Positions 1-64,000 of a DNA stretch of 64,000 nucleotides are shown piece by piece (positions within the stretch are counted from its first letter, which is position 1; each line of letters starts with the position of its first letter). The stretch is taken from IMG/VR virus record IMGVR_UViG_3300023174_000070, positions 1 through 64,000 of that record. The stretch is one strand, 5' to 3'. Source of the stretch: a virus. A program made the translations under genes and the position numbers. The notes below the pieces were generated by a model, which searched no databases, was not told the DNA's origin, and saw only the letters and a list, made by a program, of their open reading frames with translations.

Positions 1-45
1 CATACCTCTACGATTGGTATTCATGCCATAAGCAAAGTAAAGCAA
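1..45 (-). CDS. Possible gamma-glutamylcyclotransferase-like protein, N-terminal fragment
   Basis: Only the first 15 codons are in the window. Reading leftward from a TTG codon gives MLYFAYGMNTNRRGM. The YFAYGxN start is typical of the AIG2/gamma-glutamylcyclotransferase fold, where the YGS/YGM loop binds the gamma-glutamyl group. AGAGG lies 8 bases before the TTG and overlaps the end of the preceding gene. There is no ATG at the expected site; the ATG inside the motif would remove the YFAYG strand. The call rests on a short motif only. Confidence 0.35.
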   Translation of the reverse strand, partial: MLYFAYGMNTNRRGM

Positions 46-50
46 AAGTA

Positions 51-281
51 TTACCTCTGAAAGTCTACAAGACGTTGCACAAGAATGCCGTGTTCAGCAT
101 CCATCTCTTCGTTCGAAACATAAAAGTCAGTACGGGGATCCCAGTACCGGCCCTCTTTGGGATCGTAGTATAACACACGACCTGACGCATACATGAATGG
201 CCCTTCAAGCCCTTTGCGGGGGCCATATTTTTGACGCATCATGTCTGTTTCGAAACGGTCTGCAATTACCTTGTATCCCAT
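51..281 (-). CDS. Hypothetical small phage protein (76 aa)
   Basis: The start is placed at MGYKVIAD because AAAAGGAG lies just before that ATG; an upstream in-frame ATG would sit inside the leader. The protein is rich in aromatic and charged residues and has no membrane segment. It is the first gene after a near-perfect sigma-70 promoter at 311-339, so it is probably expressed early. I do not recognise a family. Confidence 0.75.
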   Translation of the reverse strand: MGYKVIADRFETDMMRQKYGPRKGLEGPFMYASGRVLYYDPKEGRYWDPRTDFYVSNEEMDAEHGILVQRLVDFQR

Positions 282-310
282 TGTGGGCTCCTTTTTGCTG
301 AACATGCCGT

Positions 311-339
311 ATTATAGCATTTTGGTAGATATTGGTCAA
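311..339 (-). promoter_or_regulatory. Sigma-70 promoter, TTGACC-17-TATAAT
   Basis: On the minus strand the -35 TTGACC (334-339) and -10 TATAAT (311-316) are separated by exactly 17 bases. It drives the gene at 51-281. The inverted repeat at 346-373 ends 6 bases upstream of the -35. Confidence 0.8.
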
Positions 340-345
340 CCGGGC

Positions 346-373
346 AAAAAGTAGTACTTGAGTATTACTTTTT
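346..373. repeat. AGTACT-type inverted repeat, copy 1
   Basis: Arms AAAAAGTAGTACT and AGTATTACTTTTT flank TG, a 13-bp stem with one G-U pair on the plus strand. It abuts the stop codon of the gene at 373-936 and lies 6 bases before the -35 at 334-339. It may be a bidirectional terminator or a regulator-binding site. Related copies are at 2553, 14925, 17590, 27611 and 52439. Confidence 0.7.
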
Positions 374-936
374 TAAAGCACAAGATGCTTGAAATAGTCA
401 AAGTGCTGTTGCAAGGTCCAAGTTTCGGGGTCAATTGGTGTTCCATCATGTGTTTCGTACTTAGCGTCAAACACTTGAGTGTAACGCCTAAACGGTTGCC
501 ACATGTCTGGAGTGGTACTGGCCCAACCTGCTTCCTTAAGAGCCATGTGTTTGGAACGACTCAACCTCACAGTTGGTGCATTGAGAGCCTGCTCTACAGA
601 AATGGCACTGGCCAAAAGCAAGTCACGAATACGAGCCGCTGGAATCAAATGCTCAAAATCACATTCTTCATCCGCTCCAATTTCGTGGTAGTGTGCTTTC
701 ATACCATCACGTTGTTGGATACAGTACTCGTGATACCTGCGTAGATATGTGTCAATGTCGTTGCGGATCTCTCTCAGCAGTTGTTGATCGTTTTGAACGG
801 CATGATAGTCAGCAACCAAGCGAACCAAGTTGCGGCGACAATAGTCGGCTACCGTCTGATAAGTGTCAGCGGTGCGTTTGGTTTTGCCGTACACCGGTGC
901 TGTGAATTGGTCTAAGGATTCTTTAAGATTAATCAT
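373..936 (-). CDS. Hypothetical protein (187 aa)
   Basis: A soluble, mostly helical protein with no signal or membrane segment. The first half is rich in Arg, Asp and Gln; the C-terminal part contains TPDMWQPFRRY and a His-rich end. Its start overlaps the end of the gene at 929-1393 by 8 bases, so the two are probably translationally coupled. Family not recognised. Confidence 0.75.
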   Translation of the reverse strand: MINLKESLDQFTAPVYGKTKRTADTYQTVADYCRRNLVRLVADYHAVQNDQQLLREIRNDIDTYLRRYHEYCIQQRDGMKAHYHEIGADEECDFEHLIPAARIRDLLLASAISVEQALNAPTVRLSRSKHMALKEAGWASTTPDMWQPFRRYTQVFDAKYETHDGTPIDPETWTLQQHFDYFKHLVL

Positions 937-1393
937 TTTTTGCTAACTTACAAAGTTCATCGAATGTAATTTCGTAATCCCACCAACTGTTAGATCGACG
1001 TGGGGTTCCATCCAAGAAAAACGGTAGACAAACACTAGAACCGATTGTATTTTTGTAATCTTTATATTGAAAAAAGAAAAAGTACTCTTTTCCAGTTAAT
1101 CTTTCTATTACCATTAACAATATTGGGGCGTTGGTGTTACCTGGTGCAAAATACGCCTGCAATTTTTCTTTGTCAGGATGGGTTTGTGCGGTTTTAATTT
1201 GCACACCTGATACTAAATCAATTTTAGCGGTATTGCGAGGACATCTTTCAACACCACTGGCATTACTAATAGTCTGCTCGCCTACTTCGCCAATGTTGAT
1301 CAAGTCCATATCTAGCAAAGTTTTAAATGCCTGAGCAAAGGTAACCTTTTTATCTGCTTGCTTACCCAATAAATTTTCAATCATGAAATTCAT
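929..1393 (-). CDS. Hypothetical protein, possibly nuclease-like (154 aa)
   Basis: The start is MNFMIENLLG, chosen because GAAGGAG precedes this ATG and overlaps the stop region of the ParB-like gene. The middle carries KIDLVSGVQIKTAQTH; the Asp-x(n)-QIK arrangement resembles the D-(E/Q)xK core of PD-(D/E)XK nucleases. This is only a motif-level resemblance. Pairing with a ParB-like gene fits a DNA-acting role. Confidence 0.6.
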   Translation of the reverse strand: MNFMIENLLGKQADKKVTFAQAFKTLLDMDLINIGEVGEQTISNASGVERCPRNTAKIDLVSGVQIKTAQTHPDKEKLQAYFAPGNTNAPILLMVIERLTGKEYFFFFQYKDYKNTIGSSVCLPFFLDGTPRRSNSWWDYEITFDELCKLAKND

Positions 1394-1394
1394 T

Positions 1395-2447
1395 TTATGC
1401 TCCTTCAGGAAACAAGCCTGGGGCAATGTTGCCTTCTTCGATACCCATCTTGGCACCTTCACCGTGGTATGGTAAATTAATCTTGCCACTATTACGGATG
1501 TATAACTCACGTAAAAAGTTAGACATAGCACTAGGGGCTGACCAAGTAGCACCAGGGTTTACATAATCCCATTGTATTTTAGCCTTGGTATGTATCAATG
1601 AGGAACTCTTGAACGTGGGCTTGATTGCTTCAAGTACTGCCTTCATCCATCCTGTTGGTAGTTTGCTGTTGGCACTATTGCTCGAGATACGATGCAGTTC
1701 GTATAATCCAATGTAGCAACCTTGATCAATTTCTTCTTGCAGTGGAAACGTGTCTTTGATTGCAGTTAAAATTTCTAAAAGTATTTTGCCACTGTCATCA
1801 ATCTCAATGCCTTTTTGTGCATACTTAAAGTGACTAAAGAAGTAATCATTGTCACCACGCAAGTTGTCTGACGCACGTGATCCTTTGTCTTGCAAGTCAA
1901 TACCTGCGGTATCAAATTGATCCTGCATGGTGCGGGCATCCACAACTTTCTTATCACCGCTGCCATTTTTAAAACGCACCAAGGCATTGCGATGCAAATC
2001 CCCCGGAGTTAATCGTTTGACGCCTGTGTCATTGAGCAGTTCAAATGCATAACTTGCAAAATTAAGTTCATCTGTTTCTACTACAGCACACGGAATTTCA
2101 GTATAGCCTAGCAGTCCGGCCGCAATGGTACGGTGTTGTGCATCATACAAATAGATCGGAGGTTTTCCGCCAAAGCGGCAAGCAGAACCAGGACTACAAA
2201 TGCGTGGATCCCATTTCCGAATGATATTAATAATGTGCTTGTGCAAGACATCACGTTGGACTTCATAATCAATCCAAAGGTCTTCAATAGCAATCATTGA
2301 ACTAGTGGGAAATCGGTGTGATAAAGCCTTTGCACGGACTCGCCATGCATCGAGATCTTTTTGGGTTACACCGTAGTGTGCTCGTAGTTGAGTTTCAACT
2401 TCAGCAATCACATCCGTAAGTTTACGTGTGAGGCGTTTCTGTGCCAT
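1395..2447 (-). CDS. ParB-like (ParB/Srx fold) domain protein (350 aa)
   Basis: Residues about 50-125 look like a ParB/sulfiredoxin-fold domain: IEDLWIDYEVQR, then PIYLYDAQHRTIAAGLLGY, matching the D-G/A-QHR signature followed by an IPCAVV strand. The remaining 220 residues are unrecognised and helical. Such phage proteins may bind or cut DNA; ParB-type CTPase function cannot be judged. Transcribed from the perfect sigma-70 promoter at 2523-2551 through a leader with two hairpins; SD is GAAGGA. Confidence 0.75.
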   Translation of the reverse strand: MAQKRLTRKLTDVIAEVETQLRAHYGVTQKDLDAWRVRAKALSHRFPTSSMIAIEDLWIDYEVQRDVLHKHIINIIRKWDPRICSPGSACRFGGKPPIYLYDAQHRTIAAGLLGYTEIPCAVVETDELNFASYAFELLNDTGVKRLTPGDLHRNALVRFKNGSGDKKVVDARTMQDQFDTAGIDLQDKGSRASDNLRGDNDYFFSHFKYAQKGIEIDDSGKILLEILTAIKDTFPLQEEIDQGCYIGLYELHRISSNSANSKLPTGWMKAVLEAIKPTFKSSSLIHTKAKIQWDYVNPGATWSAPSAMSNFLRELYIRNSGKINLPYHGEGAKMGIEEGNIAPGLFPEGA

Positions 2448-2463
2448 AATTTTTCCTTCTTTA

Positions 2464-2510
2464 CCTGTACAATACAGGATTGGTTAAGTGTTAGTAGGCA
2501 CTATGCCTAC
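2464..2510 (-). promoter_or_regulatory. Leader with two stem-loops before the ParB-like gene
   Basis: Between the promoter at 2523-2551 and the start at 2447 there are two perfect hairpins: GTAGGCA-3 nt-TGCCTAC (2494-2510) and CCTGTA-3 nt-TACAGG (2464-2478). Neither has a U-run, so these look like leader structures, possibly mRNA-stabilising or regulatory. Confidence 0.5.
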
Positions 2511-2522
2511 CCAACAGTTTCT

Positions 2523-2551
2523 ATTATATAGCAAAACTCGGTCGTTGTCAA
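2523..2551 (-). promoter_or_regulatory. Perfect-consensus sigma-70 promoter
   Basis: TTGACA (2546-2551), 17-base spacer, TATAAT (2523-2528) on the minus strand. Both hexamers and the spacing are exact consensus. It drives 1395-2447 and the two genes below it. Confidence 0.88.
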
Positions 2552-2552
2552 T

Positions 2553-2574
2553 CTAATACTAAAGTACTACTTTA
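2553..2574. repeat. AGTACT-type inverted repeat, copy 2
   Basis: CTAATACTAAAGTACTACTTTAG-like element containing CTAAAGTA/TACTTTAG arms on the minus strand. It supplies the TAA stop of the gene at 2572-3216 and lies one base before the -35 of the promoter at 2523-2551. Confidence 0.65.
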
Positions 2575-3216
2575 GAACTTGTTTAAAAAGTTTCTTTGAA
2601 ATGCCAACTTCTCTTGTTTGTAGTTGAAATTTGCCAGGGGCTGCCTGGCAGTGATATCGTCTGGGCCAACCACCTGCATAAACAAGTTTGATGGAACGTT
2701 GACTGCTGTGATTCCATCATTAGGAAATTTCAAATACGGCTTCAATGTGGCAACCTCGATCACATGAGCACTATGGTTGTCTGCCGCTAGTAAAAATTCT
2801 GCGTATGTATCTGGCAACTCAGTGTAATTGTTCTCTCCCTGTGTGTTGACCAATTTTAGCGTGACAGGATCATTTGATCGTTGCAATTCTTTCCGGCCTT
2901 CGATTCCTCGACGTCGATTGGCACGTTGGACACTAATCATTTTGTAAAAAAGTTTGCTATCAAACTTCATTTCCTGTGTGGTTGGTAGGCCTTTTGCGCT
3001 TGGCAAGTTTACCAGTTCGTGGTCCACACCATCAAGATTTACAAGTTTGATTCCTCCATTACTATAGATGTCCATGCCCATCTCAATGAGATCGCTTTTG
3101 TCAAACCGATCTTTTTTTCCGTTCATGGTTGTGCCGAGAGTATCGATCATTGAATACAGTTTGATCCAATTTACCTGAGCCCGATTATAATCACAAACTT
3201 GTTGTAGAGTTGCCAT
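2572..3216 (-). CDS. Hypothetical protein (214 aa)
   Basis: A soluble protein with an Arg-rich middle (RANRRRGIEGRKE), which could contact nucleic acid, and a C-terminal NYKQEKLAFQRNFLNKF helix. No signal or membrane segment. Its stop lies in the inverted repeat at 2553-2574. It follows 3223-3558 after six bases and is likely cotranscribed. No family recognised. Confidence 0.75.
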   Translation of the reverse strand: MATLQQVCDYNRAQVNWIKLYSMIDTLGTTMNGKKDRFDKSDLIEMGMDIYSNGGIKLVNLDGVDHELVNLPSAKGLPTTQEMKFDSKLFYKMISVQRANRRRGIEGRKELQRSNDPVTLKLVNTQGENNYTELPDTYAEFLLAADNHSAHVIEVATLKPYLKFPNDGITAVNVPSNLFMQVVGPDDITARQPLANFNYKQEKLAFQRNFLNKF

Positions 3217-3222
3217 TTTGAT

Positions 3223-3558
3223 TTATGTAATTAGTATTTTACTTGTATCTGCTCGGCCACTGTAGTAACAGTGACCAAGTCTACGTATGGTGTCCGCGGC
3301 TGTTTGGGGAGAAGCCTCAAACATATTACGTATGTCATTTGTAGTTATTCCATCTGTGGCCGCTATCAAATAGATTTCATAATGACGTTGGCTGTTGTAT
3401 CTAGCCCTGAGCACAAGATGGTTTACGTTGGGCAGTTGGCTCGACACAGGCTTGCCGTTGAGTTCACCCCACACACGGCGTTGCTCGTCCTCAGTGACGT
3501 TGCCCACATATTCCAAACCAGTATTGTCCCATACCACCACAAAAGTACTTGTGCCCAT
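3223..3558 (-). CDS. Hypothetical protein (111 aa)
   Basis: Starts MGTSTFVVVWDNTGLEYVG and looks like a compact alpha/beta protein. It has its own sigma-70 promoter at 3578-3606 and an AGGAG-type ribosome site just before the ATG. Family not recognised; probable early protein. Confidence 0.75.
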   Translation of the reverse strand: MGTSTFVVVWDNTGLEYVGNVTEDEQRRVWGELNGKPVSSQLPNVNHLVLRARYNSQRHYEIYLIAATDGITTNDIRNMFEASPQTAADTIRRLGHCYYSGRADTSKILIT

Positions 3559-3577
3559 AACCTGCTCCTTTGATCAT

Positions 3578-3606
3578 AGTATAACACCACAGGATTAAGT
3601 TGTCAA
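3578..3606 (-). promoter_or_regulatory. Sigma-70 promoter, TTGACA-17-TATACT
   Basis: -35 at 3601-3606 and -10 at 3578-3583, spacer exactly 17. It drives 3223-3558. Confidence 0.8.
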
Positions 3607-3608
3607 TC

Positions 3609-3821
3609 TTACCGAAACTGTTGTTTTACACTTTGAACGCACCGTTCGATGGTGCTGGCCCATTGGTCCTGATCATAGGTTGTGGGACAGTGATCTCGTG
3701 AAGAGTTGGTGATAGCAACAATGCATTGGTTTACAGTAAGATCAATCAAGTGATTCAGTCGATCTGCTTCAAAGGTCTTACTAAAGCCTGCCTGCTCAAT
3801 TAGTTTTTGCTTTCGGTTCAT
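3609..3821 (-). CDS. Small phage protein with LxEQAGF-type N-terminus (70 aa)
   Basis: The N-terminus MNRKQKLIEQAGF resembles those at 6799-7071 (MNQQTKQLAEQAGF) and, more loosely, 60813-61016, a type common among short phage proteins. The rest is helical with a cysteine in VNQCIVAIT. It overlaps 3796-4041 by 26 bases. Function unknown. Confidence 0.7.
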   Translation of the reverse strand: MNRKQKLIEQAGFSKTFEADRLNHLIDLTVNQCIVAITNSSRDHCPTTYDQDQWASTIERCVQSVKQQFR

Positions 3822-4041
3822 CTTTTTTATCGATTACAGGTTCTATTTTTGGAGGTTGTTCCAGTTCTTCCGGTGTGGCAAATCTTGTGGGTGCGGCTAT
3901 CCATCCAAATGTCCAACCCAATGGCTTCCACCAACGATGTATGATGTTGTTGACTATGACAATAGCAATAACAAACACAACAAATCCTAGTGCTGTTAAA
4001 ATACTTCCGGCCAAAAATACTGCCGATTGATCCATGTCCAT
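3796..4041 (-). CDS. Small membrane protein (81 aa)
   Basis: One strong transmembrane helix at about residues 8-31 (VFLAGSILTALGFVVFVIAI region), then a Trp-rich segment (RWWKPLGWTFGW) and a charged Pro/Lys-rich cytoplasmic-type tail. No signal peptidase site is evident. Probably an inner-membrane protein of unknown role. Confidence 0.72.
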   Translation of the reverse strand: MDMDQSAVFLAGSILTALGFVVFVIAIVIVNNIIHRWWKPLGWTFGWIAAPTRFATPEELEQPPKIEPVIDKKDEPKAKTN

Positions 4042-4042
4042 A

Positions 4043-4252
4043 TTATTCTTCCTTGAAATTAAAATATTCTTCTACTCTGCTTCGAGCCTCAGTAAGGCTG
4101 GCTGCGATAACTGTCACAAAGGCCTGGTTGCCCAGGATCTGCATGTCCCAAGGCACTTGGCCGCGAAAACTAAATGTTTCAGGCACAGTGACTTGAACTT
4201 CGTACTCAGCCAAGTTCTTAATACGTTGCATGGTTATGTCAAAATCAATCAT
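4043..4252 (-). CDS. Hypothetical small protein (69 aa)
   Basis: Start set at MIDFDITMQRI, whose ATG overlaps the stop of the gene at 4245-4532; a longer reading would overlap that gene much more. Predicted alpha/beta with a C-terminal helix rich in Glu (EARSRVEEYFNFKEE). Function unknown. Confidence 0.65.
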   Translation of the reverse strand: MIDFDITMQRIKNLAEYEVQVTVPETFSFRGQVPWDMQILGNQAFVTVIAASLTEARSRVEEYFNFKEE

Positions 4253-4532
4253 TTTGATCCCGGGGCAAGCCGTTTGAATGTTTGTCACGCGGCTGTTCTA
4301 CATCCTGGAACAGGCGTTTTTCTTGTGTGGTCAATTCACTAAATGTTTTTCTTGGATTACCACACAGGACACAACCTGGTTGTCCACAGTCCATGGCATG
4401 ATGCTTGACAAACTTGTGTGGCTCTTTTACATCCATGCCATGTGCCCGGGCAATCTTGGCTTGTTTTCGAATGGCATTTTCGTCACGTTGAATACGTAGA
4501 TTTCTTTTGTCTCGTTCTTGAGGTGTGTGCAT
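4245..4532 (-). CDS. Conserved phage protein with CxxCxxC-type cluster (95 aa)
   Basis: Start set at MHTPQERDKRN. After a basic N-terminal helix it contains KHHAMDCGQPGCVLCGNPRK followed by a TTQEKRLFQD segment. The HAMxCGxPxCxxCxNPRK signature recurs in many short phage and bacterial proteins and likely binds a metal. Molecular role unknown. Confidence 0.75.
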   Translation of the reverse strand: MHTPQERDKRNLRIQRDENAIRKQAKIARAHGMDVKEPHKFVKHHAMDCGQPGCVLCGNPRKTFSELTTQEKRLFQDVEQPRDKHSNGLPRDQND

Positions 4533-4540
4533 AATTTTAC

Positions 4541-4777
4541 TTATAACCATTTCATAACAAATGCTAGATAGTCACGCTCACTATCAAAGTAGAAAATGTA
4601 ATCTCCTGGGCGGATATCTGAACTTACACTGACCAGTTGCCAACGCCATTCTGCTGTCAAACTCTCTTTTGACCATGCTAGTATTTGTTCCAACACACCG
4701 TAGTTTTTTTGAATTCTACAGGCATGACTGAAACTGTCGCCCAATCGTATTGTGTCTTCAGCAGTTTTTATAGCCAT
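4541..4777 (-). CDS. Tandem paralogue 5: small protein ending in FxxKW (78 aa)
   Basis: Last member of the five-gene tandem array 4541-5584. It shares the C-terminal pattern (R)D-x-x-x-F-x-(L/M)-(K/R)-W, here RDYLAFVMKWL. The N-terminal half differs from its neighbours. Its start overlaps the previous member by 10 bases. The conserved tail suggests one fold or a common partner; function unknown. Confidence 0.7.
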   Translation of the reverse strand: MAIKTAEDTIRLGDSFSHACRIQKNYGVLEQILAWSKESLTAEWRWQLVSVSSDIRPGDYIFYFDSERDYLAFVMKWL

Positions 4778-4965
4778 CGGAGTTTGAAGTATATAGCGTC
4801 CCGGCTGTCCTGGAAAACAAAAAACATAGCATCGTGTTTAGGGTGTGTTGAATAACGTTCACCAGGCAAGCCAAATTCTTCAATTACCCAAACACATACT
4901 TCGTCCCATTTAGAAATCGTGTCGCCCTTTCGCCAGGGTATTCTTACTGTATGAGTCATGACCAT
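4768..4965 (-). CDS. Tandem paralogue 4: small protein ending in FxLRW (65 aa)
   Basis: Shares the array's tail (SRDAIYFKLRWL). The upstream part has a beta-rich pattern with Trp residues. An alternative start at MTHTVRIP (4959) is possible. Overlaps both neighbours by about 10 bases, indicating coupled translation. Confidence 0.7.
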   Translation of the reverse strand: MVMTHTVRIPWRKGDTISKWDEVCVWVIEEFGLPGERYSTHPKHDAMFFVFQDSRDAIYFKLRWL

Positions 4966-5189
4966 TTGAGTGCAAACACCACAGCATCACGTTCGTGCAT
5001 GAATCGGAATTCTCGATCTGTTCTAGTCCAAGGCCTGAATCCTGCTTCAGTTTTGATTATATTTTCAGTAAGCCAACGCATGATATCTGGTCCGTATGCA
5101 TCTTTTCGTGGTGTCACACAATGTACACACTGGTCAAACATTCGAGCAGTTTCGGGTAGCATGTGTTGTTTCATTAGCAACGTTGCCAT
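4956..5189 (-). CDS. Tandem paralogue 3: small protein ending in FxLKW (77 aa)
   Basis: Tail ERDAVVFALKWS matches the array motif. The N-terminus MATLLMKQHML is followed by a Cys-containing segment (FDQCVHCVTPRK) unique to this copy. Overlaps the previous member by 16 bases. Confidence 0.7.
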   Translation of the reverse strand: MATLLMKQHMLPETARMFDQCVHCVTPRKDAYGPDIMRWLTENIIKTEAGFRPWTRTDREFRFMHERDAVVFALKWS

Positions 5190-5404
5190 TTCAATTGATA
5201 AAAGGTTGCCAGGGCAGGATTGCTAAACGCAAACACCACGGCTCGAGGCGATGAATTGTCGGATCCAAAATTGTCGTCCCAAGCCGGCATGTATTGCCAC
5301 ACATAGTCTTGATCTTGAATCAGGCCGGTCACTTGCAGTTCATGGCTCCAGTATATGCCGTCGTCAGGACCAGCATTTTCTATACGTATCTCATGCTCGA
5401 ACAT
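5174..5404 (-). CDS. Tandem paralogue 2: small protein ending in FYQLKW (76 aa)
   Basis: Tail NPALATFYQLKWQRC is a divergent form of the array motif. The body is acidic and aromatic (YVWQYMPAWDDNFGSD). It begins three bases after the stop of the first member. Confidence 0.7.
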   Translation of the reverse strand: MFEHEIRIENAGPDDGIYWSHELQVTGLIQDQDYVWQYMPAWDDNFGSDNSSPRAVVFAFSNPALATFYQLKWQRC

Positions 5405-5407
5405 ATC

Positions 5408-5584
5408 TTATCGCCATCGTAGTGCAAAGTGTGTTGCGTCCTGGGCGCTGGCAAATTTAAACTGATATTTGGGATCAGAGGACAATAGTCCAATGCCAAA
5501 CAGTTCATACTTTATGCATTGTTCTTCAAGCCAGGCACCAGCATTAATTGCTCGATCAACACCTTCAACAGTTATGGTAGTCAT
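5408..5584 (-). CDS. Tandem paralogue 1: small protein ending in FALRW (58 aa)
   Basis: A short gene read directly from the sequence: it begins MTTITVEGVDRAINAGAW and ends SAQDATHFALRWR, the same tail as the four genes downstream. It is the promoter-proximal member, just below the sigma-70 promoter at 5590-5618. Function unknown. Confidence 0.7.
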   Translation of the reverse strand: MTTITVEGVDRAINAGAWLEEQCIKYELFGIGLLSSDPKYQFKFASAQDATHFALRWR

Positions 5585-5589
5585 GATTT

Positions 5590-5618
5590 ATTGTAGCACA
5601 TTTAGGATTTGGAGTCAA
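5590..5618 (-). promoter_or_regulatory. Sigma-70 promoter, TTGACT-17-TACAAT
   Basis: -35 at 5613-5618 and -10 at 5590-5595, spacer 17. It lies within the end of the preceding gene and drives the five-paralogue array. The -10 is only 5 bases from the first start codon, so the transcript would be nearly leaderless. Confidence 0.7.
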
Positions 5619-6075
5619 TCTCTAGCCAGGTATGGTCTCCCATGTATCGTACCTGCGTCAAGTATTCATAATCTTCGGGTACACCAGTATTCCATTCATC
5701 CGGACCAGTCACAACCAAGAGAGTTTTCTCAAATCTCCGGTGCCATACCAACCAATAGCAGTTGCCCATCACAATTTGAAACTGATACTCAGCACCGTGG
5801 ACCATATCGGTAACTTCTAATCTACGTCGGATATCCTCGGCTTGTCGTTGTAATACCGCCACCAATTCCATAATGCGATTATATTCCTGCTGGGCATACA
5901 TCCTAGCATGGTTGATCATGAGATCTTTTTGTTTTTCTACTGGCACTAGATCAAATGTCGGGCCCAGAGTGCTAGTGGCGTAAGGTGTTACATTACGATT
6001 AAAGAAATGCACCAAGGTGTTGCCGGTAGAAATATCAAAACTGTCTCTACCCTTGGCGGAGTTGGATTCTTCCAT
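5602..6075 (-). CDS. DUF2452-like protein (157 aa)
   Basis: The central part, GPTFDLVPVEKQKDLMIN followed by a long helix with QRQAEDIRRRLEV, resembles the DUF2452 family, whose members have a PxFxLVP segment then a coiled-coil-like helix. The C-terminal part is beta-rich (GNCYWLVWHRRF). Function of the family is unknown. Stop/start overlap with the gene upstream. Confidence 0.6.
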   Translation of the reverse strand: MEESNSAKGRDSFDISTGNTLVHFFNRNVTPYATSTLGPTFDLVPVEKQKDLMINHARMYAQQEYNRIMELVAVLQRQAEDIRRRLEVTDMVHGAEYQFQIVMGNCYWLVWHRRFEKTLLVVTGPDEWNTGVPEDYEYLTQVRYMGDHTWLEIDSKS

Positions 6076-6788
6076 TAGTCCCAGAGATTTTGATAGTATT
6101 TGCCGAACAAACGGAAACCGTTTTGAATACGTGCTTCAACCACTCGCATTCCTTCGTAATCGCACTTGTATGTGTTCTTGGGACCGTCTTTCATTTCATA
6201 GTACCGGTGCTCACCTTTAGGCACTTCGTTGCCATGTACGTCTACAGGCACCCACAACATGTCATGTTCTCCTGAACGGAACGCATCTTCCCATGAGTCA
6301 TCCACTTTGCATTCAAATGCAAAGATCATTTCGTTCAGCACATGTTCCCAGCGAGCAAAGTGATTGGCATCAGTGTCCCACTCGTTCTCTTTGGCGGGTG
6401 CTGACGTTGATTTTAGTTCTTCAGGCACATCCGTATCATCAACAAATCCTGCACCGTGCTGAGTTGTTTTCAATTGCCGGAGCATGGGAAGGATAATGGG
6501 ACTCAGAGTATGATCCATGCTCCAGGTATCCCAGTAGTCAATCTTCACAAGGTTGATGGCCGGATGCACACGATCCAATACCCAGGCAATAGCACGACTA
6601 ACAGGAGTCAAGTAGTTGCTCCAACGTTCTACCCAGGCAGGATGTTCCACATACTTGCTTTCTTCTTCAAGACTGCGGATACGCCGGTCACGACTGCACC
6701 GTGACCAATCAGTCCACCAGAACGCATAGTCCAACATGGTGTAAGGTGAGATCCAGTGATCTCGAGGTTTACCAATATATACTTTCAT
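6075..6788 (-). CDS. Conserved phage protein, MKVYIGxxRxHWISPY type (237 aa)
   Basis: The N-terminus MKVYIGKPRDHWISPYTML and the C-terminal FGKYYQNLWD are typical of a protein seen in many large phages, with no assigned function. The protein is rich in Trp and His. It overlaps the next gene at a shared stop/start. Confidence 0.7.
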   Translation of the reverse strand: MKVYIGKPRDHWISPYTMLDYAFWWTDWSRCSRDRRIRSLEEESKYVEHPAWVERWSNYLTPVSRAIAWVLDRVHPAINLVKIDYWDTWSMDHTLSPIILPMLRQLKTTQHGAGFVDDTDVPEELKSTSAPAKENEWDTDANHFARWEHVLNEMIFAFECKVDDSWEDAFRSGEHDMLWVPVDVHGNEVPKGEHRYYEMKDGPKNTYKCDYEGMRVVEARIQNGFRLFGKYYQNLWD

Positions 6789-6798
6789 GTGTTATCCT

Positions 6799-7071
6799 TT
6801 AAGTGTGTGACTGAGTGTACCACCAGGTGGCCCAGGCTATCAATGCTGTTACGATCACTAGGGCTTCTACGATTTCCCAACGATGTTTTGTTTTTTGCTT
6901 TTGCTCATTGATGTTATTATTAATTGTGCTGGCACACAATGCAATCACTTCACGAGTGTTGGCAGTTCTCAATAGATCAGCAAACGTCTCCAATGGCTGT
7001 AGAACCGAGTCTGGCAAGTCATCTAGAACAAAGCCTGCTTGTTCTGCTAGTTGTTTAGTCTGTTGGTTCAT
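6799..7071 (-). CDS. LAEQAGF-type protein with C-terminal membrane helix (90 aa)
   Basis: N-terminus MNQQTKQLAEQAGF matches the small-protein type at 3609-3821. Residues 65-86 (EIVEALVIVTALIAWATWWY) form a transmembrane helix near the C-terminus, so it is probably tail-anchored. Role unknown. Confidence 0.7.
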   Translation of the reverse strand: MNQQTKQLAEQAGFVLDDLPDSVLQPLETFADLLRTANTREVIALCASTINNNINEQKQKTKHRWEIVEALVIVTALIAWATWWYTQSHT

Positions 7072-7207
7072 ATCGTATTAAGTATCCACTTGAGTCTCGT
7101 AGCCGAGCCAGTTCTGCACGTTCACGGTCCGGGCCCATTACAGAGTTGTGGTTATATACCACTATAAACATCAGGGCATAAACTATGTATGACACTAGAT
7201 CTCGCAC
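7055..7207 (-). CDS. Small membrane protein with GTG start (50 aa)
   Basis: The GTG start overlaps the stop of the upstream gene (TAGTG). The N-terminal half (LVSYIVYALMFIVVY) is a hydrophobic helix and the rest is charged (GPDRERAELARLRD). It overlaps the start of 6799-7071 by 17 bases. Too short for homology by eye, but the coupling and composition support it. Confidence 0.5.
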   Translation of the reverse strand: MRDLVSYIVYALMFIVVYNHNSVMGPDRERAELARLRDSSGYLIRYEPTD

Positions 7208-7413
7208 TACCAATCACCATCATCTACCCAACCACGTATGGTCACAAACAACCAACTCACCATGTAAGTGACCTCATTGGGGCTGGGCCATTCTGTATTG
7301 CGTTCGCGACGTGCTTGAGGCACCCATCGCCAATGCAAGGGATTAAGCGTTACAATGATGCTGGCACCACTGTAACGCAACCAGTTTAGATATCTACTGT
7401 TTTTAGTTTCCAT
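7207..7413 (-). CDS. Conserved small phage protein, TLNPLHWRW type (68 aa)
   Basis: Contains RYSGASIIVTLNPLHWRWVP and ends in a GWVDDGDW segment. The LNPLHWRW core recurs in small proteins of many phages. Overlaps the metallophosphoesterase gene by 28 bases. Function unknown. Confidence 0.65.
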   Translation of the reverse strand: METKNSRYLNWLRYSGASIIVTLNPLHWRWVPQARRERNTEWPSPNEVTYMVSWLFVTIRGWVDDGDW

Positions 7414-8240
7414 TGTTCCGCCTGTTGTTCATAGCCATCATAACCACGTGGGTTGCACATCACACGGCACGAGCCGATCATGTAGTCAAACTCATGATGA
7501 GTGTGTCCATGTGTCCATAGTTTGATTTGTGGACGATCAAGAATAAACTGATCCAGGTCTGAACTGTAAGCACCATTCACCATGGTTTGATCTGCGTACT
7601 GTGCATGAGTCGACGCCCGGCTGGGTGCATGATGACCAACTACCACATACTTACCTGCAGGATTGGCCTCAATTGACTCCTTCACAAACTTCAACATGGC
7701 CCGGTGCTCTTCCACCGTTGCCTCGGGGCTGAATTTGCCATCACGTGTGTGCCTGTGACCTTCCGAGTCCTTGAAGTGTACAGGATGGCGACTGTCTTTG
7801 ATGATTCTAAAATCATTCATGTAACTGCGAATGCGATACAAGGTATCCGGGTCTTCACGGTTCATGTCAGTCCACAGCGTACCACACAAGAATGTGGTGT
7901 CACCAATAGTAATAGATTCTTTTTCCAGGATATGCAAGTTGGGCAAGTAGCCCAGCACATCCTTGAGATGTGCAAAAGCGGTGGCAAAGTCGCCATGGTA
8001 GTATTCATGATTGCCCACAATGTAGATCACATGTGGAAACCGGTCATGACAGCGTTGAAAGAAATCATGAAAGCGATTGCTACGATATCCTGGGCCCATG
8101 ATGCCATAGGGATCACGTTGGGCAATGTCTTTAGCCACGCAAATGTCGCCAGACAGAATCAAGACTTCAGCACCTTGATCATTTTCAAAGTCCAAGTCTC
8201 CAAATTCTAAATGTACGTCACTGACCAGTGAGATTTTCAT
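7386..8240 (-). CDS. Calcineurin-like metallophosphoesterase (284 aa)
   Basis: All metal-binding motifs are present in order: SDVHLE (residues 6-11), SGDI, GNHEYYHG, VGHHAPS and THGHTHHEF. This predicts a soluble dinuclear-metal phosphoesterase acting on an unknown phosphoester. The start is MKISLVSD, whose ATGA overlaps the stop of the radical SAM gene. It is one of three metallophosphoesterases in the window. Confidence 0.88.
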   Translation of the reverse strand: MKISLVSDVHLEFGDLDFENDQGAEVLILSGDICVAKDIAQRDPYGIMGPGYRSNRFHDFFQRCHDRFPHVIYIVGNHEYYHGDFATAFAHLKDVLGYLPNLHILEKESITIGDTTFLCGTLWTDMNREDPDTLYRIRSYMNDFRIIKDSRHPVHFKDSEGHRHTRDGKFSPEATVEEHRAMLKFVKESIEANPAGKYVVVGHHAPSRASTHAQYADQTMVNGAYSSDLDQFILDRPQIKLWTHGHTHHEFDYMIGSCRVMCNPRGYDGYEQQAEQWKLKTVDI

Positions 8241-9397
8241 TTTTGTCTTTCTTCTAGCCAAGTCCAATATTGTTGGAACAAGAGATTATCGATTTGTTTG
8301 ATGTTTATGCCAGTTCTAGAAAAATACTGACACAAGTAATTATACTGCTCAAACAATTTTAGGTCAACCAAAGATTGCGGCTTGTTGTATAATTCTTGGA
8401 AAATCATTGGCGGTTCTTGCTCAAACTGGTTGTTTATTTGGTCTAAGATTTCCATTGGTAACCAAATTGGGTCCAGGCAATCCGGATTGTTGATTTTGTT
8501 AAATGCCACTTGATATGGTTGAGACCATTTCGTAAAGTCGGGCAAGTCAAAAATACTCAGCACACTCATAACCGACAAAAAACCAAAATTTATATTTTTT
8601 TCAATCAGCAATTCTAAATTGGTATGGAATCGTTCTGGATCAAATCCTGCTCTTGGCACATGATTATATTTGGGACTGGCGTCTAGACTTATCTCAAATT
8701 TGAGTTTGTAAGCAGGCACTGTGTCCAATAACCAATGCAGGAATCGATTGTTGGGAGGATTGAGATTGGTGTTTATCATCAGTTGATTTATACTATTACC
8801 AGAAAGATCAATTAATTTTTGTAAATTTCGAATCTGCATCAAGGGCTCACCGCCCAACAACTTTAGATCAACTGATTCTGGAGGTTGAGATTGTAAATAT
8901 TCACCTATTTTTTCTATCCACTGTTGCTGATCTATTGCTATTGGTGGCAGGTCAAGATTGGATTTGGCTGTGCTACTGATATTTTCAAAAGGTCCGTGGT
9001 CAATGATATTCTGTTGCCAAGTGCTAGAGAATTTTGGACTACAATAACTACACATTTGATTGCAGGAATTGTTCAACCACAGTTCAACGGTGTTGTTATT
9101 CTGGTGACCGTGTAGTTGTCTCCAAGATGTATGACCTTGGGCCTGTTGTTTCCAACAAACAGAACAATTTTGAACGGCAATGCCTTGTGTCAATTGATCA
9201 TGTTCCAGTTGCCAATGCTCAAGCAAGTCTGACATGTCAGCCGGCAACGATTCAAGATTACTTCTACAACAAGAGGCAGCCTGATTTAACTGGATAAAAA
9301 ATAATTTTTGGGTGCCTTTAAGATTGCACTGTGTCTGATTTATCAAGTTGATCCATTTGAGATTTGAGTGTCTGTACTGCTGTTTCATCGCCGTCAT
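8237..9397 (-). CDS. Twitch-type radical SAM protein (386 aa)
   Basis: The radical SAM cluster is NSCNQMCSYCSP (C-x3-C-x2-C), followed by the LLGGEPLM segment that contacts SAM. The N-terminal region has extra cysteines (QAASCCRS and NCSVCWKQ), like related proteins in viral genomes. Such enzymes make a 5'-deoxyadenosyl radical; the substrate is unknown. A paralogue is at 18234-19514. Start could also be MKQQYRHS (9388). Confidence 0.85.
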   Translation of the reverse strand: MTAMKQQYRHSNLKWINLINQTQCNLKGTQKLFFIQLNQAASCCRSNLESLPADMSDLLEHWQLEHDQLTQGIAVQNCSVCWKQQAQGHTSWRQLHGHQNNNTVELWLNNSCNQMCSYCSPKFSSTWQQNIIDHGPFENISSTAKSNLDLPPIAIDQQQWIEKIGEYLQSQPPESVDLKLLGGEPLMQIRNLQKLIDLSGNSINQLMINTNLNPPNNRFLHWLLDTVPAYKLKFEISLDASPKYNHVPRAGFDPERFHTNLELLIEKNINFGFLSVMSVLSIFDLPDFTKWSQPYQVAFNKINNPDCLDPIWLPMEILDQINNQFEQEPPMIFQELYNKPQSLVDLKLFEQYNYLCQYFSRTGINIKQIDNLLFQQYWTWLEERQK

Positions 9398-9695
9398 ATA
9401 TTGCGGCGGCCTTGTCGGGATAACGCAGACGAAATCGTTCTATGATTTCTTTCAAACTGTAGCCTTGGCATACAAAGTCTTTGGTAAGTGCATTGTAGCA
9501 GAAGTACTGATTGTTGTCAATTTCCACCGTGAGTGCTATCAGTCGATCCTGGGCTAATTTTTCTATCACACCCGATATTTCTGAATCAATCCGAAACTGG
9601 ATTCGTCGAGATATTATCCAAACAAATAGCAAGAACACAATCACACCAAATCCTACTCCGGTAAACATGGCGGCTATGATAGTTTCTAAGTTCAT
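9318..9695 (-). CDS. Membrane-anchored hypothetical protein (125 aa)
   Basis: An N-terminal transmembrane helix at about residues 6-28 (AAMFTGVGFGVIVFLLFVW) is followed by a basic stretch and a soluble alpha/beta domain with CYNALTKDFVCQGYSLKE. Orientation is probably N-out, C-in. The last 80 bases overlap the radical SAM gene. Function unknown. Confidence 0.7.
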   Translation of the reverse strand: MNLETIIAAMFTGVGFGVIVFLLFVWIISRRIQFRIDSEISGVIEKLAQDRLIALTVEIDNNQYFCYNALTKDFVCQGYSLKEIIERFRLRYPDKAAAIYDGDETAVQTLKSQMDQLDKSDTVQS

Positions 9696-9712
9696 AATAT
9701 GATTTCCTTGTG

Positions 9713-10165
9713 TTATTTACTTGAGCGAGTGGCTAGATACTGTTCCCATTGTATCCACTGGTTCTGGACCAGGAATCCCCAATCACGTTGTTTGACACCC
9801 GGGCAGAACAAGGTCCAGCACGTGACATCTGGGTCCAGTTCAACTCTGTGATACTGACGGGCCTTGGCCCAACGCATGCTTCCCGGTCCACACCAGCGGG
9901 CAATCTCACCCGCCTTGCGACCTTGGGCATCAAACTGCGGTGTCCATTCCCAGTAGCCGCCTCGGAGAATTATGGTCAGGAACGGCCAAGGATGGTCATG
10001 CACATCTTCGGTATCACTTTTCAAAAACTTGTGTACAAACACGTTGAACGGAAATCGTTCCCGATCTCGGAGAAACACATAGTAGCGTTCCAAGTATGGT
10101 TGATTATCCACACGGTCCATAATAATACGGTACCGACCCAAGCGGTCAAAGAGTTTTTTAAGCAT
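9713..10165 (-). CDS. Cupin-fold protein (150 aa)
   Basis: Contains VHDHPWPFLTIILRGGYWEW, a cupin motif 1 (HxH..G), and later the second motif around RQYHRVEL. These histidines could bind a metal. Phage cupins of this type have no assigned substrate. Transcribed from its own sigma-70 promoter at 10172-10200. Confidence 0.78.
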   Translation of the reverse strand: MLKKLFDRLGRYRIIMDRVDNQPYLERYYVFLRDRERFPFNVFVHKFLKSDTEDVHDHPWPFLTIILRGGYWEWTPQFDAQGRKAGEIARWCGPGSMRWAKARQYHRVELDPDVTCWTLFCPGVKQRDWGFLVQNQWIQWEQYLATRSSK

Positions 10166-10171
10166 GTTGCT

Positions 10172-10200
10172 ATTATACAGGAAAGTTTAATTATGGTCAA
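10172..10200 (-). promoter_or_regulatory. Sigma-70 promoter, TTGACC-17-TATAAT
   Basis: -35 at 10195-10200, -10 at 10172-10177, spacer 17. The -10 is 6 bases from the ATG of the cupin gene, implying a very short leader. It overlaps the 3' end of the gene at 10187-10711. Confidence 0.75.
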
Positions 10201-10711
10201 TGTAGTAATATCCCGAGCCCGAGATAGCGAGCAAGTTACGCACACGGCGTTCTACATTTTTCATTCCTCTGGCTTTTTCATCAGCGATTACAAATCGTAT
10301 AGAATCAAAATCACCGTGTGGGGTTCGGATAGGACGAAACATAGGATTTTTTGTTTTCATCAACTCACTATGGTCTGGTCTTTCTACACCGAGTGCTTTC
10401 AAATTTGGAATACCTTTTCGAGATTTTCTAATCTTTTCACCGAACCCTTCTGGTTTCTTCTGCCCCGGTCTTCCTATCTGCGGTAAAGACTTACCTTTGT
10501 TAGGATGCGTTTTGCCAGCCATCGAGTTGCGATCGCCTGCCATTCGAGTACTTTGATCTGGACGTTTTCTTCCCTTAACCTTTTGTGCTTGTTTGACATT
10601 ACCAGTATGTTTTTTGATTTCGGAGTCTGATGGTAATTCTAACTCTGCTAGTAACGAATCAATTGATTCATCAAAAGTTTTAGTTTCCTTTGAGATTTTC
10701 TTTCCATGCAT
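10187..10711 (-). CDS. NUMOD-like DNA-binding protein without nuclease domain (174 aa)
   Basis: Basic protein with G/K/R-rich repeats and a C-terminal RTPHGDFDSIRFVIADE segment followed by SGYYYID. This resembles the NUMOD modules that give homing endonucleases DNA specificity, but no GIY-YIG or HNH catalytic motif is visible. It may be a remnant or a stand-alone DNA-binding protein. Start set at MHGKKISK, preceded by GGAG. Confidence 0.6.
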   Translation of the reverse strand: MHGKKISKETKTFDESIDSLLAELELPSDSEIKKHTGNVKQAQKVKGRKRPDQSTRMAGDRNSMAGKTHPNKGKSLPQIGRPGQKKPEGFGEKIRKSRKGIPNLKALGVERPDHSELMKTKNPMFRPIRTPHGDFDSIRFVIADEKARGMKNVERRVRNLLAISGSGYYYIDHN

Positions 10712-11597
10712 CTTCGTACTCCGTTTCATTAATCATGTCAGCCGCTAATTTTCTAACAGTTCTGTATGATGCCCCGCCACCGCGTAATTGGGACCAATTG
10801 CTATATAACCAATCTAATAGAAGTTTCTTTTGGTCTACAGATAATGGAAATTCTGGAAATGGTTGCGTGTTTTTAAGTGTGTATGCCAGCCACCCCCATT
10901 GGTGTGTCCAGGGAATAGACATACGTTTATAATTAAATCGATCTAGAACAGGGGCTACTGCACTTCGAATTTTTGGACTAGTAAATGCTTTCGGATTCTC
11001 TAAATCTAAATTACATAATACAATGAATCTAACTCTATCCATTGGGATGGACAGTCCAATGTCAGAGTCAGATTGCCATTTTTGTATGGTACTCACAATC
11101 TTCATTCTATTTTGTTTAGTCAACGAAGAGATAGTTGAGATCATACTTGCAGGATAGTGATAATGCGGGATAATGCCCAATTCGTAGTCAATATCCCCCA
11201 TTGCTAATTTCCACTTATTAAGTGTTTCGTATGCACCAAAAACAACATCATCTGCATCATCTAAGATGACAACTAATTCTTCATTGTCGTTAAGTTCAGC
11301 AACACCGATTGCTAACTTGATAGCCAACTGTAAATCAGTCATACCAGGAGCAATAGTTATATATTTGAGTCCCGCATTTCTACATTCGTCCATAGTGCCA
11401 TGAGTCTTTCCTACGCCGGGCGGGCCAGACAAAATGCTATGTCGTGTGGCTTCAACTAATTTCTTTTTTATACCTAATGCAGATTTTATAAAATTCCTTG
11501 ATTTTTCGTCTTCGAGTTTTCCTTGCTCGATGAGCAGATTTTTATCTTTGCTTGCAAATAACAATTCTGTTTCTAGACTAGATTTTTTTGTTGTCAT
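10680..11597 (-). CDS. AAA-type ATPase (305 aa)
   Basis: Walker A is SGPPGVGKTHG (residues about 57-67) and Walker B is VVILDDADD; a later VRFIVLCNLD strand matches sensor 1. The fold resembles small phage AAA ATPases with no assigned partner. It could act in DNA packaging, replication or protein remodelling. Promoter at 11629-11657. Confidence 0.8.
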   Translation of the reverse strand: MTTKKSSLETELLFASKDKNLLIEQGKLEDEKSRNFIKSALGIKKKLVEATRHSILSGPPGVGKTHGTMDECRNAGLKYITIAPGMTDLQLAIKLAIGVAELNDNEELVVILDDADDVVFGAYETLNKWKLAMGDIDYELGIIPHYHYPASMISTISSLTKQNRMKIVSTIQKWQSDSDIGLSIPMDRVRFIVLCNLDLENPKAFTSPKIRSAVAPVLDRFNYKRMSIPWTHQWGWLAYTLKNTQPFPEFPLSVDQKKLLLDWLYSNWSQLRGGGASYRTVRKLAADMINETEYEDAWKENLKGN

Positions 11598-11628
11598 TTA
11601 TATGCTCCAAATGTTAAACGATAAAGTT

Positions 11629-11657
11629 ATTATACAGGATTAGGAATATGCAGTCAA
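11629..11657 (-). promoter_or_regulatory. Sigma-70 promoter, TTGACT-17-TATAAT
   Basis: -35 at 11652-11657, -10 at 11629-11634, spacer 17. It drives the AAA ATPase gene and abuts the terminator of the upstream gene. Confidence 0.8.
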
Positions 11658-11658
11658 G

Positions 11659-11685
11659 AAAAAACCCTGTCGTGAACAGGGTTTT
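11659..11685 (-). terminator. Intrinsic terminator after the winged-helix-like gene
   Basis: On the minus strand AAAACCCTGT-5 nt-ACAGGGTTTTTT forms a 10-bp stem with a U-run. It lies downstream of 11726-11992. Confidence 0.88.
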
Positions 11686-11725
11686 ATCAATGTGTCCAGT
11701 CTGAATTGGACAGCGTGTCTAAATT

Positions 11726-11992
11726 TTAGACCAAGCCCATGGCCATTGCTTTGTAGCCTGCGGCTACGATTTTTCTTGATGGTTTCCCAATTACATATTC
11801 TGTAACCTTGACACCATTACCGGCAACACGGCTGTTGCTATAAACAGCAAAACCGGCTTGACGGATACGGCTGGCTTCGGCACTGAGGTTGCCCACGCCA
11901 AAACGCTTCTTTGCTTCTGATGGAGTCAAAGTTTCGCCGTTGTAGAGTGCATTGAAGACTTTAAAAGTCTTAGTTTCTGGATTAAAACGCAT
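11726..11992 (-). CDS. Winged-helix DNA-binding protein of phage type (88 aa)
   Basis: KVFNALYNGETLTPSEAKK then RFGVGNLSAEASRIRQAGF reads as a helix-turn-helix, followed by a wing (TEYVIGKPSRK) and the conserved tail IVAAGYKAMAMGLV. This small protein is common in T4-like phages of aquatic bacteria. Probably a transcriptional or architectural DNA-binding protein. Has its own promoter and a strong terminator, consistent with high expression. Confidence 0.75.
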   Translation of the reverse strand: MRFNPETKTFKVFNALYNGETLTPSEAKKRFGVGNLSAEASRIRQAGFAVYSNSRVAGNGVKVTEYVIGKPSRKIVAAGYKAMAMGLV

Positions 11993-12039
11993 ATAAATTA
12001 CCTTTCATGTAAAATAGCCGTTGCGTACAGCATTCAACA

Positions 12040-12068
12040 AGTATAAGGCATCTTGCTGGCAATAGCAA
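12040..12068 (-). promoter_or_regulatory. Probable sigma-70 promoter, TTGCTA-17-TATACT
   Basis: -35 TTGCTA (12063-12068) is weaker than elsewhere; -10 TATACT at 12040-12045, spacer 17. It precedes 11726-11992. Confidence 0.5.
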
Positions 12069-12136
12069 GGCTTTTTGACAACTCATTTGCCTAAACTTGC
12101 ACATAAGGTAAATAAAAGCAATTATTTGGAGATGAT

Positions 12137-12679
12137 ATGAGCACAGAATTCTTAAGAAACTACATTGATATTATCAAGGAAGCAGAACAACCCAAGGTTC
12201 AACTTGATGAAGGCATGATGGATACTATCAAATCACTGGTACCTAAAGCAATGAAACTTTTGGGCGGTGATACAGTTCAACAAATTGCACAGCAAGTAAA
12301 ACAAGCCACAGGCGGAGATTTTACCCCAAGTCAAGAAAATGCTATTAAGGTAGCAAAAGCACTTGGTTTCGACAAAATTGCACCAAAAAAGGCAGTGGCC
12401 GAACAACAACTTGATGAAGTTACTTGGGGCTTAGCAGGAGATTGGAAAGGTAAATTAATTCAATTGTTATACACCATTGGTATAGCAGGTTCCGCTGTTG
12501 GAGGATATTTAGGTTCACAACCTGGCGTGGCCGGTACCGGTATGGGTGTTGCATCTGGCATTCTTATTCCAATCGGAATATTACTATTAATGTTTGCTGA
12601 TACATTTTTTGGAAGAGGAAGAGGGCAAGTCGGAGCAATGGGCCATCCAAAAGAAAAACAAGATAACACAATGGGTTAA
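12137..12679 (+). CDS. Putative virion protein with packaging-type N-terminus and two membrane helices (180 aa)
   Basis: The N-terminus MSTEFLRNYIDIIKEAEQ is an amphipathic helix like those of 61013-61384 and 23743-24867, resembling capsid-targeting tags. VQLDE/G and QQLDE/V could be prohead-protease sites (LxE). Two hydrophobic segments follow at about residues 111-128 and 138-156. Perhaps an injected membrane-active protein. Followed by a strong terminator. Confidence 0.65.
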   Translation: MSTEFLRNYIDIIKEAEQPKVQLDEGMMDTIKSLVPKAMKLLGGDTVQQIAQQVKQATGGDFTPSQENAIKVAKALGFDKIAPKKAVAEQQLDEVTWGLAGDWKGKLIQLLYTIGIAGSAVGGYLGSQPGVAGTGMGVASGILIPIGILLLMFADTFFGRGRGQVGAMGHPKEKQDNTMG

Positions 12680-12693
12680 CCATTATTTGATTC

Positions 12694-12725
12694 ACACAAA
12701 AGGCTCTTCGGAGCCTTTTTTTGTG
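12694..12725 (+). terminator. Intrinsic terminator with UUCG loop
   Basis: AAAAGGCTC-TTCG-GAGCCTTTTTTT: long perfect stem, UUCG tetraloop and U-run, just after 12137-12679. Confidence 0.95.
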
Positions 12726-12761
12726 TCAGCGTAAACCAGGGTCAAGGCGTTATATATACAC

Positions 12762-13103
12762 ATGAAACACTTCTTGATCATTGTGGCCATATTATCCGTC
12801 ACCGCCTGGGCCCAGGTGCCTGTTCACGTATCTAAAGATTTGCACACACGGGCGCACCAACCGCGAGTGCCAAGAGTCAAACTATTGCGGAGTAATCCAC
12901 ACAGATTCACTGCCATTCGTTTGCAAGGTACCAATCCTTATGATGCTCCAGATGATGAATTTCTTTGTAGTAGTTTGGCTCGACGTCCCAAGGTGGCACC
13001 ACCAACCGACCAACCAGATGATGAGTTGTCTGCGTATGTCCAGGTGAGACTGGCAGTGGCCCGTGCTCGAGCCATGGCTCGGTACCGAGAACTCCACACC
13101 TAA
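12762..13103 (+). CDS. Exported hypothetical protein (113 aa)
   Basis: A Sec signal peptide is clear: MKHFLIIVAILSVTAWA with cleavage probably after AWA or WAQ. The mature protein is basic and Pro/Arg-rich, with LCSSLARR and an Ala/Arg-rich C-terminal helix. Probably periplasmic. Function unknown. Confidence 0.7.
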   Translation: MKHFLIIVAILSVTAWAQVPVHVSKDLHTRAHQPRVPRVKLLRSNPHRFTAIRLQGTNPYDAPDDEFLCSSLARRPKVAPPTDQPDDELSAYVQVRLAVARARAMARYRELHT

Positions 13104-13136
13104 CACTCTGTAATTTTAATGTAACAAAGGTTGTGA

Positions 13137-13142
13137 TAAATA
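13137..13142 (+). promoter_or_regulatory. Possible late promoter (GATAAATAC)
   Basis: TAAATA core of a T4-type late promoter about 30 bases before the acetyltransferase start. Confidence 0.4.
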
Positions 13143-13171
13143 CCTTTACATAAACATTAACGGCGTAGATT

Positions 13172-13603
13172 ATGTTACACACCATCACCACCATTACAGA
13201 AGACTTAGAAACCCTGATCAAGGATGACCCTGTGCGTCCTGAAATCCCCATGACCAAACGGATAAACTCCAACAGTCGAATCTACATGTTGAAGGATGGG
13301 GACCAAACTCAAGCAGTGACCTGTGTCAAATTCTTGCAGGCCATTCCGGCGGCTGTGGATGACTTGGCTGAGTTGGTTGGAAGTGCCACTGTTGCAGTAT
13401 TTTATACAATTTGGAGTTACGCCGCAGGGTCTGGGCGTGAGTTGATTGTGGAAACACAGAAGTCGATCAAGCAAGAATTCCCTGGTATTGATACCTATGT
13501 TACACTAAGTCCCAAGACCGAGATGGCCCGACGTTTCCATTTAAAGAATGGTGCTGGAGTCTATCGCGAAAATTCGGACACCATCAACTACATTTACAAG
13601 TAA
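13172..13603 (+). CDS. GNAT-like N-acetyltransferase (143 aa)
   Basis: The pattern VAVFYTIWSYAAGSGRELIV, then a helix and IDTYVTLSPKTEMARRFHLKNGA, matches GNAT beta4, helix 3 and the closing strand with a C-terminal Asn/Tyr-rich end. The canonical Q/RxxGxG/A pyrophosphate loop is degenerate (AGSGR). Acetyl acceptor unknown. Convergent with 13605-13850. Confidence 0.65.
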   Translation: MLHTITTITEDLETLIKDDPVRPEIPMTKRINSNSRIYMLKDGDQTQAVTCVKFLQAIPAAVDDLAELVGSATVAVFYTIWSYAAGSGRELIVETQKSIKQEFPGIDTYVTLSPKTEMARRFHLKNGAGVYRENSDTINYIYK

Positions 13604-13604
13604 G

Positions 13605-13850
13605 TCAAGACCACTGTAGAGCCAGCATTGTGGTCTCTTGGTCTTCGTCCAAGTCAAACCAAAGTTCTCTATTGTAGCAGTAAACCCTAAAGCCTTTTTC
13701 ACTAAAGAATTTCACGGCCGCATCTAATAATTCGATACGACCTGTTTGATCCCAATTGATGTCTTTTACTCGTTGGTGGAACTCGTCCACATAAGTTTCG
13801 GTCACATAGTTAGTAAACCACTCGGGTGAATTTTTAAAAGCAAACTTCAT
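13605..13850 (-). CDS. Hypothetical protein with ALQW tail (81 aa)
   Basis: Start set at MKFAFKNSPEWF, whose ATG overlaps the stop of the SWIM gene. The C-terminus DEDQETTMLALQWS resembles the FxLKW tail of the 4541-5584 array, suggesting a dispersed sixth member. Beta-rich middle (RVYCYNRELWFDLDE). Confidence 0.65.
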   Translation of the reverse strand: MKFAFKNSPEWFTNYVTETYVDEFHQRVKDINWDQTGRIELLDAAVKFFSEKGFRVYCYNRELWFDLDEDQETTMLALQWS

Positions 13851-14194
13851 GCCACGCTCTTGACGTGCTTGCAGTCGCCGCGGAAACGGAATCCTGAACA
13901 AGTGCAAGACAAGTTGCCATTGAGTTCGGTAACCTTGTATACGTCGCCTTTACTGCCTGTAACTTCAATCACACGCCCTTCGGGCTGTTCTTCTTTTAGT
14001 TTAGTTTTAAACTGAACAGAGTTGATGGCAAACTTACGCCCACGCACATCGATGCGGATGGGATTCTTGAATACTTTGATAGTGCCTGTGCCTTTTGGCT
14101 TGAACGCATACATCTTGCTCTTGCCATCGTCCAGCAAGTACACACCGTTGGGGGTGTTATCTTTGTAGTCAGTAGTTTCTGCAAACCATTTCAT
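13847..14194 (-). CDS. SWIM zinc-finger protein (115 aa)
   Basis: The C-terminus has LSCTCSGFRFRGDCKHVKSV, fitting the SWIM finger CxCx(n)CxH. The N-terminal part is a beta-rich domain including GVYLLDDGKSKMYAFKP. SWIM fingers bind nucleic acid or protein partners. Overlaps both neighbours by 4 bases. Confidence 0.8.
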   Translation of the reverse strand: MKWFAETTDYKDNTPNGVYLLDDGKSKMYAFKPKGTGTIKVFKNPIRIDVRGRKFAINSVQFKTKLKEEQPEGRVIEVTGSKGDVYKVTELNGNLSCTCSGFRFRGDCKHVKSVA

Positions 14195-14313
14195 AGTGAC
14201 ATGATCCTTGCTATGACTTCTTGTGCTTGGGAGAAGTCTGTGATTGGTAATTCAATGGGTTCCCAGTTGAGATAATTCTGGGTCCAGGATATGGTCCAAA
14301 CAGGTTCACTCAT
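14191..14313 (-). CDS. Tiny hypothetical protein (40 aa)
   Basis: Reads MSEPVWTISWTQNYLNWEPI through EVIARIMSL. It fills the gap between two genes with a TGATG overlap upstream and an ATGA overlap downstream, which strongly suggests coupled translation. Trp-rich; function unknown. Confidence 0.65.
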   Translation of the reverse strand: MSEPVWTISWTQNYLNWEPIELPITDFSQAQEVIARIMSL

Positions 14314-14591
14314 CACATGCTCCAAAAAGTTTCTGATGCTGGTGAGCAACAATTTGGGGTGTTGACATCTTCCTCAAATGTCTTGCCAGTCATCAAATTT
14401 GTACGGGTGACCATTTTAGGTTTGTAATGACTAGTGGCAATGATGCTGAGTTCGGAGATGTTCCAACCTGACTTTCGGCAAAGACGAGTGCGGGTGGCCA
14501 TAGCGGCACCAAAAGTTTTGTATGCACGAGTTTTGGCAGGGCCGTCGTTGACAATAAGACCTGAACCTTTAGAAATGACATAGTAACTCAT
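14313..14591 (-). CDS. Conserved small phage protein with CSPASExxWSM tail (92 aa)
   Basis: Contains VTRTNLMTGKTFEE followed by NTPNCCSPASETFWSM, a C-terminal signature shared by small proteins of many phages. The N-terminal half has YYVISKGSGLIV, a beta hairpin. Function unknown. Confidence 0.75.
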   Translation of the reverse strand: MSYYVISKGSGLIVNDGPAKTRAYKTFGAAMATRTRLCRKSGWNISELSIIATSHYKPKMVTRTNLMTGKTFEEDVNTPNCCSPASETFWSM

Positions 14592-14607
14592 ATGATGCTC
14601 CTTGTGA

Positions 14608-14859
14608 TTAGTTGGCCATTAAAGTGATTTGTACGTCGATGCCTTCATGCGTGATGCCCACACCCACTGGGCGACCGGCACCTGTGAAACTACTGCGACG
14701 GCGATCGTAAGCCAATTTTTGGATTGCCAAGCGCAGAGCGGCACCATGTGTGACTGTGGCTGTTTTTGTGTAGATGTCATTGATGGTACCGTACATACCA
14801 AAACCGTTGACGATAAAACGAATTCGGGTGCTGTTACTAAACCCGGCTACATGTCGCAT
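14608..14859 (-). CDS. Hypothetical small protein (83 aa)
   Basis: Start at MRHVAGFSNSTRIRF because AAAAGGAG lies 8 bases before it. Compact alpha/beta with RLAIQKLAYDRRRSSF. First gene under the promoter at 14890-14918; unknown function. Confidence 0.7.
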   Translation of the reverse strand: MRHVAGFSNSTRIRFIVNGFGMYGTINDIYTKTATVTHGAALRLAIQKLAYDRRRSSFTGAGRPVGVGITHEGIDVQITLMAN

Positions 14860-14889
14860 TTGGATCTCCTTTTTGCTTAACATGTCATT

Positions 14890-14918
14890 ATTATAGCAAA
14901 AGTACGGTTTTGAGTCAA
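14890..14918 (-). promoter_or_regulatory. Sigma-70 promoter, TTGACT-17-TATAAT
   Basis: -35 at 14913-14918, -10 at 14890-14895, spacer 17, with an inverted repeat beginning 6 bases upstream of the -35. Confidence 0.8.
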
Positions 14919-14924
14919 TCTTTT

Positions 14925-14952
14925 AAAAAGTAGTACTAAAGTATTACTTTAG
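14925..14952. repeat. AGTACT-type inverted repeat, copy 3
   Basis: On the minus strand CTAAAGTAATACTTTAG plus ACTACTTTTT. The TAA stop of the glycosyltransferase at 14944-16017 lies inside the repeat, and the promoter at 14890-14918 starts 6 bases further on. Confidence 0.7.
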
Positions 14953-16017
14953 CAACCCGTGTTTTTGCAGTATCTGCAAGGCTCTGTCTGCTACCTGTGC
15001 CCAGGAAAAGTTGTTGCGTATAATGTGGCTGTTTTCTCTGGCTCTTTTTTGTAGATATGTATAACTTTGTCGACTGGTTTTTAATGCTTGCCTTATGCTG
15101 TCAATTCGGGGTTGTGCCCACTCGCCCCAATTGCCATCTGTTGTGGGGTAGAACAACTGATAATCCTGACAAGCAACCGGCACCATGTCATATTCCACTG
15201 TTATCACACTGGATTGTATGTGTTGCAAGAATTCTGTGTGAGCACTGTGCCAGGTTGTGATGATAGGCAGGCCCACTGCCGCGGCTTCGATTAGCGGAAG
15301 TCCCCAACCTTCACCTTTGGAGGGCAACACAAACACATGAGCCTGTTGATAAAGATCTGCCATGTCATTGGCTGGTACTGAGCCCCACATCACACGCACA
15401 TTGGTCAAGCCAAGTTCCCCAATCCATTGAGTGAGTTCATTGTACTTGGCTTCTTTGTTGAAGAAATGATCAGTCTTGATCACCAGTTCAACATCAGGAT
15501 CATTGCCAAATTCTTGGTGCCAGGCATACACAGTTTCTATGATGCTTTTTCTCAATTCATATTTGCCTGTGATCAAATAGGTCAAGATAGGACTGTTGAC
15601 TCTGGGTGCATAAGGATGATATCGATCTGTATCCACCCCTTCCGGCACTATCTCACAACGGGCAGGATCCAGACCATTTTCAATCAGCACAGATTGACCC
15701 CAGGCACTAGGAACCCACACTTGATCTGCGGTGAGCATGGTGCTCATCACGGTGGGTGGTACTAGGGTACTTTCAAACACCACCCATTGAATGTTGGTAC
15801 CTTTAAAGTAATCTTGCAAGGGTATGCTCACAAAACAGATGTTGATATCGCCTGGTTCACTGATACGTGCTTCGGCCAGTAGTCTCTGCGGATCTTCGCA
15901 ATCAAACTCTTCAACACAGGCACCCCAGTGACTCACACGTTTCAATGCATCTGCAAAGTTTGCAAAATGGGTGCCAATACCCAAGTTGTTGCGTTTACCG
16001 ATCAGTCGTATTTTCAC
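14944..16017 (-). CDS. Glycosyltransferase family 4-like (357 aa)
   Basis: GT-B fold: an N-terminal domain beginning MKIRLIGKRNNLGIGTH, the inter-domain CEIVPEGVDTDRYHP segment, and the nucleotide-sugar site VFVLPSKGEGWGLPLIEAAA containing the E-x7-E motif. It transfers a sugar from an activated donor to an unknown acceptor, likely in surface-glycan or virion glycosylation. Stop lies inside an inverted repeat. Confidence 0.88.
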   Translation of the reverse strand: MKIRLIGKRNNLGIGTHFANFADALKRVSHWGACVEEFDCEDPQRLLAEARISEPGDINICFVSIPLQDYFKGTNIQWVVFESTLVPPTVMSTMLTADQVWVPSAWGQSVLIENGLDPARCEIVPEGVDTDRYHPYAPRVNSPILTYLITGKYELRKSIIETVYAWHQEFGNDPDVELVIKTDHFFNKEAKYNELTQWIGELGLTNVRVMWGSVPANDMADLYQQAHVFVLPSKGEGWGLPLIEAAAVGLPIITTWHSAHTEFLQHIQSSVITVEYDMVPVACQDYQLFYPTTDGNWGEWAQPRIDSIRQALKTSRQSYTYLQKRARENSHIIRNNFSWAQVADRALQILQKHGLLK

Positions 16018-16238
16018 AAGCGGAATCGTTCTAGCACTGCCTGTGCTTGTGAAAAATCCTCATCGGCCTTGATATCTAGAATTTCAATTTCTTGTATAAC
16101 CAATTCGTTTTTGGCTATTTGAATCAATTCTAGCGCATATCTTAAATCTTCATCTGATGCCCAGGATAAGAAATCTTCCATATCCGCATCAGTTGAATTC
16201 AAGATAAAATCCAAATTTCCTTTGTCCCAATTGTTCAT
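16014..16238 (-). CDS. Hypothetical acidic small protein (74 aa)
   Basis: Start at MNNWDKGNLDFIL, preceded by AAGGAG. Acidic and helical (EDFLSWASDEDLRYALELIQ). Its TGA overlaps the ATG of the glycosyltransferase, so it may be coupled to it. Unknown function. Confidence 0.7.
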   Translation of the reverse strand: MNNWDKGNLDFILNSTDADMEDFLSWASDEDLRYALELIQIAKNELVIQEIEILDIKADEDFSQAQAVLERFRL

Positions 16239-16266
16239 GTCAACTCCTTTGTAAAATCGATAATGT

Positions 16267-16295
16267 ATTGTAGCACATGTTTGACGCCTGGTCAA
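16267..16295 (-). promoter_or_regulatory. Sigma-70 promoter, TTGACC-17-TACAAT
   Basis: -35 at 16290-16295, -10 at 16267-16272, spacer 17; drives 16014-16238 and the glycosyltransferase. Confidence 0.78.
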
Positions 16296-16305
16296 CATAG
16301 TGTAT

Positions 16306-17529
16306 TTAAAGTTTTTGTGTGTAGTATATCGATTTCAACTCCTGAAGTATATAAATCCCCTCACTGCCACGATATACAGTAGCAGAAAACACGCTCCAAT
16401 CTTTTACACCAGGATTGGCTCCTAACAATCGAGCCATGCTCAAAAAAGTATCACGTTGATAAAGATTTAAAACGCCATTGGCCAGTTGGTAAAATGTAGC
16501 ATCCCCATTGGGCCCATTAAAGAAGTAATATTGTATACCTTGATAAACAAAATTAACAATATCTCCATTGCTGTTATAGGCAGTATCCAAAGCGTAGGCA
16601 TAGGAAAAATTGTCTGATCCTTGATTTAACCAAACTTCTTTGCGTCCTGGTAATCCTGCACTAGAGGCCTCATATAGAGTTATAAAATCCAACAGTCCGT
16701 CTTCATTAACATCTGCTGTCACAACCCCAATCATTCCGGCCATGGCATTGTCTTGTCTGGGAACGGGTATCAGTTTGATCAACCCAAGATTTGCATCAAC
16801 AATGCTAATGGCGTCCGCAGTGGCACCTTGGCTGTTGCCACCTTGCATCGCGGCCAGATGCCCAGTGGTAGAATCACGTATCACTGCACATGCACTGGCA
16901 CCATTTACATATTGATCAGCAACAAATGTAAAAGTTCTATTGCCCTGATTCAAGTAATATCCGTATGTATTTGTATTTCGATTGTAGGTTCCTCGAACCA
17001 GCATGTCCATGTTGCCGTCGTTGTTGAGATCAAATAAACAGGCACCGGCACTAGACATGGATTCACTGAAGGTTTGTTTACTAAAAGTTCCGGCGGCGCT
17101 ACCCCACAACATTAGACTGTTAGAAGAACTAACAAAATCATCAGCACCCGGTAGCCATATATCCGCATGGCCATCGTGGTCAAAATCCCAAATAAAAATG
17201 TGACCACTGCCCGGGTAAGAGTTGCTGCCTAATAGTTCTGTGGTGCGCTCTGTTAACGTTCCGTTGGAGTTTTGTATCATAATTGCAAGATACGAGGTCC
17301 CAGATCCTGACCACCCCCCAATTACCACATCATCAAGTCCATCGTTGTTTAAATCTCCCACCGCATAGTTTTTGACCTTGTTGTTATGTATTGCAGTGCC
17401 TTGATTGATTATTTTCACGGCAATAGATGCAGAACTTGCAGGAGTCCCACTGCTTCCGCCACCACCCCCGCCCCCACAGGCCACAAGTGCTAGACACATT
17501 AATAAACAACAAATTTTTGGCACAATCAT
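16306..17529 (-). CDS. FG-GAP/VCBS-repeat lipoprotein (407 aa)
   Basis: Lipoprotein signal with lipobox LVAC at about residues 15-18, then seven glycines. The body has repeated calcium-binding FG-GAP-like motifs: DLNNDGLDD, DFDHDGHAD, DLNNDGNMD and DVNEDGLLD, consistent with a beta-propeller. Such proteins bind ligands or surfaces. A lipid-anchored propeller in a phage suggests host-surface alteration, such as receptor masking. Promoter at 17555-17583. Confidence 0.85.
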   Translation of the reverse strand: MIVPKICCLLMCLALVACGGGGGGGSSGTPASSASIAVKIINQGTAIHNNKVKNYAVGDLNNDGLDDVVIGGWSGSGTSYLAIMIQNSNGTLTERTTELLGSNSYPGSGHIFIWDFDHDGHADIWLPGADDFVSSSNSLMLWGSAAGTFSKQTFSESMSSAGACLFDLNNDGNMDMLVRGTYNRNTNTYGYYLNQGNRTFTFVADQYVNGASACAVIRDSTTGHLAAMQGGNSQGATADAISIVDANLGLIKLIPVPRQDNAMAGMIGVVTADVNEDGLLDFITLYEASSAGLPGRKEVWLNQGSDNFSYAYALDTAYNSNGDIVNFVYQGIQYYFFNGPNGDATFYQLANGVLNLYQRDTFLSMARLLGANPGVKDWSVFSATVYRGSEGIYILQELKSIYYTQKL

Positions 17530-17554
17530 GCTCCAAAAGGTTAATCATGTGTAC

Positions 17555-17583
17555 ATTATAGCACTTTGGGTATTTCAAGTCAA
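17555..17583 (-). promoter_or_regulatory. Sigma-70 promoter, TTGACT-17-TATAAT
   Basis: -35 at 17578-17583, -10 at 17555-17560, spacer 17; drives the lipoprotein gene. A perfect inverted repeat begins 6 bases upstream. Confidence 0.8.
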
Positions 17584-17589
17584 ACTCCC

Positions 17590-17615
17590 AAGATTAGTAC
17601 TTGAGTACTAATCTT
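17590..17615. repeat. AGTACT-type inverted repeat, copy 4 (perfect)
   Basis: AAGATTAGTACT-TG-AGTACTAATCTT: 12-base arms with no mismatch. Unlike other copies it lies between divergent genes, not at a gene end, which argues for a regulatory function beyond termination. Confidence 0.75.
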
Positions 17616-17632
17616 GATTATATTAGTATAAA

Positions 17633-17655
17633 CCACGAGAGACTCGTGGTAAATA
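17633..17655 (+). promoter_or_regulatory. Hairpin plus possible late promoter (GGTAAATACT)
   Basis: A perfect 7-bp hairpin CCACGAG-AGA-CTCGTGG (17633-17649) is followed at once by TAAATA (17650-17655) and then GAGAAGGAG and the start at 17675. Confidence 0.45.
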
Positions 17656-17674
17656 CTGAGAAGGAGAAAAATAA

Positions 17675-17845
17675 ATGTCACAAATGTTTATTCAATTAAT
17701 AGAACGTCTTGCTGAGATGTTCCCCAAGCAAAATTACCAATCTCGCTTGGAACAGTATTTGAGCACCAAATGCATTGCCAGCGAAGCAGACGTAGAATAC
17801 TGGCAACGTCAGTACGACAAACAATCAGATAGGAATTTTGCATGA
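17675..17845 (+). CDS. Small DUF3563-like protein (56 aa)
   Basis: Starts MSQMFIQLIERLAEMFP after GAGAAGGAG. The LEQYLSTKCIASEADVEYWQR segment resembles the short DUF3563 proteins of betaproteobacteria (YL-x-A-x-D-x-x-D-x-E). Soluble, helical. Its TGA overlaps the ATG of the next gene. Confidence 0.6.
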   Translation: MSQMFIQLIERLAEMFPKQNYQSRLEQYLSTKCIASEADVEYWQRQYDKQSDRNFA

Positions 17846-17961
17846 AACAATTTTTTAACTCAGTTTGGAATTTTCTTGAATCCATGGGCGAAGCCCGTGC
17901 AGCCAGCGTGTTGGCCAGAGCAGGTAAAATAAACGAAGCCAAGGCCATGTACGCAAAATGA
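17842..17961 (+). CDS. Tiny helical protein (39 aa)
   Basis: MKQFFNSVWNFLESMGEARA followed by SVLARAGKINEAKAMYAK; amphipathic helices throughout. ATGA overlap with the preceding small gene supports a two-gene unit. Resembles small betaproteobacterial proteins in style; function unknown. Confidence 0.6.
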   Translation: MKQFFNSVWNFLESMGEARAASVLARAGKINEAKAMYAK

Positions 17962-18016
17962 TTGCAGATCTATTGATGCTGTGTCGTTGGGCACATGAAG
18001 GTTGGGAAGTTCACCC

Positions 18017-18265
18017 CTAGTGTGGGGTCAGCAACCAACCTTGCCCTGACACTCGGTGATACCAGCAATAAAACGGTTCTGAAATGGTTAACACTCCATT
18101 CTGAGCCAAATGCCAATATCTTGGCAACACATCAATGCCATCAATTGTTACCACATGATCAGCATCAAACTCCAAGTGGTCATGCAAACTCACAGTTGAT
18201 TGACTGTGATTATCAACCACGGTCAGCAATAGTTCAGTATCCAGCAGTTGTAAAAAGTTCTTCAT
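18017..18265 (-). CDS. Hypothetical small protein (82 aa)
   Basis: [19 protein letters not shown], then a beta-rich body with His-rich DHLEFDADHVV and a Trp/Tyr-rich end. It overlaps the end of the radical SAM gene by 32 bases, and may be its downstream partner. Family not recognised. Confidence 0.6.
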   Translation of the reverse strand: MKNFLQLLDTELLLTVVDNHSQSTVSLHDHLEFDADHVVTIDGIDVLPRYWHLAQNGVLTISEPFYCWYHRVSGQGWLLTPH

Positions 18266-19514
18266 ATTCAGGCAAATAAGTTACAATTGAGTTGCCACGA
18301 TTGGCTTCCAGTCTTTTCAAATACTCAACTAGGTCTGGCAGACGCCAACTTTCATCCGATTCGGCCTTGAGATAATTCACATAACTCTGTAGATCCTGTA
18401 CAATTTGTTGTTGGGCTACATTTGGATCACGAATGTTTACTACCACATCGCTGCCAACCGGATGCTGGTCTATCCAGGCTTCAAGGTCGGACACAATGCG
18501 TTGTCTGTATTCCAGAGGCAGAACTGATGGGCGCAAACACTCAGGCTTGTTTAAAAAATTACAACTTTCCACAGCAATGTTGTGGTGCCAGGCATATTCA
18601 TATACTCCTAGCATGTGACCAACTGTGAGTGCTGTGGGCGTGGTTCTAAACTGCACTAACCAATCTTGTTGCTGACTTATTTCTAACCAACGTTCCATAC
18701 TTTCAAACACAGTGGGCAAACACACAGGATAACGCACATAGTCATTCACAATCTTAAAACTCTCCACACTCATGCCAAGATTCACTCCCTGGAATTGGGT
18801 CAACAGTTCAACCACATCATCGCGCCATACGCCTAGATTAGTAGTAAACCCAATTGTGGCCGTGCGATTCAAGCCGGCTTGAATCAGAGCCTCAAGTATG
18901 GTTTTGAATGCGGGAGTTATCAGTGTTTCACCACCAATGAAATGCAAGTATTGTATGTGTGAACTTGAGATCAAGGTATCAACCAACTGTTGAACCCGCA
19001 CAGGATCGTCGGTCCAGTTTGCAGGTGGTAGATCATTGATGATGCCGATCTTTTTAAACTCCGACGCCAGGCGCGAACTTGAATGTGGGCTACAAAATAC
19101 ACAGGCACCGTTGCAATAGTTGCCAAGATCTATTTGCCAATCCTGGGGCATTTGTGTTGTCTCGCCACCTTGGGCAAATTCTGTCAACCACGGCGATGAT
19201 GCTAGAGTCTTTTCAAAATGTTCAAGTCTAACACCTGCTTTGAGCAGTTGTTTTTGTCGTCCGCTGATTTTGTTGTGACGTTCCATCTGTGTGCATTTTG
19301 CACAACCAGGAGGTGAATTACCTGTTGCTAACTCTTGTCTAACACTGGTCATGCGTTGTTGAAAAAACTCAACTGGTGTTATGTTGTAGATATTGTCAGC
19401 AGAATAGCGTTGATCTGTTGCCGCCCAACGACAGTATTCATAATGCCCGGCATTGTTGATTCTCATATGGAACCACGGGCTGGGACAAAAATTGTTTTTT
19501 AAATTATTGGTCAC
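18234..19514 (-). CDS. Twitch-type radical SAM protein (426 aa)
   Basis: Radical SAM cluster is [12 protein letters not shown] (C-x3-C-x2-C) near residue 135; [10 protein letters not shown] is the SAM-binding GGE motif. N-terminal cysteines occur in [16 protein letters not shown] and GCAKCTQ, possibly an accessory cluster. Paralogue of 8237-9397. Substrate unknown. The start overlaps the clpP gene by 11 bases. Confidence 0.85.
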
Positions 19515-20100
19515 GTTGATTGATGATTCGATCTGCTAAACCATAGTCCACTGCTTCTTGGGCACTCATGAAGAAATCACGTTCCATGTCTGCACTCAGT
19601 ACATCGTAGTCTTTGCCTGCTGTGTTGTGTTTGACATAGATGTTGGTAAGATACTCTTTCATCTTTTGAATTTCACGTGCTTGAATTTGGATGTCTGTGG
19701 CTTGTCCTGAAGCACCACCTGATGGCTGGTGAATCATGTGTCGGGCATTGGGCAGGATCATACGTTTGCCTGCGGCTCCTGCTGTGGCCAACAACGACCC
19801 CATGGAGCAGGCCTGTCCCATTACGATAGTTTGTACATCACAGCGAATAAACTGCATGGTATCATAAATGGCCATGCCCGCTGTTACACTTCCACCTGGC
19901 GAATTAATATACAAGGAAATATCTTTATCAGGGTTATCACTTTCCAAAAACAGCATTTGTGCTACCAGCAGACTGGCTGTGTGTTCGCTCACTTCTGTGT
20001 CCAGCATGATCACACGGTCTTTTAATAGACGACTGTAGATATCGTAACTGCGCTCGCCTTTGGCAGTTTGTTCAAGCACAATTGGCACTAAATGGGGCAT
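19504..20100 (-). CDS. clpP: ATP-dependent Clp protease proteolytic subunit
   Basis: Full-length ClpP (198 aa). Catalytic Ser is in [14 protein letters not shown], His in [11 protein letters not shown] and Asp in DMERDFFM. The tetradecameric peptidase degrades substrates fed by ClpX or ClpA. There is no long propeptide. A cognate ClpX with an IGF loop is at 42426-43634, so a phage ClpXP is possible. Alanine before the catalytic Ser in many ClpPs is Cys here. Confidence 0.95.
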
Positions 20101-21077
20101 GGTATTCCTTTTTCGACTATAGATTGTTGCTGTTTGACGTAATCAGCAAAGTGAGCCTGATTGTATAGGATTTTTTCCTGTAAGTCAACAAATTTCTTTT
20201 GCCAGTACGCAGGTGTTTGCTCACACAGAACCTTTAGAAATCCGGGTAGGTTGTGTGGTTCTGCCAGATCCAAATTCGAAATGTCCTCAAAGTCCTGTGT
20301 GTAAGGTTCAAACCCTCGATCACGCAACCAACGTGTGCCACCATCTGGGTCATATACCAAAAACGGTCTGCAACCCACAATGGGTTTGTAGATTTTTTCA
20401 CTTACAAAGCCTGAACTATTTATGTTGTAAAAGGTTTCAGTGACCACATTGAGCAGGTGTCGTTGCCAATTACCCGGGTGTCCCAAACTCACAATATCGT
20501 TGGGTATACCATAATGATCGCTAGTGGCATTGGGTGCCAGGGTGTCGTGATCTCGATCTTGTGCCAATGCTACTACAGCCTGCCCGTCGCCGCCCATGCT
20601 CACAATGCCTTGATTGACCAGATTCATGGCCTGTAGTTTGCTGTATAGTTTTTGTCTGTGCCAGTGAGGTTTTCGATTCAAACACATGTATGCAGTGTCA
20701 ATTGTGTTGACCTCCAACAATACAGTGTTATCAGGGGCCTGTAAAAAGTGATCAACAAATAATGCACAAAAATCCACTTGACCTGCGCCCGGATAGTAAC
20801 CTATACCGGTGACCGGACGACCAAATTCCTCATAGCGGTCAGGATAGGGTATGGCAGCATCCAACATGGCAATCAACACAATCTGATCCCACTCATTCTC
20901 ACGCAACCACAACATCACTTGTTCGTGCATTTCCCCAGTGTACCACACGCTGTTGATTATGACCACACGTTGATCACTCTTAACAAACGGTTTCACAAGA
21001 TCACTCACAATACCTTGCTCGTACTGTTTGAGCGGGTATTCACGTCCCCAGCCTTGATCAAATGTCGTAATTATCAT
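20088..21077 (-). CDS. Putative glycosyltransferase, SEKxxKPI family (329 aa)
   Basis: The C-terminal part has [19 protein letters not shown] then [15 protein letters not shown] and RGFEPY. The TEK/SEKxxxPI pattern resembles nucleotide-sugar-binding segments of fucosyltransferase-like GT-B enzymes, and recurs in four other genes here. It is the most diverged of the five. Donor and acceptor unknown. Confidence 0.6.
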
Positions 21078-22081
21078 GGGTATAATGTTTCTAGATGTAA
21101 TCTATTGTGCAATGCAATTGCATGGGCTTGTTCCAGCACAGAATTTAGTTTTGTGGCATCCAGATCAATCAGCGACTGAATCACTATTTTCATGGCCAAC
21201 CATCTAGCAGGTCCTTCCAGTTGATCATAAGATTCGTCCCATACAGAATCAAAACTACAAAAGCCCATGTGTTTCAACCGTTGAATGTAACCTGATGCTC
21301 CATAGATGATCCAAGGCCGTGTTCCTGCAATAGGCCTTGCTGTTTTTTCCGTAGGGAAAAATGTTTGACCCAGCGTGTAACTTTCACACACAAGTTCTAT
21401 ATTGAATCGGTGATAATGACTTATCATACTGCGATTATGTACAAAGTGGTTGTCTGGATCTCCATATTGATCTCGAATAGTTCTACCGTCTAGGCTTGAG
21501 AATTTTTGTGTGGCAAACCAATCAATGACGTCTTGTTGATTGTCTGGTGCCCAATCTGCTAGAGTTTCTGGCAAGCACCAACCTTTGAAATTGCGTATGT
21601 GCCAAGGTTCAGGCACTGGAGTACCTTCGGGTGTGAGTGCTGTTAATCTACTGATCAAAAATCTATTGTCCCATTGTTGTTGCACCTGATACAAAATTGC
21701 ATTACGGTGCACTGTTGCTCGGCCCAAGAACAATCCAAACAAGTGTGATTTTATGCCACCAAAATCTTGTTCTGGCTGCAGTTGATATTCTCGTGCAAAG
21801 TACCAAAAATGACTGGGCACACTACACTGGAATTTTTTATAAGCAATAGATTCGCCGGCATTACTCCATTTAGTAACAGTGATTGCAGTTGGTAGCAAAT
21901 TGTGTCTAGCAAGCCAGGCATCAACCATAGCAACAACGCCTAAACGATGTAGACTAGGACCTTCACTGCGTAAATCTAGTGTAATTTCGACGTCGCTGGA
22001 TAACTCTTTTAATTTTTGTTGCACTTCAACTTCGTTGTACCATATATCTCCGCTGACTTCTATGGGTATTGTGATATTCAT
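21074..22081 (-). CDS. Putative glycosyltransferase, TEKTxxPI family (335 aa)
   Basis: Contains LVCESYTLGQTFFPTEKTAR followed by PIAGTRPWIIYG and MGFCSFDSVWDESYD, the shared signature of this family. The N-terminal half begins with a beta-rich region. Overlaps the next paralogue by a 4-base stop/start, so the pair is coexpressed. Confidence 0.6.
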   Translation of the reverse strand: MNITIPIEVSGDIWYNEVEVQQKLKELSSDVEITLDLRSEGPSLHRLGVVAMVDAWLARHNLLPTAITVTKWSNAGESIAYKKFQCSVPSHFWYFAREYQLQPEQDFGGIKSHLFGLFLGRATVHRNAILYQVQQQWDNRFLISRLTALTPEGTPVPEPWHIRNFKGWCLPETLADWAPDNQQDVIDWFATQKFSSLDGRTIRDQYGDPDNHFVHNRSMISHYHRFNIELVCESYTLGQTFFPTEKTARPIAGTRPWIIYGASGYIQRLKHMGFCSFDSVWDESYDQLEGPARWLAMKIVIQSLIDLDATKLNSVLEQAHAIALHNRLHLETLYP

Positions 22082-22089
22082 TGTGGTTT

Positions 22090-22108
22090 ACTTATCGCGG
22101 AGATAAGT
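22090..22108 (+). promoter_or_regulatory. Hairpin presenting the ribosome-binding site
   Basis: ACTTATC-GCGGA-GATAAGT forms a 7-bp stem. The GGAG ribosome site (22099-22102) is in the loop and edge of the stem, 8 bases before ATG 22111. This may be a translational operator. Confidence 0.45.
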
Positions 22109-22110
22109 AC

Positions 22111-23733
22111 ATGATGCGAGATTTAATCAACCTACTAGACTCAATTGCAGAAAGCCGCGGACTCAGCGGTAGAGAATCCGGTGCTGTATACAAAAGAGGT
22201 GACAGTGCCGACGATCAAATCGTGTTTAAATCATTAACATTCTATCCTAAAGTTGGCAAGTATAAAGATGCTCATGATTTTATGGACGCTTGGATAACTG
22301 CAGAGCAATCACTTGATCACCCAATTGAAAAAGTCAATCAACCCACCGCCGCCACACGAGCATTTGGTATTGCCGCATTTGACACTGCTGTGGGCACACG
22401 CTACCTAGCCAAATTTACTTCAGAAATCAAACCTGTTTTTGATGCAAACAAATTTTTCCAAACCAAAGACATACCCGGAGGATTCAAACAAGCGGATGCT
22501 CGTGGTAGCAAGGAAAAAGCCGGTTACAAGCCCAGTGATGTTCTGACTGATCTCAAGAAACAAACCCCTGCTAGTATCCTGGCACAAATTGGTGAAAAGT
22601 TTACTGTGGACAGTTCTGAATACCGAGCGTCTGAAATCATAATGAATTCGCCCACTTTTCCTGTGTCGGTTGATGGAACAGGCATAGACTTCACAGGCTT
22701 TCGTGATTACTTTTGTGAAATGCTACAGCCCTGTGTGTTGATCAATGGCGGCCAAGTTAAAGGCAATGCTGGTGAGGCAGCGGCACTGTTCATGGGTAGA
22801 AACGGATTTGCAGGTTGTACCGTTAGTTTTAATGCCAATGTGAGTGGTGGCTTATACGACTCTTTGTTGGTCAGTCCCGAGGGTAAACAAATCAAACTTT
22901 CAAGCAAGGGTGCTACTGGTGCCAAGGCCAGTAGTGTGAACTTGTTGGTTGCCTTGCGTGAACTGGAAGCCGCGGGCATGCCTGAGTTTGCACAGAATTA
23001 TCCTGAGGTTGTTGATATTCTCAACACCATCGACAAAGGTGATCACAACTCTGGTCCGTTAAACTTGGCTGTGCAGTTTGGAATTATCACTAAGGATGAA
23101 ATACCTCAAGTGATGAGTCTCAAACAATCAGCAGGCAATCCAAAATTTAATATTGACAAAACCGATCTGTCAGACAATCTCAAACAATTGTACCACGATC
23201 GCACTGCTGAAAACCCCAGCAAGGTTGTTCCACTCAATCATCTGGTGGCTTCTATTGCATACAAAGTCTGCAACGAAATCAATTTAAAGACCGATTTTTC
23301 AGACGCGGCGTCTGACATTCTCAACCATTCGGCCTTTGTGCAAATGTACACTGATGCTACCAAGAGCAAAGACGGTCAAATTATTATCAAAGGTTTTAGA
23401 ACCATATGGCCCGGCACGTTGTTTAGTGAAGTCACGCTGGAAGCACAAAAGAGTTATAGTTCGACTGCTAGTTCAGGTGGTAAACTGGTGTTTGGAATCA
23501 ATGAAAAACCTCAAGCGATTCCCAACGTCGAAAAGGCGGCTACCACAGATGCACCCGGTCCGAGCCGAGCAGGCGAACTTGTGGACTACATGGGACCTGG
23601 AGTCAGCACTGACACCCTGGACGCAGAAACTGACAAAAAACGCTTGACTGGACCGGGTGCCAAAGCCGCCAAACAAAGTCAAGCAGTCAAGATGACCAAG
23701 GATGTGCTGGGTCGAAATGTAAGGAAACGCTAA
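22111..23733 (+). CDS. Large putative virion/internal head protein (540 aa)
   Basis: Starts MMRDLINLLDSIAESRGL; the ATG at 22111 or 22114 is favoured by the hairpin-borne GGAG. The N-terminal helix resembles phage packaging tags and SIAE/S could be a protease site. The middle is Gly/Ala/Ser-rich with GGLYDSLLVSPEGKQIK; the C-terminus is basic (GRNVRKR). Similar large proteins occur in phages of aquatic bacteria without assigned function. Confidence 0.65.
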   Translation: MMRDLINLLDSIAESRGLSGRESGAVYKRGDSADDQIVFKSLTFYPKVGKYKDAHDFMDAWITAEQSLDHPIEKVNQPTAATRAFGIAAFDTAVGTRYLAKFTSEIKPVFDANKFFQTKDIPGGFKQADARGSKEKAGYKPSDVLTDLKKQTPASILAQIGEKFTVDSSEYRASEIIMNSPTFPVSVDGTGIDFTGFRDYFCEMLQPCVLINGGQVKGNAGEAAALFMGRNGFAGCTVSFNANVSGGLYDSLLVSPEGKQIKLSSKGATGAKASSVNLLVALRELEAAGMPEFAQNYPEVVDILNTIDKGDHNSGPLNLAVQFGIITKDEIPQVMSLKQSAGNPKFNIDKTDLSDNLKQLYHDRTAENPSKVVPLNHLVASIAYKVCNEINLKTDFSDAASDILNHSAFVQMYTDATKSKDGQIIIKGFRTIWPGTLFSEVTLEAQKSYSSTASSGGKLVFGINEKPQAIPNVEKAATTDAPGPSRAGELVDYMGPGVSTDTLDAETDKKRLTGPGAKAAKQSQAVKMTKDVLGRNVRKR

Positions 23734-23742
23734 GGAAACGTC

Positions 23743-24867
23743 ATGAAAACTTTTAAACAATACGTCAACGAAGCACAAGAACAACTAAATCGTCGTGGAT
23801 TCCTTAAAGGTCTGGCAAGTTTTGCGGCTTCAGCGGCTGTGCCTGCACCTGTAGTTAAACTGCTGTCAACACCAGCAGGTGTTGCCACTATGCCTATCCC
23901 GGCCGGAATTGCATTGTTAAAAGGCATTCAAGATCATCTCAATCAATGGGACGCAGAGGATGACGATGATCTGTTTGATGCCCAGGAAGACATGGCTCAC
24001 GATTTGGGTTTTGATTATATAGAGGCCGATCCCGATGCTGATGATGAATATGATATATCTGCTACAGATCAAATGTTTGATTTACTAGATTTGTATCGAC
24101 AAAATCCCGAACTGGCGGCTGCTCAACTGATCAAACATCTTCAAAGTGTCGCTATCAATCCTGCAAAAGTAAAATCATCATTCAGGTCAAGAGCCGATGA
24201 CCCAAGTGACTGGCGTTATCAAAATAAACTAAAGGAACCAGACGACAGTGAACCTTATGATTATTATGCTAGTAATACGCCAGAAGAAAACAAAATTATA
24301 ATTTACAAAACCGACTTTGATGGAAATATTGGGGACACCTATGTTAGAGATAATCGTGAAACTGACCCAGTTGAAGAACTTAAAAGTATAATAAGAAGTG
24401 ATGGCTCGAGTTCGGGTAGTCGTTTTCACAAATATACGAAATTCACAGCCACTAGCGGTGGTAAACCTGTAAAGATAGATAGCGAGAAATATATCGATCC
24501 AAGCAAATTATCAAATGCTCTAAGCCCGGACCAGGTACGCGAGAAAATGTATAAAATGTGGCAGGCTAACATTGACCCAGATGACAACTCTTCAACGGAC
24601 CTGGCAAACGTATCGCGATTTGCCGGATTGGCAAAAGGAGTTGCTGGTGGGGGAGATCAAGCGCCTGCCCCCACAGTCAAGGACATGGGTCCAGTTCAGT
24701 ATGCAAAAGATACTCCTGCATTACCGGCACCAACCCGACCCGAGGTTGATCTGACTCCTGATTTGAAATCGAAAGAAAAAGTACCAGTACAACGTAAAGG
24801 TGGCATGGCCGAATCTACAGAATTATCTAGTATATTAAAAAATGCTGGATTAAAAACTAACGACTAG
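23743..24867 (+). CDS. Putative virion protein with twin-arginine-like motif (374 aa)
   Basis: N-terminus MKTFKQYVNEAQEQL resembles packaging tags; it is followed by NRRGFLKGLASFAASAAVPA, a near-perfect Tat motif (RRxFLK plus hydrophobic Ala-rich core). An acidic segment (WDAEDDDDLFDAQED) and a disordered Pro-rich C-terminus follow. Either a Tat-exported protein or a coincidental match on a packaged protein. Ten bases after the preceding gene. Confidence 0.6.
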   Translation: MKTFKQYVNEAQEQLNRRGFLKGLASFAASAAVPAPVVKLLSTPAGVATMPIPAGIALLKGIQDHLNQWDAEDDDDLFDAQEDMAHDLGFDYIEADPDADDEYDISATDQMFDLLDLYRQNPELAAAQLIKHLQSVAINPAKVKSSFRSRADDPSDWRYQNKLKEPDDSEPYDYYASNTPEENKIIIYKTDFDGNIGDTYVRDNRETDPVEELKSIIRSDGSSSGSRFHKYTKFTATSGGKPVKIDSEKYIDPSKLSNALSPDQVREKMYKMWQANIDPDDNSSTDLANVSRFAGLAKGVAGGGDQAPAPTVKDMGPVQYAKDTPALPAPTRPEVDLTPDLKSKEKVPVQRKGGMAESTELSSILKNAGLKTND

Positions 24868-24879
24868 TAAGGAGTTATC

Positions 24880-25056
24880 ATGACAGAACCAAAGAAAAGT
24901 TCCAATCCATTTATTAACATGGCCAATGATGCCAAAAAGAAAAACCAGGAACTGCATCCTGGTTTGGGCAAGGCACCTAAAAAGCAAGGTCCTAAACCAA
25001 ACTCCAAAGGCTTTGGTGGTGCTAATGTCACCCGCCGTAGCGCACGTGGCGGTTAA
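24880..25056 (+). CDS. Basic, disordered small protein (58 aa)
   Basis: Reads MTEPKKSSNPFINMANDAKK and ends NVTRRSARGG. Lys/Gly/Asn-rich, no predicted fold. AAGGAG lies 7 bases before the ATG. It ends convergently with the ClpP-like gene. Perhaps a minor DNA-binding or internal protein. Confidence 0.6.
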   Translation: MTEPKKSSNPFINMANDAKKKNQELHPGLGKAPKKQGPKPNSKGFGGANVTRRSARGG

Positions 25057-25631
25057 GATCTATTTAAAACGCTGATATCATCGCACACGCCCAAGGCCAG
25101 TGCTTCCGATGCTGAAAGCCATACATCCTGTGCCGGCAACAGGTTCGTGCGTATCTCTTCTCGCCCCAGACCTGTACACAATTCATAGTGTGCCAACATT
25201 CGAGCCTGTGTGAGTTCAAACTCTTTCATGGTGGCAAACAACTCATGTACCTTGCCTTCGTTGTACCAGGAGAACTGATGGCTCAGGATACTGGTGTTGG
25301 GTGTGAGTATTCGGCGTCCGTGAGTGCCGGATATAAAGATCAAGAGTCCTGCTGATGCAATGGTTCCTAGGCCCACAGTTTTAATTGGAATCTGCGAACT
25401 CATCATGACGTCAATTAGGGCAAAGGCCGCACCCATGTCTCCTCCGCCGGAGCAGATCATCAGTAGTAGTTCCTTTTTCTTTTTCTTGGTCACATAGTTT
25501 TCGTACAACACCCATTCCACCACTGGCTTGATGTTTTCGTCATCCACATCACCCATGAAAACATACATGCCATTATCGGCCAGGGACTGTGAGTGATTTT
25601 GTTCCGTTTGAATAGTTTCTTGTGTGGCCAT
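25053..25631 (-). CDS. Second ClpP/SppA-like serine peptidase (192 aa)
   Basis: Crotonase-type peptidase fold: oxyanion GGGDMGAAF, nucleophile Ser in GLGTIASAGLLIFISG, His in SILSHQFSW, and an Asp in DVWLSASEALALG. It is clearly diverged from the ClpP at 19504-20100. Possibly a prohead protease-like or ClpP-regulating protein. Start set at MATQETIQ; a late promoter and hairpin precede it. Confidence 0.8.
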   Translation of the reverse strand: MATQETIQTEQNHSQSLADNGMYVFMGDVDDENIKPVVEWVLYENYVTKKKKKELLLMICSGGGDMGAAFALIDVMMSSQIPIKTVGLGTIASAGLLIFISGTHGRRILTPNTSILSHQFSWYNEGKVHELFATMKEFELTQARMLAHYELCTGLGREEIRTNLLPAQDVWLSASEALALGVCDDISVLNRS

Positions 25632-25647
25632 AATCATAAAGAGGAAG

Positions 25648-25679
25648 AAGCGGTGTTGTTGGCACCGCTTCTATTTATA
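25648..25679 (-). promoter_or_regulatory. Late promoter TATAAATA with 5' stem-loop
   Basis: TATAAATA at 25672-25679 (minus) exactly matches the T4 late -10 consensus. The transcript would begin near the hairpin AAGCGGTG/CACCGCTT (25648-25669), just before the ClpP-like start. The hairpin could also end the transcript of 25686-26441. Confidence 0.65.
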
Positions 25680-25685
25680 CGCCGT

Positions 25686-26441
25686 TTATCGGACGACTGT
25701 TTGACCGATAACAGCACCAGGTTTGGCCAGTGCTTCGGTGCGTTTTTGCTTGTACTCAACATTGTCCACATCCAGTAACTTTACCGGTCCTTCAGTGGTG
25801 TTCACTGTCTGTGCAGATGCTGGTGCTGGAGCATCAGGGCGTGGGCCGATTTCTTCTTTGAGTCTGCGATCTGCGGCTTCCGCGTCTGTACGCTGACGTT
25901 GAGTTTCACGCTCGAGATCTTGTTGTGCCCGTGCGGCTCTCAAGTCTGCTTCACGTTTGCTTTGAGCACCCTCACGTTCTTTACGCAAGGTGTTGTTCTG
26001 TGCCAGCGGGTAGCGTAGCAACACATACACACGATACACCCGACCGTCAAACGTGGCTTGACTGTCCACACGTTGTGCCCCAATCAACTCGCCATCGGCT
26101 GTTTTGTTGATAGTGATCTCTGTGCTTTCTTGCATGTTGTCACCACGATCATTGCGATAACTTTTTACGTTTGAACGAACTCTAGAACTCATGAGTTCAA
26201 CCAGTTTGCGTTCGGCTTGCATACGAGCCTTGTCATAGGCCATCTGCTCATCTACGCTGGAACCCACTGCGGCTGAAAAGATCATGTCCGCAGTATCCTC
26301 GGGCAGTCTTGTGAACCAGGCGGGTGCGGCAGGCGGTGCTGACACAGGTGCTTGATTCATCGCATAAGGATGCGGTTGTGTTTGAGCCTGGGCGGCTCCG
26401 ATACTGGCAACAAGTGCTAGTGCTATTACTGAAAGTTTCAT
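25686..26441 (-). CDS. Exported protein with LPP20-like region (251 aa)
   Basis: Signal peptide MKLSVIALALVASIGAAQAQ with AQA cleavage. Residues about 45-150 (ADMIFSAAVGSSVDEQMAYD, then KLVELMSSRVRSNVKSY) resemble LPP20-type periplasmic domains. A charged helical region rich in Arg/Glu follows. Probably periplasmic. Promoter at 26472-26500. Confidence 0.7.
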   Translation of the reverse strand: MKLSVIALALVASIGAAQAQTQPHPYAMNQAPVSAPPAAPAWFTRLPEDTADMIFSAAVGSSVDEQMAYDKARMQAERKLVELMSSRVRSNVKSYRNDRGDNMQESTEITINKTADGELIGAQRVDSQATFDGRVYRVYVLLRYPLAQNNTLRKEREGAQSKREADLRAARAQQDLERETQRQRTDAEAADRRLKEEIGPRPDAPAPASAQTVNTTEGPVKLLDVDNVEYKQKRTEALAKPGAVIGQTVVR

Positions 26442-26471
26442 ATCTACCTCTTTGGTGATTAATGTGTACGT

Positions 26472-26500
26472 AGTATAACCGATATCTTAAAATTTGTCAA
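26472..26500 (-). promoter_or_regulatory. Sigma-70 promoter, TTGACA-17-TATACT
   Basis: -35 at 26495-26500, -10 at 26472-26477, spacer 17. It overlaps the last codons of the upstream gene. Confidence 0.78.
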
Positions 26501-27080
26501 CCACAACATAGTTGTCATCTTGTAATTGGCAAATTACTCCTTGTCCTGTGCGCAATTCACGCCCGGTCCACGCAGGATCCAAAAACCAACGGCACCGAGT
26601 ACCATTGTGTCTAAAGTCATTTGGGTAATCCGGATGGGGACGATATTGTGCCAGTTTGGCCACAGTACCGATATCCGTTCGACGCAATGCATCTAGTGTG
26701 GGATCTTCTTTGCAAACTAAAGTACTATCTGTAGACACCAGTCGTGATCCTGCTTGTGACACAATGCTGGCTTCGGCTCGTGATCGAGCACTCACACATG
26801 CCTGTTCAGGACTGCCTGTTCTAGAAAATACAAATTCACCAAATCCAGTATACCATGTGGCACCCACACGTCCGCGCATGGAGATCATGCATCGTTGATC
26901 TCCGCCCGGAACAGGCACTATCTGTGCCGACACTTGGCTACGTTCTTCCACTTGAATTTGACCTTGCGTGACTGTACGAGTTTGTAGCACACATTGTTGG
27001 GCTAGAGCCACAGCAGGTGCAATCAAACATGCAATCAGCAGTTGTCGCGAAGTTCCATTAACAATTGATTTATTACCCAT
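26487..27080 (-). CDS. Exported hypothetical protein (197 aa)
   Basis: Signal peptide of MGNKSIVNGTSRQLLIACLI plus APAVALAQQ, cleavage likely at ALA. The mature part has six cysteines in pairs, fitting periplasmic disulfides, and a Trp-containing RCRWFLDPAWTGRE segment. Its start overlaps the lipoprotein at 27035-27376 by 46 bases. Confidence 0.7.
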   Translation of the reverse strand: MGNKSIVNGTSRQLLIACLIAPAVALAQQCVLQTRTVTQGQIQVEERSQVSAQIVPVPGGDQRCMISMRGRVGATWYTGFGEFVFSRTGSPEQACVSARSRAEASIVSQAGSRLVSTDSTLVCKEDPTLDALRRTDIGTVAKLAQYRPHPDYPNDFRHNGTRCRWFLDPAWTGRELRTGQGVICQLQDDNYVVVDKF

Positions 27081-27376
27081 TCTGATCTTCCTGTTGATAC
27101 TGCTTGTTTGCTGTCATGCCCATAAGGATCTGTAATGTAGGTCCAGGGTTGTAACAGAGCACTGAACCCTGTAAGTAATTTTTCATCATTTGTGGGTCTC
27201 ATACTTTGCAAGAATGCAATCTGCTCACCTTTTTTTCTGCAATTGACTTTGAAGTGATCAAGATCCACAAACGCCATTGGCGTTCTTTGCACAGTTGAGC
27301 AACCTGTAGTCAGCAGGATTGCAAGTGTAACGCATATTCCATACACGTTGGCGAATCGAGGCACGGTGTCTTGCAT
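27035..27376 (-). CDS. Putative lipoprotein B (113 aa)
   Basis: Start at MQDTVPRFANVYG, preceded by AAGGA. The signal ends in lipobox LLTTGC (cysteine near residue 26). Mature region soluble and basic (NCRKKGEQIAFLQSM). The first 119 bases overlap lipoprotein A in another frame. Confidence 0.65.
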   Translation of the reverse strand: MQDTVPRFANVYGICVTLAILLTTGCSTVQRTPMAFVDLDHFKVNCRKKGEQIAFLQSMRPTNDEKLLTGFSALLQPWTYITDPYGHDSKQAVSTGRSEWVINQLLMELRDNC

Positions 27377-27545
27377 ATTGATCCTTGTCAGAAAAAGTTG
27401 AAGGGGAAAGTCGGCTTTGTTCTTCCAACCAATTGATGATTGCCGGCTGGTTGGCACAGTCATTGGGTATGAGAGTAACATCCACAGGTGGACGCACATT
27501 GGCACAGCCTGCTACCACAACAATCAACGGTATTAAGTATCTCAT
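27258..27545 (-). CDS. Putative lipoprotein A (95 aa)
   Basis: Start MRYLIPLIVVVAGCANVRPP; lipobox VVAGC at residues 10-14. The mature protein has three more cysteines. Overlap with the next lipoprotein recalls Rz/Rz1 spanin pairs, but here both carry a lipobox and no Rz-type coiled coil is evident. Promoter at 27552-27580. Confidence 0.65.
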   Translation of the reverse strand: MRYLIPLIVVVAGCANVRPPVDVTLIPNDCANQPAIINWLEEQSRLSPSTFSDKDQYARHRASIRQRVWNMRYTCNPADYRLLNCAKNANGVCGS

Positions 27546-27551
27546 GTGGCA

Positions 27552-27580
27552 AGTATAGCAGAATGGCAATTATTGGTCAA
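27552..27580 (-). promoter_or_regulatory. Sigma-70 promoter, TTGACC-17-TATACT
   Basis: -35 at 27575-27580, -10 at 27552-27557, spacer 17; drives the four exported-protein genes. Preceded by a terminator. Confidence 0.8.
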
Positions 27581-27582
27581 GA

Positions 27583-27607
27583 GAAAGCCCTGCGTTATAC
27601 AGGGCTT
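27583..27607 (-). terminator. Intrinsic terminator after the phasin gene
   Basis: AAGCCCTG-7 nt-CAGGGCTT followed by TCTCTT on the minus strand; the U-run is interrupted. Confidence 0.75.
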
Positions 27608-27610
27608 GCA

Positions 27611-27636
27611 AATGGTAATACTAAGGTATTACTTTT
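27611..27636. repeat. AGTACT-type inverted repeat, copy 5
   Basis: AAGTAATAC-CTTA-GTATTACC on the minus strand. It contains the stop codon of the phasin gene and precedes a G/C-rich terminator. Confidence 0.6.
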
Positions 27637-27904
27637 TACTTGTTGCTGGCTGGAATGCTTTGAAGAATTCTTGTCCTGCTTTGACATAGTCAAATTTAAC
27701 CACTTCTTGCACTTGTTTCATTGCTTCGCTTGTGAGCGTGGTTGCTGTGTCCAAACCAACCTTGGAGGCTTTTTTGGTGTAATCGGCTTGTGCGTCAATG
27801 AATTTAATCATTGCTTCTTTGGTTGCTTCGTTTGTTACGAATGTGTTAACGAAAGTTTTTTTACCAGTTTGAACTGTATCGATGATTGCGTCTGCTGTAA
27901 ACAT
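27629..27904 (-). CDS. Phasin-like protein (91 aa)
   Basis: Helical, with KKTFVNTFVTNEATKEAMIK then FIDAQADYTKKASK and a TLTSEAMKQVQE helix, matching phasin-family proteins that coat polyhydroxyalkanoate granules or act chaperone-like. It ends PATSKK. This suggests a PHA-forming host. Expressed from a promoter near 27965 with a leader hairpin. Confidence 0.7.
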   Translation of the reverse strand: MFTADAIIDTVQTGKKTFVNTFVTNEATKEAMIKFIDAQADYTKKASKVGLDTATTLTSEAMKQVQEVVKFDYVKAGQEFFKAFQPATSKK

Positions 27905-27932
27905 ATGGTTCTCCTATAAAGCGAGTTTACTT

Positions 27933-27994
27933 TAGGACCCGGCCTATCCAGCGTCCTATGTGCTATTATATATGATCCTGCAACTGCAAATCAA
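27933..27994 (-). promoter_or_regulatory. Phasin promoter (TTGATT-18-TATAAT) and leader hairpin
   Basis: -10 TATAAT at 27965-27970; -35 TTGATT at 27989-27994 with 18-base spacing. The leader has a stem TAGGAC/GTCCTA (27933-27958) before GGAG and the start. Confidence 0.55.
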
Positions 27995-28025
27995 TGGTTT
28001 TTACTAGTGAGCAATCACTAATCGT

Positions 28026-28031
28026 TAAATA
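28026..28031 (+). promoter_or_regulatory. Possible late promoter (GTTAAATATC)
   Basis: TAAATA core 6 bases before ATG 28038; no ribosome site is visible, so the transcript would be leaderless. Confidence 0.35.
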
Positions 28032-28037
28032 TCTCAC

Positions 28038-29132
28038 ATGTCCAAACCTTACTTAATTTTGTGCGACAATTACCATTTTGGGTTTCCGGCACATTATGCT
28101 GAGTCGCACGGATGGCCTTGGATTCCAGACTGTGAAGTGGTCTGGGAACCAGTTGAAAAATTTATCAATGACTCTAGGAAAAAAATTGCCATAGTAGAAA
28201 TTTTTCAAAACGACCATTTTAAAGATTGCAGTTGGGCAGACATGGTCATAGGATACACTCCAGAAATCATTGACAGTCAATTATCTCCCGACAAATTTAT
28301 CAGTGATCTTCAACAACAAACAAAATGTTCACACGTGATTGTGTTAACTGGAGGTGTGCCTCGATATTGGCCCAGGCACGAACAAGTATATACACCTACA
28401 CTGACTACGTTTGATAGGGTATGTGCAGCCAACCAAAATCTTGAATTAAAACAACCAGTACAACGTGATTTTTTGTTTGAAGCACTACTAGGACAAGCCA
28501 CCCCAGTTAGACGTGAATTGTCTGCGTGGATTCAACAGAGTAATTTTATCGATCAAACTTTACTGTCAGTAAGCGGCAGTCATGGAGCAGAATATTTTTA
28601 TAGATCGCCAGCATTAAATCAACTTGATCATGCGCAAATGACTACAACTGCTCGAGCAGATCTCCAAGATAACAGCGCCAACTATTACTACAAAGGCAAC
28701 AATTATTTTTTTGACGAAACAATGAATGTAAATGTTTTTATTCCTCGAGCAGTGTACGAAAACAGTTGGTACAGCATTGTGGCTGAAACTAACCCTACAC
28801 AAACTGCATTTTTAACTGAAAAAACAGGAAAAGCAATTCATGGTCAACGTGTATTTGTGCTATTTGGTGGGTATAGGGCACTGGCACAATTACAAGCACA
28901 GGGCTATCGTACTTTTGAAGACTTAATTGACGAAAGTTATGATGAAATAGTTGATGATTGCAAACGCTGGGCCAAAGCATGGCAAGCAGTAGAATTTCTA
29001 GCCCAGACTGATCCGCAACTGCTGTACGCACAGGCACAAGAAATTTTAGTACACAATTATCAACTGATTAGGAACATGGAGCATCGTCACAAACCTATAC
29101 AGAACTTCATTAGTTCATGGTTACCACGCTAA
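28038..29132 (+). CDS. Putative glycosyltransferase, TEKTxxPI family (364 aa)
   Basis: Contains SIVAETNPTQTAFLTEKT then GKAIHGQRVFVLFGG and GYRTFEDLIDESYD, the hallmark of the five-member family. The N-terminal half begins YLILCDNYHFG. Presumed GT-B-like sugar transferase acting on surface or virion glycans; no experimental function recognised. Confidence 0.6.
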   Translation: MSKPYLILCDNYHFGFPAHYAESHGWPWIPDCEVVWEPVEKFINDSRKKIAIVEIFQNDHFKDCSWADMVIGYTPEIIDSQLSPDKFISDLQQQTKCSHVIVLTGGVPRYWPRHEQVYTPTLTTFDRVCAANQNLELKQPVQRDFLFEALLGQATPVRRELSAWIQQSNFIDQTLLSVSGSHGAEYFYRSPALNQLDHAQMTTTARADLQDNSANYYYKGNNYFFDETMNVNVFIPRAVYENSWYSIVAETNPTQTAFLTEKTGKAIHGQRVFVLFGGYRALAQLQAQGYRTFEDLIDESYDEIVDDCKRWAKAWQAVEFLAQTDPQLLYAQAQEILVHNYQLIRNMEHRHKPIQNFISSWLPR

Positions 29133-29152
29133 ATATTCTATAGGAGAACAGC

Positions 29153-29404
29153 ATGTTTAACAAGTTCAAAGAATTCTTTTTTGGCAAATCAAAAGAGATC
29201 GCAACCGAAGCACCGTACAAAGTTGAGGCGCCTGTGACCAATTGGCCATTTCCTAGAGCAAGTGAAATTGCACCGGAACCGGCGCCAATGATAGCCACTG
29301 CTCCTGTTAAAAAGTCCCGAGCACTTGCCAAGCCTAAGGCGGTGCCTGCTGAAAAGCCAGTTGTACTCAAAAAACCTCGAGCCAAGAAAACTCCTACCAA
29401 CTAA
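29153..29404 (+). CDS. Pro/Ala/Lys-rich small phage protein (83 aa)
   Basis: Starts MFNKFKEFFFGKSKE, an amphipathic basic helix, then EAPYKVEAP and Pro/Ala/Lys repeats. Proteins of this form are common in T4-like phages of aquatic bacteria and are probably disordered. GGAG precedes the start, and a terminator follows at once. Confidence 0.7.
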   Translation: MFNKFKEFFFGKSKEIATEAPYKVEAPVTNWPFPRASEIAPEPAPMIATAPVKKSRALAKPKAVPAEKPVVLKKPRAKKTPTN

Positions 29405-29407
29405 AAT

Positions 29408-29428
29408 TGCCCCGCAAGGGGTTTTTTA
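29408..29428 (+). terminator. Intrinsic terminator, CCCC-GCAA-GGGG
   Basis: Short G/C stem with GCAA loop and six U residues; directly after 29153-29404. Confidence 0.9.
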
Positions 29429-29457
29429 TTGACTAAAATAGTTAAACACCCTTTAAT
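29429..29457 (+). promoter_or_regulatory. Sigma-70-like promoter, TTGACT-17-TTTAAT
   Basis: -35 at 29429-29434, -10 TTTAAT at 29452-29457, spacer 17. It drives 29512-30545. Confidence 0.55.
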
Positions 29458-29475
29458 CTAACGCAACCATTGCTG

Positions 29476-29505
29476 TAAATACTTTGAGTTCTCAGCGTAA
29501 GAACT
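29476..29505 (+). promoter_or_regulatory. Possible late promoter TGTAAATAC with 5' hairpin
   Basis: TAAATA at 29476-29481, then AGTTCT-7 nt-AGAACT (29487-29505), then GGAAG and ATG 29512. The same order occurs at 41414, 41945, 25672 and 53078. Confidence 0.5.
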
Positions 29506-29511
29506 GGAAGT

Positions 29512-29769
29512 ATGATGACAAAAATAAGGGCTATCTATCGAATTGTAATCTTGGTATTATTGCTAATACTATGTGCGTCTGCAATGGTGTCAAGTTCGCC
29601 TATGTATGGCGGTGATCGACCCAGTGTGGCACGAGAACTACCTGCTCGAGAACGAGAAGTACGACTCAACCACGGTGTTGCTGAATGTGTACGAACTGCC
29701 TGGATCGGTGATGTCAACAATAGAATCGTAATCTGTGTTGAGTATCGTTTGAAGAAAGAGGTCAAGTAA
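29512..29769 (+). CDS. Small membrane or exported protein (85 aa)
   Basis: N-terminal hydrophobic segment IVILVLLLILCASAMVSS, either an anchor or an uncleaved signal, then a charged Arg/Glu-rich soluble part with cysteines at AECVRTAW and VICVEYR. The TAATGG overlap couples it to the next gene. Confidence 0.68.
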   Translation: MMTKIRAIYRIVILVLLLILCASAMVSSSPMYGGDRPSVARELPAREREVRLNHGVAECVRTAWIGDVNNRIVICVEYRLKKEVK

Positions 29770-30545
29770 TGGATCCCATAACCCTCTTTGCCCTGGCCAA
29801 TGGCGCTGTGGCTGCTGTGAAAAAAGGCTGTCAACTGTACAAAGACATCAAAGGTGCCGCTGGCGATGTCAAGGCTGTGCTCAAAGATCTCGACGAGCAA
29901 TTTGCCAAAGCACATCCACCTGACAAACCAGTCAGCGTAGAAGCACGTAATCAATTTGTAAAAGAAAAAAATCGTGTAATTGAACTAAACAAGCGCGACG
30001 GCGAGACTGCGGGCATCTATACCGAACTTGGCGAACATCTTGGTGCATACTACGACAACTACTACAAGTGCATGGCTATCTTTGAAGAAGAAGAAAAGCA
30101 CAGTCAGCACGAGATCTATGAAGGTGATGCTAGTCTAGGCAAACGTGCCCTACAACGTGTGCTGATGAAAAAACAACTGGAACAGATGGGCACAGAACTT
30201 CGTGAGATAATGGTGTATCAATCACCTCCTGAATTGGGTGCTTTACACTCTGAAGTGGAAGACATGATGCTGATCATGGGCAAGCAACAAAAGATTCTTA
30301 TCGCTAAACAAATGAGACAAGACCATATCCGGGCGGTTCGTAGAAAAAGGCGTATGGATGCTATTTGGGCCAATGCTATATGGGGAGTGGCGGCTGTGGT
30401 TATTGCATTGTCAGTTGGATTAATGATGGCGTTGGTGATACAAGACAGAATTGAGAAATACCCCCAATTGGGCACCGGCATTGTACCCAAAACAGAACGT
30501 CAACGTCAACTGGAAGCCGAACCTAAAAGATATTCGGGAAGATAA
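29769..30545 (+). CDS. Conserved phage protein with C-terminal membrane helix (258 aa)
   Basis: MDPITLFALANGAVAAVKKG, then long charged helices and a C-terminal transmembrane segment around residues 198-222 (AIWGVAAVVIALSVGLMMAL). Proteins with this start are found in many T4-like phages and may be virion- or membrane-associated; function unassigned. Confidence 0.7.
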   Translation: MDPITLFALANGAVAAVKKGCQLYKDIKGAAGDVKAVLKDLDEQFAKAHPPDKPVSVEARNQFVKEKNRVIELNKRDGETAGIYTELGEHLGAYYDNYYKCMAIFEEEEKHSQHEIYEGDASLGKRALQRVLMKKQLEQMGTELREIMVYQSPPELGALHSEVEDMMLIMGKQQKILIAKQMRQDHIRAVRRKRRMDAIWANAIWGVAAVVIALSVGLMMALVIQDRIEKYPQLGTGIVPKTERQRQLEAEPKRYSGR

Positions 30546-30546
30546 C

Positions 30547-30687
30547 TCAATGCCTGTGTGTTATCCAATAAGCAAACCCAAGAGCAACTGCTCCAGAGAA
30601 AACAAGAATCAACAAAGTAATGCCCAGTACTTTACCAACTGGGTTTTCTGATACTAGGTCGTTTAGTTCTTCAAAAATACTGCTCAT
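30547..30687 (-). CDS. Tiny membrane protein (46 aa)
   Basis: Reads MSSIFEELNDLVSENPVG followed by a transmembrane helix KVLGITLLILVFSGAVALGF and a short His/Arg tail. It lies antisense-free in the gap after 29769-30545. A TAAATA element sits 6 bases before the ATG. Membrane topology and codon pattern support a real gene. Confidence 0.6.
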   Translation of the reverse strand: MSSIFEELNDLVSENPVGKVLGITLLILVFSGAVALGFAYWITHRH

Positions 30688-30737
30688 AGCATATATTTAA
30701 ACTCCGGTACTAGAAATAAAAGCACCTACACAATAAA

Positions 30738-31739
30738 CTATGACTTTGCTGGCACCAAGTTGTCTTTAAATATCGCCCAGGCACGTTCCCATGACCAACG
30801 TTGACTACCTTGCCACACACCTTGTCGATTTAAAAACAAACAATCAGTGACGGCCTGCTTTAAATCTGTGTTCATACAGCCAGTGACACCTTCGTCAATG
30901 ACATCTTCGGGGCCTTGACAAGGATAGGCAGCCACAGGAGTTCCACAGGCCATGGCTTCAATCATCACAATGCCAAATGTTTCCCATTGACTGGGAAACA
31001 CAAATACTTCGGCGTTGGCATAGTATTGGGCTAGATCCACTCCTGTTTTGAATCCTGTAAAGCAAACCTCAGGATACTGCCGGCGATAAGTTTCCAACAT
31101 GGGACCGTCACCCACCATGATCTTTAAGAACCCCGGATAGTCCATTTTAAGAAACTTTTCAAGATTCTTTTCTTTGCTCACACGGCTCACACACAAGATG
31201 TATCGACTGATGGTTTTTTGTCTATGAGTAGGATTAAAGATTGCACGGTCAACACCGCGAGTCCACGGAACAATTTGACCTTTAAACCCGTGTGATTGTA
31301 ATTCACGTACCATGGTTTCGGTTGTGGTCAGAACTTTGCCCGAATGTTTGTGAAACCAACGCACCAAGGGCCAAGTCACTGCTTCAGGAATACCAAACAG
31401 TTTCTTTAACCCTTCAGGAAACTTAGTATGATAAGCGGTGTTATACCTATAACCACATATTGAAAGATACTTTCTAGCCCACAGACCAAGAGGACCTTCT
31501 GTGGCGATGTGGATATGATCCGGATCAATCTCTTCGATCTTCTTGCCCATCTCCCGCGGAATGGCAAGTTTGACTTCGTTGTAGCCAGGACAATCAACAT
31601 AGCGGAACCGCCCGGGATCAATATAATCCACAGTATAACCATCCAATACCGCACAAGCCTCAATGTTCTTGTAAGTGGTAACCACGCCATTAATCTGGTC
31701 CGGTAAGTTGTCTGTTATTATCAGTATCTTCTTTGTCAT
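30738..31739 (-). CDS. GT4-type glycosyltransferase, MgtA/SQD2-like (333 aa)
   Basis: GT-B features: N-terminal ITDNLPDQINGVVTTYKN (Gly-rich acceptor loop), YILCVSRVSKEKNLEK, and VFVFPSQWETFGIVMIEAMA with the E-x7-E motif. Similar enzymes add mannose, glucose or sulfoquinovose to diacylglycerol-type lipids. It overlaps the LpxH-like gene by 50 bases, suggesting a joint glycolipid role. Confidence 0.85.
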   Translation of the reverse strand: MTKKILIITDNLPDQINGVVTTYKNIEACAVLDGYTVDYIDPGRFRYVDCPGYNEVKLAIPREMGKKIEEIDPDHIHIATEGPLGLWARKYLSICGYRYNTAYHTKFPEGLKKLFGIPEAVTWPLVRWFHKHSGKVLTTTETMVRELQSHGFKGQIVPWTRGVDRAIFNPTHRQKTISRYILCVSRVSKEKNLEKFLKMDYPGFLKIMVGDGPMLETYRRQYPEVCFTGFKTGVDLAQYYANAEVFVFPSQWETFGIVMIEAMACGTPVAAYPCQGPEDVIDEGVTGCMNTDLKQAVTDCLFLNRQGVWQGSQRWSWERAWAIFKDNLVPAKS

Positions 31740-32484
31740 TTTTTTGTGTCCATGTTACAATCTCCCAGCGTCCGGTATGATGTTCCACTAGAGCGGTGCA
31801 TGATTCAACCCAGTCACCATCATTCATGTATACAACACCATCTATCTCTTTGATCTCTGCATGATGTATGTGTCCACATATCACTCCATCGTAGCCTCGC
31901 TTTCGACAGTAATTGGCTAGATTTTTTTCAAAGTGGAAAATAAAGTCTACAGCCTTCTTCACTCGTTTTTTAAGGTACTGGCTAAGACTAAAGTACCCAA
32001 TACCAAAACGATGCAGTAGCCAATTAAATCGGCTATTAAGCGCAAGAATAAAGTCATATGCTCGGTCTCCTAAAAATGCTATCCACGGTGCCAGTCTTGT
32101 GATACCATCAAACAGGTCTCCATGCACCACAAGATAATGTCGGCCGTCTGCACCAATGTGTTCAGTTTGATTTTGAATCTCTATTAGTCCAAAACTAAAA
32201 CCATATGGTATCATGGGACGCAGGAATTCATCATGATTGCCTGCTATGAATACCACGCGAGTGCCGCGTTTGGCATGACCCAGTATACGACGTACCACAT
32301 TGGTGTGGCTTTGTTTCCATCGCCACCGGTTTTGTTGTATCTTCCAGGCGTCAATGATGTCACCCACTAGGTACAGGGTATCGCACGAGTTGTGCTTTAA
32401 AAAATTGTTTAGTTCTTCTGCCTTGCAGTCTCTTGTGCCAAGATGCACATCACTGATAAAAATACTGCGGTATGTTTTTGGCAT
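31690..32484 (-). CDS. LpxH-like metallophosphoesterase (264 aa)
   Basis: Motifs SDVHLG, VGDIIDAW, GNHDEF, VHGDLFD and CGHIHHAE match the UDP-2,3-diacylglucosamine hydrolase group, which removes UMP in lipid A synthesis. Related proteins also act on other lipids or nucleotides. In bacteria such genes neighbour a lipid glycosyltransferase, as here. TAAATAC lies 4 bases before the start. Confidence 0.82.
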   Translation of the reverse strand: MPKTYRSIFISDVHLGTRDCKAEELNNFLKHNSCDTLYLVGDIIDAWKIQQNRWRWKQSHTNVVRRILGHAKRGTRVVFIAGNHDEFLRPMIPYGFSFGLIEIQNQTEHIGADGRHYLVVHGDLFDGITRLAPWIAFLGDRAYDFILALNSRFNWLLHRFGIGYFSLSQYLKKRVKKAVDFIFHFEKNLANYCRKRGYDGVICGHIHHAEIKEIDGVVYMNDGDWVESCTALVEHHTGRWEIVTWTQKNDKEDTDNNRQLTGPD

Positions 32485-32509
32485 CTAGTATTTAGGCAGA
32501 ATTGTGTTA

Positions 32510-33157
32510 CTATTTTGTTACAAACATTTGGTCCACAAAATCCAACAACATGCCATGATGTCGACCGTTGTGATATTGGCCACGCATCCATGAATAACTG
32601 TCGTACCAGAACTGTTCACTTTCAGGATGACACCCGATCAAGCCAATGTTGTTTTGTTGAATAGCCATGGCATCACCGTTCGTGTATGTGGCCACGGTTT
32701 GGAATTTGTTTGTATCACCTACCAAGGCACAGCCATCGTAGAAGAACATTTTTTGAGGAACATGATTCCAATGCACATCTAAATTCTTAGCATGTGGTCT
32801 GCGTGTGTCTGTTGCCGGGCGACAGATATATTGTTCAGCATCCACGTCTTGCAAGATGTTGAGATAGTGACTTCCGGCCCAGTAAGCACCCATGCAGATG
32901 CCAAGATATCGACCACCATCGGCCACAAAGTCTCGTACTGGTTGGGCATTGTATCGGAATGCAGTTTCATAACTGCTGGCATCTCCCAGTCCACCCGGAA
33001 CTGCAATCATGTCTACATCGTCAAAGAAAACTTTTTCCAGTTCATTCTTGCCGAATATCTTGAAGTTGTAGTGTGATTGTAATGCTCGAATAATACCATT
33101 GCCGCTTTGTACACTACACTTGGGATCGTAAATGAACAGGGCTATAGTGGGTTTCAT
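32510..33157 (-). CDS. Glutamine-amidotransferase-like (BPL_N type) protein (215 aa)
   Basis: Class I amidotransferase fold: MIAVPGGLGDASSYE, nucleophile-elbow Cys in LGICMGAYWAG, and His in IGCHPESEQFW. This matches the N-terminal domain found fused to or near biotin-protein ligase. The exact reaction is unknown. Start lies 4 bases after TATAAATA. Confidence 0.75.
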   Translation of the reverse strand: MKPTIALFIYDPKCSVQSGNGIIRALQSHYNFKIFGKNELEKVFFDDVDMIAVPGGLGDASSYETAFRYNAQPVRDFVADGGRYLGICMGAYWAGSHYLNILQDVDAEQYICRPATDTRRPHAKNLDVHWNHVPQKMFFYDGCALVGDTNKFQTVATYTNGDAMAIQQNNIGLIGCHPESEQFWYDSYSWMRGQYHNGRHHGMLLDFVDQMFVTK

Positions 33158-33161
33158 CCCT

Positions 33162-33169
33162 TATTTATA
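33162..33169 (-). promoter_or_regulatory. Late promoter TATAAATA abutting a start codon
   Basis: Exact T4 late consensus; only AGGG separates it from ATG 33157, so the message may be leaderless. Confidence 0.55.
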
Positions 33170-33223
33170 GAGCGGGATTTTTTGACATTTTTATGACTAC
33201 CGTGTTTAATTTTAAAACTAGCC

Positions 33224-33248
33224 CAAAAAAAAGCACCTTGCGGTGCTT
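33224..33248 (-). terminator. Intrinsic terminator with GCAA loop
   Basis: AAGCACC-GCAA-GGTGCTT then eight U on the minus strand. It ends both the candidate RNA and any read-through from 33337-34404. Confidence 0.93.
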
Positions 33249-33294
33249 AGTACCAGTTACGAGTTCTGGTCACACTCTATCGTTGTGTGCGGTT
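33224..33294 (-). ncRNA. Candidate short structured RNA with own promoter and terminator
   Basis: A TATAAATA promoter at 33300-33307 is followed by three hairpins: CACAC/GTGTG, ACCAG/CTGGT (each 5 bp with a 9-nt loop) and AAGCACC-GCAA-GGTGCTT with eight U residues (33224-33248). No ORF of note is present. Estimated transcript about 70 nt. It could be a small RNA, or simply the late terminator region of 33337-34404. Confidence 0.45.
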
Positions 33295-33299
33295 AAGTT

Positions 33300-33307
33300 T
33301 ATTTATA
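33300..33307 (-). promoter_or_regulatory. Late promoter TATAAATA in an intergenic region
   Basis: Exact late consensus between a gene end (33337) and a terminator (33224-33248), with no gene start in between. Confidence 0.55.
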
Positions 33308-33336
33308 TATGTACACATTACGATAATATTACAAGA

Positions 33337-34404
33337 TTAGAAATCAGTTACAGCAGTGGCAATGGCTTGCTCGTATTCTTGATTCCAGTCTCGGTCTACA
33401 AAAAGATTGTAGTTATGTTCCAAAATGGGCTGTATTTTTTGCAATATTAATTCTTGTGGTTGATTACACAAGTATTCTACCTGATCAAATGCCCGAGTCC
33501 ACCTTGTTTCAGCATCAAGTTCAAGATCATAACTTTCATCTATCACTGAATCAAACGTTCGAAATCCCAAACGATGCAGGTGTGCTAGATAACCCGGACC
33601 TGCAAACATCACAAATAATCTTTTGGCAATCAATGGCTTGGCAGTTTTTTCTGTCAGCATTACAAAATCTGATAGAAAAAAACTTTCTGTTACAATACTG
33701 TAGCATGTGTCATTATATATATCAACAGGCACAATGTTAGATATGTTGGTTGTCATATCTGCAAACTTTATTTGATTACCCGAGTACCAATTTTTTTGAT
33801 CTGTTTCTGATTTAATTAGGGCACCAGCCGGCCAGTGCCAATTATTATTTTTTAAAGAATCATCTAATGTTTGCCCTGGACGTTGATATCGTATAAAGAA
33901 TTTGTCGGCACCATAATTTTGCATTTTTTGATGCACAAAGTCTCTGTGTTTTTTTGGCATTCCTAATAGAGCATCAAAATATAGATTTTTTGATACCAAC
34001 GGCTTTAGATTGTTAAGAGACTCATAGTTAGTGTTATGATATAATTTTCGAACTTCCCCAAAAAAAGTTTCTACTCCTGTTATTTTCATACTATGGGGAG
34101 TATAATTTAAATGACTAAGATTTATAAATCGAACTTTTGCTAGATCAAATCTCTGTACCATTTGCATTAGATCCGAACGTGTTTCACAATTGATCAACAC
34201 TATTCGATCAAATATTTTGTTATATTCTAGTATTTCTTCAATGGTACAACTGCTATTACTCTGCATCATGTCTACCACCACATTCTTAGAATCAGATTCT
34301 GATTTTATTTGTGTTAGGTCTTGGACAATTTCAACGTGGTTACCATTGGTACGGATTATATAATCTATCCAATTTGCTCTGTCAGACAACCATATTTTTA
34401 TCAT
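33337..34404 (-). CDS. Putative glycosyltransferase, TEKTxxPI family (355 aa)
   Basis: Signature segment: SIVTESFFLSDFVMLTEKTA, then KPLIAKRLFVMFAG and GFRTFDSVIDESYD. The N-terminal half starts MIKIWLSDRANWIDY. Closest in motif to 28038-29132. Base composition is visibly more A/T-rich than its UvsE neighbour. Followed by a strong terminator. Confidence 0.6.
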   Translation of the reverse strand: MIKIWLSDRANWIDYIIRTNGNHVEIVQDLTQIKSESDSKNVVVDMMQSNSSCTIEEILEYNKIFDRIVLINCETRSDLMQMVQRFDLAKVRFINLSHLNYTPHSMKITGVETFFGEVRKLYHNTNYESLNNLKPLVSKNLYFDALLGMPKKHRDFVHQKMQNYGADKFFIRYQRPGQTLDDSLKNNNWHWPAGALIKSETDQKNWYSGNQIKFADMTTNISNIVPVDIYNDTCYSIVTESFFLSDFVMLTEKTAKPLIAKRLFVMFAGPGYLAHLHRLGFRTFDSVIDESYDLELDAETRWTRAFDQVEYLCNQPQELILQKIQPILEHNYNLFVDRDWNQEYEQAIATAVTDF

Positions 34405-35423
34405 TGATTGTTACTTTGGTCAAACAACTGCTGACTGGCAAGATTTTTGCCCTTGGCTTCTACCTGTATATCAAACTGGTCACGAAAACCCAGTGCCCAT
34501 GCGTTCACAGCCCGGTTCCAACAGAAGTCACTGTGTGCTCGGAGTTTCTGCTTTTTATAACCTCTAGCAAGAAGTTCAGCAAGGTCTGGTCGAACTCCTG
34601 GATCATGATCGACCAAAACGTCCTCGCGACTAGTACTAAAATGCATTGCAGGACGAACACCGCGCCAAGAGTCAATAACCCTACTTGCACGAACGTCCTG
34701 CGGTTCGATATATTCGCCTGAGTTGATCCAGTGGTGGTGTACATCCAACACAAGAGCCACATGCTGAGCCACAGCCAAAGTAGTGTCCAATCCATTTGTC
34801 ATCTCGTCATTCTCGATGGTTATCAAGTTCCTGGCCTCTGGAGTGAGACGACCCAAGGTCTTCAGGAATTTAGCGGGACCACCTTTACCCGATAAATGCA
34901 CGTTAATTTTAAATCCATGATCATGCCAGGTCTCGCCGTAGCCCATCCACCGTGCCATGTCTGCATGATATTCAAATTCGAGGATACTGCGTTCCACAAT
35001 CTCGTCGCTCTCGCTGGCCAACACACAAAACTGTCCAGGATGGAAACTCAGTCGCACACCTAGTCGTCTTGCAGTTTCGCCTATGGGTGCAAATATCTTT
35101 GCACAGTGATCTTGAATCTCAGTGCGTTGCCACCAGTTGATCCAATCTTTCTCAGTGTAGCCTTGTAGCATTTCACTGCCCAGTCGTACCATGCGTCTGC
35201 CTTCGGGTAATGTGGCCACACGCTCAATCATCTTCACAGCCGCTGATGTATTGTGATTCATGATGTCCCACTGACGTTGTTCCGCTTCGTCTTTGTGTTC
35301 GCGAAGCCACCTCATGGTAGTTGATCTGCCGTTTAATTCACGGTCCTTTGCATTGACTTTCATGCCCCCACATTCGCTTGGGTCATTGAGCCATTTGCAA
35401 CAAAAGCCAATTCGAGCAGTCAT
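34401..35423 (-). CDS. uvsE: UV damage endonuclease UvsE/UvdE
   Basis: TIM-barrel repair nuclease that nicks 5' of UV photoproducts. Key segments: RIGFCCKWLND at the N-terminus, SFHPGQFCVLAS, KINVHLSGKGG, ITIENDE and VALVLDVHHHWIN, which hold the His/Glu/Asp metal ligands. The 340-aa length matches the family. A phage copy would repair genomes exposed to sunlight. Confidence 0.93.
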   Translation of the reverse strand: MTARIGFCCKWLNDPSECGGMKVNAKDRELNGRSTTMRWLREHKDEAEQRQWDIMNHNTSAAVKMIERVATLPEGRRMVRLGSEMLQGYTEKDWINWWQRTEIQDHCAKIFAPIGETARRLGVRLSFHPGQFCVLASESDEIVERSILEFEYHADMARWMGYGETWHDHGFKINVHLSGKGGPAKFLKTLGRLTPEARNLITIENDEMTNGLDTTLAVAQHVALVLDVHHHWINSGEYIEPQDVRASRVIDSWRGVRPAMHFSTSREDVLVDHDPGVRPDLAELLARGYKKQKLRAHSDFCWNRAVNAWALGFRDQFDIQVEAKGKNLASQQLFDQSNNQ

Positions 35424-35426
35424 ACA

Positions 35427-35981
35427 TCATTCGGTTGTGTTAAACATGAGTAATTGTAACACATTTTTCATTCGATCGCAAGTGATATTTTCTTGTCCTT
35501 CGAACTGTTTGGACAATTCGGTTGAATGATCAATCATGACCCATTGCTGTTTTGGATAGTCCTTTATCACTTGTGCGGCCAACCCTAAATAGTTGGTTCT
35601 GGATTCAGTTGGGTTTTTTGGTTCGATAAAATCAAATCCTACCATAAGAATTACATCTGCGGCACTGGCCACTAGATGCATACCCACAACATCATCGTGA
35701 GAATCTACTGCATGAACAAACTCTCCACCAAATGCCCGCACACCATCTGGTTGGCCTAGTTCGTCATAAACCAACTGATGTACAAAAAGATTACAGATGG
35801 CACTGTAACCTTGTGCAACCAATTGAGTGGCCTGCGCAGGATCCCAACAGATCACATTGTCTGTTTGATAACCGCGTTGTGTGCGCCATGAGCCCCATAT
35901 GGGTGCCACATTCTTTATGGCCTGTACATCTGTGGCAGGAGGTAGCAGGGTGTTTTCAGCAAACAACCAGGCAATGTTCAT
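35427..35981 (-). CDS. Hypothetical protein (184 aa)
   Basis: Starts MNIAWLFAENTLLPP; alpha/beta pattern with LVASAADVILMVGFDFIEP and a later QQWVMIDHSTE strand, suggesting a Rossmann-like fold. The stop/start overlap with the amidinotransferase suggests a shared pathway, possibly sugar or amino-acid decoration. Family not recognised. Confidence 0.68.
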   Translation of the reverse strand: MNIAWLFAENTLLPPATDVQAIKNVAPIWGSWRTQRGYQTDNVICWDPAQATQLVAQGYSAICNLFVHQLVYDELGQPDGVRAFGGEFVHAVDSHDDVVGMHLVASAADVILMVGFDFIEPKNPTESRTNYLGLAAQVIKDYPKQQWVMIDHSTELSKQFEGQENITCDRMKNVLQLLMFNTTE

Positions 35982-36889
35982 GTCTCACGATGCAGGTCTA
36001 GTGTGACGCAATGAAAGCCACCACCTAGTGTACGGCTGTGTCGTAGTTCAAGAGGAATAACTTCAAATCTGTAACTTTGTAAAGTCTTGATCAATTCAGT
36101 TTGGTTCTTGTCACAAATAACAGTGTGGGGGTCAACTACTAACATATTCATTGCTATCCATTTTGATGCATATGGATATTTATAGAAATCCTGTGCTACC
36201 ACATCGTTGACCCAGATCTTGTGCCAGCCGTCAAATACTCGCGGTACATTATCAAATGTCACACGACTAGCATTGAGCATGACCAAGCCCTCACGTAGCG
36301 GTACAATAGTCGAATCAATATGTACACCAGCATAAAAATTGCACAGTTCAATCGTGACTTCAGGCAACTGTGCGCACAACCATTCGTAGGCCTTGCGATT
36401 GCCACTTGCTGATTCCAAGAACAGCATACTATCTCCTAGTCTGCATACATTGGCCGCATCTAGCACAAGTCCTTGATCACGTGGCATGTGAATCACTTCA
36501 GCGTCTTTGACAATGTCATGATAGCATTGCAGTTCCATATCTCTGCAAGGATACATCATTGCAGTATCAATCACAGTTGAGGCATACACAAGAAGCCTGT
36601 CACGTGGGCAATAATTGTACATGCCATCGTGAGTTTGAAAGTTGAGTGGATCCGGACGCACTACCTCTACGCCTAGGCTCATCAGGGTCGTTGCTAGACC
36701 ATCCAAATCTTCGTTGGCTTCGTCAATTATCCACTGGGGCACAGGCCCACGTGGAACAGGCGTTTCTTTCCAGGTAGTCTTTTCACCTTCTTTGGCAAAC
36801 ACAGGATCGTTAACGGGCCAGTTGGCATCTGTAGCCGATCCTACCACAATCTTCTTTAATGGTCTCCATTCGTCGACGCTTGATATCAT
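35978..36889 (-). CDS. Glycine amidinotransferase/arginine deiminase-type enzyme (303 aa)
   Basis: Guanidino-group enzyme of the amidinotransferase fold. Catalytic-type segments: LDAANVCRLG (Asp), FYAGVHIDSTIVPL (His) and TLGGGFHCVTLDLHR (nucleophile Cys near the C-terminus). It could transfer an amidino group from arginine to an amine, perhaps on a sugar or small metabolite. Exact acceptor cannot be told from sequence. Confidence 0.83.
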   Translation of the reverse strand: MISSVDEWRPLKKIVVGSATDANWPVNDPVFAKEGEKTTWKETPVPRGPVPQWIIDEANEDLDGLATTLMSLGVEVVRPDPLNFQTHDGMYNYCPRDRLLVYASTVIDTAMMYPCRDMELQCYHDIVKDAEVIHMPRDQGLVLDAANVCRLGDSMLFLESASGNRKAYEWLCAQLPEVTIELCNFYAGVHIDSTIVPLREGLVMLNASRVTFDNVPRVFDGWHKIWVNDVVAQDFYKYPYASKWIAMNMLVVDPHTVICDKNQTELIKTLQSYRFEVIPLELRHSRTLGGGFHCVTLDLHRET

Positions 36890-37407
36890 AAGGTTCCTGT
36901 GAGTTGTAATGTATAACGATCAGTTCGGCCCATGTTGGCAGCCAAGTGAGGAAAACCATCATGCCATGACACCCAATCTCCGGCACGCCATCCCGTAATG
37001 GGTCGACCAGCCATTTCACAGTAGTGGCCACTGGCCCAATCTTCTAGATACACAATAACACGTACCACAGTGGCAGTGTCTGGCACAGCATATATTTCCT
37101 TGAATCGGTTATAGGTATCGCTGTGCATGGGCAACACGCAACCCGGAGTCATGCGATACACACTCCAACTTAGATTTTGAAACGGAAAAATATCTGTAAA
37201 CTTGCGCATCCATTCCGGTTCGGGCATGCGCATGTCATACATGTCTCCTGTGAATTTTTTCTGGGTGTAGCCCAGGCCACGCCATTCACTGAGACTCACA
37301 GGATCATTGAATGCTTCATTAAAATAAGCCAATTCACGATGACGCAAATCCCACCAAGGCTCAACATGTCCTTGGGCCCAGGTATTATTTGTTGCGGGTG
37401 TTGCCAT
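36886..37407 (-). CDS. 2-oxoglutarate/Fe(II)-type oxygenase, Asp/Asn hydroxylase-like (173 aa)
   Basis: Jelly-roll pattern with metal site HSD in CVLPMHSDTYNRF, distal His in WHDGFPHLAAN and the 2-oxoglutarate Arg probably in DRYTLQLTG. Aspartyl/asparaginyl hydroxylase-like members of this size are common in large phages. Substrate unknown. Overlaps both neighbours. Confidence 0.72.
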   Translation of the reverse strand: MATPATNNTWAQGHVEPWWDLRHRELAYFNEAFNDPVSLSEWRGLGYTQKKFTGDMYDMRMPEPEWMRKFTDIFPFQNLSWSVYRMTPGCVLPMHSDTYNRFKEIYAVPDTATVVRVIVYLEDWASGHYCEMAGRPITGWRAGDWVSWHDGFPHLAANMGRTDRYTLQLTGTL

Positions 37408-38623
37408 AATGGACCACAGTCAGTCCTTCAATGTCAGGAAGTTTACGCCATGGATCAACCACTACTGAGCCTCGTGGAATAGCACAGTAAGGCAGTGTGT
37501 CAGGCTGGTCACCGGTGTACTCATATGTGATTTTGCGGTTGTGTGCCCATAGTATCACAGCAGGTCCTGCCAGTTCTGTAATAACTTCTGCAGGATCATC
37601 GGCCAAGGGGTCAAGATATCTCACACCAAAGCCTGCTTCTTTTACATAGTGTCCAACTAGAGTTGAGTAGGATCCAATACAATATTCAACATCAGGCTTG
37701 TAGGCCTTGCCATGAATCACAATGCTCATGCCGTGTTGTTTGGCCTGTTCAACCAGGAATATGGCAAGGTTCTTGGCTTGTATTTCACGAGCATGCATCA
37801 CTGTGTCAAACAAGTCATAGCCAATGTCGTATTCTTTGGCCAACCAACGCAACGCAATGTTGTCACGTGGATGGCAAGCACCTGCATCTCCCATGCCTGC
37901 GGTCATGTACTTGGGTCCCATGATACGCATAGTGCTTCGTGCCAGAGCATTTGTGACCACATCAACGTCAATATTGCCAATGCGTAGAGCAAAGTCTTGA
38001 ACCATGTTGACTAGTCCAACCTTGGCTGAGATGAATGTGTTGTAGAAGATCTTGATTGATTCGCACTCGTCCCAGGTGCCAATTTCGTAGCGTGGATCGT
38101 TTTGCATCACTGTGTCATACAAGTCCTTGAGTTCGTCGGCAATACCATTCCAGGCGCCATCTTCGGTGCCAATCATGATCATTTCAGGATTGACCATGTC
38201 CCACTTGACCGAGCCCATGGCAATCAAATAAGGGTTGTACAAGAACTGATGTTGCTTGTCCAAAAGTGGATAAAACTTACGGCGTGTGGTGCCCGGTAAT
38301 ACTGTGGAGATCAACACGACCTTCTTGGGCGATCTAGCATGAGCATTAACTTTATGAATAGCATCAATCACAGCATTATGTCCAAAGTCTCGGGGTTCCA
38401 TGTGGCTTGATGGCACAGATCCATCATAACCTTCTGCATGTGGAGTAGGTACAGCAATAAAAATCCATTCGCTTTCATTGACCAATTCATCAATGTCACA
38501 AACTTTTACTGAGTCGCTTGCACGTGGGTAAATATCGTAGCCTCTGACTTCATGCTTCTCTGCCATAACTTCAGCACAATCGAGACCCAATTTTCCAATC
38601 CCAATAAATCCAATCTTTTTCAT
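37385..38623 (-). CDS. UDP-glucose/GDP-mannose 6-dehydrogenase-like protein (412 aa)
   Basis: NAD-binding GFIGIGKLGL at residues 4-13, central helix region, catalytic Cys in GMGDAGACHPRDN (usual form GxGFGGxCxPKD), and a C-terminal UDP-binding domain. The Lys normally after the Cys motif is Arg. It oxidises a nucleotide sugar to the uronate, supplying surface glycans or the local glycosyltransferases. Confidence 0.85.
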   Translation of the reverse strand: MKKIGFIGIGKLGLDCAEVMAEKHEVRGYDIYPRASDSVKVCDIDELVNESEWIFIAVPTPHAEGYDGSVPSSHMEPRDFGHNAVIDAIHKVNAHARSPKKVVLISTVLPGTTRRKFYPLLDKQHQFLYNPYLIAMGSVKWDMVNPEMIMIGTEDGAWNGIADELKDLYDTVMQNDPRYEIGTWDECESIKIFYNTFISAKVGLVNMVQDFALRIGNIDVDVVTNALARSTMRIMGPKYMTAGMGDAGACHPRDNIALRWLAKEYDIGYDLFDTVMHAREIQAKNLAIFLVEQAKQHGMSIVIHGKAYKPDVEYCIGSYSTLVGHYVKEAGFGVRYLDPLADDPAEVITELAGPAVILWAHNRKITYEYTGDQPDTLPYCAIPRGSVVVDPWRKLPDIEGLTVVHYGNTRNK

Positions 38624-39922
38624 ATGAGTATTCCTTTAGATAATCTGTATAACTGGGTAGAAGGTTTATCCCCTCAGCCGGTAGTTCTATATGTATTCCA
38701 TCCACACGGCAGTAAAAATATTTCAGATTGTAATCGGTTACGCAATTACAATCAAGAAACTTTTTACAAATATCCAGTGATTATATGTAATGATCAAGAA
38801 TTATTAGATTGGAATTTTTACAACCAACCAGAACAATATCAAGATTTTTTGAACAAAAGCAGTAATCATCCGTTAATTGACACTTTAAAATTATCATTGT
38901 TTGCTGGATTCAATCTAAAAACTCACGTGTATTCAGAATCTGGAACTATGTATGATCAGGTGATTTTGCTTCATTCTGAAAAAAATTCCAATGACTTGGC
39001 ACAATATCACCTGAATGGGTTTATATGCATACACTATTGGGCACATGCTGTTATTGCCAGAGATTGGTATAGGTTTGCCGAGTATGACATACGGCTAAAA
39101 ATCAATTCAAGACCTCAAAATAAATTTCTAATTTACTGTAGAGATTGGAGCCATCGTAGAGAGTATCGGTTGAAGTTTTTAGAAATGCTGGTAGAACACA
39201 ATCTTGACAGGGTCAGCCAAACCAGTGTAATGCATATCAACAGCGAAGGTGTACATTTTTCACAACATCAATTTAAAAACACCAGTTTTGAATTAACTGC
39301 TCCAGAGTCAATCAATCAAATCAAAAACAACAATTTTCCCAGCACCTCTAGTGCAGATTATGACTATGTTGATTTTGTAAACACTGAAATTAGTGTGGTT
39401 TTAGAAACTGTGTTTGATGACAATAGAATACATTTAACAGAAAAAACTCTCAGGCCTATTGCCTGCGGACACCCTTTTATACTGGTCAGTGGTTCTGGTT
39501 CCTTAGAATACATAAGAAGTTATGGATTCAAAACATTTGCTCCCTGGATTGACGAATCCTATGATCAAGAAACCGACAGTTTAAAGCGTCTAGAAAAAAT
39601 TATAAAATCCATGAAGCAAATACAAGACCTACAAGGCCAGGAACTTGAGGATTTTTCCCAAGAAGTAAAAAGAATTGTAGATTTTAATAAGAAACATTTT
39701 TTCAGCAATGAGTTTTTCAATCAAGTCAGAGATGAATTGAAAAACAACTTAGATTTGGCTTGTGATCAAGTCAAGCAAACTCGAGGCAAATACTATTTAG
39801 AATTTTTAAAATTACTTAAAAATAATAATGGAATTCAGCATTTTTTAGGACGAAAAGAGAAAACACAGTTTGTTAGACAACTTCGACGGTCTTATCCAAT
39901 CGGCCCGTCCAATCTTCTGTAA
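38624..39922 (+). CDS. Putative glycosyltransferase, TEKTxxPI family (432 aa)
   Basis: Start at MSIPLDNLYNW; the start codon is half of a CATATG shared with the divergent dehydrogenase. Signature: VVLETVFDDNRIHLTEKTL, then RPIACGHPFILVSG and GFKTFAPWIDESYD. Longest member, with an extra Lys-rich C-terminus. A/T-rich. Its end overlaps 39873-40241 convergently. Confidence 0.6.
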   Translation: MSIPLDNLYNWVEGLSPQPVVLYVFHPHGSKNISDCNRLRNYNQETFYKYPVIICNDQELLDWNFYNQPEQYQDFLNKSSNHPLIDTLKLSLFAGFNLKTHVYSESGTMYDQVILLHSEKNSNDLAQYHLNGFICIHYWAHAVIARDWYRFAEYDIRLKINSRPQNKFLIYCRDWSHRREYRLKFLEMLVEHNLDRVSQTSVMHINSEGVHFSQHQFKNTSFELTAPESINQIKNNNFPSTSSADYDYVDFVNTEISVVLETVFDDNRIHLTEKTLRPIACGHPFILVSGSGSLEYIRSYGFKTFAPWIDESYDQETDSLKRLEKIIKSMKQIQDLQGQELEDFSQEVKRIVDFNKKHFFSNEFFNQVRDELKNNLDLACDQVKQTRGKYYLEFLKLLKNNNGIQHFLGRKEKTQFVRQLRRSYPIGPSNLL

Positions 39923-40241
39923 GATCTGTTTGTTTGAGATTTTGTATGCGCTGGTGTAATTCACTATAAAAAGTATCTGCTTCGCCGCCCCATTTGCCGG
40001 TCAAATACTCAATGGCATCTTCACAATATTTCCAGTTGCGTTTTCTATATTCTACAAGCAGATTAGCATGTAAATCTTTGTGGCTCTCAATGGAAGGTAT
40101 TTCTTGTATGGGTATGGTTTCAACTAAACAATACGCAGTGGTGATTTCATCTGTTGGCACTAGGTTAAAAGTATCCAACTCAAGCACTGTATAACGGTCT
40201 TGCGCCTTGTTTGCCATTTCTGTTCCAAATATTATGTTCAT
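39873..40241 (-). CDS. Conserved phage protein, MNIIFGTE type (122 aa)
   Basis: MNIIFGTEMANKAQDRYTVL, AYCLVETIPI and NWKYCEDAIEYLTGKWGGE are hallmarks of a short protein shared by T4-like phages of aquatic bacteria. No function assigned. Its last 50 bases overlap the end of the plus-strand glycosyltransferase. Confidence 0.72.
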   Translation of the reverse strand: MNIIFGTEMANKAQDRYTVLELDTFNLVPTDEITTAYCLVETIPIQEIPSIESHKDLHANLLVEYRKRNWKYCEDAIEYLTGKWGGEADTFYSELHQRIQNLKQTDLTEDWTGRLDKTVEVV

Positions 40242-40265
40242 TGCAATTCCTTTTAAATATGTATC

Positions 40266-41069
40266 ATGACAATGACATTTGATTTAATTTCCGACCTACA
40301 TCTGGAAACATGGAACGAAGAACTAAACTTTTCTGGACAAGCCACAAGTCCAGTGTGCGTGGTGGCTGGCGATATTTCCAGAGATTATGCCACTGTTAAG
40401 AAGTTCTTAAAACATCTTTCTGACTGCTATGCCGCAGTGTTTTATATAGATGGCAATGACGAACATCGGTATCGATTAAATGATCTAGGTTCAAGTTATC
40501 GTGACCTTAACCAAGCCATACGTAGAATTCCAAGGCTGACTTATCTGCAGGACAATGTTGTGGTAATTGACGGTGTGGCTATACTGGGCACCAATGGGTG
40601 GTGGGGATTTGATCTAGACGAAACGCTAGACATGGATGGTAGCAAAAAATGGATGAAAGATACCTACGAAGCAAGACATCCAGAAGTTGTGGTTGATACA
40701 CAAAGCATACAAGATGCTGCCAGAACAGATGCGGCTTATCTAGTGAGTAGTGTACAACGACTGCAAACTCATCAAGATGTAAAGAAGATTGTGATTGTGA
40801 CTCATACTGTGCCCAATGCAGAACTTATTCAACACGATATAGATCTAGCGGGCAATTATCATTTTAATTGCATGGGCAACAGACTCATGCGCCTGGTACA
40901 TACCAACGATACTGAACACAAAATACACACCTGGTGTTTTGGACACTATCACGGCACAGTTGATCGAACATTAAATGGCATACGTTATGTCAACAATTGC
41001 CGCGGACGTGGTGACACTCCGCATCGCAATCATGTGTATTATCCCAAGCGAATTGAAATTAATTGGTAA
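40266..41069 (+). CDS. Metallophosphoesterase-like protein (267 aa)
   Basis: Motifs SDLHLETW, VAGDISRD, IDGNDEHRY, IVTHTVPN and CFGHYHGTVD. The usual GNHE is GNDE, so one metal-binding His is replaced by Asp. TTTTAAATATG lies just before the start. Phosphoesterase activity is likely but uncertain. Confidence 0.8.
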   Translation: MTMTFDLISDLHLETWNEELNFSGQATSPVCVVAGDISRDYATVKKFLKHLSDCYAAVFYIDGNDEHRYRLNDLGSSYRDLNQAIRRIPRLTYLQDNVVVIDGVAILGTNGWWGFDLDETLDMDGSKKWMKDTYEARHPEVVVDTQSIQDAARTDAAYLVSSVQRLQTHQDVKKIVIVTHTVPNAELIQHDIDLAGNYHFNCMGNRLMRLVHTNDTEHKIHTWCFGHYHGTVDRTLNGIRYVNNCRGRGDTPHRNHVYYPKRIEINW

Positions 41070-41370
41070 CGTCAGGCTCAATTCTGACTTGTAAAGGGAA
41101 GTTTTGTGATCTAGCACTCAGGGTGACTTCTCCGCCCTTTTGTTCAGCAATCTCAAACGGCAACACTGCCACAGTGGCCGATCCTGCATCATGTATGTCC
41201 ACAGTGATTTGTGCGGCTGTTTCTTCAGTATAGCCAAAGAATTCTATCAAGGTTTCCACAACAAATTCCATTGTGGTTGTGTTGTCGTTGAGGTAGATGA
41301 CCCGATACAGACTTGGTTCTTTGACGGCGTTTTTTGTTCTTGTTGCTACAATAGTTTCTGCTTGCGACAT
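41059..41370 (-). CDS. clpS: ClpS, N-degron adaptor
   Basis: Core YRVIYLNDNTTTMEFVVETL keeps the Asn-Asp-Asn and Met of the N-end-rule pocket; the His is in VDIHDAGSATVAV. The position usually Met (IML-x-VH) is Thr. ClpS delivers proteins with N-degrons to ClpAP; no ClpA is encoded in this window, so it would use the host ClpA. Preceded by a late-type promoter and hairpin. Confidence 0.9.
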   Translation of the reverse strand: MSQAETIVATRTKNAVKEPSLYRVIYLNDNTTTMEFVVETLIEFFGYTEETAAQITVDIHDAGSATVAVLPFEIAEQKGGEVTLSARSQNFPLQVRIEPDVTN

Positions 41371-41388
41371 TTCTTATCCTTGTTTGTT

Positions 41389-41419
41389 CAGTAGCGGGAC
41401 AGTCCCGCTACTGTATTTA
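41389..41419 (-). promoter_or_regulatory. Late promoter TGTAAATAC plus perfect 12-bp hairpin before clpS
   Basis: TAAATA at 41414-41419, then CAGTAGCGGGAC-1 nt-GTCCCGCTACTG (41389-41413). No U-run follows, so this is more a 5' structure of the clpS message than a terminator. Confidence 0.55.
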
Positions 41420-41429
41420 CACTATTATA

Positions 41430-41882
41430 TTAGGAATTGTATGCGATAGCAATAGTTTTAGGCTTGGCTTCTTCTGGAACCTCGCGCTCAAGGGCAACTG
41501 CTAAAATACCATCCTTAATGGCGGCGCTTTTGACTTCCACATGTTCTGCAAGGGTAAATGTGTGTTTGAAGTCTCGGCTGGAAATGCCACGGTGTAGATA
41601 CTCGTGGGTGTGATCTTCCGCAAGTTTGCGAGCACCTGTAATAGTGAGCATGCGTTTTTCCAACGCAATGTCGATTTCACCTTCTGCAAAACCGGCCACA
41701 GCGACTTCGATGGTAACTGTGTCGTCACCAGTCTTGATCACATTGTGTGGGGGATAATTTGAATTGCTTTGCAGACTGCTCACACGCATTAGATCGTCGA
41801 ACAGGTGGTCAAAACCAATACCAAATTTGTGCAGTTGGGGAACGTCAAAAGAACGTAGAGTCAGAGTTTTAGAATTTGTCAT
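41430..41882 (-). CDS. Hsp20-family small heat-shock protein (150 aa)
   Basis: Alpha-crystallin domain: NVIKTGDDTVTIEVAVAGF, DIALEKRMLTITGARK, and YLHRGISSRDFKHTFTLAEH. The C-terminal I/V-x-I/V tail is PKTIAIAY. It would hold unfolded proteins for chaperones. SD AAGGAG; late promoter and hairpin in the leader. Confidence 0.93.
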   Translation of the reverse strand: MTNSKTLTLRSFDVPQLHKFGIGFDHLFDDLMRVSSLQSNSNYPPHNVIKTGDDTVTIEVAVAGFAEGEIDIALEKRMLTITGARKLAEDHTHEYLHRGISSRDFKHTFTLAEHVEVKSAAIKDGILAVALEREVPEEAKPKTIAIAYNS

Positions 41883-41913
41883 GTTTTTCTCCTTATAGCA
41901 AGATATGACTTTG

Positions 41914-41952
41914 TTGTAGACCCCACCATGGGCATCTACAAGTGTATTTATA
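41914..41952 (-). promoter_or_regulatory. Late promoter TATAAATA plus hairpin in the hsp20 leader
   Basis: TATAAATA at 41945-41952 lies in the palindrome GTGTATAAATACAC. The message then begins with TTGTAGA-(GCCC..GGGG loop)-TCTACAA (41914-41941). The hairpin does not cover the SD at about 41890, so a classical RNA thermometer is not evident. Confidence 0.65.
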
Positions 41953-41965
41953 CACGAAATCTCAT

Positions 41966-42208
41966 TTATTGTCTATTGTTTCGGTCAGACACAACCACAT
42001 ATTGATTCAAGCAATCAATTCCATTGGGATTCCAACTCATTACAAAGAAATTATATAGATTATCTTGTTCGAAACACACTCGATGTGTGTACTTGACTGT
42101 TTTACTGGTGTAGGGAATGTTGTAACGTTCACTCCATTTGTCTAGTTCTTTTTTTATCAGGTGCAATGGCATTCCTGGTTGATCCAGTAACTGGAACTCA
42201 ATAAACAT
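41966..42208 (-). CDS. Hypothetical small protein (80 aa)
   Basis: [20 protein letters not shown] begins a compact alpha/beta protein ending VVVSDRNNRQ. Its ATG overlaps the last base of the bS21 gene stop, so it belongs to the clpX-rpsU unit. Function unknown. Confidence 0.68.
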   Translation of the reverse strand: MFIEFQLLDQPGMPLHLIKKELDKWSERYNIPYTSKTVKYTHRVCFEQDNLYNFFVMSWNPNGIDCLNQYVVVSDRNNRQ

Positions 42209-42429
42209 CAGTAGAGTTTTCGAGGCAGTTGTTGATCTGCTAATTTTTTGCGCCAGCGATTCTTAGCGGCTGATTTTTTGCGTTTGCGCTCGGTAGTGGG
42301 CTTTTCATAAAACTCACGGTCACGGAGATCATTTATCAAGTTAGATTCTGCAATTTTCTTTTTGAACTTGCGCAAGGCTCGTTCAACATTGCCATCTGTT
42401 ACTATTACTGATCTTCCGTGTAGTTTCAA
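42208..42429 (-). CDS. rpsU: Ribosomal protein bS21
   Basis: 73 aa with [38 protein letters not shown] and [12 protein letters not shown], the bS21 core plus an extended basic tail. bS21 sits near the 16S 3' end and helps initiation. No ATG is available; TTG at 42429 follows AGAAGG and overlaps the clpX stop (ATTGA). Other phages carry bS21, probably to bias translation. Confidence 0.9.
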
Positions 42430-43634
42430 TTTGTGCCTTCTAGTGCTATAGGAATATTTACCAAAGCAGGTCCAATTTCTACGCACCTAATACCTATTCC
42501 CGGATAACGTTTGAGATTGTACATGTGTGGCATCAGCACACGTTCTAGTTCACTGTGCAGACCACGGGCACCTGTTTTACTGCTCAAAGTACGTTCAGCA
42601 ATAGTATCCAAGGCTAACTCTGTAAACTGTAACTCTACACCATCTTCGGCAAACAACCACTTGTACTGCTCAACAAAATTGTTTTTTACCCCTGTAAGAA
42701 TATGTACCAAGTCTTCTTTGGACAGTTCTTGTAGGCTAACCCAGTTAGGAAATCGACCCACAAACTCAGGAATCATACCATACTTGACCAGGTCGTCGGG
42801 TGTGGTAAGAGAGAGATTGGCATCTGTATTGCTTTCTACCTGGGCACCAAATCCAATGCTTGTGCCTTGCACACGATTTTTAACAATGTTGTCCAGGCCC
42901 ACAAATGCACCACCAGCAATAAACAAAATATTCTTGGTATCAATTTCAATCATGTCACCAGTTGGGTGCTTTCGGCCGCCACCTGCAGGTACACGGCACA
43001 CAGTACCTTCTACCATCTTGAGCAGAGCCTGTTGAACACCCTCTCCGCTTACATCTCGTGTGATACTGGCACTCTCACCTTTGCGAGCAATCTTGTCAAT
43101 CTCATCCACAAAAATAATACCACGTTGTGTTCGGTTGATATCGCCATCGGCGGCAGTATACAATCTTGTGATAAGACTTTCCACGTCATCACCCACATAG
43201 CCTGCTTCAGTAATACTGGTGGCATCTGCAATAGCAAATGGTACATCAAGATAACGGGCCACCGACTTGGCCAACAAGGTCTTGCCCGATCCTGTAGGGC
43301 CAAGCATGAGTACATTGGCTTTTTCTAGTTCGGGTTCGTTTGTGATTTTGTTGATGCGCTTGTAGTGATTCACAATGGCCACACTCAACATGATCTTGGC
43401 TGAGTCTTGACCAATCACATACTGGTCTAGGTATTCTTTGAGTACAACAGGATCTAATTTTTTAGGTGCTATTGCTTGATCTGAAACTGTTTGTGGTTTT
43501 TCATCAACCAATAGTCCTTGACAAAAATCAACACATTCATTGCAAATGCCTACTTTTTCGCCTACTATGAGTTTTTTTACCGAGTCTTTATGTTTACCGC
43601 AGAAACTGCAGGTGTTGTGTAAATCTGATGCCAT
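42426..43634 (-). CDS. clpX: ClpX unfoldase ATPase
   Basis: Zinc-binding domain with CSFCGKHKD and ICNECVDFC, Walker A GPTGSGKT, pore loop GYVGDD, Walker [13 protein letters not shown] and the ClpP-docking IGF loop (TSIGFG). Standard length, about 402 aa. It unfolds substrates for ClpP, here possibly the phage ClpP. Overlaps both the upstream membrane gene and the downstream bS21 gene. Confidence 0.95.
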
Positions 43635-45157
43635 CATGCACCTTTGTTGTTGTTTTGTAAGCGTTGTGCCACTTGTTCTCTTTCTGCGTCGTTTAATAGT
43701 TCAGGGTCGTATTCGCCTGTGGTCAGTTTCTCGATCAAGTGATCAATATAGGCTGTGTCGTAAGCATACTGGTCGCTAAGTCCTTTGTCAACCTCGATCC
43801 ACTTAGAACCATTGTATTTGTACAAGGCACTGGGCATTTGATCCACTCTAATAAATGAGTCACCTTTGACAGAATTTTCAGGAAACTTGATACCAAAGCC
43901 TAACAATCGACCAGTGCTCAAAAGGTTGCCATCATTGTCTGCACGTAGATTGATATAATCTTGCCAGGGTAATGTGTCTATAGCACCTGTTTCGTGCAGG
44001 CGCCTTTGCTCTTTTATAGTTCCGTCAGGATGCACTGCTTTCCACAATCTCTTGGCTTCTTTTTCTGCATCAGTTTCATCGTCGTATACATGTAAATCTG
44101 GCTCATGGTCCGGTTCGTGGTGTTCGTCTATAAACTTGTATTCCATTTCAATTGGTGCGAACTTAACAGGTTGCTCACCGTTGACATTGTCTATAACATC
44201 ACATTCTTTATTAGGGCAAAACAAGCCAATACCCGGCGCATCTACTAAGTTAGTGCCGCACTTGTTGCAAGGTATAGGATCGTCGGGCGGCTCTGTTCGA
44301 AATGCTTGTGCAGATTTATCAAGTTGATCAATTTGGTCTTGAGTTAGTGGACCATCGTCGGGCTCGTACCGGGGCTCGTCATGTACGAAGCCGCCTGTGC
44401 CTTCTCTAGCCCATTGGAATTGTTTGTTGGCGGCTAAGATTAAGGTCAAGGCCAGTGGATCAAACACCAACACAATCATGATAATAACAAGACGTACTGC
44501 TCGCTCTAGTACATTTGAGTCAGGGTTGTCACCATACACCAAGGCCGCAATGTATTTGATTGGGCCTACTTCCGACTCAACCTTACGGAACTCGGCCGCT
44601 AGTGGTGCCCGCTCTTCATTGAGGCTAGTAATTTTTTTCTGTTCGGCTTCAATGTCAACAAGTATCCTAGCCCGTTCTTTTTGCTGGCCTCTTCGTATTG
44701 CAACTGCTTTGTCGGCACCTTTTTCATCTTGGCTTCGGCCCATAACTTGGTCCACTGCCTCATCCATCTGTTTAAGTGCTCGGCGGTTGGCATCAATATT
44801 GTCACGAGATATTTTGATCTTTTCATCATAGATTGCCACCTTTGCAATTGAGTCGCCTGATACTAGACTTTGATCTGAGTGTGCTTTGGAAAGGTATCCA
44901 AAGATGCCCATTGAGGTCAACAGCATCAAGAACATGACCGCAGGTACTAGATATGCCTTGAACAAGAACCCAGCCCGTTTCCAGTTGTTATGCAACCAAA
45001 CAGTGGCCACAATCTTGCCAAGTTCAAGACTACCGCCCATGATGATCACAGGAATAGTTGCCGCGGAGAATATAGCAGTAAGACCTGCTACCGAGTAGTA
45101 AGCGGCCACACAACTGAGCAAGATTGCAGTGAACAGGATGCTGAAACCAAATATCAT
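43634..45157 (-). CDS. Membrane coiled-coil protein with zinc ribbon (507 aa)
   Basis: Membrane segments near residues 3-25, 27-45 and 70-90, a long coiled coil about 125-205 (Arg/Glu/Lys-rich), another membrane segment around 225-245, and a CNKCGTN..CPNKEC zinc ribbon. Similar proteins are widespread in T4-like phages with no established role. It is in the clpX transcription unit. Confidence 0.72.
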
Positions 45158-45163
45158 AGAGTA

Positions 45164-45481
45164 TTATTTACCGGTGGGTTCGACTTGTCTAACAGCATGT
45201 TTAATTGCTATCCAGGTGCCAAACTTGGGATCTGGCACTTCAAACCACACACGTTCTGTGGAGCCTCCTAGACGCCAGAGATTGGCATGTTCTAGTCGTC
45301 GTTTGACATGTGCTTGACTACGCCAGTTCTTGCCAAACTGAGCCCGTGCTTCTCGCATGATAGTATACCATGTGTCAACATCACTCAATTCAAAATATAA
45401 TTTGTGCATGGGCAAAGCCGTTGTTTTAAGAGAGTCAAGGGACGGAAGCATGGCGTCAGAGGCTTCTATTTTAACAGACAT
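45164..45481 (-). CDS. Hypothetical protein (105 aa)
   Basis: MSVKIEASDAMLPSL start; the middle has YFELSDVDTWYTIMREARAQ and RRLEHANLWRLG. Predicted helical-beta, soluble. GGAAG precedes the start. First clear gene below the consensus promoter at 45682-45710. Function unknown. Confidence 0.7.
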   Translation of the reverse strand: MSVKIEASDAMLPSLDSLKTTALPMHKLYFELSDVDTWYTIMREARAQFGKNWRSQAHVKRRLEHANLWRLGGSTERVWFEVPDPKFGTWIAIKHAVRQVEPTGK

Positions 45482-45520
45482 TTAAACTTCCTTTCACTGT
45501 GATTTCCAACTTGAGCATAC

Positions 45521-45556
45521 ACCGGGTACCAGCCGGTTTTGACTCATTGCTGAGTC
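45521..45556 (-). promoter_or_regulatory. Two hairpins in the 45.5 kb leader
   Basis: GACTCA-GCAA-TGAGTC (45541-45556), a perfect stem with a GNRA loop, then ACCGG-7 nt-CCGGT (45521-45537). There is no U-run. They lie about 40 bases before the start at 45481. Confidence 0.5.
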
Positions 45557-45675
45557 TTGGACAGTGTCTCAACCTTGTGGGCATTATATCTACCTGCCAC
45601 GGTTATGTCGGGCCCGGGCGAATCGATCACCCCGCTCATACCATTAGATCGCCACCAATCTCCTTGCTCATGCAC
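45544..45675 (-). CDS. Possible small protein in the leader (43 aa)
   Basis: GTG-initiated frame reading MHEQGDWWRSNGMSGVIDS and ending KVETLSKTQQ. Its start coincides with the predicted transcription start of the promoter at 45682-45710, so it would be leaderless. An internal ATG (45639) is an alternative. Coding nature uncertain. Confidence 0.35.
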   Translation of the reverse strand: MHEQGDWWRSNGMSGVIDSPGPDITVAGRYNAHKVETLSKTQQ

Positions 45676-45681
45676 ATGTAC

Positions 45682-45710
45682 ATTATACAAAGAAAGTGGT
45701 GGCGTGTCAA
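45682..45710 (-). promoter_or_regulatory. Perfect-consensus sigma-70 promoter
   Basis: TTGACA (45705-45710), 17 bases, TATAAT (45682-45687). It feeds the unit that includes the coiled-coil membrane protein, clpX and bS21. Confidence 0.88.
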
Positions 45711-45738
45711 CTTATTGTTGTTCTAAAATCAGTAATGT

Positions 45739-46428
45739 TTATTTTCTATCGCCAAACAGTTGTAACAAATTCAAGAACAAGTTGATAAAGTCCATGTACA
45801 AGGTCAACGCACCACGCACTTCTGCGGCATCAGTAGTTTCTACACTGAGTTCTTCACGGATCTGTTGTGTGTCATAGGCAGTAAGTCCCAAGAAGATAAT
45901 GATAGCCAGTGCGGAGATCACCATCTGCATCACGGTGCTGCCAATAAAGATGTTCACAATACTGGCAATACAGATGGCGATCAAACCTACAATCATAAAC
46001 TTGCCCATGCTGTCAAGACTGCGTTTGGTAAAGTAGCCATATCCACTCATTACACCAAACAAGATGGCCGCACCCATAAAGGCACTCACAATTGACCCCA
46101 TGGCAAACACAGCAAAGATCATTGAAAAACTCAGACCCATTAAAGCGGCAAAGCCATGTAGGCATAACTGTGCTACTGGTTTGCTTGGGTTATTACCCAG
46201 CACCATGCTCACACCAAAGATTGCCACCAGCGGAGCAAAAATCACAATCCATTTTGTTATGCCTGTGAAAAATAATTGTAGCAACTCTGGTGTGGTTCCT
46301 ACCCAGTAACTGACCAGCATACTCACAATCACTGCCAGACTCATGTGTCCGTAAACACGGCCCATGGCCGAGTTGATTTGTTCTGCTGAACGGTATTGTT
46401 CATCATTAAATACAAGTGTATCATTCAT
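45739..46428 (-). CDS. Bax inhibitor-1/YccA-family membrane protein (229 aa)
   Basis: Seven hydrophobic helices, e.g. HMSLAVIVSMLVSYWVG, and the family C-terminal region with LGLTAYDTQQIREEL. Start MNDTLVFNDEQYRS. In bacteria, YccA restrains the FtsH protease; a phage copy could similarly protect membrane proteins or modulate FtsH. The role here is inference. Confidence 0.88.
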   Translation of the reverse strand: MNDTLVFNDEQYRSAEQINSAMGRVYGHMSLAVIVSMLVSYWVGTTPELLQLFFTGITKWIVIFAPLVAIFGVSMVLGNNPSKPVAQLCLHGFAALMGLSFSMIFAVFAMGSIVSAFMGAAILFGVMSGYGYFTKRSLDSMGKFMIVGLIAICIASIVNIFIGSTVMQMVISALAIIIFLGLTAYDTQQIREELSVETTDAAEVRGALTLYMDFINLFLNLLQLFGDRK

Positions 46429-46439
46429 AGTTTTCTCCT

Positions 46440-47678
46440 TTAAGGTCTTGTTGCTGGCCACTTGGCCGGTTCTTCATCTGCAGATGCTACAATTCGATCC
46501 ATTGCAATTGCAGGATCCCACTCTTCGCAGTACTTAGCACGATTCTTGCGTCCAACTGCTGAGTCTGGATCATAGTCAATCCAAGTAAACTCTGTGCCAT
46601 CGCATTCGGGGCAATGGTCGTTGTAGTCTGCATCTTCACGACGCTCTGATGCCATTCCTACCCAACCGCATTTTTTATTGTCACACGCAATATCTACAGG
46701 TTCTGGTGGTTGGTTAACCCATGAACCGGTGTCCCAGTTGTATCCTGACCAAGTCACAATCTCTCCTGTAATAGGATTGAACTTGCCGTATTCCCATTCG
46801 CCAAACTGTGTGCCATCCCAGTATGCTGTGCCATATGTTGTGCCAAAGTGCTTCCATGTACAACTGTAATAGCCAGGCAGTGTGGGTTGGACTTTTGTAA
46901 ACTTAAATGTCTCAGATCGTTCCCAAGTGCTGGGACTTGATCCATGCGGAGGATGACCCCAGTCTTTTTCTTCGGGCGCATAAGTTTCCCAGGTGTTGTT
47001 ATCCATCACAAGATACATTCCAAAGTCTGAACTCTTACCATCTGTACTACCACCAAAGTTATCAATGTCTTCATCATCATAGGTCACGCTGTTGACCAGT
47101 TCCTCACCGTCAATGTCATCGTAGCCCAGAGTTAGTTTGGTAATGTCAAATGGTTGTGTAAGTTCAATATTGCCTTCAAAGAATGTGCCTTTTTCATTGC
47201 TGGTACCGATGAACACCACTGTGCCAGCGGGCTTACTGCCAACCCAGGCTTCGTCATTGCATGACCATTCGGGGCTATCGTCACTGCCTCCATCCATATC
47301 TTCTAATCTCCGTTCAAATACTACAGCACCAGTTTCATCTTCAATCTGTAGTGTACCGGCATTGCGGCTAACGCCATTGACATGTGCCATGTCATCACAT
47401 TCATACCAGGAGCCTGGAGGGAATGGCAACCGGTCCACATCAAGGTTCATGTCATCTTGCACAGTTTCTTCATCGCTCCAGGCAATTTCAGAAAGATCAA
47501 CTTGGTGTTCCATGCAGTAGTCCCATACCGCACGGTCCACTGTGCCCATGACTTTTTCGCCACCATAGCCCCACATGCTGATTTTGTAGGTGCGTGGCGT
47601 GAACTTTAGTACCTCTAGGAGTTTGTCATGCTCAGGATTTACAGTTTCTACTTCTGCTATTTTGGGCTTTTTAGGCAC
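46440..47678 (-). CDS. Large hypothetical protein with zinc ribbon (412 aa)
   Basis: Acidic, Asp/Glu-rich and Trp-rich, with beta-strand repeats. A C-terminal four-cysteine element (IACDNKKCGW..HCPECDG) resembles a zinc ribbon. No catalytic motif is recognised. Similar proteins occur in large phages of aquatic bacteria. Overlaps the upstream gene by 8 bases. Confidence 0.68.
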   Translation of the reverse strand: MPKKPKIAEVETVNPEHDKLLEVLKFTPRTYKISMWGYGGEKVMGTVDRAVWDYCMEHQVDLSEIAWSDEETVQDDMNLDVDRLPFPPGSWYECDDMAHVNGVSRNAGTLQIEDETGAVVFERRLEDMDGGSDDSPEWSCNDEAWVGSKPAGTVVFIGTSNEKGTFFEGNIELTQPFDITKLTLGYDDIDGEELVNSVTYDDEDIDNFGGSTDGKSSDFGMYLVMDNNTWETYAPEEKDWGHPPHGSSPSTWERSETFKFTKVQPTLPGYYSCTWKHFGTTYGTAYWDGTQFGEWEYGKFNPITGEIVTWSGYNWDTGSWVNQPPEPVDIACDNKKCGWVGMASERREDADYNDHCPECDGTEFTWIDYDPDSAVGRKNRAKYCEEWDPAIAMDRIVASADEEPAKWPATRP

Positions 47679-48132
47679 TCTTGCTCTCCTTGGTTAATTC
47701 GCATACCAACAGGAATTGTTCGTATGCATTTTTTACACTTGCGTGTTTCATTAATCGATCTGCTTCCGATTGCAATGCTTTCAATCCTGCTTCGGCAATG
47801 TCATGGGCACTGGCCCGAGATAGAGATCTAGCATCTTCACCGAACACTTCAATCAGATGATTCCAGGCTGCCATTTGCTCAGGTGTGAGAGGTGTACGAC
47901 TTGGTTGTACTTCGCTGGCCTTGCGCAGAGCATCACACATGGCAAACTCAGCCACACGACTGGCCGCAAGCAAGGCCGCATGGTTGGGATTAATATTGTA
48001 GCGTTTGCTTTGCCCGCCTGGGTAACACATCACAAGATGTGATCCTTTGGGAAAGGCATCAAACATGTCGTAGTCGTTTTCTGCCACAGGCACGTACCTG
48101 CGGCCACGTTTTTCGTAGTAAGTTTTTTTCAT
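47671..48132 (-). CDS. Hypothetical protein (153 aa)
   Basis: MKKTYYEKRGRRYVPVAEND then helices rich in Ala/Arg. The LTPEQMAAWNHLIEVFGED segment looks helix-turn-helix-like but is not diagnostic. Stop/start overlap with the next gene. Function unknown. Confidence 0.7.
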   Translation of the reverse strand: MKKTYYEKRGRRYVPVAENDYDMFDAFPKGSHLVMCYPGGQSKRYNINPNHAALLAASRVAEFAMCDALRKASEVQPSRTPLTPEQMAAWNHLIEVFGEDARSLSRASAHDIAEAGLKALQSEADRLMKHASVKNAYEQFLLVCELTKESKSA

Positions 48133-48359
48133 TCGCCAAAGTACTTAATAACTGTGTTTAAGGATTCAATCATGCGAGTGTTGATTGCCACGTCCTCAGG
48201 GTGCATCCACTTACCACCAGGATTTGAGTCTGACCGGGGATCTTTCTTCCACTCAGTCAGTTCCTTCTTGAGGTGGGCCCGTTGTTCTTTGAGAGTAAGC
48301 ACTGTAATTCGATCAGCGGCCTCGCTGTCCAGTGTGATAGGTCCAATACGTTTACTCAT
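48129..48359 (-). CDS. Hypothetical protein with helical core (76 aa)
   Basis: MSKRIGPITLDSEAADRITV, then a heptad-like helix (LKEQRAHLKKELTEW) and a C-terminal helix with NTVIKYFGE. Likely dimeric coiled coil. Function unknown. Confidence 0.68.
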   Translation of the reverse strand: MSKRIGPITLDSEAADRITVLTLKEQRAHLKKELTEWKKDPRSDSNPGGKWMHPEDVAINTRMIESLNTVIKYFGE

Positions 48360-48360
48360 T

Positions 48361-48801
48361 TTATCGATACTCCTTGTCTAGTTTGACATTGGTTAGGCCT
48401 GCAATGGTTTGAAACTGATCCCAAGCATTTTTAGCCGCAGGGTTACGATCAAGTTCACTGCTGGGCAGAACGGCTTCGAGCCAAATTTCAGGACGACGAC
48501 TAGGATGGAAGCCAAACTTGCGTGGCTGGTGTAATCGACCAGTTTCCCAAAGTTCAATGCTCACACTACGAAAACGATCTTCATCGTGATAGCCAGCCCA
48601 CTCTGGATTGCTTTGGCTAAAGAATCCACGACTGTAAGCATTTTCTGTGCCGCCGCCGTAACCTTCCCAAATGCCCTGCCACTGGTTGTCATCATGCGGA
48701 TCAAAATCTGTACGAGTGATAAGAACCAACACATCCGCAATGTCCACTACACCATCCACAATATCACGGACACATCGACTATAACTGAGTCCAATTTTCA
48801 T
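48361..48801 (-). CDS. Hypothetical protein (146 aa)
   Basis: MKIGLSYSRCVRDIVDGVVD, then a Trp/Gly-rich middle (NQWQGIWEGYGGG) and a C-terminal KLDKEYR. Mixed alpha/beta, soluble. The first codons overlap the tiny membrane-protein gene. Function unknown. Confidence 0.68.
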   Translation of the reverse strand: MKIGLSYSRCVRDIVDGVVDIADVLVLITRTDFDPHDDNQWQGIWEGYGGGTENAYSRGFFSQSNPEWAGYHDEDRFRSVSIELWETGRLHQPRKFGFHPSRRPEIWLEAVLPSSELDRNPAAKNAWDQFQTIAGLTNVKLDKEYR

Positions 48802-48917
48802 TTTTGCTCTGCTTTCTTTTCAATGGATGGCGGAAAATGTGGTTCGATCACATAGTGCGTGGCAGTCCACCAACCGAATGCTGAGATAAAACCGTATAAA
48901 AATATTTCAACTATCAT
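48798..48917 (-). CDS. Tiny conserved membrane protein (39 aa)
   Basis: MIVEIFLYGFISAFGWWTAT then HYVIEPHFPPSIEKK. The FLYGFxxAxGWW helix followed by EPHFPP recurs in phage genomes. ATGA overlap with the gene downstream. Function unknown. Confidence 0.68.
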   Translation of the reverse strand: MIVEIFLYGFISAFGWWTATHYVIEPHFPPSIEKKAEQK

Positions 48918-49134
48918 CTGTCATCCCCAGTGTCATAGGTGCATGATCCAATATGTCTTGACCATCTCGTTGATAAAAGTACGCATCTGTGTCATCAATG
49001 GTGACACACAAGTCACTATGGTGTATATCGTAGTCCACGAAATTGTGTTCAGCATCATACACACGAAACACTACAGTTCCGTCAATTAGATTTAATAGAT
49101 GTCCGCAAACACCATTGGCTGATCGTGCTGTCAT
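48907..49134 (-). CDS. Conserved small phage protein (75 aa)
   Basis: TARSANGVCGHLLNLIDGTV, then a beta-rich DYDIHHSDLCVTIDD segment. A single domain with two cysteines. Adjacent start codon overlaps on both sides. Function unknown. Confidence 0.68.
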   Translation of the reverse strand: MTARSANGVCGHLLNLIDGTVVFRVYDAEHNFVDYDIHHSDLCVTIDDTDAYFYQRDGQDILDHAPMTLGMTDDS

Positions 49135-49329
49135 TTATGACCTATCAACCTTTAGACAAATGTATGCTGTTCTTTTATCCTGTTTTTGACTCAATCTCTG
49201 TTGCTCTTGGCGGCATCGAGTCCAAGAGTTAAAATAATCAACTGATTGGTACTCCAGTTGTGCAGGGCCAAAAGCACTGTGTGCCACCATAACCGCTACT
49301 AATACAATATCATGTAAAGGTGTCATCAA
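49135..49329 (-). CDS. Small protein with N-terminal hydrophobic helix (64 aa)
   Basis: MMTPLHDIVLVAVMVAHSAFG could be a signal or anchor; the rest is polar with two cysteines (RCRQEQQRL, YICLKVDRS). Its ATG overlaps the ligase stop. Role unknown. Confidence 0.62.
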   Translation of the reverse strand: MMTPLHDIVLVAVMVAHSAFGPAQLEYQSVDYFNSWTRCRQEQQRLSQKQDKRTAYICLKVDRS

Positions 49330-50699
49330 ATTTTTTCTCCAGCGTCAAAGTCACGGAATCTCAAGAACCTTGGGAATCGGAGGCTGTATGTTCCGTCTTG
49401 ATTTTGGGTGACTGCGTCCGCTTGGACTTCAACCAAGTGACCAAGTAACTGATCCCTACTGGTCCAATACTCATCACGAAGAGTATCACTAAACCCACTA
49501 CCAACATTAACACAAATTCTACGGTCATTGTCTTCTCCTTCACATATTATAGCACCTAACCGGCCTGCATTGCGACCAGTTCCTTCTTCGAAACCCACTA
49601 TATTGAGATCAACTGAGATTGTGGGTTTCCATTTCATCCAAAAGTCACTGCGTTTGCACTCATAAGGTGCATCCAGGCTCTTGATCATGATGCCTTCAAA
49701 GCCTTCGGCTACAGCGTCTTGGGCAAAACGATTCATGATGTCATGCCCTTCTGCTGTGTCCAAATCCACCTCCAGGCCATTCATAACACGCAGGCAAGGT
49801 GTTTCCAAAAGCCGATCTCGGGCACTCTCAATCCACTCAATGCGTTTGTACTGTTGTATGTTACAATGGCCTTCTTGCAATGACTCCAATGGAAGAATAT
49901 CAAAAATGTGATACACCATGCCATCGGTCTTGGCATCACTCTTGCGATGTGCCTGCTTCATGAGTTTCTGGAAACTCTCGCCCACAATCTCGCCATCCAA
50001 TACAAAACGTCCGCCTGTGCCGCGACCCCATTGAAAGTGCTTACGGGCATCTTCAATAGCGTCTGCAATCTGTGTAAAGTTTGCAAACTCTTTGCCGTTG
50101 CGACTGAACAGAGAGACATTACTGCCGTCAACCACTGCTAGTACTCGCACACCATCCAGTTTGACTTCTAGGCGTTTGATGCCTTTCAACTTCTTGGGTT
50201 GGTCTGTAGAGTCCTGCGCCAGTTGACAAGTAAACACAGGAATCCGGTACTCTGTTTTGCCCAGTACTTTGTTTAGCGTTTTTTCTGAGATACCACAACG
50301 CAGATCCTTGGTCATCACACGTCGAGCCAAGTTGTTCCACTCGTCTGAATCAAACTGTTGACTCATTTGTTCAATGGCTTCTCTAGCACGATTACCTGTG
50401 CTCGATCTTGTGCGTAGGGCTTCCAACAACCCCCAAAATTTTGTCCAAGGGTTGGGCCGACCAGTTAGACCCTCAGTCTCTGGCACCTGACGGATGTTAA
50501 AAGTGTAGAAAGGATTGTAGGCCTGGTAACAATTAAAGAGAAAACATTGTGCATCGGCACTGCCCAATTTGGCTGCCATTAATGCTTTTTCAATTGTTTT
50601 TTCTTTGTGTATACGGCTGTCTGAACTTTCTAGATCGCGGATCCAGCCTGCGGCCATCGTGCCATCGAACCTTTCATTTGAGAAATTGATCTCGTTCAT
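49326..50699 (-). CDS. ATP-dependent DNA ligase (457 aa)
   Basis: Adenylation motif I is VKLDGVRV (Lys of KLDG), motif III FVLDGEIVG, motif IV EGFEGIMIKS and motif V FWMKWKP. The C-terminal OB domain follows with GRLGAIICEGED. Size near that of T4 gp30. It seals nicks in replication and repair. A distinct small gene appears to be nested in its 3' part. Confidence 0.92.
   Translation of the reverse strand: MNEINFSNERFDGTMAAGWIRDLESSDSRIHKEKTIEKALMAAKLGSADAQCFLFNCYQAYNPFYTFNIRQVPETEGLTGRPNPWTKFWGLLEALRTRSSTGNRAREAIEQMSQQFDSDEWNNLARRVMTKDLRCGISEKTLNKVLGKTEYRIPVFTCQLAQDSTDQPKKLKGIKRLEVKLDGVRVLAVVDGSNVSLFSRNGKEFANFTQIADAIEDARKHFQWGRGTGGRFVLDGEIVGESFQKLMKQAHRKSDAKTDGMVYHIFDILPLESLQEGHCNIQQYKRIEWIESARDRLLETPCLRVMNGLEVDLDTAEGHDIMNRFAQDAVAEGFEGIMIKSLDAPYECKRSDFWMKWKPTISVDLNIVGFEEGTGRNAGRLGAIICEGEDNDRRICVNVGSGFSDTLRDEYWTSRDQLLGHLVEVQADAVTQNQDGTYSLRFPRFLRFRDFDAGEKI
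49361..49528 (-). CDS. Possible membrane protein nested in the ligase gene (55 aa)
   Basis: Different frame from the ligase. Reads MTVEFVLMLVVGLVILFVMS, a clear transmembrane helix, then a Lys/Arg-rich tail. GAAGGAG lies 7 bases before the ATG and an extended -10 (TGCTATAAT) about 17 bases upstream. The combination is unusual for chance but needs confirmation. Confidence 0.45.
   Translation of the reverse strand: MTVEFVLMLVVGLVILFVMSIGPVGISYLVTWLKSKRTQSPKIKTEHTASDSQGS
49546..49554 (-). promoter_or_regulatory. Extended -10 element TGCTATAAT inside the ligase gene
   Basis: Exact TATAAT with an upstream TGN; no good -35 at 17 bases (CGCAAT). It would start a message at the nested small gene. 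Confidence 0.4.
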
Positions 50700-50711
50700 A
50701 TATTTAAGTGG

Positions 50712-51068
50712 TTACCATGAAGAGTTATAAAACACTTTTAAACCCAAGAACAATTCTGCTCGGGCTTTCTTGATGAATTCAAGATCTTGTTCTTTGTAAA
50801 AGTCATCTGACTCGTTGCCAAAAAAGAATCCCTGCGTACTTGGCAGTTGGTCATGTGTTATTGCACGTTCCAGTTCATCCAGATCCTCCCAGGTGAGTTC
50901 TAGTTCAACACCGTTGAATGAGCCGTACTTGACATTTTTAGATTCAGCAAGTCGTTCCATCCAACCGTGCAGATTAGGATGTTTACGCCAGTAGGCAATC
51001 TCACGTTGACCAGTTTCGTAATCTGCCTGTTCTTTGGCGGCAGTGTATGCATACATGTCTAGTCCCAC
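50712..51068 (-). CDS. Conserved MGLDMYxY protein, GTG start (118 aa)
   Basis: Reads MGLDMYAYTAAKEQADYETG. The MGLDMYxY start is shared by a family in phages and bacteria with no assigned reaction. The start is GTG at 51068, supported by AGGAG nearby. Contains EIAYWRKHPNLHGWME. Confidence 0.72.
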   Translation of the reverse strand: MGLDMYAYTAAKEQADYETGQREIAYWRKHPNLHGWMERLAESKNVKYGSFNGVELELTWEDLDELERAITHDQLPSTQGFFFGNESDDFYKEQDLEFIKKARAELFLGLKVFYNSSW

Positions 51069-51069
51069 G

Positions 51070-51216
51070 TTAATCTCCTAATAATTGATACATAATCACA
51101 GCACCGTTGTAAGCACTGAAAAAAATATTAACCCAGCCCCAACCAGGGCTGTCGTTTTCAAAGCACCAGTTGGCAACTCGCCAACTGAGCCAAACAAACA
51201 AGGCATTGATAACCAT
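51070..51216 (-). CDS. Tiny membrane protein (48 aa)
   Basis: MVINALFVWLSWRVANWCFE then SPGWGWVNIFFSAYNGAVIM: two hydrophobic segments around a short polar loop. TAATG overlap with the upstream gene. Small proteins of this pattern are known in phages. Function unknown. Confidence 0.65.
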   Translation of the reverse strand: MVINALFVWLSWRVANWCFENDSPGWGWVNIFFSAYNGAVIMYQLLGD

Positions 51217-51584
51217 TACTTGGTACCGTAAACTGCCTCGTACAATGCATCCACTTCGGCTTCAGTGGCCGCGGTGCGGTCTACTTTGACCTTTGCTTTG
51301 GGCTTGACTGACTTCACACGTACTTTGACCGTGCGTGGTGCTTTAGCCTTGGCTCGGGGAGCCACTTCGGCTTCAAGTGCGGCACGAACCAAGATGTCTT
51401 TGGCAAAGCCAGACTCCAGCAAGTATGCAACCGCTTCGGACTTGTCCATTGCACGTGGCAACTGAACAATGTTTACATCTGTGTCGCCCAGTTTGGCCAA
51501 TTGTTTGGCACGAGCGTCTGAGTTAGCAAAACGAACTTTGAGTTCACCTTTTAGTACAGAAGTACCTGCAAAAGAATAAGACAT
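51216..51584 (-). CDS. Hypothetical protein with basic tail (122 aa)
   Basis: An N-terminal domain (YSFAGTSVLKGELKVRFANS) followed by helix DKSEAVAYLLESGFAKD and a Lys/Arg/Pro-rich linker. The basic tail suggests nucleic-acid contact. Promoter 51616-51644. Function unknown. Confidence 0.7.
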   Translation of the reverse strand: MSYSFAGTSVLKGELKVRFANSDARAKQLAKLGDTDVNIVQLPRAMDKSEAVAYLLESGFAKDILVRAALEAEVAPRAKAKAPRTVKVRVKSVKPKAKVKVDRTAATEAEVDALYEAVYGTK

Positions 51585-51615
51585 AAAATCTCCTGAGTTA
51601 ATGAATTAAAAATGT

Positions 51616-51644
51616 ATTATAACCGAAAATGGATTTCTGGTCAA
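51616..51644 (-). promoter_or_regulatory. Sigma-70 promoter, TTGACC-17-TATAAT
   Basis: -35 at 51639-51644, -10 at 51616-51621, spacer 17. The -35 overlaps the stop of the 56-aa HTH gene. Confidence 0.8.
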
Positions 51645-51811
51645 CTGTTTATTGTAGCAAAAGGGCTGAGAACTTCTTCAGGTTCTTGTGCCTCTGGCTT
51701 CTCGTAAACCCAAGATACCGGGATCTCCAGTTCACGGGCAATGTCCATTGCAGTCCGGCCCTTCTCCAGCAAGGACCGAATGTCAATATCAAGTTCGCTC
51801 ATACGGCTCAT
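51641..51811 (-). CDS. Small helix-turn-helix protein (56 aa)
   Basis: MSRMSELDIDIRSLLEKGRT, then AMDIARELEIPVSWVYEK: a short helix-turn-helix like those in small phage proteins with SELDxDI starts. Likely DNA-binding regulator. ATGA overlap upstream. Confidence 0.65.
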   Translation of the reverse strand: MSRMSELDIDIRSLLEKGRTAMDIARELEIPVSWVYEKPEAQEPEEVLSPFATINS

Positions 51812-52080
51812 GCTGTTTCCCTGTTCATGATGTAAGTGAATAAAATAAATTTTGCACGGTTTAGAGTCAAACGCTGGTCTTCCAAGATGTTAGCAAAGTT
51901 GTCGTTGTCGTGAGGACCATAAGACACCATCTCTTGGCTATCGCTCATTAGCCCGGCCACCATCATGGCAGGTCCTGACGTACGAAATGTAATGCTACGT
52001 TCTACACTCTCGCGAAGTTCGACTTCGGTAACACCATACATGCGAACTTCACGTTTTTGGCTTTCAGTCAGTTGTTTCAA
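51808..52080 (-). CDS. Conserved small phage protein (90 aa)
   Basis: Contains VELRESVERSITFRTSGPAM, then MVSYGPHDNDNFANILEDQR and a hydrophobic AKFILFTYI end. A helical protein of a type repeated in phage genomes. Own promoter at 52111-52139. Function unknown. Confidence 0.7.
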   Translation of the reverse strand: MKQLTESQKREVRMYGVTEVELRESVERSITFRTSGPAMMVAGLMSDSQEMVSYGPHDNDNFANILEDQRLTLNRAKFILFTYIMNRETA

Positions 52081-52110
52081 TTTAGGCTCCTTTTGTGTCT
52101 GTATGTGTAT

Positions 52111-52139
52111 ATTATAGCAAATGGGTAATTATTGGTCAA
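52111..52139 (-). promoter_or_regulatory. Sigma-70 promoter, TTGACC-17-TATAAT
   Basis: -35 at 52134-52139, -10 at 52111-52116, spacer 17. Extended -10 (TGCTATAAT). Confidence 0.82.
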
Positions 52140-52369
52140 CCAAATGCTTTGACTAGTCCTGTGAGCCCAATTGCCAAGGCAACAATGTTCACCAGTAACT
52201 GTGGCTTATTTGCAACACGAATGCTCCAGGCCATGAACAGTATAGTGCCCAGGAAAAATGCAAGGATATTGTAGGGATAGGCCGCAGGACCCACGGCGTT
52301 GAGACTGTGACCTGCAATGATAAACACTGCTCCGGTCCACTGTAGTATTTCGTTGATTTCTAACTTCAT
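52136..52369 (-). CDS. Small membrane protein (77 aa)
   Basis: Three hydrophobic segments: WTGAVFIIAGHSLNAVG, NILAFFLGTILFMAW and LLVNIVALAIGLTGLV. A short integral membrane protein with small loops. Own promoter at 52376-52404. Role unknown. Confidence 0.7.
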   Translation of the reverse strand: MKLEINEILQWTGAVFIIAGHSLNAVGPAAYPYNILAFFLGTILFMAWSIRVANKPQLLVNIVALAIGLTGLVKAFG

Positions 52370-52375
52370 GTTATG

Positions 52376-52404
52376 ATTATAACATTTCGGCTATTTCGAG
52401 TCAA
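52376..52404 (-). promoter_or_regulatory. Sigma-70 promoter, TTGACT-17-TATAAT
   Basis: -35 at 52399-52404, -10 at 52376-52381, spacer 17; directly after a terminator. Confidence 0.8.
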
Positions 52405-52411
52405 CCAAAAG

Positions 52412-52437
52412 AAAAACCCTGCACAGGGCAGGGTTTT
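52412..52437 (-). terminator. Intrinsic terminator, ACCCTGC/GCAGGGT
   Basis: AAAACCCTGC-5 nt-GCAGGGTTTTTC on the minus strand. Ends the outer-membrane protein transcript. Confidence 0.9.
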
Positions 52438-52438
52438 G

Positions 52439-52488
52439 TAGTACTTGAGTATTACTTTTTTATGGTAATAAAAAAGTGTTACTTTTTA
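52439..52488. repeat. AGTACT-type repeat, double copy 6
   Basis: Contains AGTACTTGAGTATTACTTTTT as in copy 1, plus a second related element GGTAATAAAAAAGTGTTAC. It abuts the stop of the outer-membrane protein gene and precedes a terminator. Confidence 0.65.
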
Positions 52489-53028
52489 GAAACCACGTGT
52501 GTATGCTACTGCAACAATCTTTTGGTTGCTGTCACCTTGAACACGGTCATACTTGACAGCGACGGTATCGTTCTTGCTCAAGGCATAGGCCAATGAGTAA
52601 CGGGCTGTGTGTGTTTGGTCATTGTTTGCACTTTGAAATGCACTACGGAAACGAACACCCGCTTTGGCAGTCAAACCTGCCACGCCCGGAACTGCGACTG
52701 CAATACCTGGCTCAACTGAGTAGTATGTGAAATCAGCAGTGTTGCTATACTTTTGACCTGTTGCAACACGAGCATACAATCCAACTGGACCGGCCACTGT
52801 TGCGCCTGCTTCGATACGTGTGCTCAAAGCATTTGTACCGTCAGTTTGTGCATTTGAAAATGCCAAGTCACCGGCAAAGCCCGTGAAATCTTTCTTGATG
52901 CCCAGCACATATTGTTGTTGTGCGGCAGCACCTGTGTTGTTGATACGTTGACTTTCGACTGTAAACGTGTCGGCTGCAAAAGCAGTACCTGAAATGGCCA
53001 AGGCCAAGATTGCGAAGATTTTCTTCAT
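52486..53028 (-). CDS. Outer-membrane beta-barrel-like protein (180 aa)
   Basis: Signal peptide MKKIFAILALAISGTAFA, then alternating-hydrophobic strands (GLYARVATGQKYSN, ARYSLAYALSKNDTVAVKYD) ending in VAVAYTRGF, an aromatic C-terminal residue like BAM substrates. Small porin/OmpW-like barrel. In a phage it could block superinfection or alter permeability. Late promoter and 5' hairpin upstream. Confidence 0.78.
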   Translation of the reverse strand: MKKIFAILALAISGTAFAADTFTVESQRINNTGAAAQQQYVLGIKKDFTGFAGDLAFSNAQTDGTNALSTRIEAGATVAGPVGLYARVATGQKYSNTADFTYYSVEPGIAVAVPGVAGLTAKAGVRFRSAFQSANNDQTHTARYSLAYALSKNDTVAVKYDRVQGDSNQKIVAVAYTRGF

Positions 53029-53052
53029 TTAGTTTTCCCTTTTTAAAAGATA

Positions 53053-53083
53053 GTGTTTGATTACAAACACAGAATAATATTTA
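53053..53083 (-). promoter_or_regulatory. Late-type promoter with 5' hairpin before the barrel gene
   Basis: TAAATA at 53078-53083 then GTGTTTG-TAAT-CAAACAC (53053-53070), then the start at 53028. Confidence 0.55.
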
Positions 53084-53104
53084 GCGGAATCACACACAAC
53101 GTGA

Positions 53105-54046
53105 TTAAATCACCACTAAATTGGCTGCTTGTGACTCAGTATATGTGGCTGGAATAAGATTTGCAACCGGACTGGGCAAACTGGGCTCGCTTGGAATGCT
53201 GGTATCTACACCAATTCCCACATTATTAAGTATGGCTAGATTTTGCCCTTCACGCAAGCAAGCCACAATTGCTTGCCCGCCCAGAGTGGCTAAATCGGCC
53301 ACTTGTTCCAGAAAGTATGTGGGGCCATTTTGTTCTTTGTTGACACCATATTCAGGAAGACTTTCAACAAAACTCATAACAGGACTTCGATCATCAGTAT
53401 TCAATTCGGCTATGTTTATAGTGGCCAGAGTTAAATTATCAGTTTCGCTGATGATCTTTTGTGCCATGGTATTAAATTCTGTGTTGAGTGCTGTAGTCTG
53501 TGTTGGATAAGCAGTTACTACATTACCAATTTCAATCACCGCATTAGGAATCAAAGCAGTACTAAATGCCACATCAGCATTGGTATAAGTGCCATTACCG
53601 TAACCGGCAGGAATAACAACAGGCCCAGAAACAGCATTGCCATACACACCATTTACTGTGTTTTGCATTCTGACATAGATGGTTGTGAGATTTGACAAAC
53701 CATTTCCTAGTGAGTTAATGGTTGTCACAACATTGTTCAATTGATCAATATAGGTCACACCAACTGCGGCACCCAACAGATCAGTCAACACCAGTGTGTT
53801 TCCTGTTCCTGTTCCGGTGGCATAGTAATCAGTATAAAACTGTGCCACAGCAGGTGGTACCGCTGTGGTAAGTGCATTGATTTGATCCAGGTCCTTGGTG
53901 GTCACTGTGTTGACAAAGGCAGCGGCCAACTGGGGCAAAGACAAGGTATCTATGTTTTTTACTTGTTGTAAACTCACGCTCATGGCCTTGCATGCCAGGG
54001 CTTGATCTGCGGGTATAATTTTGCTAAGTCGTTCGTAGGTAATCAT
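53105..54046 (-). CDS. Hypothetical Ala/Thr/Asn-rich protein (313 aa)
   Basis: Starts MITYERLSKIIPADQALACK; mostly helical with repeated hydrophobic stretches and no signal. The ATGA overlap with 54043-55332 and similar composition suggest that the two were made together, probably as virion proteins. Function unknown. Confidence 0.65.
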   Translation of the reverse strand: MITYERLSKIIPADQALACKAMSVSLQQVKNIDTLSLPQLAAAFVNTVTTKDLDQINALTTAVPPAVAQFYTDYYATGTGTGNTLVLTDLLGAAVGVTYIDQLNNVVTTINSLGNGLSNLTTIYVRMQNTVNGVYGNAVSGPVVIPAGYGNGTYTNADVAFSTALIPNAVIEIGNVVTAYPTQTTALNTEFNTMAQKIISETDNLTLATINIAELNTDDRSPVMSFVESLPEYGVNKEQNGPTYFLEQVADLATLGGQAIVACLREGQNLAILNNVGIGVDTSIPSEPSLPSPVANLIPATYTESQAANLVVI

Positions 54047-55332
54047 GCTGGCACCACTGTTATAACATATCTTGGCAGGTACTGTAGCAACCTGCTGTTG
54101 ATAGTACCAGTTGAATCTAGATAGATGGCTCGCAACTCACTGGTTGTGTTTTGATTGTAGGTTCTCACTGTGAGGCTGGCAAAACTGGTAGGGAATATTT
54201 TCACAGGATTCAATAGGTCTGCCATGGAGGTCAATCCTGGGTTTTGGGGCTGAGTTGTGTTGACACCAAACACAGGCAACGTGATTCCCAGAATATCGCA
54301 AACCTGCTGAAGTGCTTGGCCTGTGATCAAAAGCATGGCTCGATACAACTTGGCTTCTTCAGTGTCAGTCAATTGCATGTCAGGATCGGTAATGTTTTCA
54401 ATCTGTCTGGTACTGAAATTCACTTGTTTGAGAGCCACAGTAATTCTAGGAGTTAGATTGGTCACTGTGGCCAATTGTCGGAATACCGAACTAGGTAAAC
54501 CAAAATTACCAAGATTGGTAAGATCAATAAGAAAACCTAATCGTGCCAAATCGCTACCAAACGCAGGTAATGCTAAATTTATATCAGTCAAGTTACCTGT
54601 GATCAAACTGTTCATGGAAGTAAATGTACTACCTAGGTAGGTTTGACTATTGTAGGCGGTGTTGATGAAATCATTATTCTGATTTATATAACTTTGTGCC
54701 GCGGTAAACACTTGTGCAAAAACTGTGGTGTTGCCTTGTCCAAGATAGGTATTACCGATGTCGGTAATAACTCCTGTGAATCCATTTATACTGTTGCCAA
54801 AAGAAGCCAGTGAGGGATTGGCAACCATGGTAGAAGAAGGAATAGTTTGTTCGGGTGTTACTTCGTAATCGCCGGCACCGCCGTTGCCAGTTAGATCAGC
54901 AGTGATAAAAGCATTTGCAGTGAGACCAACAGCACCGAGTTGTAGACTCGCATAGATCAAGTTAGGTTCTGGAGTCGTGGTCACGGTGAGTGTATTACCC
55001 GAAATAGAACCTTCAAATGTTGCATAGTTGGTGGTAAAATTTGCAATTACTCTGGGACCTAGTATGTTACCTATGTTGCTGGCATATGCCTCAGGAGTAT
55101 TATCTGCCAGGGCAGGACAACTGTTGGCTGCCATGGTTTCTAAACTGATAAGAGTTGTGGGAGTTAAATTTGCACTTGCACTATTTCCAAGGGCCGCAAA
55201 CAAAGGTGTCAATAGTGCGGTGCCGGTATATGAGGAGATGGCATTGGTAAAATTTGTAGCAATAGCCACACCTTGATTGTTGCTGAGTGTGGCTCCAGCA
55301 ATCATCTGTAGTGGGGTCAGGATCGAAGGCAC
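54043..55332 (-). CDS. Large Ala/Thr/Asn-rich putative structural protein (429 aa)
   Basis: MPSILTPLQMIAGATLSNNQ start, long stretches of Asn/Thr/Leu, then QLTDTEEAKLYRAMLLITG and a beta-like C-terminus (PRYVITVVPA). Adjacent to the PAAR gene, which makes a tail or virion role plausible. No family recognised. Confidence 0.62.
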   Translation of the reverse strand: MPSILTPLQMIAGATLSNNQGVAIATNFTNAISSYTGTALLTPLFAALGNSASANLTPTTLISLETMAANSCPALADNTPEAYASNIGNILGPRVIANFTTNYATFEGSISGNTLTVTTTPEPNLIYASLQLGAVGLTANAFITADLTGNGGAGDYEVTPEQTIPSSTMVANPSLASFGNSINGFTGVITDIGNTYLGQGNTTVFAQVFTAAQSYINQNNDFINTAYNSQTYLGSTFTSMNSLITGNLTDINLALPAFGSDLARLGFLIDLTNLGNFGLPSSVFRQLATVTNLTPRITVALKQVNFSTRQIENITDPDMQLTDTEEAKLYRAMLLITGQALQQVCDILGITLPVFGVNTTQPQNPGLTSMADLLNPVKIFPTSFASLTVRTYNQNTTSELRAIYLDSTGTINSRLLQYLPRYVITVVPA

Positions 55333-55334
55333 TG

Positions 55335-55718
55335 TTACCTACCAATAAAAACATCTGCGCTGCCGGCCGCAACACTGGTACACCCAGTTATACTGCTACC
55401 TACAAAGGCAGCCGCTTTTCCATTGATAAAAACAGAACTTGATCCTGCTCCAATTCTTGGAGCATGATTTTTACACTTTAATAGTTTTCCAACAACAGCA
55501 ATTGCAATACTATAAGGTGGCGGTGCAAATTTTGCACCTATAGATGCCGCCGTTCCGGCAGCACCGGCAGCACCGCCACCTTGTTTGTGTGGTACAACTG
55601 GATCGCCCACACGAGATGCACCTCTGTTGTTTACAAACACCGTGGTACTGGCACCTTTTATGTTAAAGGGAGAGCAGTGTGGTACACATTTATCACTCTT
55701 TCTCGCGGCTGCTGGCAT
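55335..55718 (-). CDS. PAAR-domain tail spike protein (127 aa)
   Basis: Repeats of small Gly-rich beta-hairpins: VFVNNRGASRVGDPVVPH and VFINGKAAAFVGSSITGC, with His/Cys for metal binding at the tip. PAAR proteins cap the central spike of contractile tails. Length slightly above the single-domain family. Confidence 0.82.
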   Translation of the reverse strand: MPAAARKSDKCVPHCSPFNIKGASTTVFVNNRGASRVGDPVVPHKQGGGAAGAAGTAASIGAKFAPPPYSIAIAVVGKLLKCKNHAPRIGAGSSSVFINGKAAAFVGSSITGCTSVAAGSADVFIGR

Positions 55719-55908
55719 ATTCTATTTCCATTAATCTTTCAAACTTGACCTGCCACTGATCAATTTCTTCATGCTGTTGATCAGTATGGGGTCCAGGTGG
55801 AATCTCCGGAGCAAACTCAATCACGTGATCAAACTGATCTGGAATTTGTTCGTACTCTGTGTATTCCGACAACTGGTCGTCCTGCATGATCACAAAGCGA
55901 TGTCCCAT
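55693..55908 (-). CDS. Acidic small protein (71 aa)
   Basis: GHRFVIMQDDQLSEYTEYEQ, then EIPPGPHTDQQHEEIDQW and a helix. Follows TAAATAATC at the start. Overlaps the PAAR gene by 26 bases. May be a tail-assembly factor. Confidence 0.62.
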   Translation of the reverse strand: MGHRFVIMQDDQLSEYTEYEQIPDQFDHVIEFAPEIPPGPHTDQQHEEIDQWQVKFERLMEIEYASSREKE

Positions 55909-55939
55909 TGATTATTTATGGAAAAGAAAAGCCGGTGTT

Positions 55940-56236
55940 TTAAACCATTTGTATATTGGTTGTGCTCTGCATGTACTGACTTGCAAACTGCTTGTCTGAA
56001 GTTGTGGCCACGGTTACTGTGTTTTTGCTCAGGCCAATGGTCTTGTCCGGACTCACAGTAAACAAGTAGGGCAACAGTCCAGGACCGTTTGGGCTCATGG
56101 CAATCACCATGGGTTTGGTCAGCCTGTAGTGTGTGTCAGTTTCTTTGTCTAATCGTGCTACAATTTCCTCACCTGATGTGAGTTTGAGTGTGACCACGTC
56201 GCCTTCAGAAAGGCCTTTGTCAATTTCGAGTAACAT
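55940..56236 (-). CDS. Sm-like small beta-barrel protein (98 aa)
   Basis: LSEGDVVTLKLTSGEEIVAR fits the Sm1 beta-strands (G-x-x-V-x-L-x-x-G-x-E), followed by YRLTKPMVIAMSPNG and LLPYLFTVS. Similar short proteins occur in T4-like phages. RNA binding is possible but unproven; assembly role also possible. Confidence 0.68.
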   Translation of the reverse strand: MLLEIDKGLSEGDVVTLKLTSGEEIVARLDKETDTHYRLTKPMVIAMSPNGPGLLPYLFTVSPDKTIGLSKNTVTVATTSDKQFASQYMQSTTNIQMV

Positions 56237-56248
56237 TTTTTTCCTTTG

Positions 56249-56845
56249 TTAAATTTTTTTCTTACGCACAGCCAACTGATAGTTGATCAAATAAAAATCA
56301 AGTTGTCTAGTAAAACTAGTGCAGAATGCATCTATGGCAATCTTGCCCCGATCCAGTATGTCTGGTTCGTCTTCAAACAGGTAATCATCAAACAGCATGA
56401 AGCCACCGGGCTTGAGCAGGCTCCAGGCCATCACAGCATCTGCCATCACAGCATCACAGCAGTGATTACCGTCGATGTACACAAAATCAAACTCACGTTG
56501 CTCTACAATAAATTTGGCCAAGGTAGGAAAACTCAAGGCCACATGAACGTCTAGGGTTTGCTCGGGCTGTTTGGCTTCGGCAGTATTGGCTCTAAATCTA
56601 TTTTCCCAGGTGCGATCCTCAGTGGGCTTTTGGCCAGTAAAGGGATTGATATGATGGTTGGCAAATGGATCTACACACGTGATAGTTCCTGTATCACTCA
56701 GCAGATTCTGTAACATCCAACAGGTTGATCGACCTTCGTGGCAACCTATTTCCAGGATACGATCAAATGAGTTGTTGTAATTGTCCTTGATGTGTTCAAA
56801 ATTTACAATTGTGTTGGAAAACCAATCTGATGTATATTCTGGCAT
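56249..56845 (-). CDS. Class I SAM-dependent methyltransferase-like protein (198 aa)
   Basis: Motif I is RILEIGCHEGRSTCWML; then TITCVDPFAN, and FDFVYIDGNHCCDAV with DDYLFED, as in Methyltransf_24-type enzymes. Substrate unknown; small-molecule or sugar methylation is plausible. Next to glutaredoxin. Confidence 0.82.
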   Translation of the reverse strand: MPEYTSDWFSNTIVNFEHIKDNYNNSFDRILEIGCHEGRSTCWMLQNLLSDTGTITCVDPFANHHINPFTGQKPTEDRTWENRFRANTAEAKQPEQTLDVHVALSFPTLAKFIVEQREFDFVYIDGNHCCDAVMADAVMAWSLLKPGGFMLFDDYLFEDEPDILDRGKIAIDAFCTSFTRQLDFYLINYQLAVRKKKI

Positions 56846-57076
56846 TTAATCCTCAGTGCTAAAATGTTTACGCAATTCAGTGAAGCCACCAATCAGTTGC
56901 TCATCCAGAAAGATCTGTGGCACTGTTCTTGCACCTGGCACAGCCGCCAACAAATCCTCTTTGTCCCAACCATCATTGATGTTGCGTTCTTCATATTCAA
57001 TGCCTTTTAATTTGAGCAAGTTCTTGGCTTGATCGCAGTAAGGGCAGTGATTCTTTGACCATACAATTGCTTTCAT
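56846..57076 (-). CDS. Glutaredoxin (76 aa)
   Basis: Redox motif CPYC in WSKNHCPYCDQAKNLL, cis-Pro TVPQIFLD and GGFTELRK. It can supply electrons to the phage ribonucleotide reductase, whose small subunit gene lies just upstream in transcription. Confidence 0.93.
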   Translation of the reverse strand: MKAIVWSKNHCPYCDQAKNLLKLKGIEYEERNINDGWDKEDLLAAVPGARTVPQIFLDEQLIGGFTELRKHFSTED

Positions 57077-57084
57077 ATTTTTCC

Positions 57085-58188
57085 TTAAGATAGTTCTGGT
57101 AATTCGTCGTAGTCAATGCTGTCACTCATAACTCCGATAACATAGTTAGTTGATTCGTTCTCTTGCAGTGCAGTTTGTTTCTTACTGGTGTCCACGTGCT
57201 TGGTAAACCAAGGTATGGGGGTGGAGCGTGGATGTTCTTCAGTATACTTGATTCCGATTTCTTTGAGTGCATTGAATGCAGTGAAGTCCACAAAGTCTTT
57301 GAGAATGTTTGCATTGAGACCAATTACAGGACCTTTGTTGAACAAGTAGTCAGCCCAGGCTTTTTCTTCACGGATCACATCCAGGTACATTTGATATACT
57401 TCGCCTTCGCATTCGGCCTTAATCTCTGCAAAGCGAGCATCTTCTTTGACCACTTGATTGATCAACCAACCAGTCCACTCTTTGTGTAGCACTTCATCTT
57501 GCAGGATCAATTGAATAATATTGCCATTGCCAATAAAGATACGATTCTCTACCATGGCCAGGCTTGTGGCAAATGATACCATGAAACGGAATGCTTCTAG
57601 TGCGTAACTGGCATTGAGTGCCAACCAGATTGCTCGGATGTGTTCATTCTCTGTAATTATTTCGCCTGCTTCCTTACGACAGTTGATCACATGCAATGCA
57701 TCGTAATGATTGCCCACACTGCTAGCCATATCAATAATTTCTTGTGTGTCGTGGATTGTGTTGAACACATCCTTGGGCACGTTGTAGATGTTGCGAATGA
57801 TGTGACTGTAACTACGTGAGTGGATATTGGTTTCAAAGAATGTCCAGTTGTAGACCAGGGCTTCAAGTTCGGGAATTGAAACAACAGGTGTAAAGATTTG
57901 GCTAGGACCACGTCCTTGCAAACTGTCCAGTGCAGTTTGACGTAACAAGTTTGATGTAAAGATATGCTTGACAGTATCTGAGGCATCTTTAAAATCTTGT
58001 GCGTCTTTGGTCAGTGAAATTTCTTCTGGTACCCAAAAGAAGCCACGTGCTTCTTGCTCGTACTTGACCAATTTGTTGTACTTGACTTCTTCAAATCGTT
58101 GAACTGTCACTGGACCTGCTGGGTCAAGAAACATCTTGCGATTGAGATAATCTGTTTTTGTTTTTAAATTGTATTGTGCTCGACTCAT
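57085..58188 (-). CDS. nrdB: Ribonucleotide reductase class I, beta subunit
   Basis: Diiron ligands in QTALDSLQ, WTFFETNIHSRSY, ALEAFRF and LQDEVLHKEW; the radical Tyr is in HSRSY. An Asn lies between the Glu-Thr and Ile-His of the helix-C motif (usual ETIHSRSY). Start MSRAQYNLKT. It generates the radical for dNTP synthesis by the split NrdA. Confidence 0.92.
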   Translation of the reverse strand: MSRAQYNLKTKTDYLNRKMFLDPAGPVTVQRFEEVKYNKLVKYEQEARGFFWVPEEISLTKDAQDFKDASDTVKHIFTSNLLRQTALDSLQGRGPSQIFTPVVSIPELEALVYNWTFFETNIHSRSYSHIIRNIYNVPKDVFNTIHDTQEIIDMASSVGNHYDALHVINCRKEAGEIITENEHIRAIWLALNASYALEAFRFMVSFATSLAMVENRIFIGNGNIIQLILQDEVLHKEWTGWLINQVVKEDARFAEIKAECEGEVYQMYLDVIREEKAWADYLFNKGPVIGLNANILKDFVDFTAFNALKEIGIKYTEEHPRSTPIPWFTKHVDTSKKQTALQENESTNYVIGVMSDSIDYDELPELS

Positions 58189-58189
58189 T

Positions 58190-58810
58190 TTAATATTTTC
58201 CTGATGCAAGTACTATCTTGCAAATGTGTTCTAATCTTTCAATGTGCTCATAGGCACGCCATGGTGTGACATCAATGGCCACTACTCCATGCCCCTTGAT
58301 ACCCACAATATCAAATTTGATATTGCCTGCTGGGTCTAATCCCAGATTACGATGACACGCATCAGCAAGTTCTTGACTGATAGGTGCCACATCTCCCACA
58401 TTGGGTGCTACTCGTGTGTAACGATTGAGTTCTGGAAAACTATCGCTAATAGTGCTCAAATCAATACCAGCATGCATGGCCGCGATGCAATAGGTCGGAT
58501 GCACATGCACTACTACCCGCACATCATCCTTGTGTTGCCCCATTGCTCGTTGTAGGCCAAAGTGCAACGGAATCTCTCCACTGGGTTTTAGATTAGCACT
58601 GATATCAGTATAATATTCTTCTTGCCACAACAGTCCGTGAATACCGATCTTCTTGAATTGATCCGGTTGCATTGTCTGCTTACGCACACCCGACGGTGTG
58701 ATATAGAAGTGATCACGGTCGTGATGACGAATAGAGATGTTGCCATCTCTACTGGTTATCCAATTGCGTTTGTACGCATCGACTAATATATCACAACAGG
58801 TTTCTAACAT
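58190..58810 (-). CDS. Class II aldolase/adducin-like protein (206 aa)
   Basis: Features of the fuculose-phosphate aldolase family: NWITSRDGNISIRHHD at the start (GNxS), phosphate-site Ser/Thr, and the metal His pair in VVVHVHPTYCIAAMHAG. Zn-dependent aldolase or isomerase in sugar metabolism, perhaps feeding glycosylation. Overlaps the nrdB leader region. Confidence 0.82.
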   Translation of the reverse strand: MLETCCDILVDAYKRNWITSRDGNISIRHHDRDHFYITPSGVRKQTMQPDQFKKIGIHGLLWQEEYYTDISANLKPSGEIPLHFGLQRAMGQHKDDVRVVVHVHPTYCIAAMHAGIDLSTISDSFPELNRYTRVAPNVGDVAPISQELADACHRNLGLDPAGNIKFDIVGIKGHGVVAIDVTPWRAYEHIERLEHICKIVLASGKY

Positions 58811-59008
58811 TTAATTGTTCCAGTGTCTAATTGTGTTGGCTATAATGAAACCGCAGGTTATAACATGTATTATAACCCAAAATGTTTTGAAAAACAAGGC
58901 TATTCGGGCTTCTCTCAAGGTTAATATAGGCACATCTGGACGGTCATGATCACTCTCACCCATTAGATGCCCGGTGGCCCGAGCCCAGATCTTTTCTACA
59001 CTGTTCAT
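58811..59008 (-). CDS. Small membrane protein (65 aa)
   Basis: A soluble N-terminal part (MNSVEKIWARATGHLMGES) with Asp/His, and a C-terminal helix FFKTFWVIIHVITCGFIIAN. Likely single-span tail-anchored protein. Function unknown. Confidence 0.65.
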   Translation of the reverse strand: MNSVEKIWARATGHLMGESDHDRPDVPILTLREARIALFFKTFWVIIHVITCGFIIANTIRHWNN

Positions 59009-59751
59009 ACTGTTTCCGTTTTCTCTGCGTGGTATTTCTTCATTGCATTACTATGTGCCGCTTTCCACTCATCACTGCGAGTACGACCTTTCATTGCTTT
59101 GCTTTGATTTAATTTGTGTTCTTCAGTTTTCTTTTTACCTTTAAGAGGAGATGGTTTAACATATGGCTCTATATTTTCAAAAAACTCATATCTTATTTGT
59201 TTTTGTTTACAATGACCAAAGTTTCCTTCTGCTGTATACTTTACATTTGATGCATTTGTTTTTAAGTCCTGAGCACATTCTATTAAGGAATCATATTTTT
59301 TATAAAAAGACCCATCTAGATTGTATGTGTATACTTCTATTCTCTTTTCAACTGCTTTCTGTTTTATACCTGATGTAATCTTGTTAATGTTTTCAAGTTT
59401 GTGATGCTTTCCTAACATTCCCTTAGGATGTCCATTCTCTAGCAACCACTCTTTTCTGTATTCGGATGCTCGGCGTCTCAACCAACCAAATAATTTATTA
59501 TTTGCTCTAGATTCAGTATGATGAGTTGTCATTATAACCGCGGCGTTTATTAAAGGAGGACTATTAGGATATATCTTAACTAATAGTTGATGTGCTAAAA
59601 AATGTTCTTCTGGTGTTAATACTGCAATGTTATCTTTATCGTCAGAACCGCCCAGGCACTTAGGAATAATATGATGCTTTTCAACATATCCTGTAAGAGT
59701 TCTAGTGCGGCTTCTTTCAATTAACATATCGTAGTGTTTTTTGTAATTCAT
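59005..59751 (-). CDS. HNH homing endonuclease with NUMOD3-type tail (248 aa)
   Basis: Catalytic HNH: GYVEKHHIIPKCLGGSDDKD, NIAVLTPEEHFLAHQLL. The NUMOD modules follow: GKKKTEEHKLNQSKAMKG and a later NAMKKYHAEK repeat. It lies immediately after the C-terminal half of the split NrdA; it probably spreads itself and may have caused the split. A/T-rich relative to neighbours. Confidence 0.88.
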   Translation of the reverse strand: MNYKKHYDMLIERSRTRTLTGYVEKHHIIPKCLGGSDDKDNIAVLTPEEHFLAHQLLVKIYPNSPPLINAAVIMTTHHTESRANNKLFGWLRRRASEYRKEWLLENGHPKGMLGKHHKLENINKITSGIKQKAVEKRIEVYTYNLDGSFYKKYDSLIECAQDLKTNASNVKYTAEGNFGHCKQKQIRYEFFENIEPYVKPSPLKGKKKTEEHKLNQSKAMKGRTRSDEWKAAHSNAMKKYHAEKTETV

Positions 59752-59796
59752 ACTATTATTTATCTAATAGACAATAATAATACTATTATTTACTAA

Positions 59797-60816
59797 TCAA
59801 AGTTTACAACTTTCGCAGGAATCTTCGTCATCAAAGTCGATCTGTTCAAGTGGCGTATTAGGAGCGGTTTCATCTGTAGATTTTGATCCTTGCTTATTCA
59901 CAAGGCTATAATAGAAGGTCTTAATCCCCCAATGGTGTGCCTGCATTAGATTTTTAGCAATCAATGTTGTGGGAACTTTACGATCTGCAAAGTGTGCTGG
60001 GTTGTAGAATGTGTTGGTTGAGATTGATTGATCAACATAGGCCGCTAACACAGCCGCTGTTTTCAAATAACCATCACAGTCCTTTTGTGCCCACATCATT
60101 TGATATTTGTTTTTCAACTTGTGGTACTCAGGCACAACCTGCGTAAGGCTTCCTGCTTTTGATTCCTTAACTGATATTAAACTCATTGGCATTTCAATGC
60201 CGTTGGTTGAGTTGATTACCACGCTAGAACTTTCAACAGGAGCAATAGCCATCAGTGTGGCATTGCGCACACCATATGCTCGCATGTCAGCACGTAGGCT
60301 TTCCCAGTTCAGTTCAGGAGAGAAGTCCGTGAGTTCATTGACTCCTTTGGCCCGTCGTTCCCAGGGAAAGATACCACGACCGTACCAGGTGCGGTCCGAA
60401 TCTTTGCAACGGCCCCGCTCTTTAGCAAGTTCAACTGTGGCTTCGGTAAGGTAGAAAGCCTGATGTTCCATCCACGACTTGACTTCGGCCAAAGCGTCCT
60501 TGTTACCATATTGGAGTCCGCGCTTGGCATGCCAGTAAGCCAAGTTAGTAAGACCGATACCAAGCGGCTGGATTTCGTCATTTGATAACTGCGATTGGAT
60601 TGACAGGAAGTCTTGGTAGTCAAGAATATTACACAAGGATCTCTGCAGAATTCTACAAGCACGGCGCATGTCTTCAGGATTCCTGAATGCACCCCAGTTA
60701 ATACTTCCCAGCGTACACAGGGCGATTCTACCCTCTGCTTCGTCAATCTCGTAGTATTCGTATTCATCATCCAGTTCTTCCGGTAGACATTCTATTTCTT
60801 CATATAATTTGTTCAT
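59797..60816 (-). CDS. nrdA: Ribonucleotide reductase alpha subunit, C-terminal half (NrdA-b)
   Basis: 339 aa starting at MNKLYEEIECLPEE. It holds the second active-site Cys (RIALCTLGSINWG), SSVVINSTNGIEMP, the radical-path tyrosines (IKTFYYSLVN) and C-terminal redox Cys pair CESC. Lacks the N-terminal ATP cone and the first half of the active site, supplied by 61414-62889. Starts by ATGA overlap with the preceding small gene. Confidence 0.92.
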   Translation of the reverse strand: MNKLYEEIECLPEELDDEYEYYEIDEAEGRIALCTLGSINWGAFRNPEDMRRACRILQRSLCNILDYQDFLSIQSQLSNDEIQPLGIGLTNLAYWHAKRGLQYGNKDALAEVKSWMEHQAFYLTEATVELAKERGRCKDSDRTWYGRGIFPWERRAKGVNELTDFSPELNWESLRADMRAYGVRNATLMAIAPVESSSVVINSTNGIEMPMSLISVKESKAGSLTQVVPEYHKLKNKYQMMWAQKDCDGYLKTAAVLAAYVDQSISTNTFYNPAHFADRKVPTTLIAKNLMQAHHWGIKTFYYSLVNKQGSKSTDETAPNTPLEQIDFDDEDSCESCKL

Positions 60817-61016
60817 TCTTCAACTCCGAAATGTTTTAAAATATCATCGCCGATCAAATGTGATTCAGCAGGATCAATACCAGCATTAGCAATATCGGCA
60901 CATTCTCTCACAATCAACTCGGCGAACTTAGACATAAAGGCAGTTTGTTCTTCCCAACTATCGCCAAAGTTTGATTCGGCTGCCTTAGCCCAAAGTATTT
61001 TAACTTGTTCGTTCAT
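60813..61016 (-). CDS. Small acidic protein with FAELIVREC motif (67 aa)
   Basis: MNEQVKILWAKAAESNFGDS, then FAELIVRECADIANAGIDPA: a C-terminal signature widely repeated in short phage proteins. Loosely related to 3609-3821 and 6799-7071 at the N-terminus. It overlaps the NrdA-b start. Function unknown. Confidence 0.7.
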   Translation of the reverse strand: MNEQVKILWAKAAESNFGDSWEEQTAFMSKFAELIVRECADIANAGIDPAESHLIGDDILKHFGVEE

Positions 61017-61384
61017 TTCTGTTCTCCACGTCTAATGCTACCGTCTTTCATCAACTTCAAGTTGAGATTATATTGTTTATTGTCGTGACGGATTTTATTC
61101 ATACGACCTTGTTTGAAGCCTTTAGCAAAGTATTGTTTATACATACCACCGTGTTGGTCGTGCCAGTGGTTAATAGTAATTGCTCGTTCTAATGTTGCAC
61201 CGTCAGCAAGACTCGCACCTTTTGTAAAGCCATCTTCTTGTGCCATCTTGGCGATTTCCGGACTAAACTCTTCGCCGTCATTGCCACCGTTAAATCCATC
61301 TGGTGCAAATTCGTTCAAGCCTTCGGCCACACCTTGCTGGGCGGTTTCTATTAAGTTGATGTAATCTCTTATATTTTTGTTCAT
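61013..61384 (-). CDS. Putative packaged protein with IETAQQGVAEG motif (123 aa)
   Basis: MNKNIRDYINLIETAQQGVA begins a helical tag; the QQGVAEG and GLNEF sites may be cut by a prohead-type protease. The rest is soluble, Gly/Asp/His-rich with HWHDQHGGMYKQY, and ends basic. Similar tags recur in aquatic phages. Located within the gap that splits NrdA. Confidence 0.6.
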   Translation of the reverse strand: MNKNIRDYINLIETAQQGVAEGLNEFAPDGFNGGNDGEEFSPEIAKMAQEDGFTKGASLADGATLERAITINHWHDQHGGMYKQYFAKGFKQGRMNKIRHDNKQYNLNLKLMKDGSIRRGEQK

Positions 61385-61413
61385 AATGTTCTACCTTGTA
61401 ATACTATTACCTA

Positions 61414-62889
61414 CTATTTTATTTTCCTAATTTTAACTATGTCTGTGGGTTTAGTTTTCATAAACTCATTAACATTGGACTTTTTAACTCTAATCAACTT
61501 GCGTTCAGGATTCATTCGCTTGAAAGATTTTGTTGGGAGCAAAATCTCCAGGCATAAGTTACTCTGATAAATGGTATGGTACTCAGTATCAAACGGACCT
61601 TGATTCTGAACGTTGTCAATGAACACTAGATAGATGCGACCGGTGTCAGTGCGCTCTTTGAGTATGCCTGACTTGAACACTTCTTCCGCGCTCATGGTCT
61701 TGGTACGCAGGTCTCGACGCTTTTCATACTCGACATAAAGTTTTTCAAAACGTTCAGTGTTGGCATAGAACGCTTCATACAGATCAGGTACCTGGTTGGG
61801 ATCAAAGAATGTTATGTTTTCTTTGTTTTTAAATCGTCTCCAGAAGAAAGCACTAAGCACAACCCCATAATCCATGTGCCGGACTCGGGTTTCTTCGGTT
61901 CCTTGATTGTTCTTAAGAACAATAAGATCATCAAACTGATGATGCCAAATGGGATAAAATACAGTAGCACTTGCATTGCGAATACCTCCTTGTGAGCATG
62001 AGCGTAAGTCGCCGAACCACTTCTTTAAAAATGGTATCATGCCGGTGTGCATGATTTCGCCGCCACGTATGGGCGACCCTAGTGGACGTAGTCGTCCAAT
62101 TTCTAAGCCAATGCCAGCACGTTTGCTGGCATACTTGGCCATCATTTCACCACTAGCAAAAATACTATCCAGGTCATCATCACTCCTAATGAGTACGCAC
62201 GAACTGAATTGCTTAGTAGGGGTACCGAGACCAGCAAGGACGGGAGTAGCAAGGGTAAATAATCCATCACTTGCGGCATTGTAGTATTCCTTTATGTAAC
62301 GCATACGGGCTGTGTTGGGTTCTTCCGTGTGGAACACCGTGGCAGCCGCAATCATGTAACGCACTTGTGGTGTTTCGTAAATTTCTTTTGTTGAACGATT
62401 CTTGACCAGATACTTTTCAATCAGTTGTTCCACTGCCGCATATGAATACTGTTCGTCCTTCACATGATCAATCATGTCTTCCATGCGATTCCAGTCTTCC
62501 TCTGAGTACCATTCCAGGAGTTCAGGAGTGTACAGGCCAGTGGCCACATTCCGCTTCACAATCTCATACAGGTGAGGAGGATCGTATGAACCGTATACAT
62601 CTTTACGCAACATTGATAGTCGTTGCTTGCCTGCCACAAACTGATAGTTGGTGTGGCCCACATCAGGGTTTGATTCTACGTCAATCAGGTCCACTATGGC
62701 TCTGAGTGTGATGCCGTCGATTTCTTTGGTTGTGATGCCATCATAAAAATGCAACTGGGCTTTGATCTCAATCATGCTTTGACTGACATCCGCTATGCCT
62801 GCACAAACCTTGGCTATTTGTGCTTGCCATTTTTCCAATGCAAGTGGCTCGCGGCTACCACTGCGTTTTTGTACTATAATTTGCTTCAT
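61414..62889 (-). CDS. nrdA: Ribonucleotide reductase alpha subunit, N-terminal half (NrdA-a)
   Basis: 491 aa starting MKQIIVQKRSGSREPLALEK (ATP-cone region). It contains the first active-site Cys (QFSSCVLIRSDDDL) and the N-C-E triad in SNLCLEILLPTK, then ends with a 32-residue Lys-rich tail (PERKLIRVKKSNVNEF..) foreign to NrdA. The remaining part is at 59797-60816. Longer reading from 62985 is unlikely. Confidence 0.92.
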   Translation of the reverse strand: MKQIIVQKRSGSREPLALEKWQAQIAKVCAGIADVSQSMIEIKAQLHFYDGITTKEIDGITLRAIVDLIDVESNPDVGHTNYQFVAGKQRLSMLRKDVYGSYDPPHLYEIVKRNVATGLYTPELLEWYSEEDWNRMEDMIDHVKDEQYSYAAVEQLIEKYLVKNRSTKEIYETPQVRYMIAAATVFHTEEPNTARMRYIKEYYNAASDGLFTLATPVLAGLGTPTKQFSSCVLIRSDDDLDSIFASGEMMAKYASKRAGIGLEIGRLRPLGSPIRGGEIMHTGMIPFLKKWFGDLRSCSQGGIRNASATVFYPIWHHQFDDLIVLKNNQGTEETRVRHMDYGVVLSAFFWRRFKNKENITFFDPNQVPDLYEAFYANTERFEKLYVEYEKRRDLRTKTMSAEEVFKSGILKERTDTGRIYLVFIDNVQNQGPFDTEYHTIYQSNLCLEILLPTKSFKRMNPERKLIRVKKSNVNEFMKTKPTDIVKIRKIK

Positions 62890-62891
62890 TG

Positions 62892-63317
62892 TTATCCGAT
62901 TTGTTGTTGTATTTGTTCTTGCGTTATGCTGTGCTGGGCCTTGATCTGCCCTGGATTGATATTTAACACTTGTTGCGAGTCCCAATTCAATATATATTTC
63001 CCTTGCTGTGCCAGGACTAAATTGCCCTGATCTGATTCCGCCAATATTGAATCCTGCAGATCAGCACGATCCAGCAGAGTTATAGTATACAGGATTCCCA
63101 GCCCGCGAGCAAGATCACAATAGATATTATCGCTTAAAAGTTCCCAAGGATCTGGCCAGTTTGGCCGATCATCCCAGTGCAAATGATATGCTCGCCAAGG
63201 TGCTTGAAACCACCAGGTATTGACTTCGGTAAGGACTTGTTCAACCGGTGCGTGTTGTACTGTTTCGCGAAGAGCGCCCCACGCATGTAGGCGCTGTTCA
63301 AATGTAAGCGGCCACAT
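62892..63317 (-). CDS. Conserved phage protein with WWF/HWDD motifs (141 aa)
   Basis: Start at MWPLTFEQRLHAW. Contains NTWWFQAPWRAYHLHWDD and NIYCDLARGLGILYTITLL, motifs common to a T4-like phage protein of unknown function. Soluble. Overlaps the next gene's stop. An upstream TTG is a poor start. Confidence 0.7.
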   Translation of the reverse strand: MWPLTFEQRLHAWGALRETVQHAPVEQVLTEVNTWWFQAPWRAYHLHWDDRPNWPDPWELLSDNIYCDLARGLGILYTITLLDRADLQDSILAESDQGNLVLAQQGKYILNWDSQQVLNINPGQIKAQHSITQEQIQQQIG

Positions 63318-63877
63318 CAAACTGTAGGTAAAAAGTAACTGATAGAATAATAAAGAGTTCCAGTTACACCTGTGTTGGTGCTGGAGTAAGCAAATGTAAT
63401 AGTGCTGGCGCTTTCAGTCACTGTGAAGGTGACGCCGGTAGATCCGTTTTGTAAAGGATTAGCATCCACTGGGGTTGGCAGACTACCAGAACCATCTGTA
63501 CTGCCTACAACAATGTATGTGCCGGTTCTAGTAAAAACGCCCCGGCGTATCATGTATTTTACTTCAAACGCTGGAATTGTGCTGGCGTCAATGGTAAACA
63601 CCGTTTCTGTGGTGGCATTGTTGGCCAAGGTTGCAGTGGTTCCTGCATTTACAACATAGTTGCCAAACGAAAACTGTGTGCGACCAGTGAACACGTCTGA
63701 GTACTCAGTGAGCACTTCTGTGTTGCCAATGACAGGGGCGCCTTCTTGCAGGGTGCCGTTGCCGATAAACAGTCTACGTTCATCGATGGCCCAGCCAAGT
63801 TCTGCGCCGGCCAGTTGCGGCACATTTTCTGCTAGACCTTTACGATTTGTGATTCGAGATACTTGTACAATTGCCAC
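63317..63877 (-). CDS. Tail-fibre-like protein (186 aa)
   Basis: Starts MAIVQVSRITNRKGLAEN, then LAGAELGWAIDERRLFIGNG, the N-terminal attachment module of phage fibre and tropism proteins (Mtd-like). The rest is beta-rich with Thr/Ser repeats. Presumably a virion appendage protein. Confidence 0.75.
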   Translation of the reverse strand: MAIVQVSRITNRKGLAENVPQLAGAELGWAIDERRLFIGNGTLQEGAPVIGNTEVLTEYSDVFTGRTQFSFGNYVVNAGTTATLANNATTETVFTIDASTIPAFEVKYMIRRGVFTRTGTYIVVGSTDGSGSLPTPVDANPLQNGSTGVTFTVTESASTITFAYSSTNTGVTGTLYYSISYFLPTV

Positions 63878-63896
63878 GGTGATAGTCCTTTGGATA

Positions 63897-64000
63897 TTAC
63901 ATATTTAGCATGTAGTACTGTTCGACCTTTTTCCACCATAGATCTCGGTAACGATCAAACTCTGCGCCTTCCAGCACAAATTCCTGATATTGTGGCTCGC
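63897..64000 (-). CDS. Unknown protein, C-terminal fragment
   Basis: The open frame reaching the right edge reads EPQYQEFVLEGAEF, then DRYRDLWWKKVEQYYMLNM to a TAA at 63897. Trp/Tyr-rich end of an unidentified gene that begins beyond the window. Confidence 0.45.
   Translation of the reverse strand, partial: EPQYQEFVLEGAEFDRYRDLWWKKVEQYYMLNM

Follow-up and report, generated by a model that had tools for sequence, protein, structure and literature searches.

Tandem paralogous genes of a freshwater phage belong to a family of small proteins with a common C-terminal tail

The window analyzed here, a stretch of 64,000 nucleotides, is part of an IMG/VR virus record of 129,997 bases that represents a freshwater virus of bacteria, and it carries five tandem genes for proteins of 58 to 78 residues on the minus strand. 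We find that the five proteins share homology over most of their length, the C-terminal tail included, and that they belong to a large and apparently undescribed family, for which the best reading is a diversified, shuffled set of small proteins on one scaffold; we infer that their role is binding. The majority of phage genes are small and lack an explanation; hundreds of such genes, drawn from nearly 190 virus loci, are here united in a single family that has a common predicted fold, a putative rule of exchange, and one profile with which more members can be found.

The five genes of the window and their relationship

The genes are real at the predicted positions (Table 1). Transcribed in the order g5, g4, g3, g2, g1, all five are found, with the order kept and between the same neighbors, in the related phage contig L007. 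Comparison of the window with L007 gave dN/dS values of 0.37 for g5, 0.12 for g4, 0.12 for g3, 0.14 for g2, and 0.05 for g1, the best conserved among the five; on the basis of these values all are protein-coding genes under selection. Orthologs of g5 are present in L007 (62%) and in a second contig, L006 (47%). For g3, an ATG at the TAATGA overlap provides an alternative start. The tail had been described as DxxxFxLKW in each protein, and it is present in that form with the exception of g4, where the tail (NPALATFYQLKW) lacks the D and has Y in place of the first F, and of g1, which has M in place of L.

Table 1. Coordinates of the array genes, their overlaps, and associated features in the window.
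Feature	Positions	Strand	Description
Putative sigma-70-like site	5590-5618	minus	TTGACT-17-TACAAT, 10/12 matches, 5 nt ahead of the g5 ATG
Gene 5 (g5)	5408-5584	minus	58 aa; first in array; MTTITVEG...YQFKFASAQDATHFALRWR; profile match E 9e-11
Gene 4 (g4)	5174-5404	minus	76 aa; tail NPALATFYQLKWQRC; motif D absent
g4/g3 overlap	5174-5189	minus	AAATGGCAACGTTGCTAATGA; start codons within the K-W codons and at the stop
Gene 3 (g3)	4956-5189	minus	77 aa counted from the first ATG; tail HERDAVVFALKWS
g3/g2 overlap	4956-4965	minus	AAATGGTCATGA; ATGA and ATGG starts both present
Gene 2 (g2)	4768-4965	minus	65 aa (63 aa if begun at the ATGA overlap); FGLPGERY type
g2/g1 overlap	4768-4777	minus	CGATGGCTATAA; g1 start inside a W codon of g2
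Gene 1 (g1)	4541-4777	minus	78 aa; EWRWQL...YIFYFDSERDYLAFVMKWL type
g1 tail/next-gene overlap	4541-4550	minus	next gene 4245-4550, 101 aa, unrelated to the family
Candidate sixth member	13605-13850	minus	end ELWFDLDEDQETTMLALQWS; in-register alignment to the profile end, E about 4

All five proteins matched profile A4 to the C-terminus, with E values from 9e-11 to 1e-17; the five are themselves rows of A4, and the A1 model likewise included them, so independent support comes from profile-profile comparison of the orthologue sets. In these hhalign comparisons the probabilities were 94% for g3-g5, 73% for g4-g5, 60% for both g1-g2 and g1-g5, 52% for g2-g5, and 50% for g2-g3, and similarity spanned about 40 columns in several of them. 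The direct comparisons g1-g4, g2-g4, and g3-g4 were each not significant alone, and g4 is tied to the rest by way of g5 and of members in the arrays of other phages (97%). As a control, six neighboring unrelated genes gave 0 to 14%, in comparison to values of up to 97% within the family. The results establish the five as tandem paralogues, as had been proposed. The codons of the tail overlap the start of the next gene, as would be expected if the resemblance were coincidental or a mere DNA-level signal coupling that gene, the proteins themselves being unrelated; the length of the aligned region, the fold elements common to the models described below, and the presence of the tail on single members as well make this explanation extremely unlikely.

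A sixth member had been suggested at 13605-13850. The end of that protein does align in register, and a 90% identical ortholog is encoded in the same related phage; the alignment has an E value of about 4 and a profile-profile probability of about 3% or less, and the protein is a possible distant sixth member.

Extent of the family and its predicted fold

A profile search had been proposed as a check, and it was positive: a fixed profile of 45 members, applied to 188 nonredundant loci, matched 644 open frames at E≤1e-3, with 602 of these matches reaching the last six residues, and reversed decoys gave zero matches down to E 0.1. Fixed profiles checked in this way were adopted because an iterated profile had given a false match in the wrong frame at 2583-2729 of the window (E 6e-6). 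Adding a g2 profile and setting the limit at 0.01 raised the count to 675 members in 187 of the 188 loci; because the loci were fetched with family members, the presence of the family at each is by design, which does not apply to how many further members were found. The members fall into 75 clusters at 45% identity. Scans of viral contigs for related loci returned 58 for the g2 type, 93 for the g1 type (best 80 listed), and 81 and 114 for two other member types (best 80 listed of each). Aligned, the members suggest a consensus tail of F-x-F-x(4)-D-[AY]-x-x-F-x-L-[KR]-W; among the 532 members in which the W is followed by at most four further residues, its composition is F(52%)-x-F(87%)-x-x-[ED]-x-D(77%)-[AY]-x-x-F(85%)-x-L(94%)-[RK](86%)-W.

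Single-sequence scans of the window proteins against Pfam and PHROGs gave no significant match. Sets of 45 and 76 representatives yielded no consistent family in PHROGs or Pfam and scattered matches at most, the 45 gave scattered matches or none in NCBIfam and PADLOC (scattered meaning one or two members among 42 to 76), and a profile search of PDB sequences gave no consistent match. No relative was detected in bacterial and archaeal genomes by two pattern-method scans with the g2 and g1 types, and searches of the literature turned up no account of these proteins as a family. Searching 50,697 phage records by tblastn with single members produced nothing convincing; the matches in RcXuper and Lu11 lie inside longer genes without the tail. 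When twelve named phages were searched whole, Agrobacterium phage Atu_ph07 was the only cultured phage found to have members; the other eleven, among them T4, S-PM2, S-CRM01, and HTVC008M, gave no significant match (Lu11, E 0.06). Atu_ph07 has four profile matches with E values from 2e-5 to 3e-4, including AUZ95014, AUZ95037, and the frame 347322-347597. By eye, its proteins share a WC-x-EN and F-x-L-R-[WY] pattern; unlike the members considered above, they are dispersed rather than in long arrays and end in R-Y or otherwise instead of R-W. Members lie at 182.9, 198.2, 199.5, and 347.4 kb of Atu_ph07, and their presence in a cultured phage that infects a laboratory Agrobacterium strain makes direct tests possible. 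The best family match there, the minus-strand frame at 347322-347597 of MF403008, is unannotated in GenBank and adjoins a look-alike, AUZ95237 (by eye).

Structure prediction was carried out for two members. The AlphaFold2 model of g2, built with an alignment of 42 relatives, has the order strand-helix-strand-strand-helix (pLDDT 90.5), and that of g1, built with 45 family members, has the same β-α-β-β-α order (pLDDT 73.4). In these models the tail is the third and last strand together with the second and last helix of the domain, and g3, g4, and g5 probably adopt the same fold judging from their homology. The lists of viral structural neighbors of the two models overlap, nearly all entries being "uncharacterized, uncultured Caudovirales phage" and a few coming from Atu_ph07; with the same order of elements and many nearest neighbors in common, the predicted folds appear related rather than unrelated. 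The N-termini, which had been reported to differ, thus do so in sequence but not in the predicted fold of the two modeled members. The BFVD entries A0A6J5TB89, A0A6J5L7H3, and A0A6J5LSA7, all from uncultured Caudovirales phages, have the same predicted fold (probability 1.00) at 15 to 58% identity and would be members or near relatives; they are uncharacterized, and their records give neither a name nor a description nor an array context. The folds of g1 and g2 were also matched over about 60 residues in BFVD A0A2L0V078, a 335-residue protein of Atu_ph07, perhaps as a domain fused into a longer protein. A fold search of the PDB gave no significant match, the nearest small chains being ferredoxin-like with E values of 0.5 or worse. 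The best small matches, the designed minibinder 8tcf_C, Pcc1, and MinE, have the same order of secondary structure, whereas the family differs from ferredoxin-like domains in being without the fourth strand and has no sequence relation to them.

Gene junctions and turnover of array genes

The genes had been described as overlapping under one sigma-70 promoter. Four of the five window junctions, counting that between g1 and the next gene, do overlap by 10 to 16 nt, but g5 and g4 are separated by a gap of 3 nt. The next gene (4245-4550) matches phrog_4499, of unknown function. At g3/g2 the hinge sequence is identical to that in L011-L019, and at g2/g1 the sole usable start is the ATGG within the W codon. 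A putative promoter directly ahead of the array was recognized by its pattern and its conservation: L007 has the same hexamers at the same place, and L006 has TTGACA-17-TATAAT at the equivalent position, though the upstream gene differs. Because the -10 box ends 5 to 6 nt ahead of the ATG in the window, L007, and L006, the g5 transcript is likely leaderless. Outside these three phages, the arrays that we looked at had no comparable sigma-70-like site directly upstream. The internal junctions of the window array contain no strong sigma-70-like site, with only weak 9/12 patterns inside genes, and the overlaps leave little room for internal promoters. The array contains a single minus-strand stem-loop pattern, located inside g4, and reading of the 25 bases ahead of the g2 and g1 starts revealed no evident Shine-Dalgarno sequence. 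A second sigma-70-like site, TTGACC-17-TATAAT, was noted at 10165-10200 of the window; it ends 6 nt before the ATG of the gene at 9713-10165, a leaderless-like arrangement.

Across the family, an ATGA stop/start overlap provides the nearest start at 205 of 337 junctions (61%), in comparison to 211 of 959 adjacent nonfamily pairs (22%); 108 of the 337 have an ATG that overlaps the W codon. An initial view that placed every downstream start within the K/R-W codons overstated the case and was discarded, the nearest start being mostly the ATGA at the stop. On the basis of the stop/start overlaps, together with the lack of an evident Shine-Dalgarno sequence ahead of the g2 and g1 starts, the array genes are likely translated by coupled re-initiation.

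Membership of the arrays is variable. Arrays of two to nine genes account for 484 of the 675 members, and the remaining 191 were matched singly; in some of these cases a contig end may have truncated the array, or neighboring members may have gone unrecognized. The 85 arrays of at least three genes show 69 different cluster orders. Fragments of related phages (L011-L019), about 84 to 95% identical across most of their shared parts, differ by the gain or loss of whole array genes, and in six base-resolved indels between close phages the switch always falls in the tail/stop/start segment, typically TTGAGATGGTCATGA. Of 289 indel junctions in family genes, 191 are no more than 20 nt away from a family stop (random expectation, 17%); these events are not independent, the 191 coming from 73 short loci with 74 insert sizes. 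Stop-codon breakpoints proved not to be special to the family, as 260 of 317 indels elsewhere (82%) are also near a stop, which is expected because broken genes are selected against. What does set the family apart is a longer shared breakpoint sequence and a higher indel density alone. Over all loci, the sequence common to both breakpoint ends has a median of 17 nt for family indels and of 5 nt for the others, part of the difference coming from tail homology itself, so that a substrate is available without its use being thereby demonstrated; the indel densities are 1.57 and 0.22 per kb, respectively. In the window the tail DNA of neighboring genes is much less alike, and the window and L007 arrays have the same gene content. 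We conclude that the cassette anatomy of the arrays is well supported, and that recombination at the tail segment is favored by the shared sequence and the density, yet not proved given the nonindependent events and the tail homology.

As cited in PMC4503421 (Arbiol 2010, Comeau 2014), small genes of T4-type phages are reportedly shuffled as modules through PeSLs (promoter-early stem-loops). There, as in the arrays, a repeated sequence is the place at which small accessory genes of T4-like phages enter, leave, or change order as modules, and gain or loss of whole modules in this manner was found in relatives of the window phage. An early promoter and stem-loop between modules was not found in the window array. 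PeSLs are reportedly intergenic promoter/terminator elements beside unrelated genes, whereas in the tail family the repeated segment comprises the coding ends of paralogues together with the stop/start overlap. PeSL shuffling is the nearest described process, alike in behavior and different in its hinge, which here lies inside the coding end of paralogues.

Possible roles of the arrays

Aromatic and aliphatic residues account for most of the conserved positions of the family, a helix-cap acid being conserved as well, and the remainder of the sequence and the net charge are free to vary; the conserved positions include no polar cluster common to the members that would hint at an enzyme. Within the window array the net charge ranges from -7 to +2 over the five proteins. 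The original prediction of a diversified paralogous set of small proteins is borne out, and the idea of small binding proteins fits the conservation pattern and the varying charge. The explanation toward which we lean, with confidence slightly better than even, is that the genes are tandem paralogues on a β-α-β-β-α scaffold that turn over as whole genes via the tail segment, each product binding a different partner. The cassettes would be expressed from one promoter and translated by coupled re-initiation; recombination in the tail-coding and stop/start segment, which is alike in neighbors, would add or remove a whole gene with neither neighbor broken; and each protein would use the scaffold to bind its own partner, be it a host or defense factor or a protein of phage replication or expression. 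The phage would thereby possess an exchangeable repertoire of accessory binders. The weakest step in this explanation is that the proteins bound belong to the host and are inhibited as a result. No gene adjoining the arrays points to host inhibition; many arrays, including those that we inspected in most detail, have replication genes as neighbors (for a uvsW-like helicase, a 3'-5' exonuclease, and a DNA-polymerase-like small protein or fragment), a neighborhood that would suit a phage-internal role as well, and the host inhibitors originally suggested are a possible reading. A more far-reaching version would be a widespread, so far undescribed system, with T4-like freshwater phages carrying an exchangeable magazine of one-domain binders in which the coding tail and its stop/start overlap serve as fold closure, translational coupler, and recombination hinge, so that any cassette could be inserted anywhere and work at once, the cassettes countering different host defenses; we regard this as rather unlikely.

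Tight coupling of the genes would also be expected if an array encoded the subunits of one hetero-oligomer, made in equal amounts by coupled translation. As β-α-β-β-α is a ferredoxin-like order minus one strand, edge-strand pairing could be possible judging from the g2 model, and the sheets, each without its fourth strand, would then lie side by side. A fixed complex would keep its set, whereas membership and order are not kept among the arrays, and the occurrence of members singly argues that fixed array partners are not needed. Core-type conservation, the charge range, variable membership, and single occurrence thus fit a scaffold with different partners better than subunits of one machine, and we consider the hetero-oligomer unlikely. 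The location of the closest-examined arrays between the uvsW-like helicase and exonuclease genes is consistent with proteins that bind nucleic acid or regulate replication and expression of the phage itself, and phosphate contact would be possible for the basic residue that precedes the final W and is conserved at 86%. RNA binding is common among ferredoxin-like folds. Against such a role, the family is mostly acidic (median pI 5.7, median net charge -2), its profile is without a conserved basic patch, and its place in the genome varies among phages, the window array and its kin being neighbored by a metallophosphoesterase and proteins of unknown function; this alternative appears distinctly unlikely. 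High turnover, many divergent one-off members, and the higher dN/dS of some cassettes (0.3 to 0.5) are what a mostly neutral or selfish expansion would produce, with duplicates of little use drifting in a tolerant region, but dN/dS values of 0.05 to 0.14 in four of the five window genes, and intact frames with a fold-defining pattern conserved over hundreds of members, render it very improbable.

If the proteins are defense- or host-directed binders, the arrays amount to a ready library of inhibitors; if they are not, the arrays still show a combinatorial gene set kept with overlapping cassettes. Other genes were observed beside some arrays. A radical-SAM gene lies directly upstream of several (L063 3781-4965 and relatives such as L258 1330-2508), with 16 loci having one within 2.5 kb. 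A D-Ala-D-Ala carboxypeptidase/PBP-like SxxK gene (by eye) sits between g4-like and g1-like members at L064 5420-6220 and is missing there in the related L065. At L006 5441-7622, directly behind two tail-family genes, genes for an acyl carrier protein, a fatty-acid desaturase-like protein, and a FabF-like ketosynthase were recognized by eye and are possibly fatty-acid auxiliary metabolic genes.
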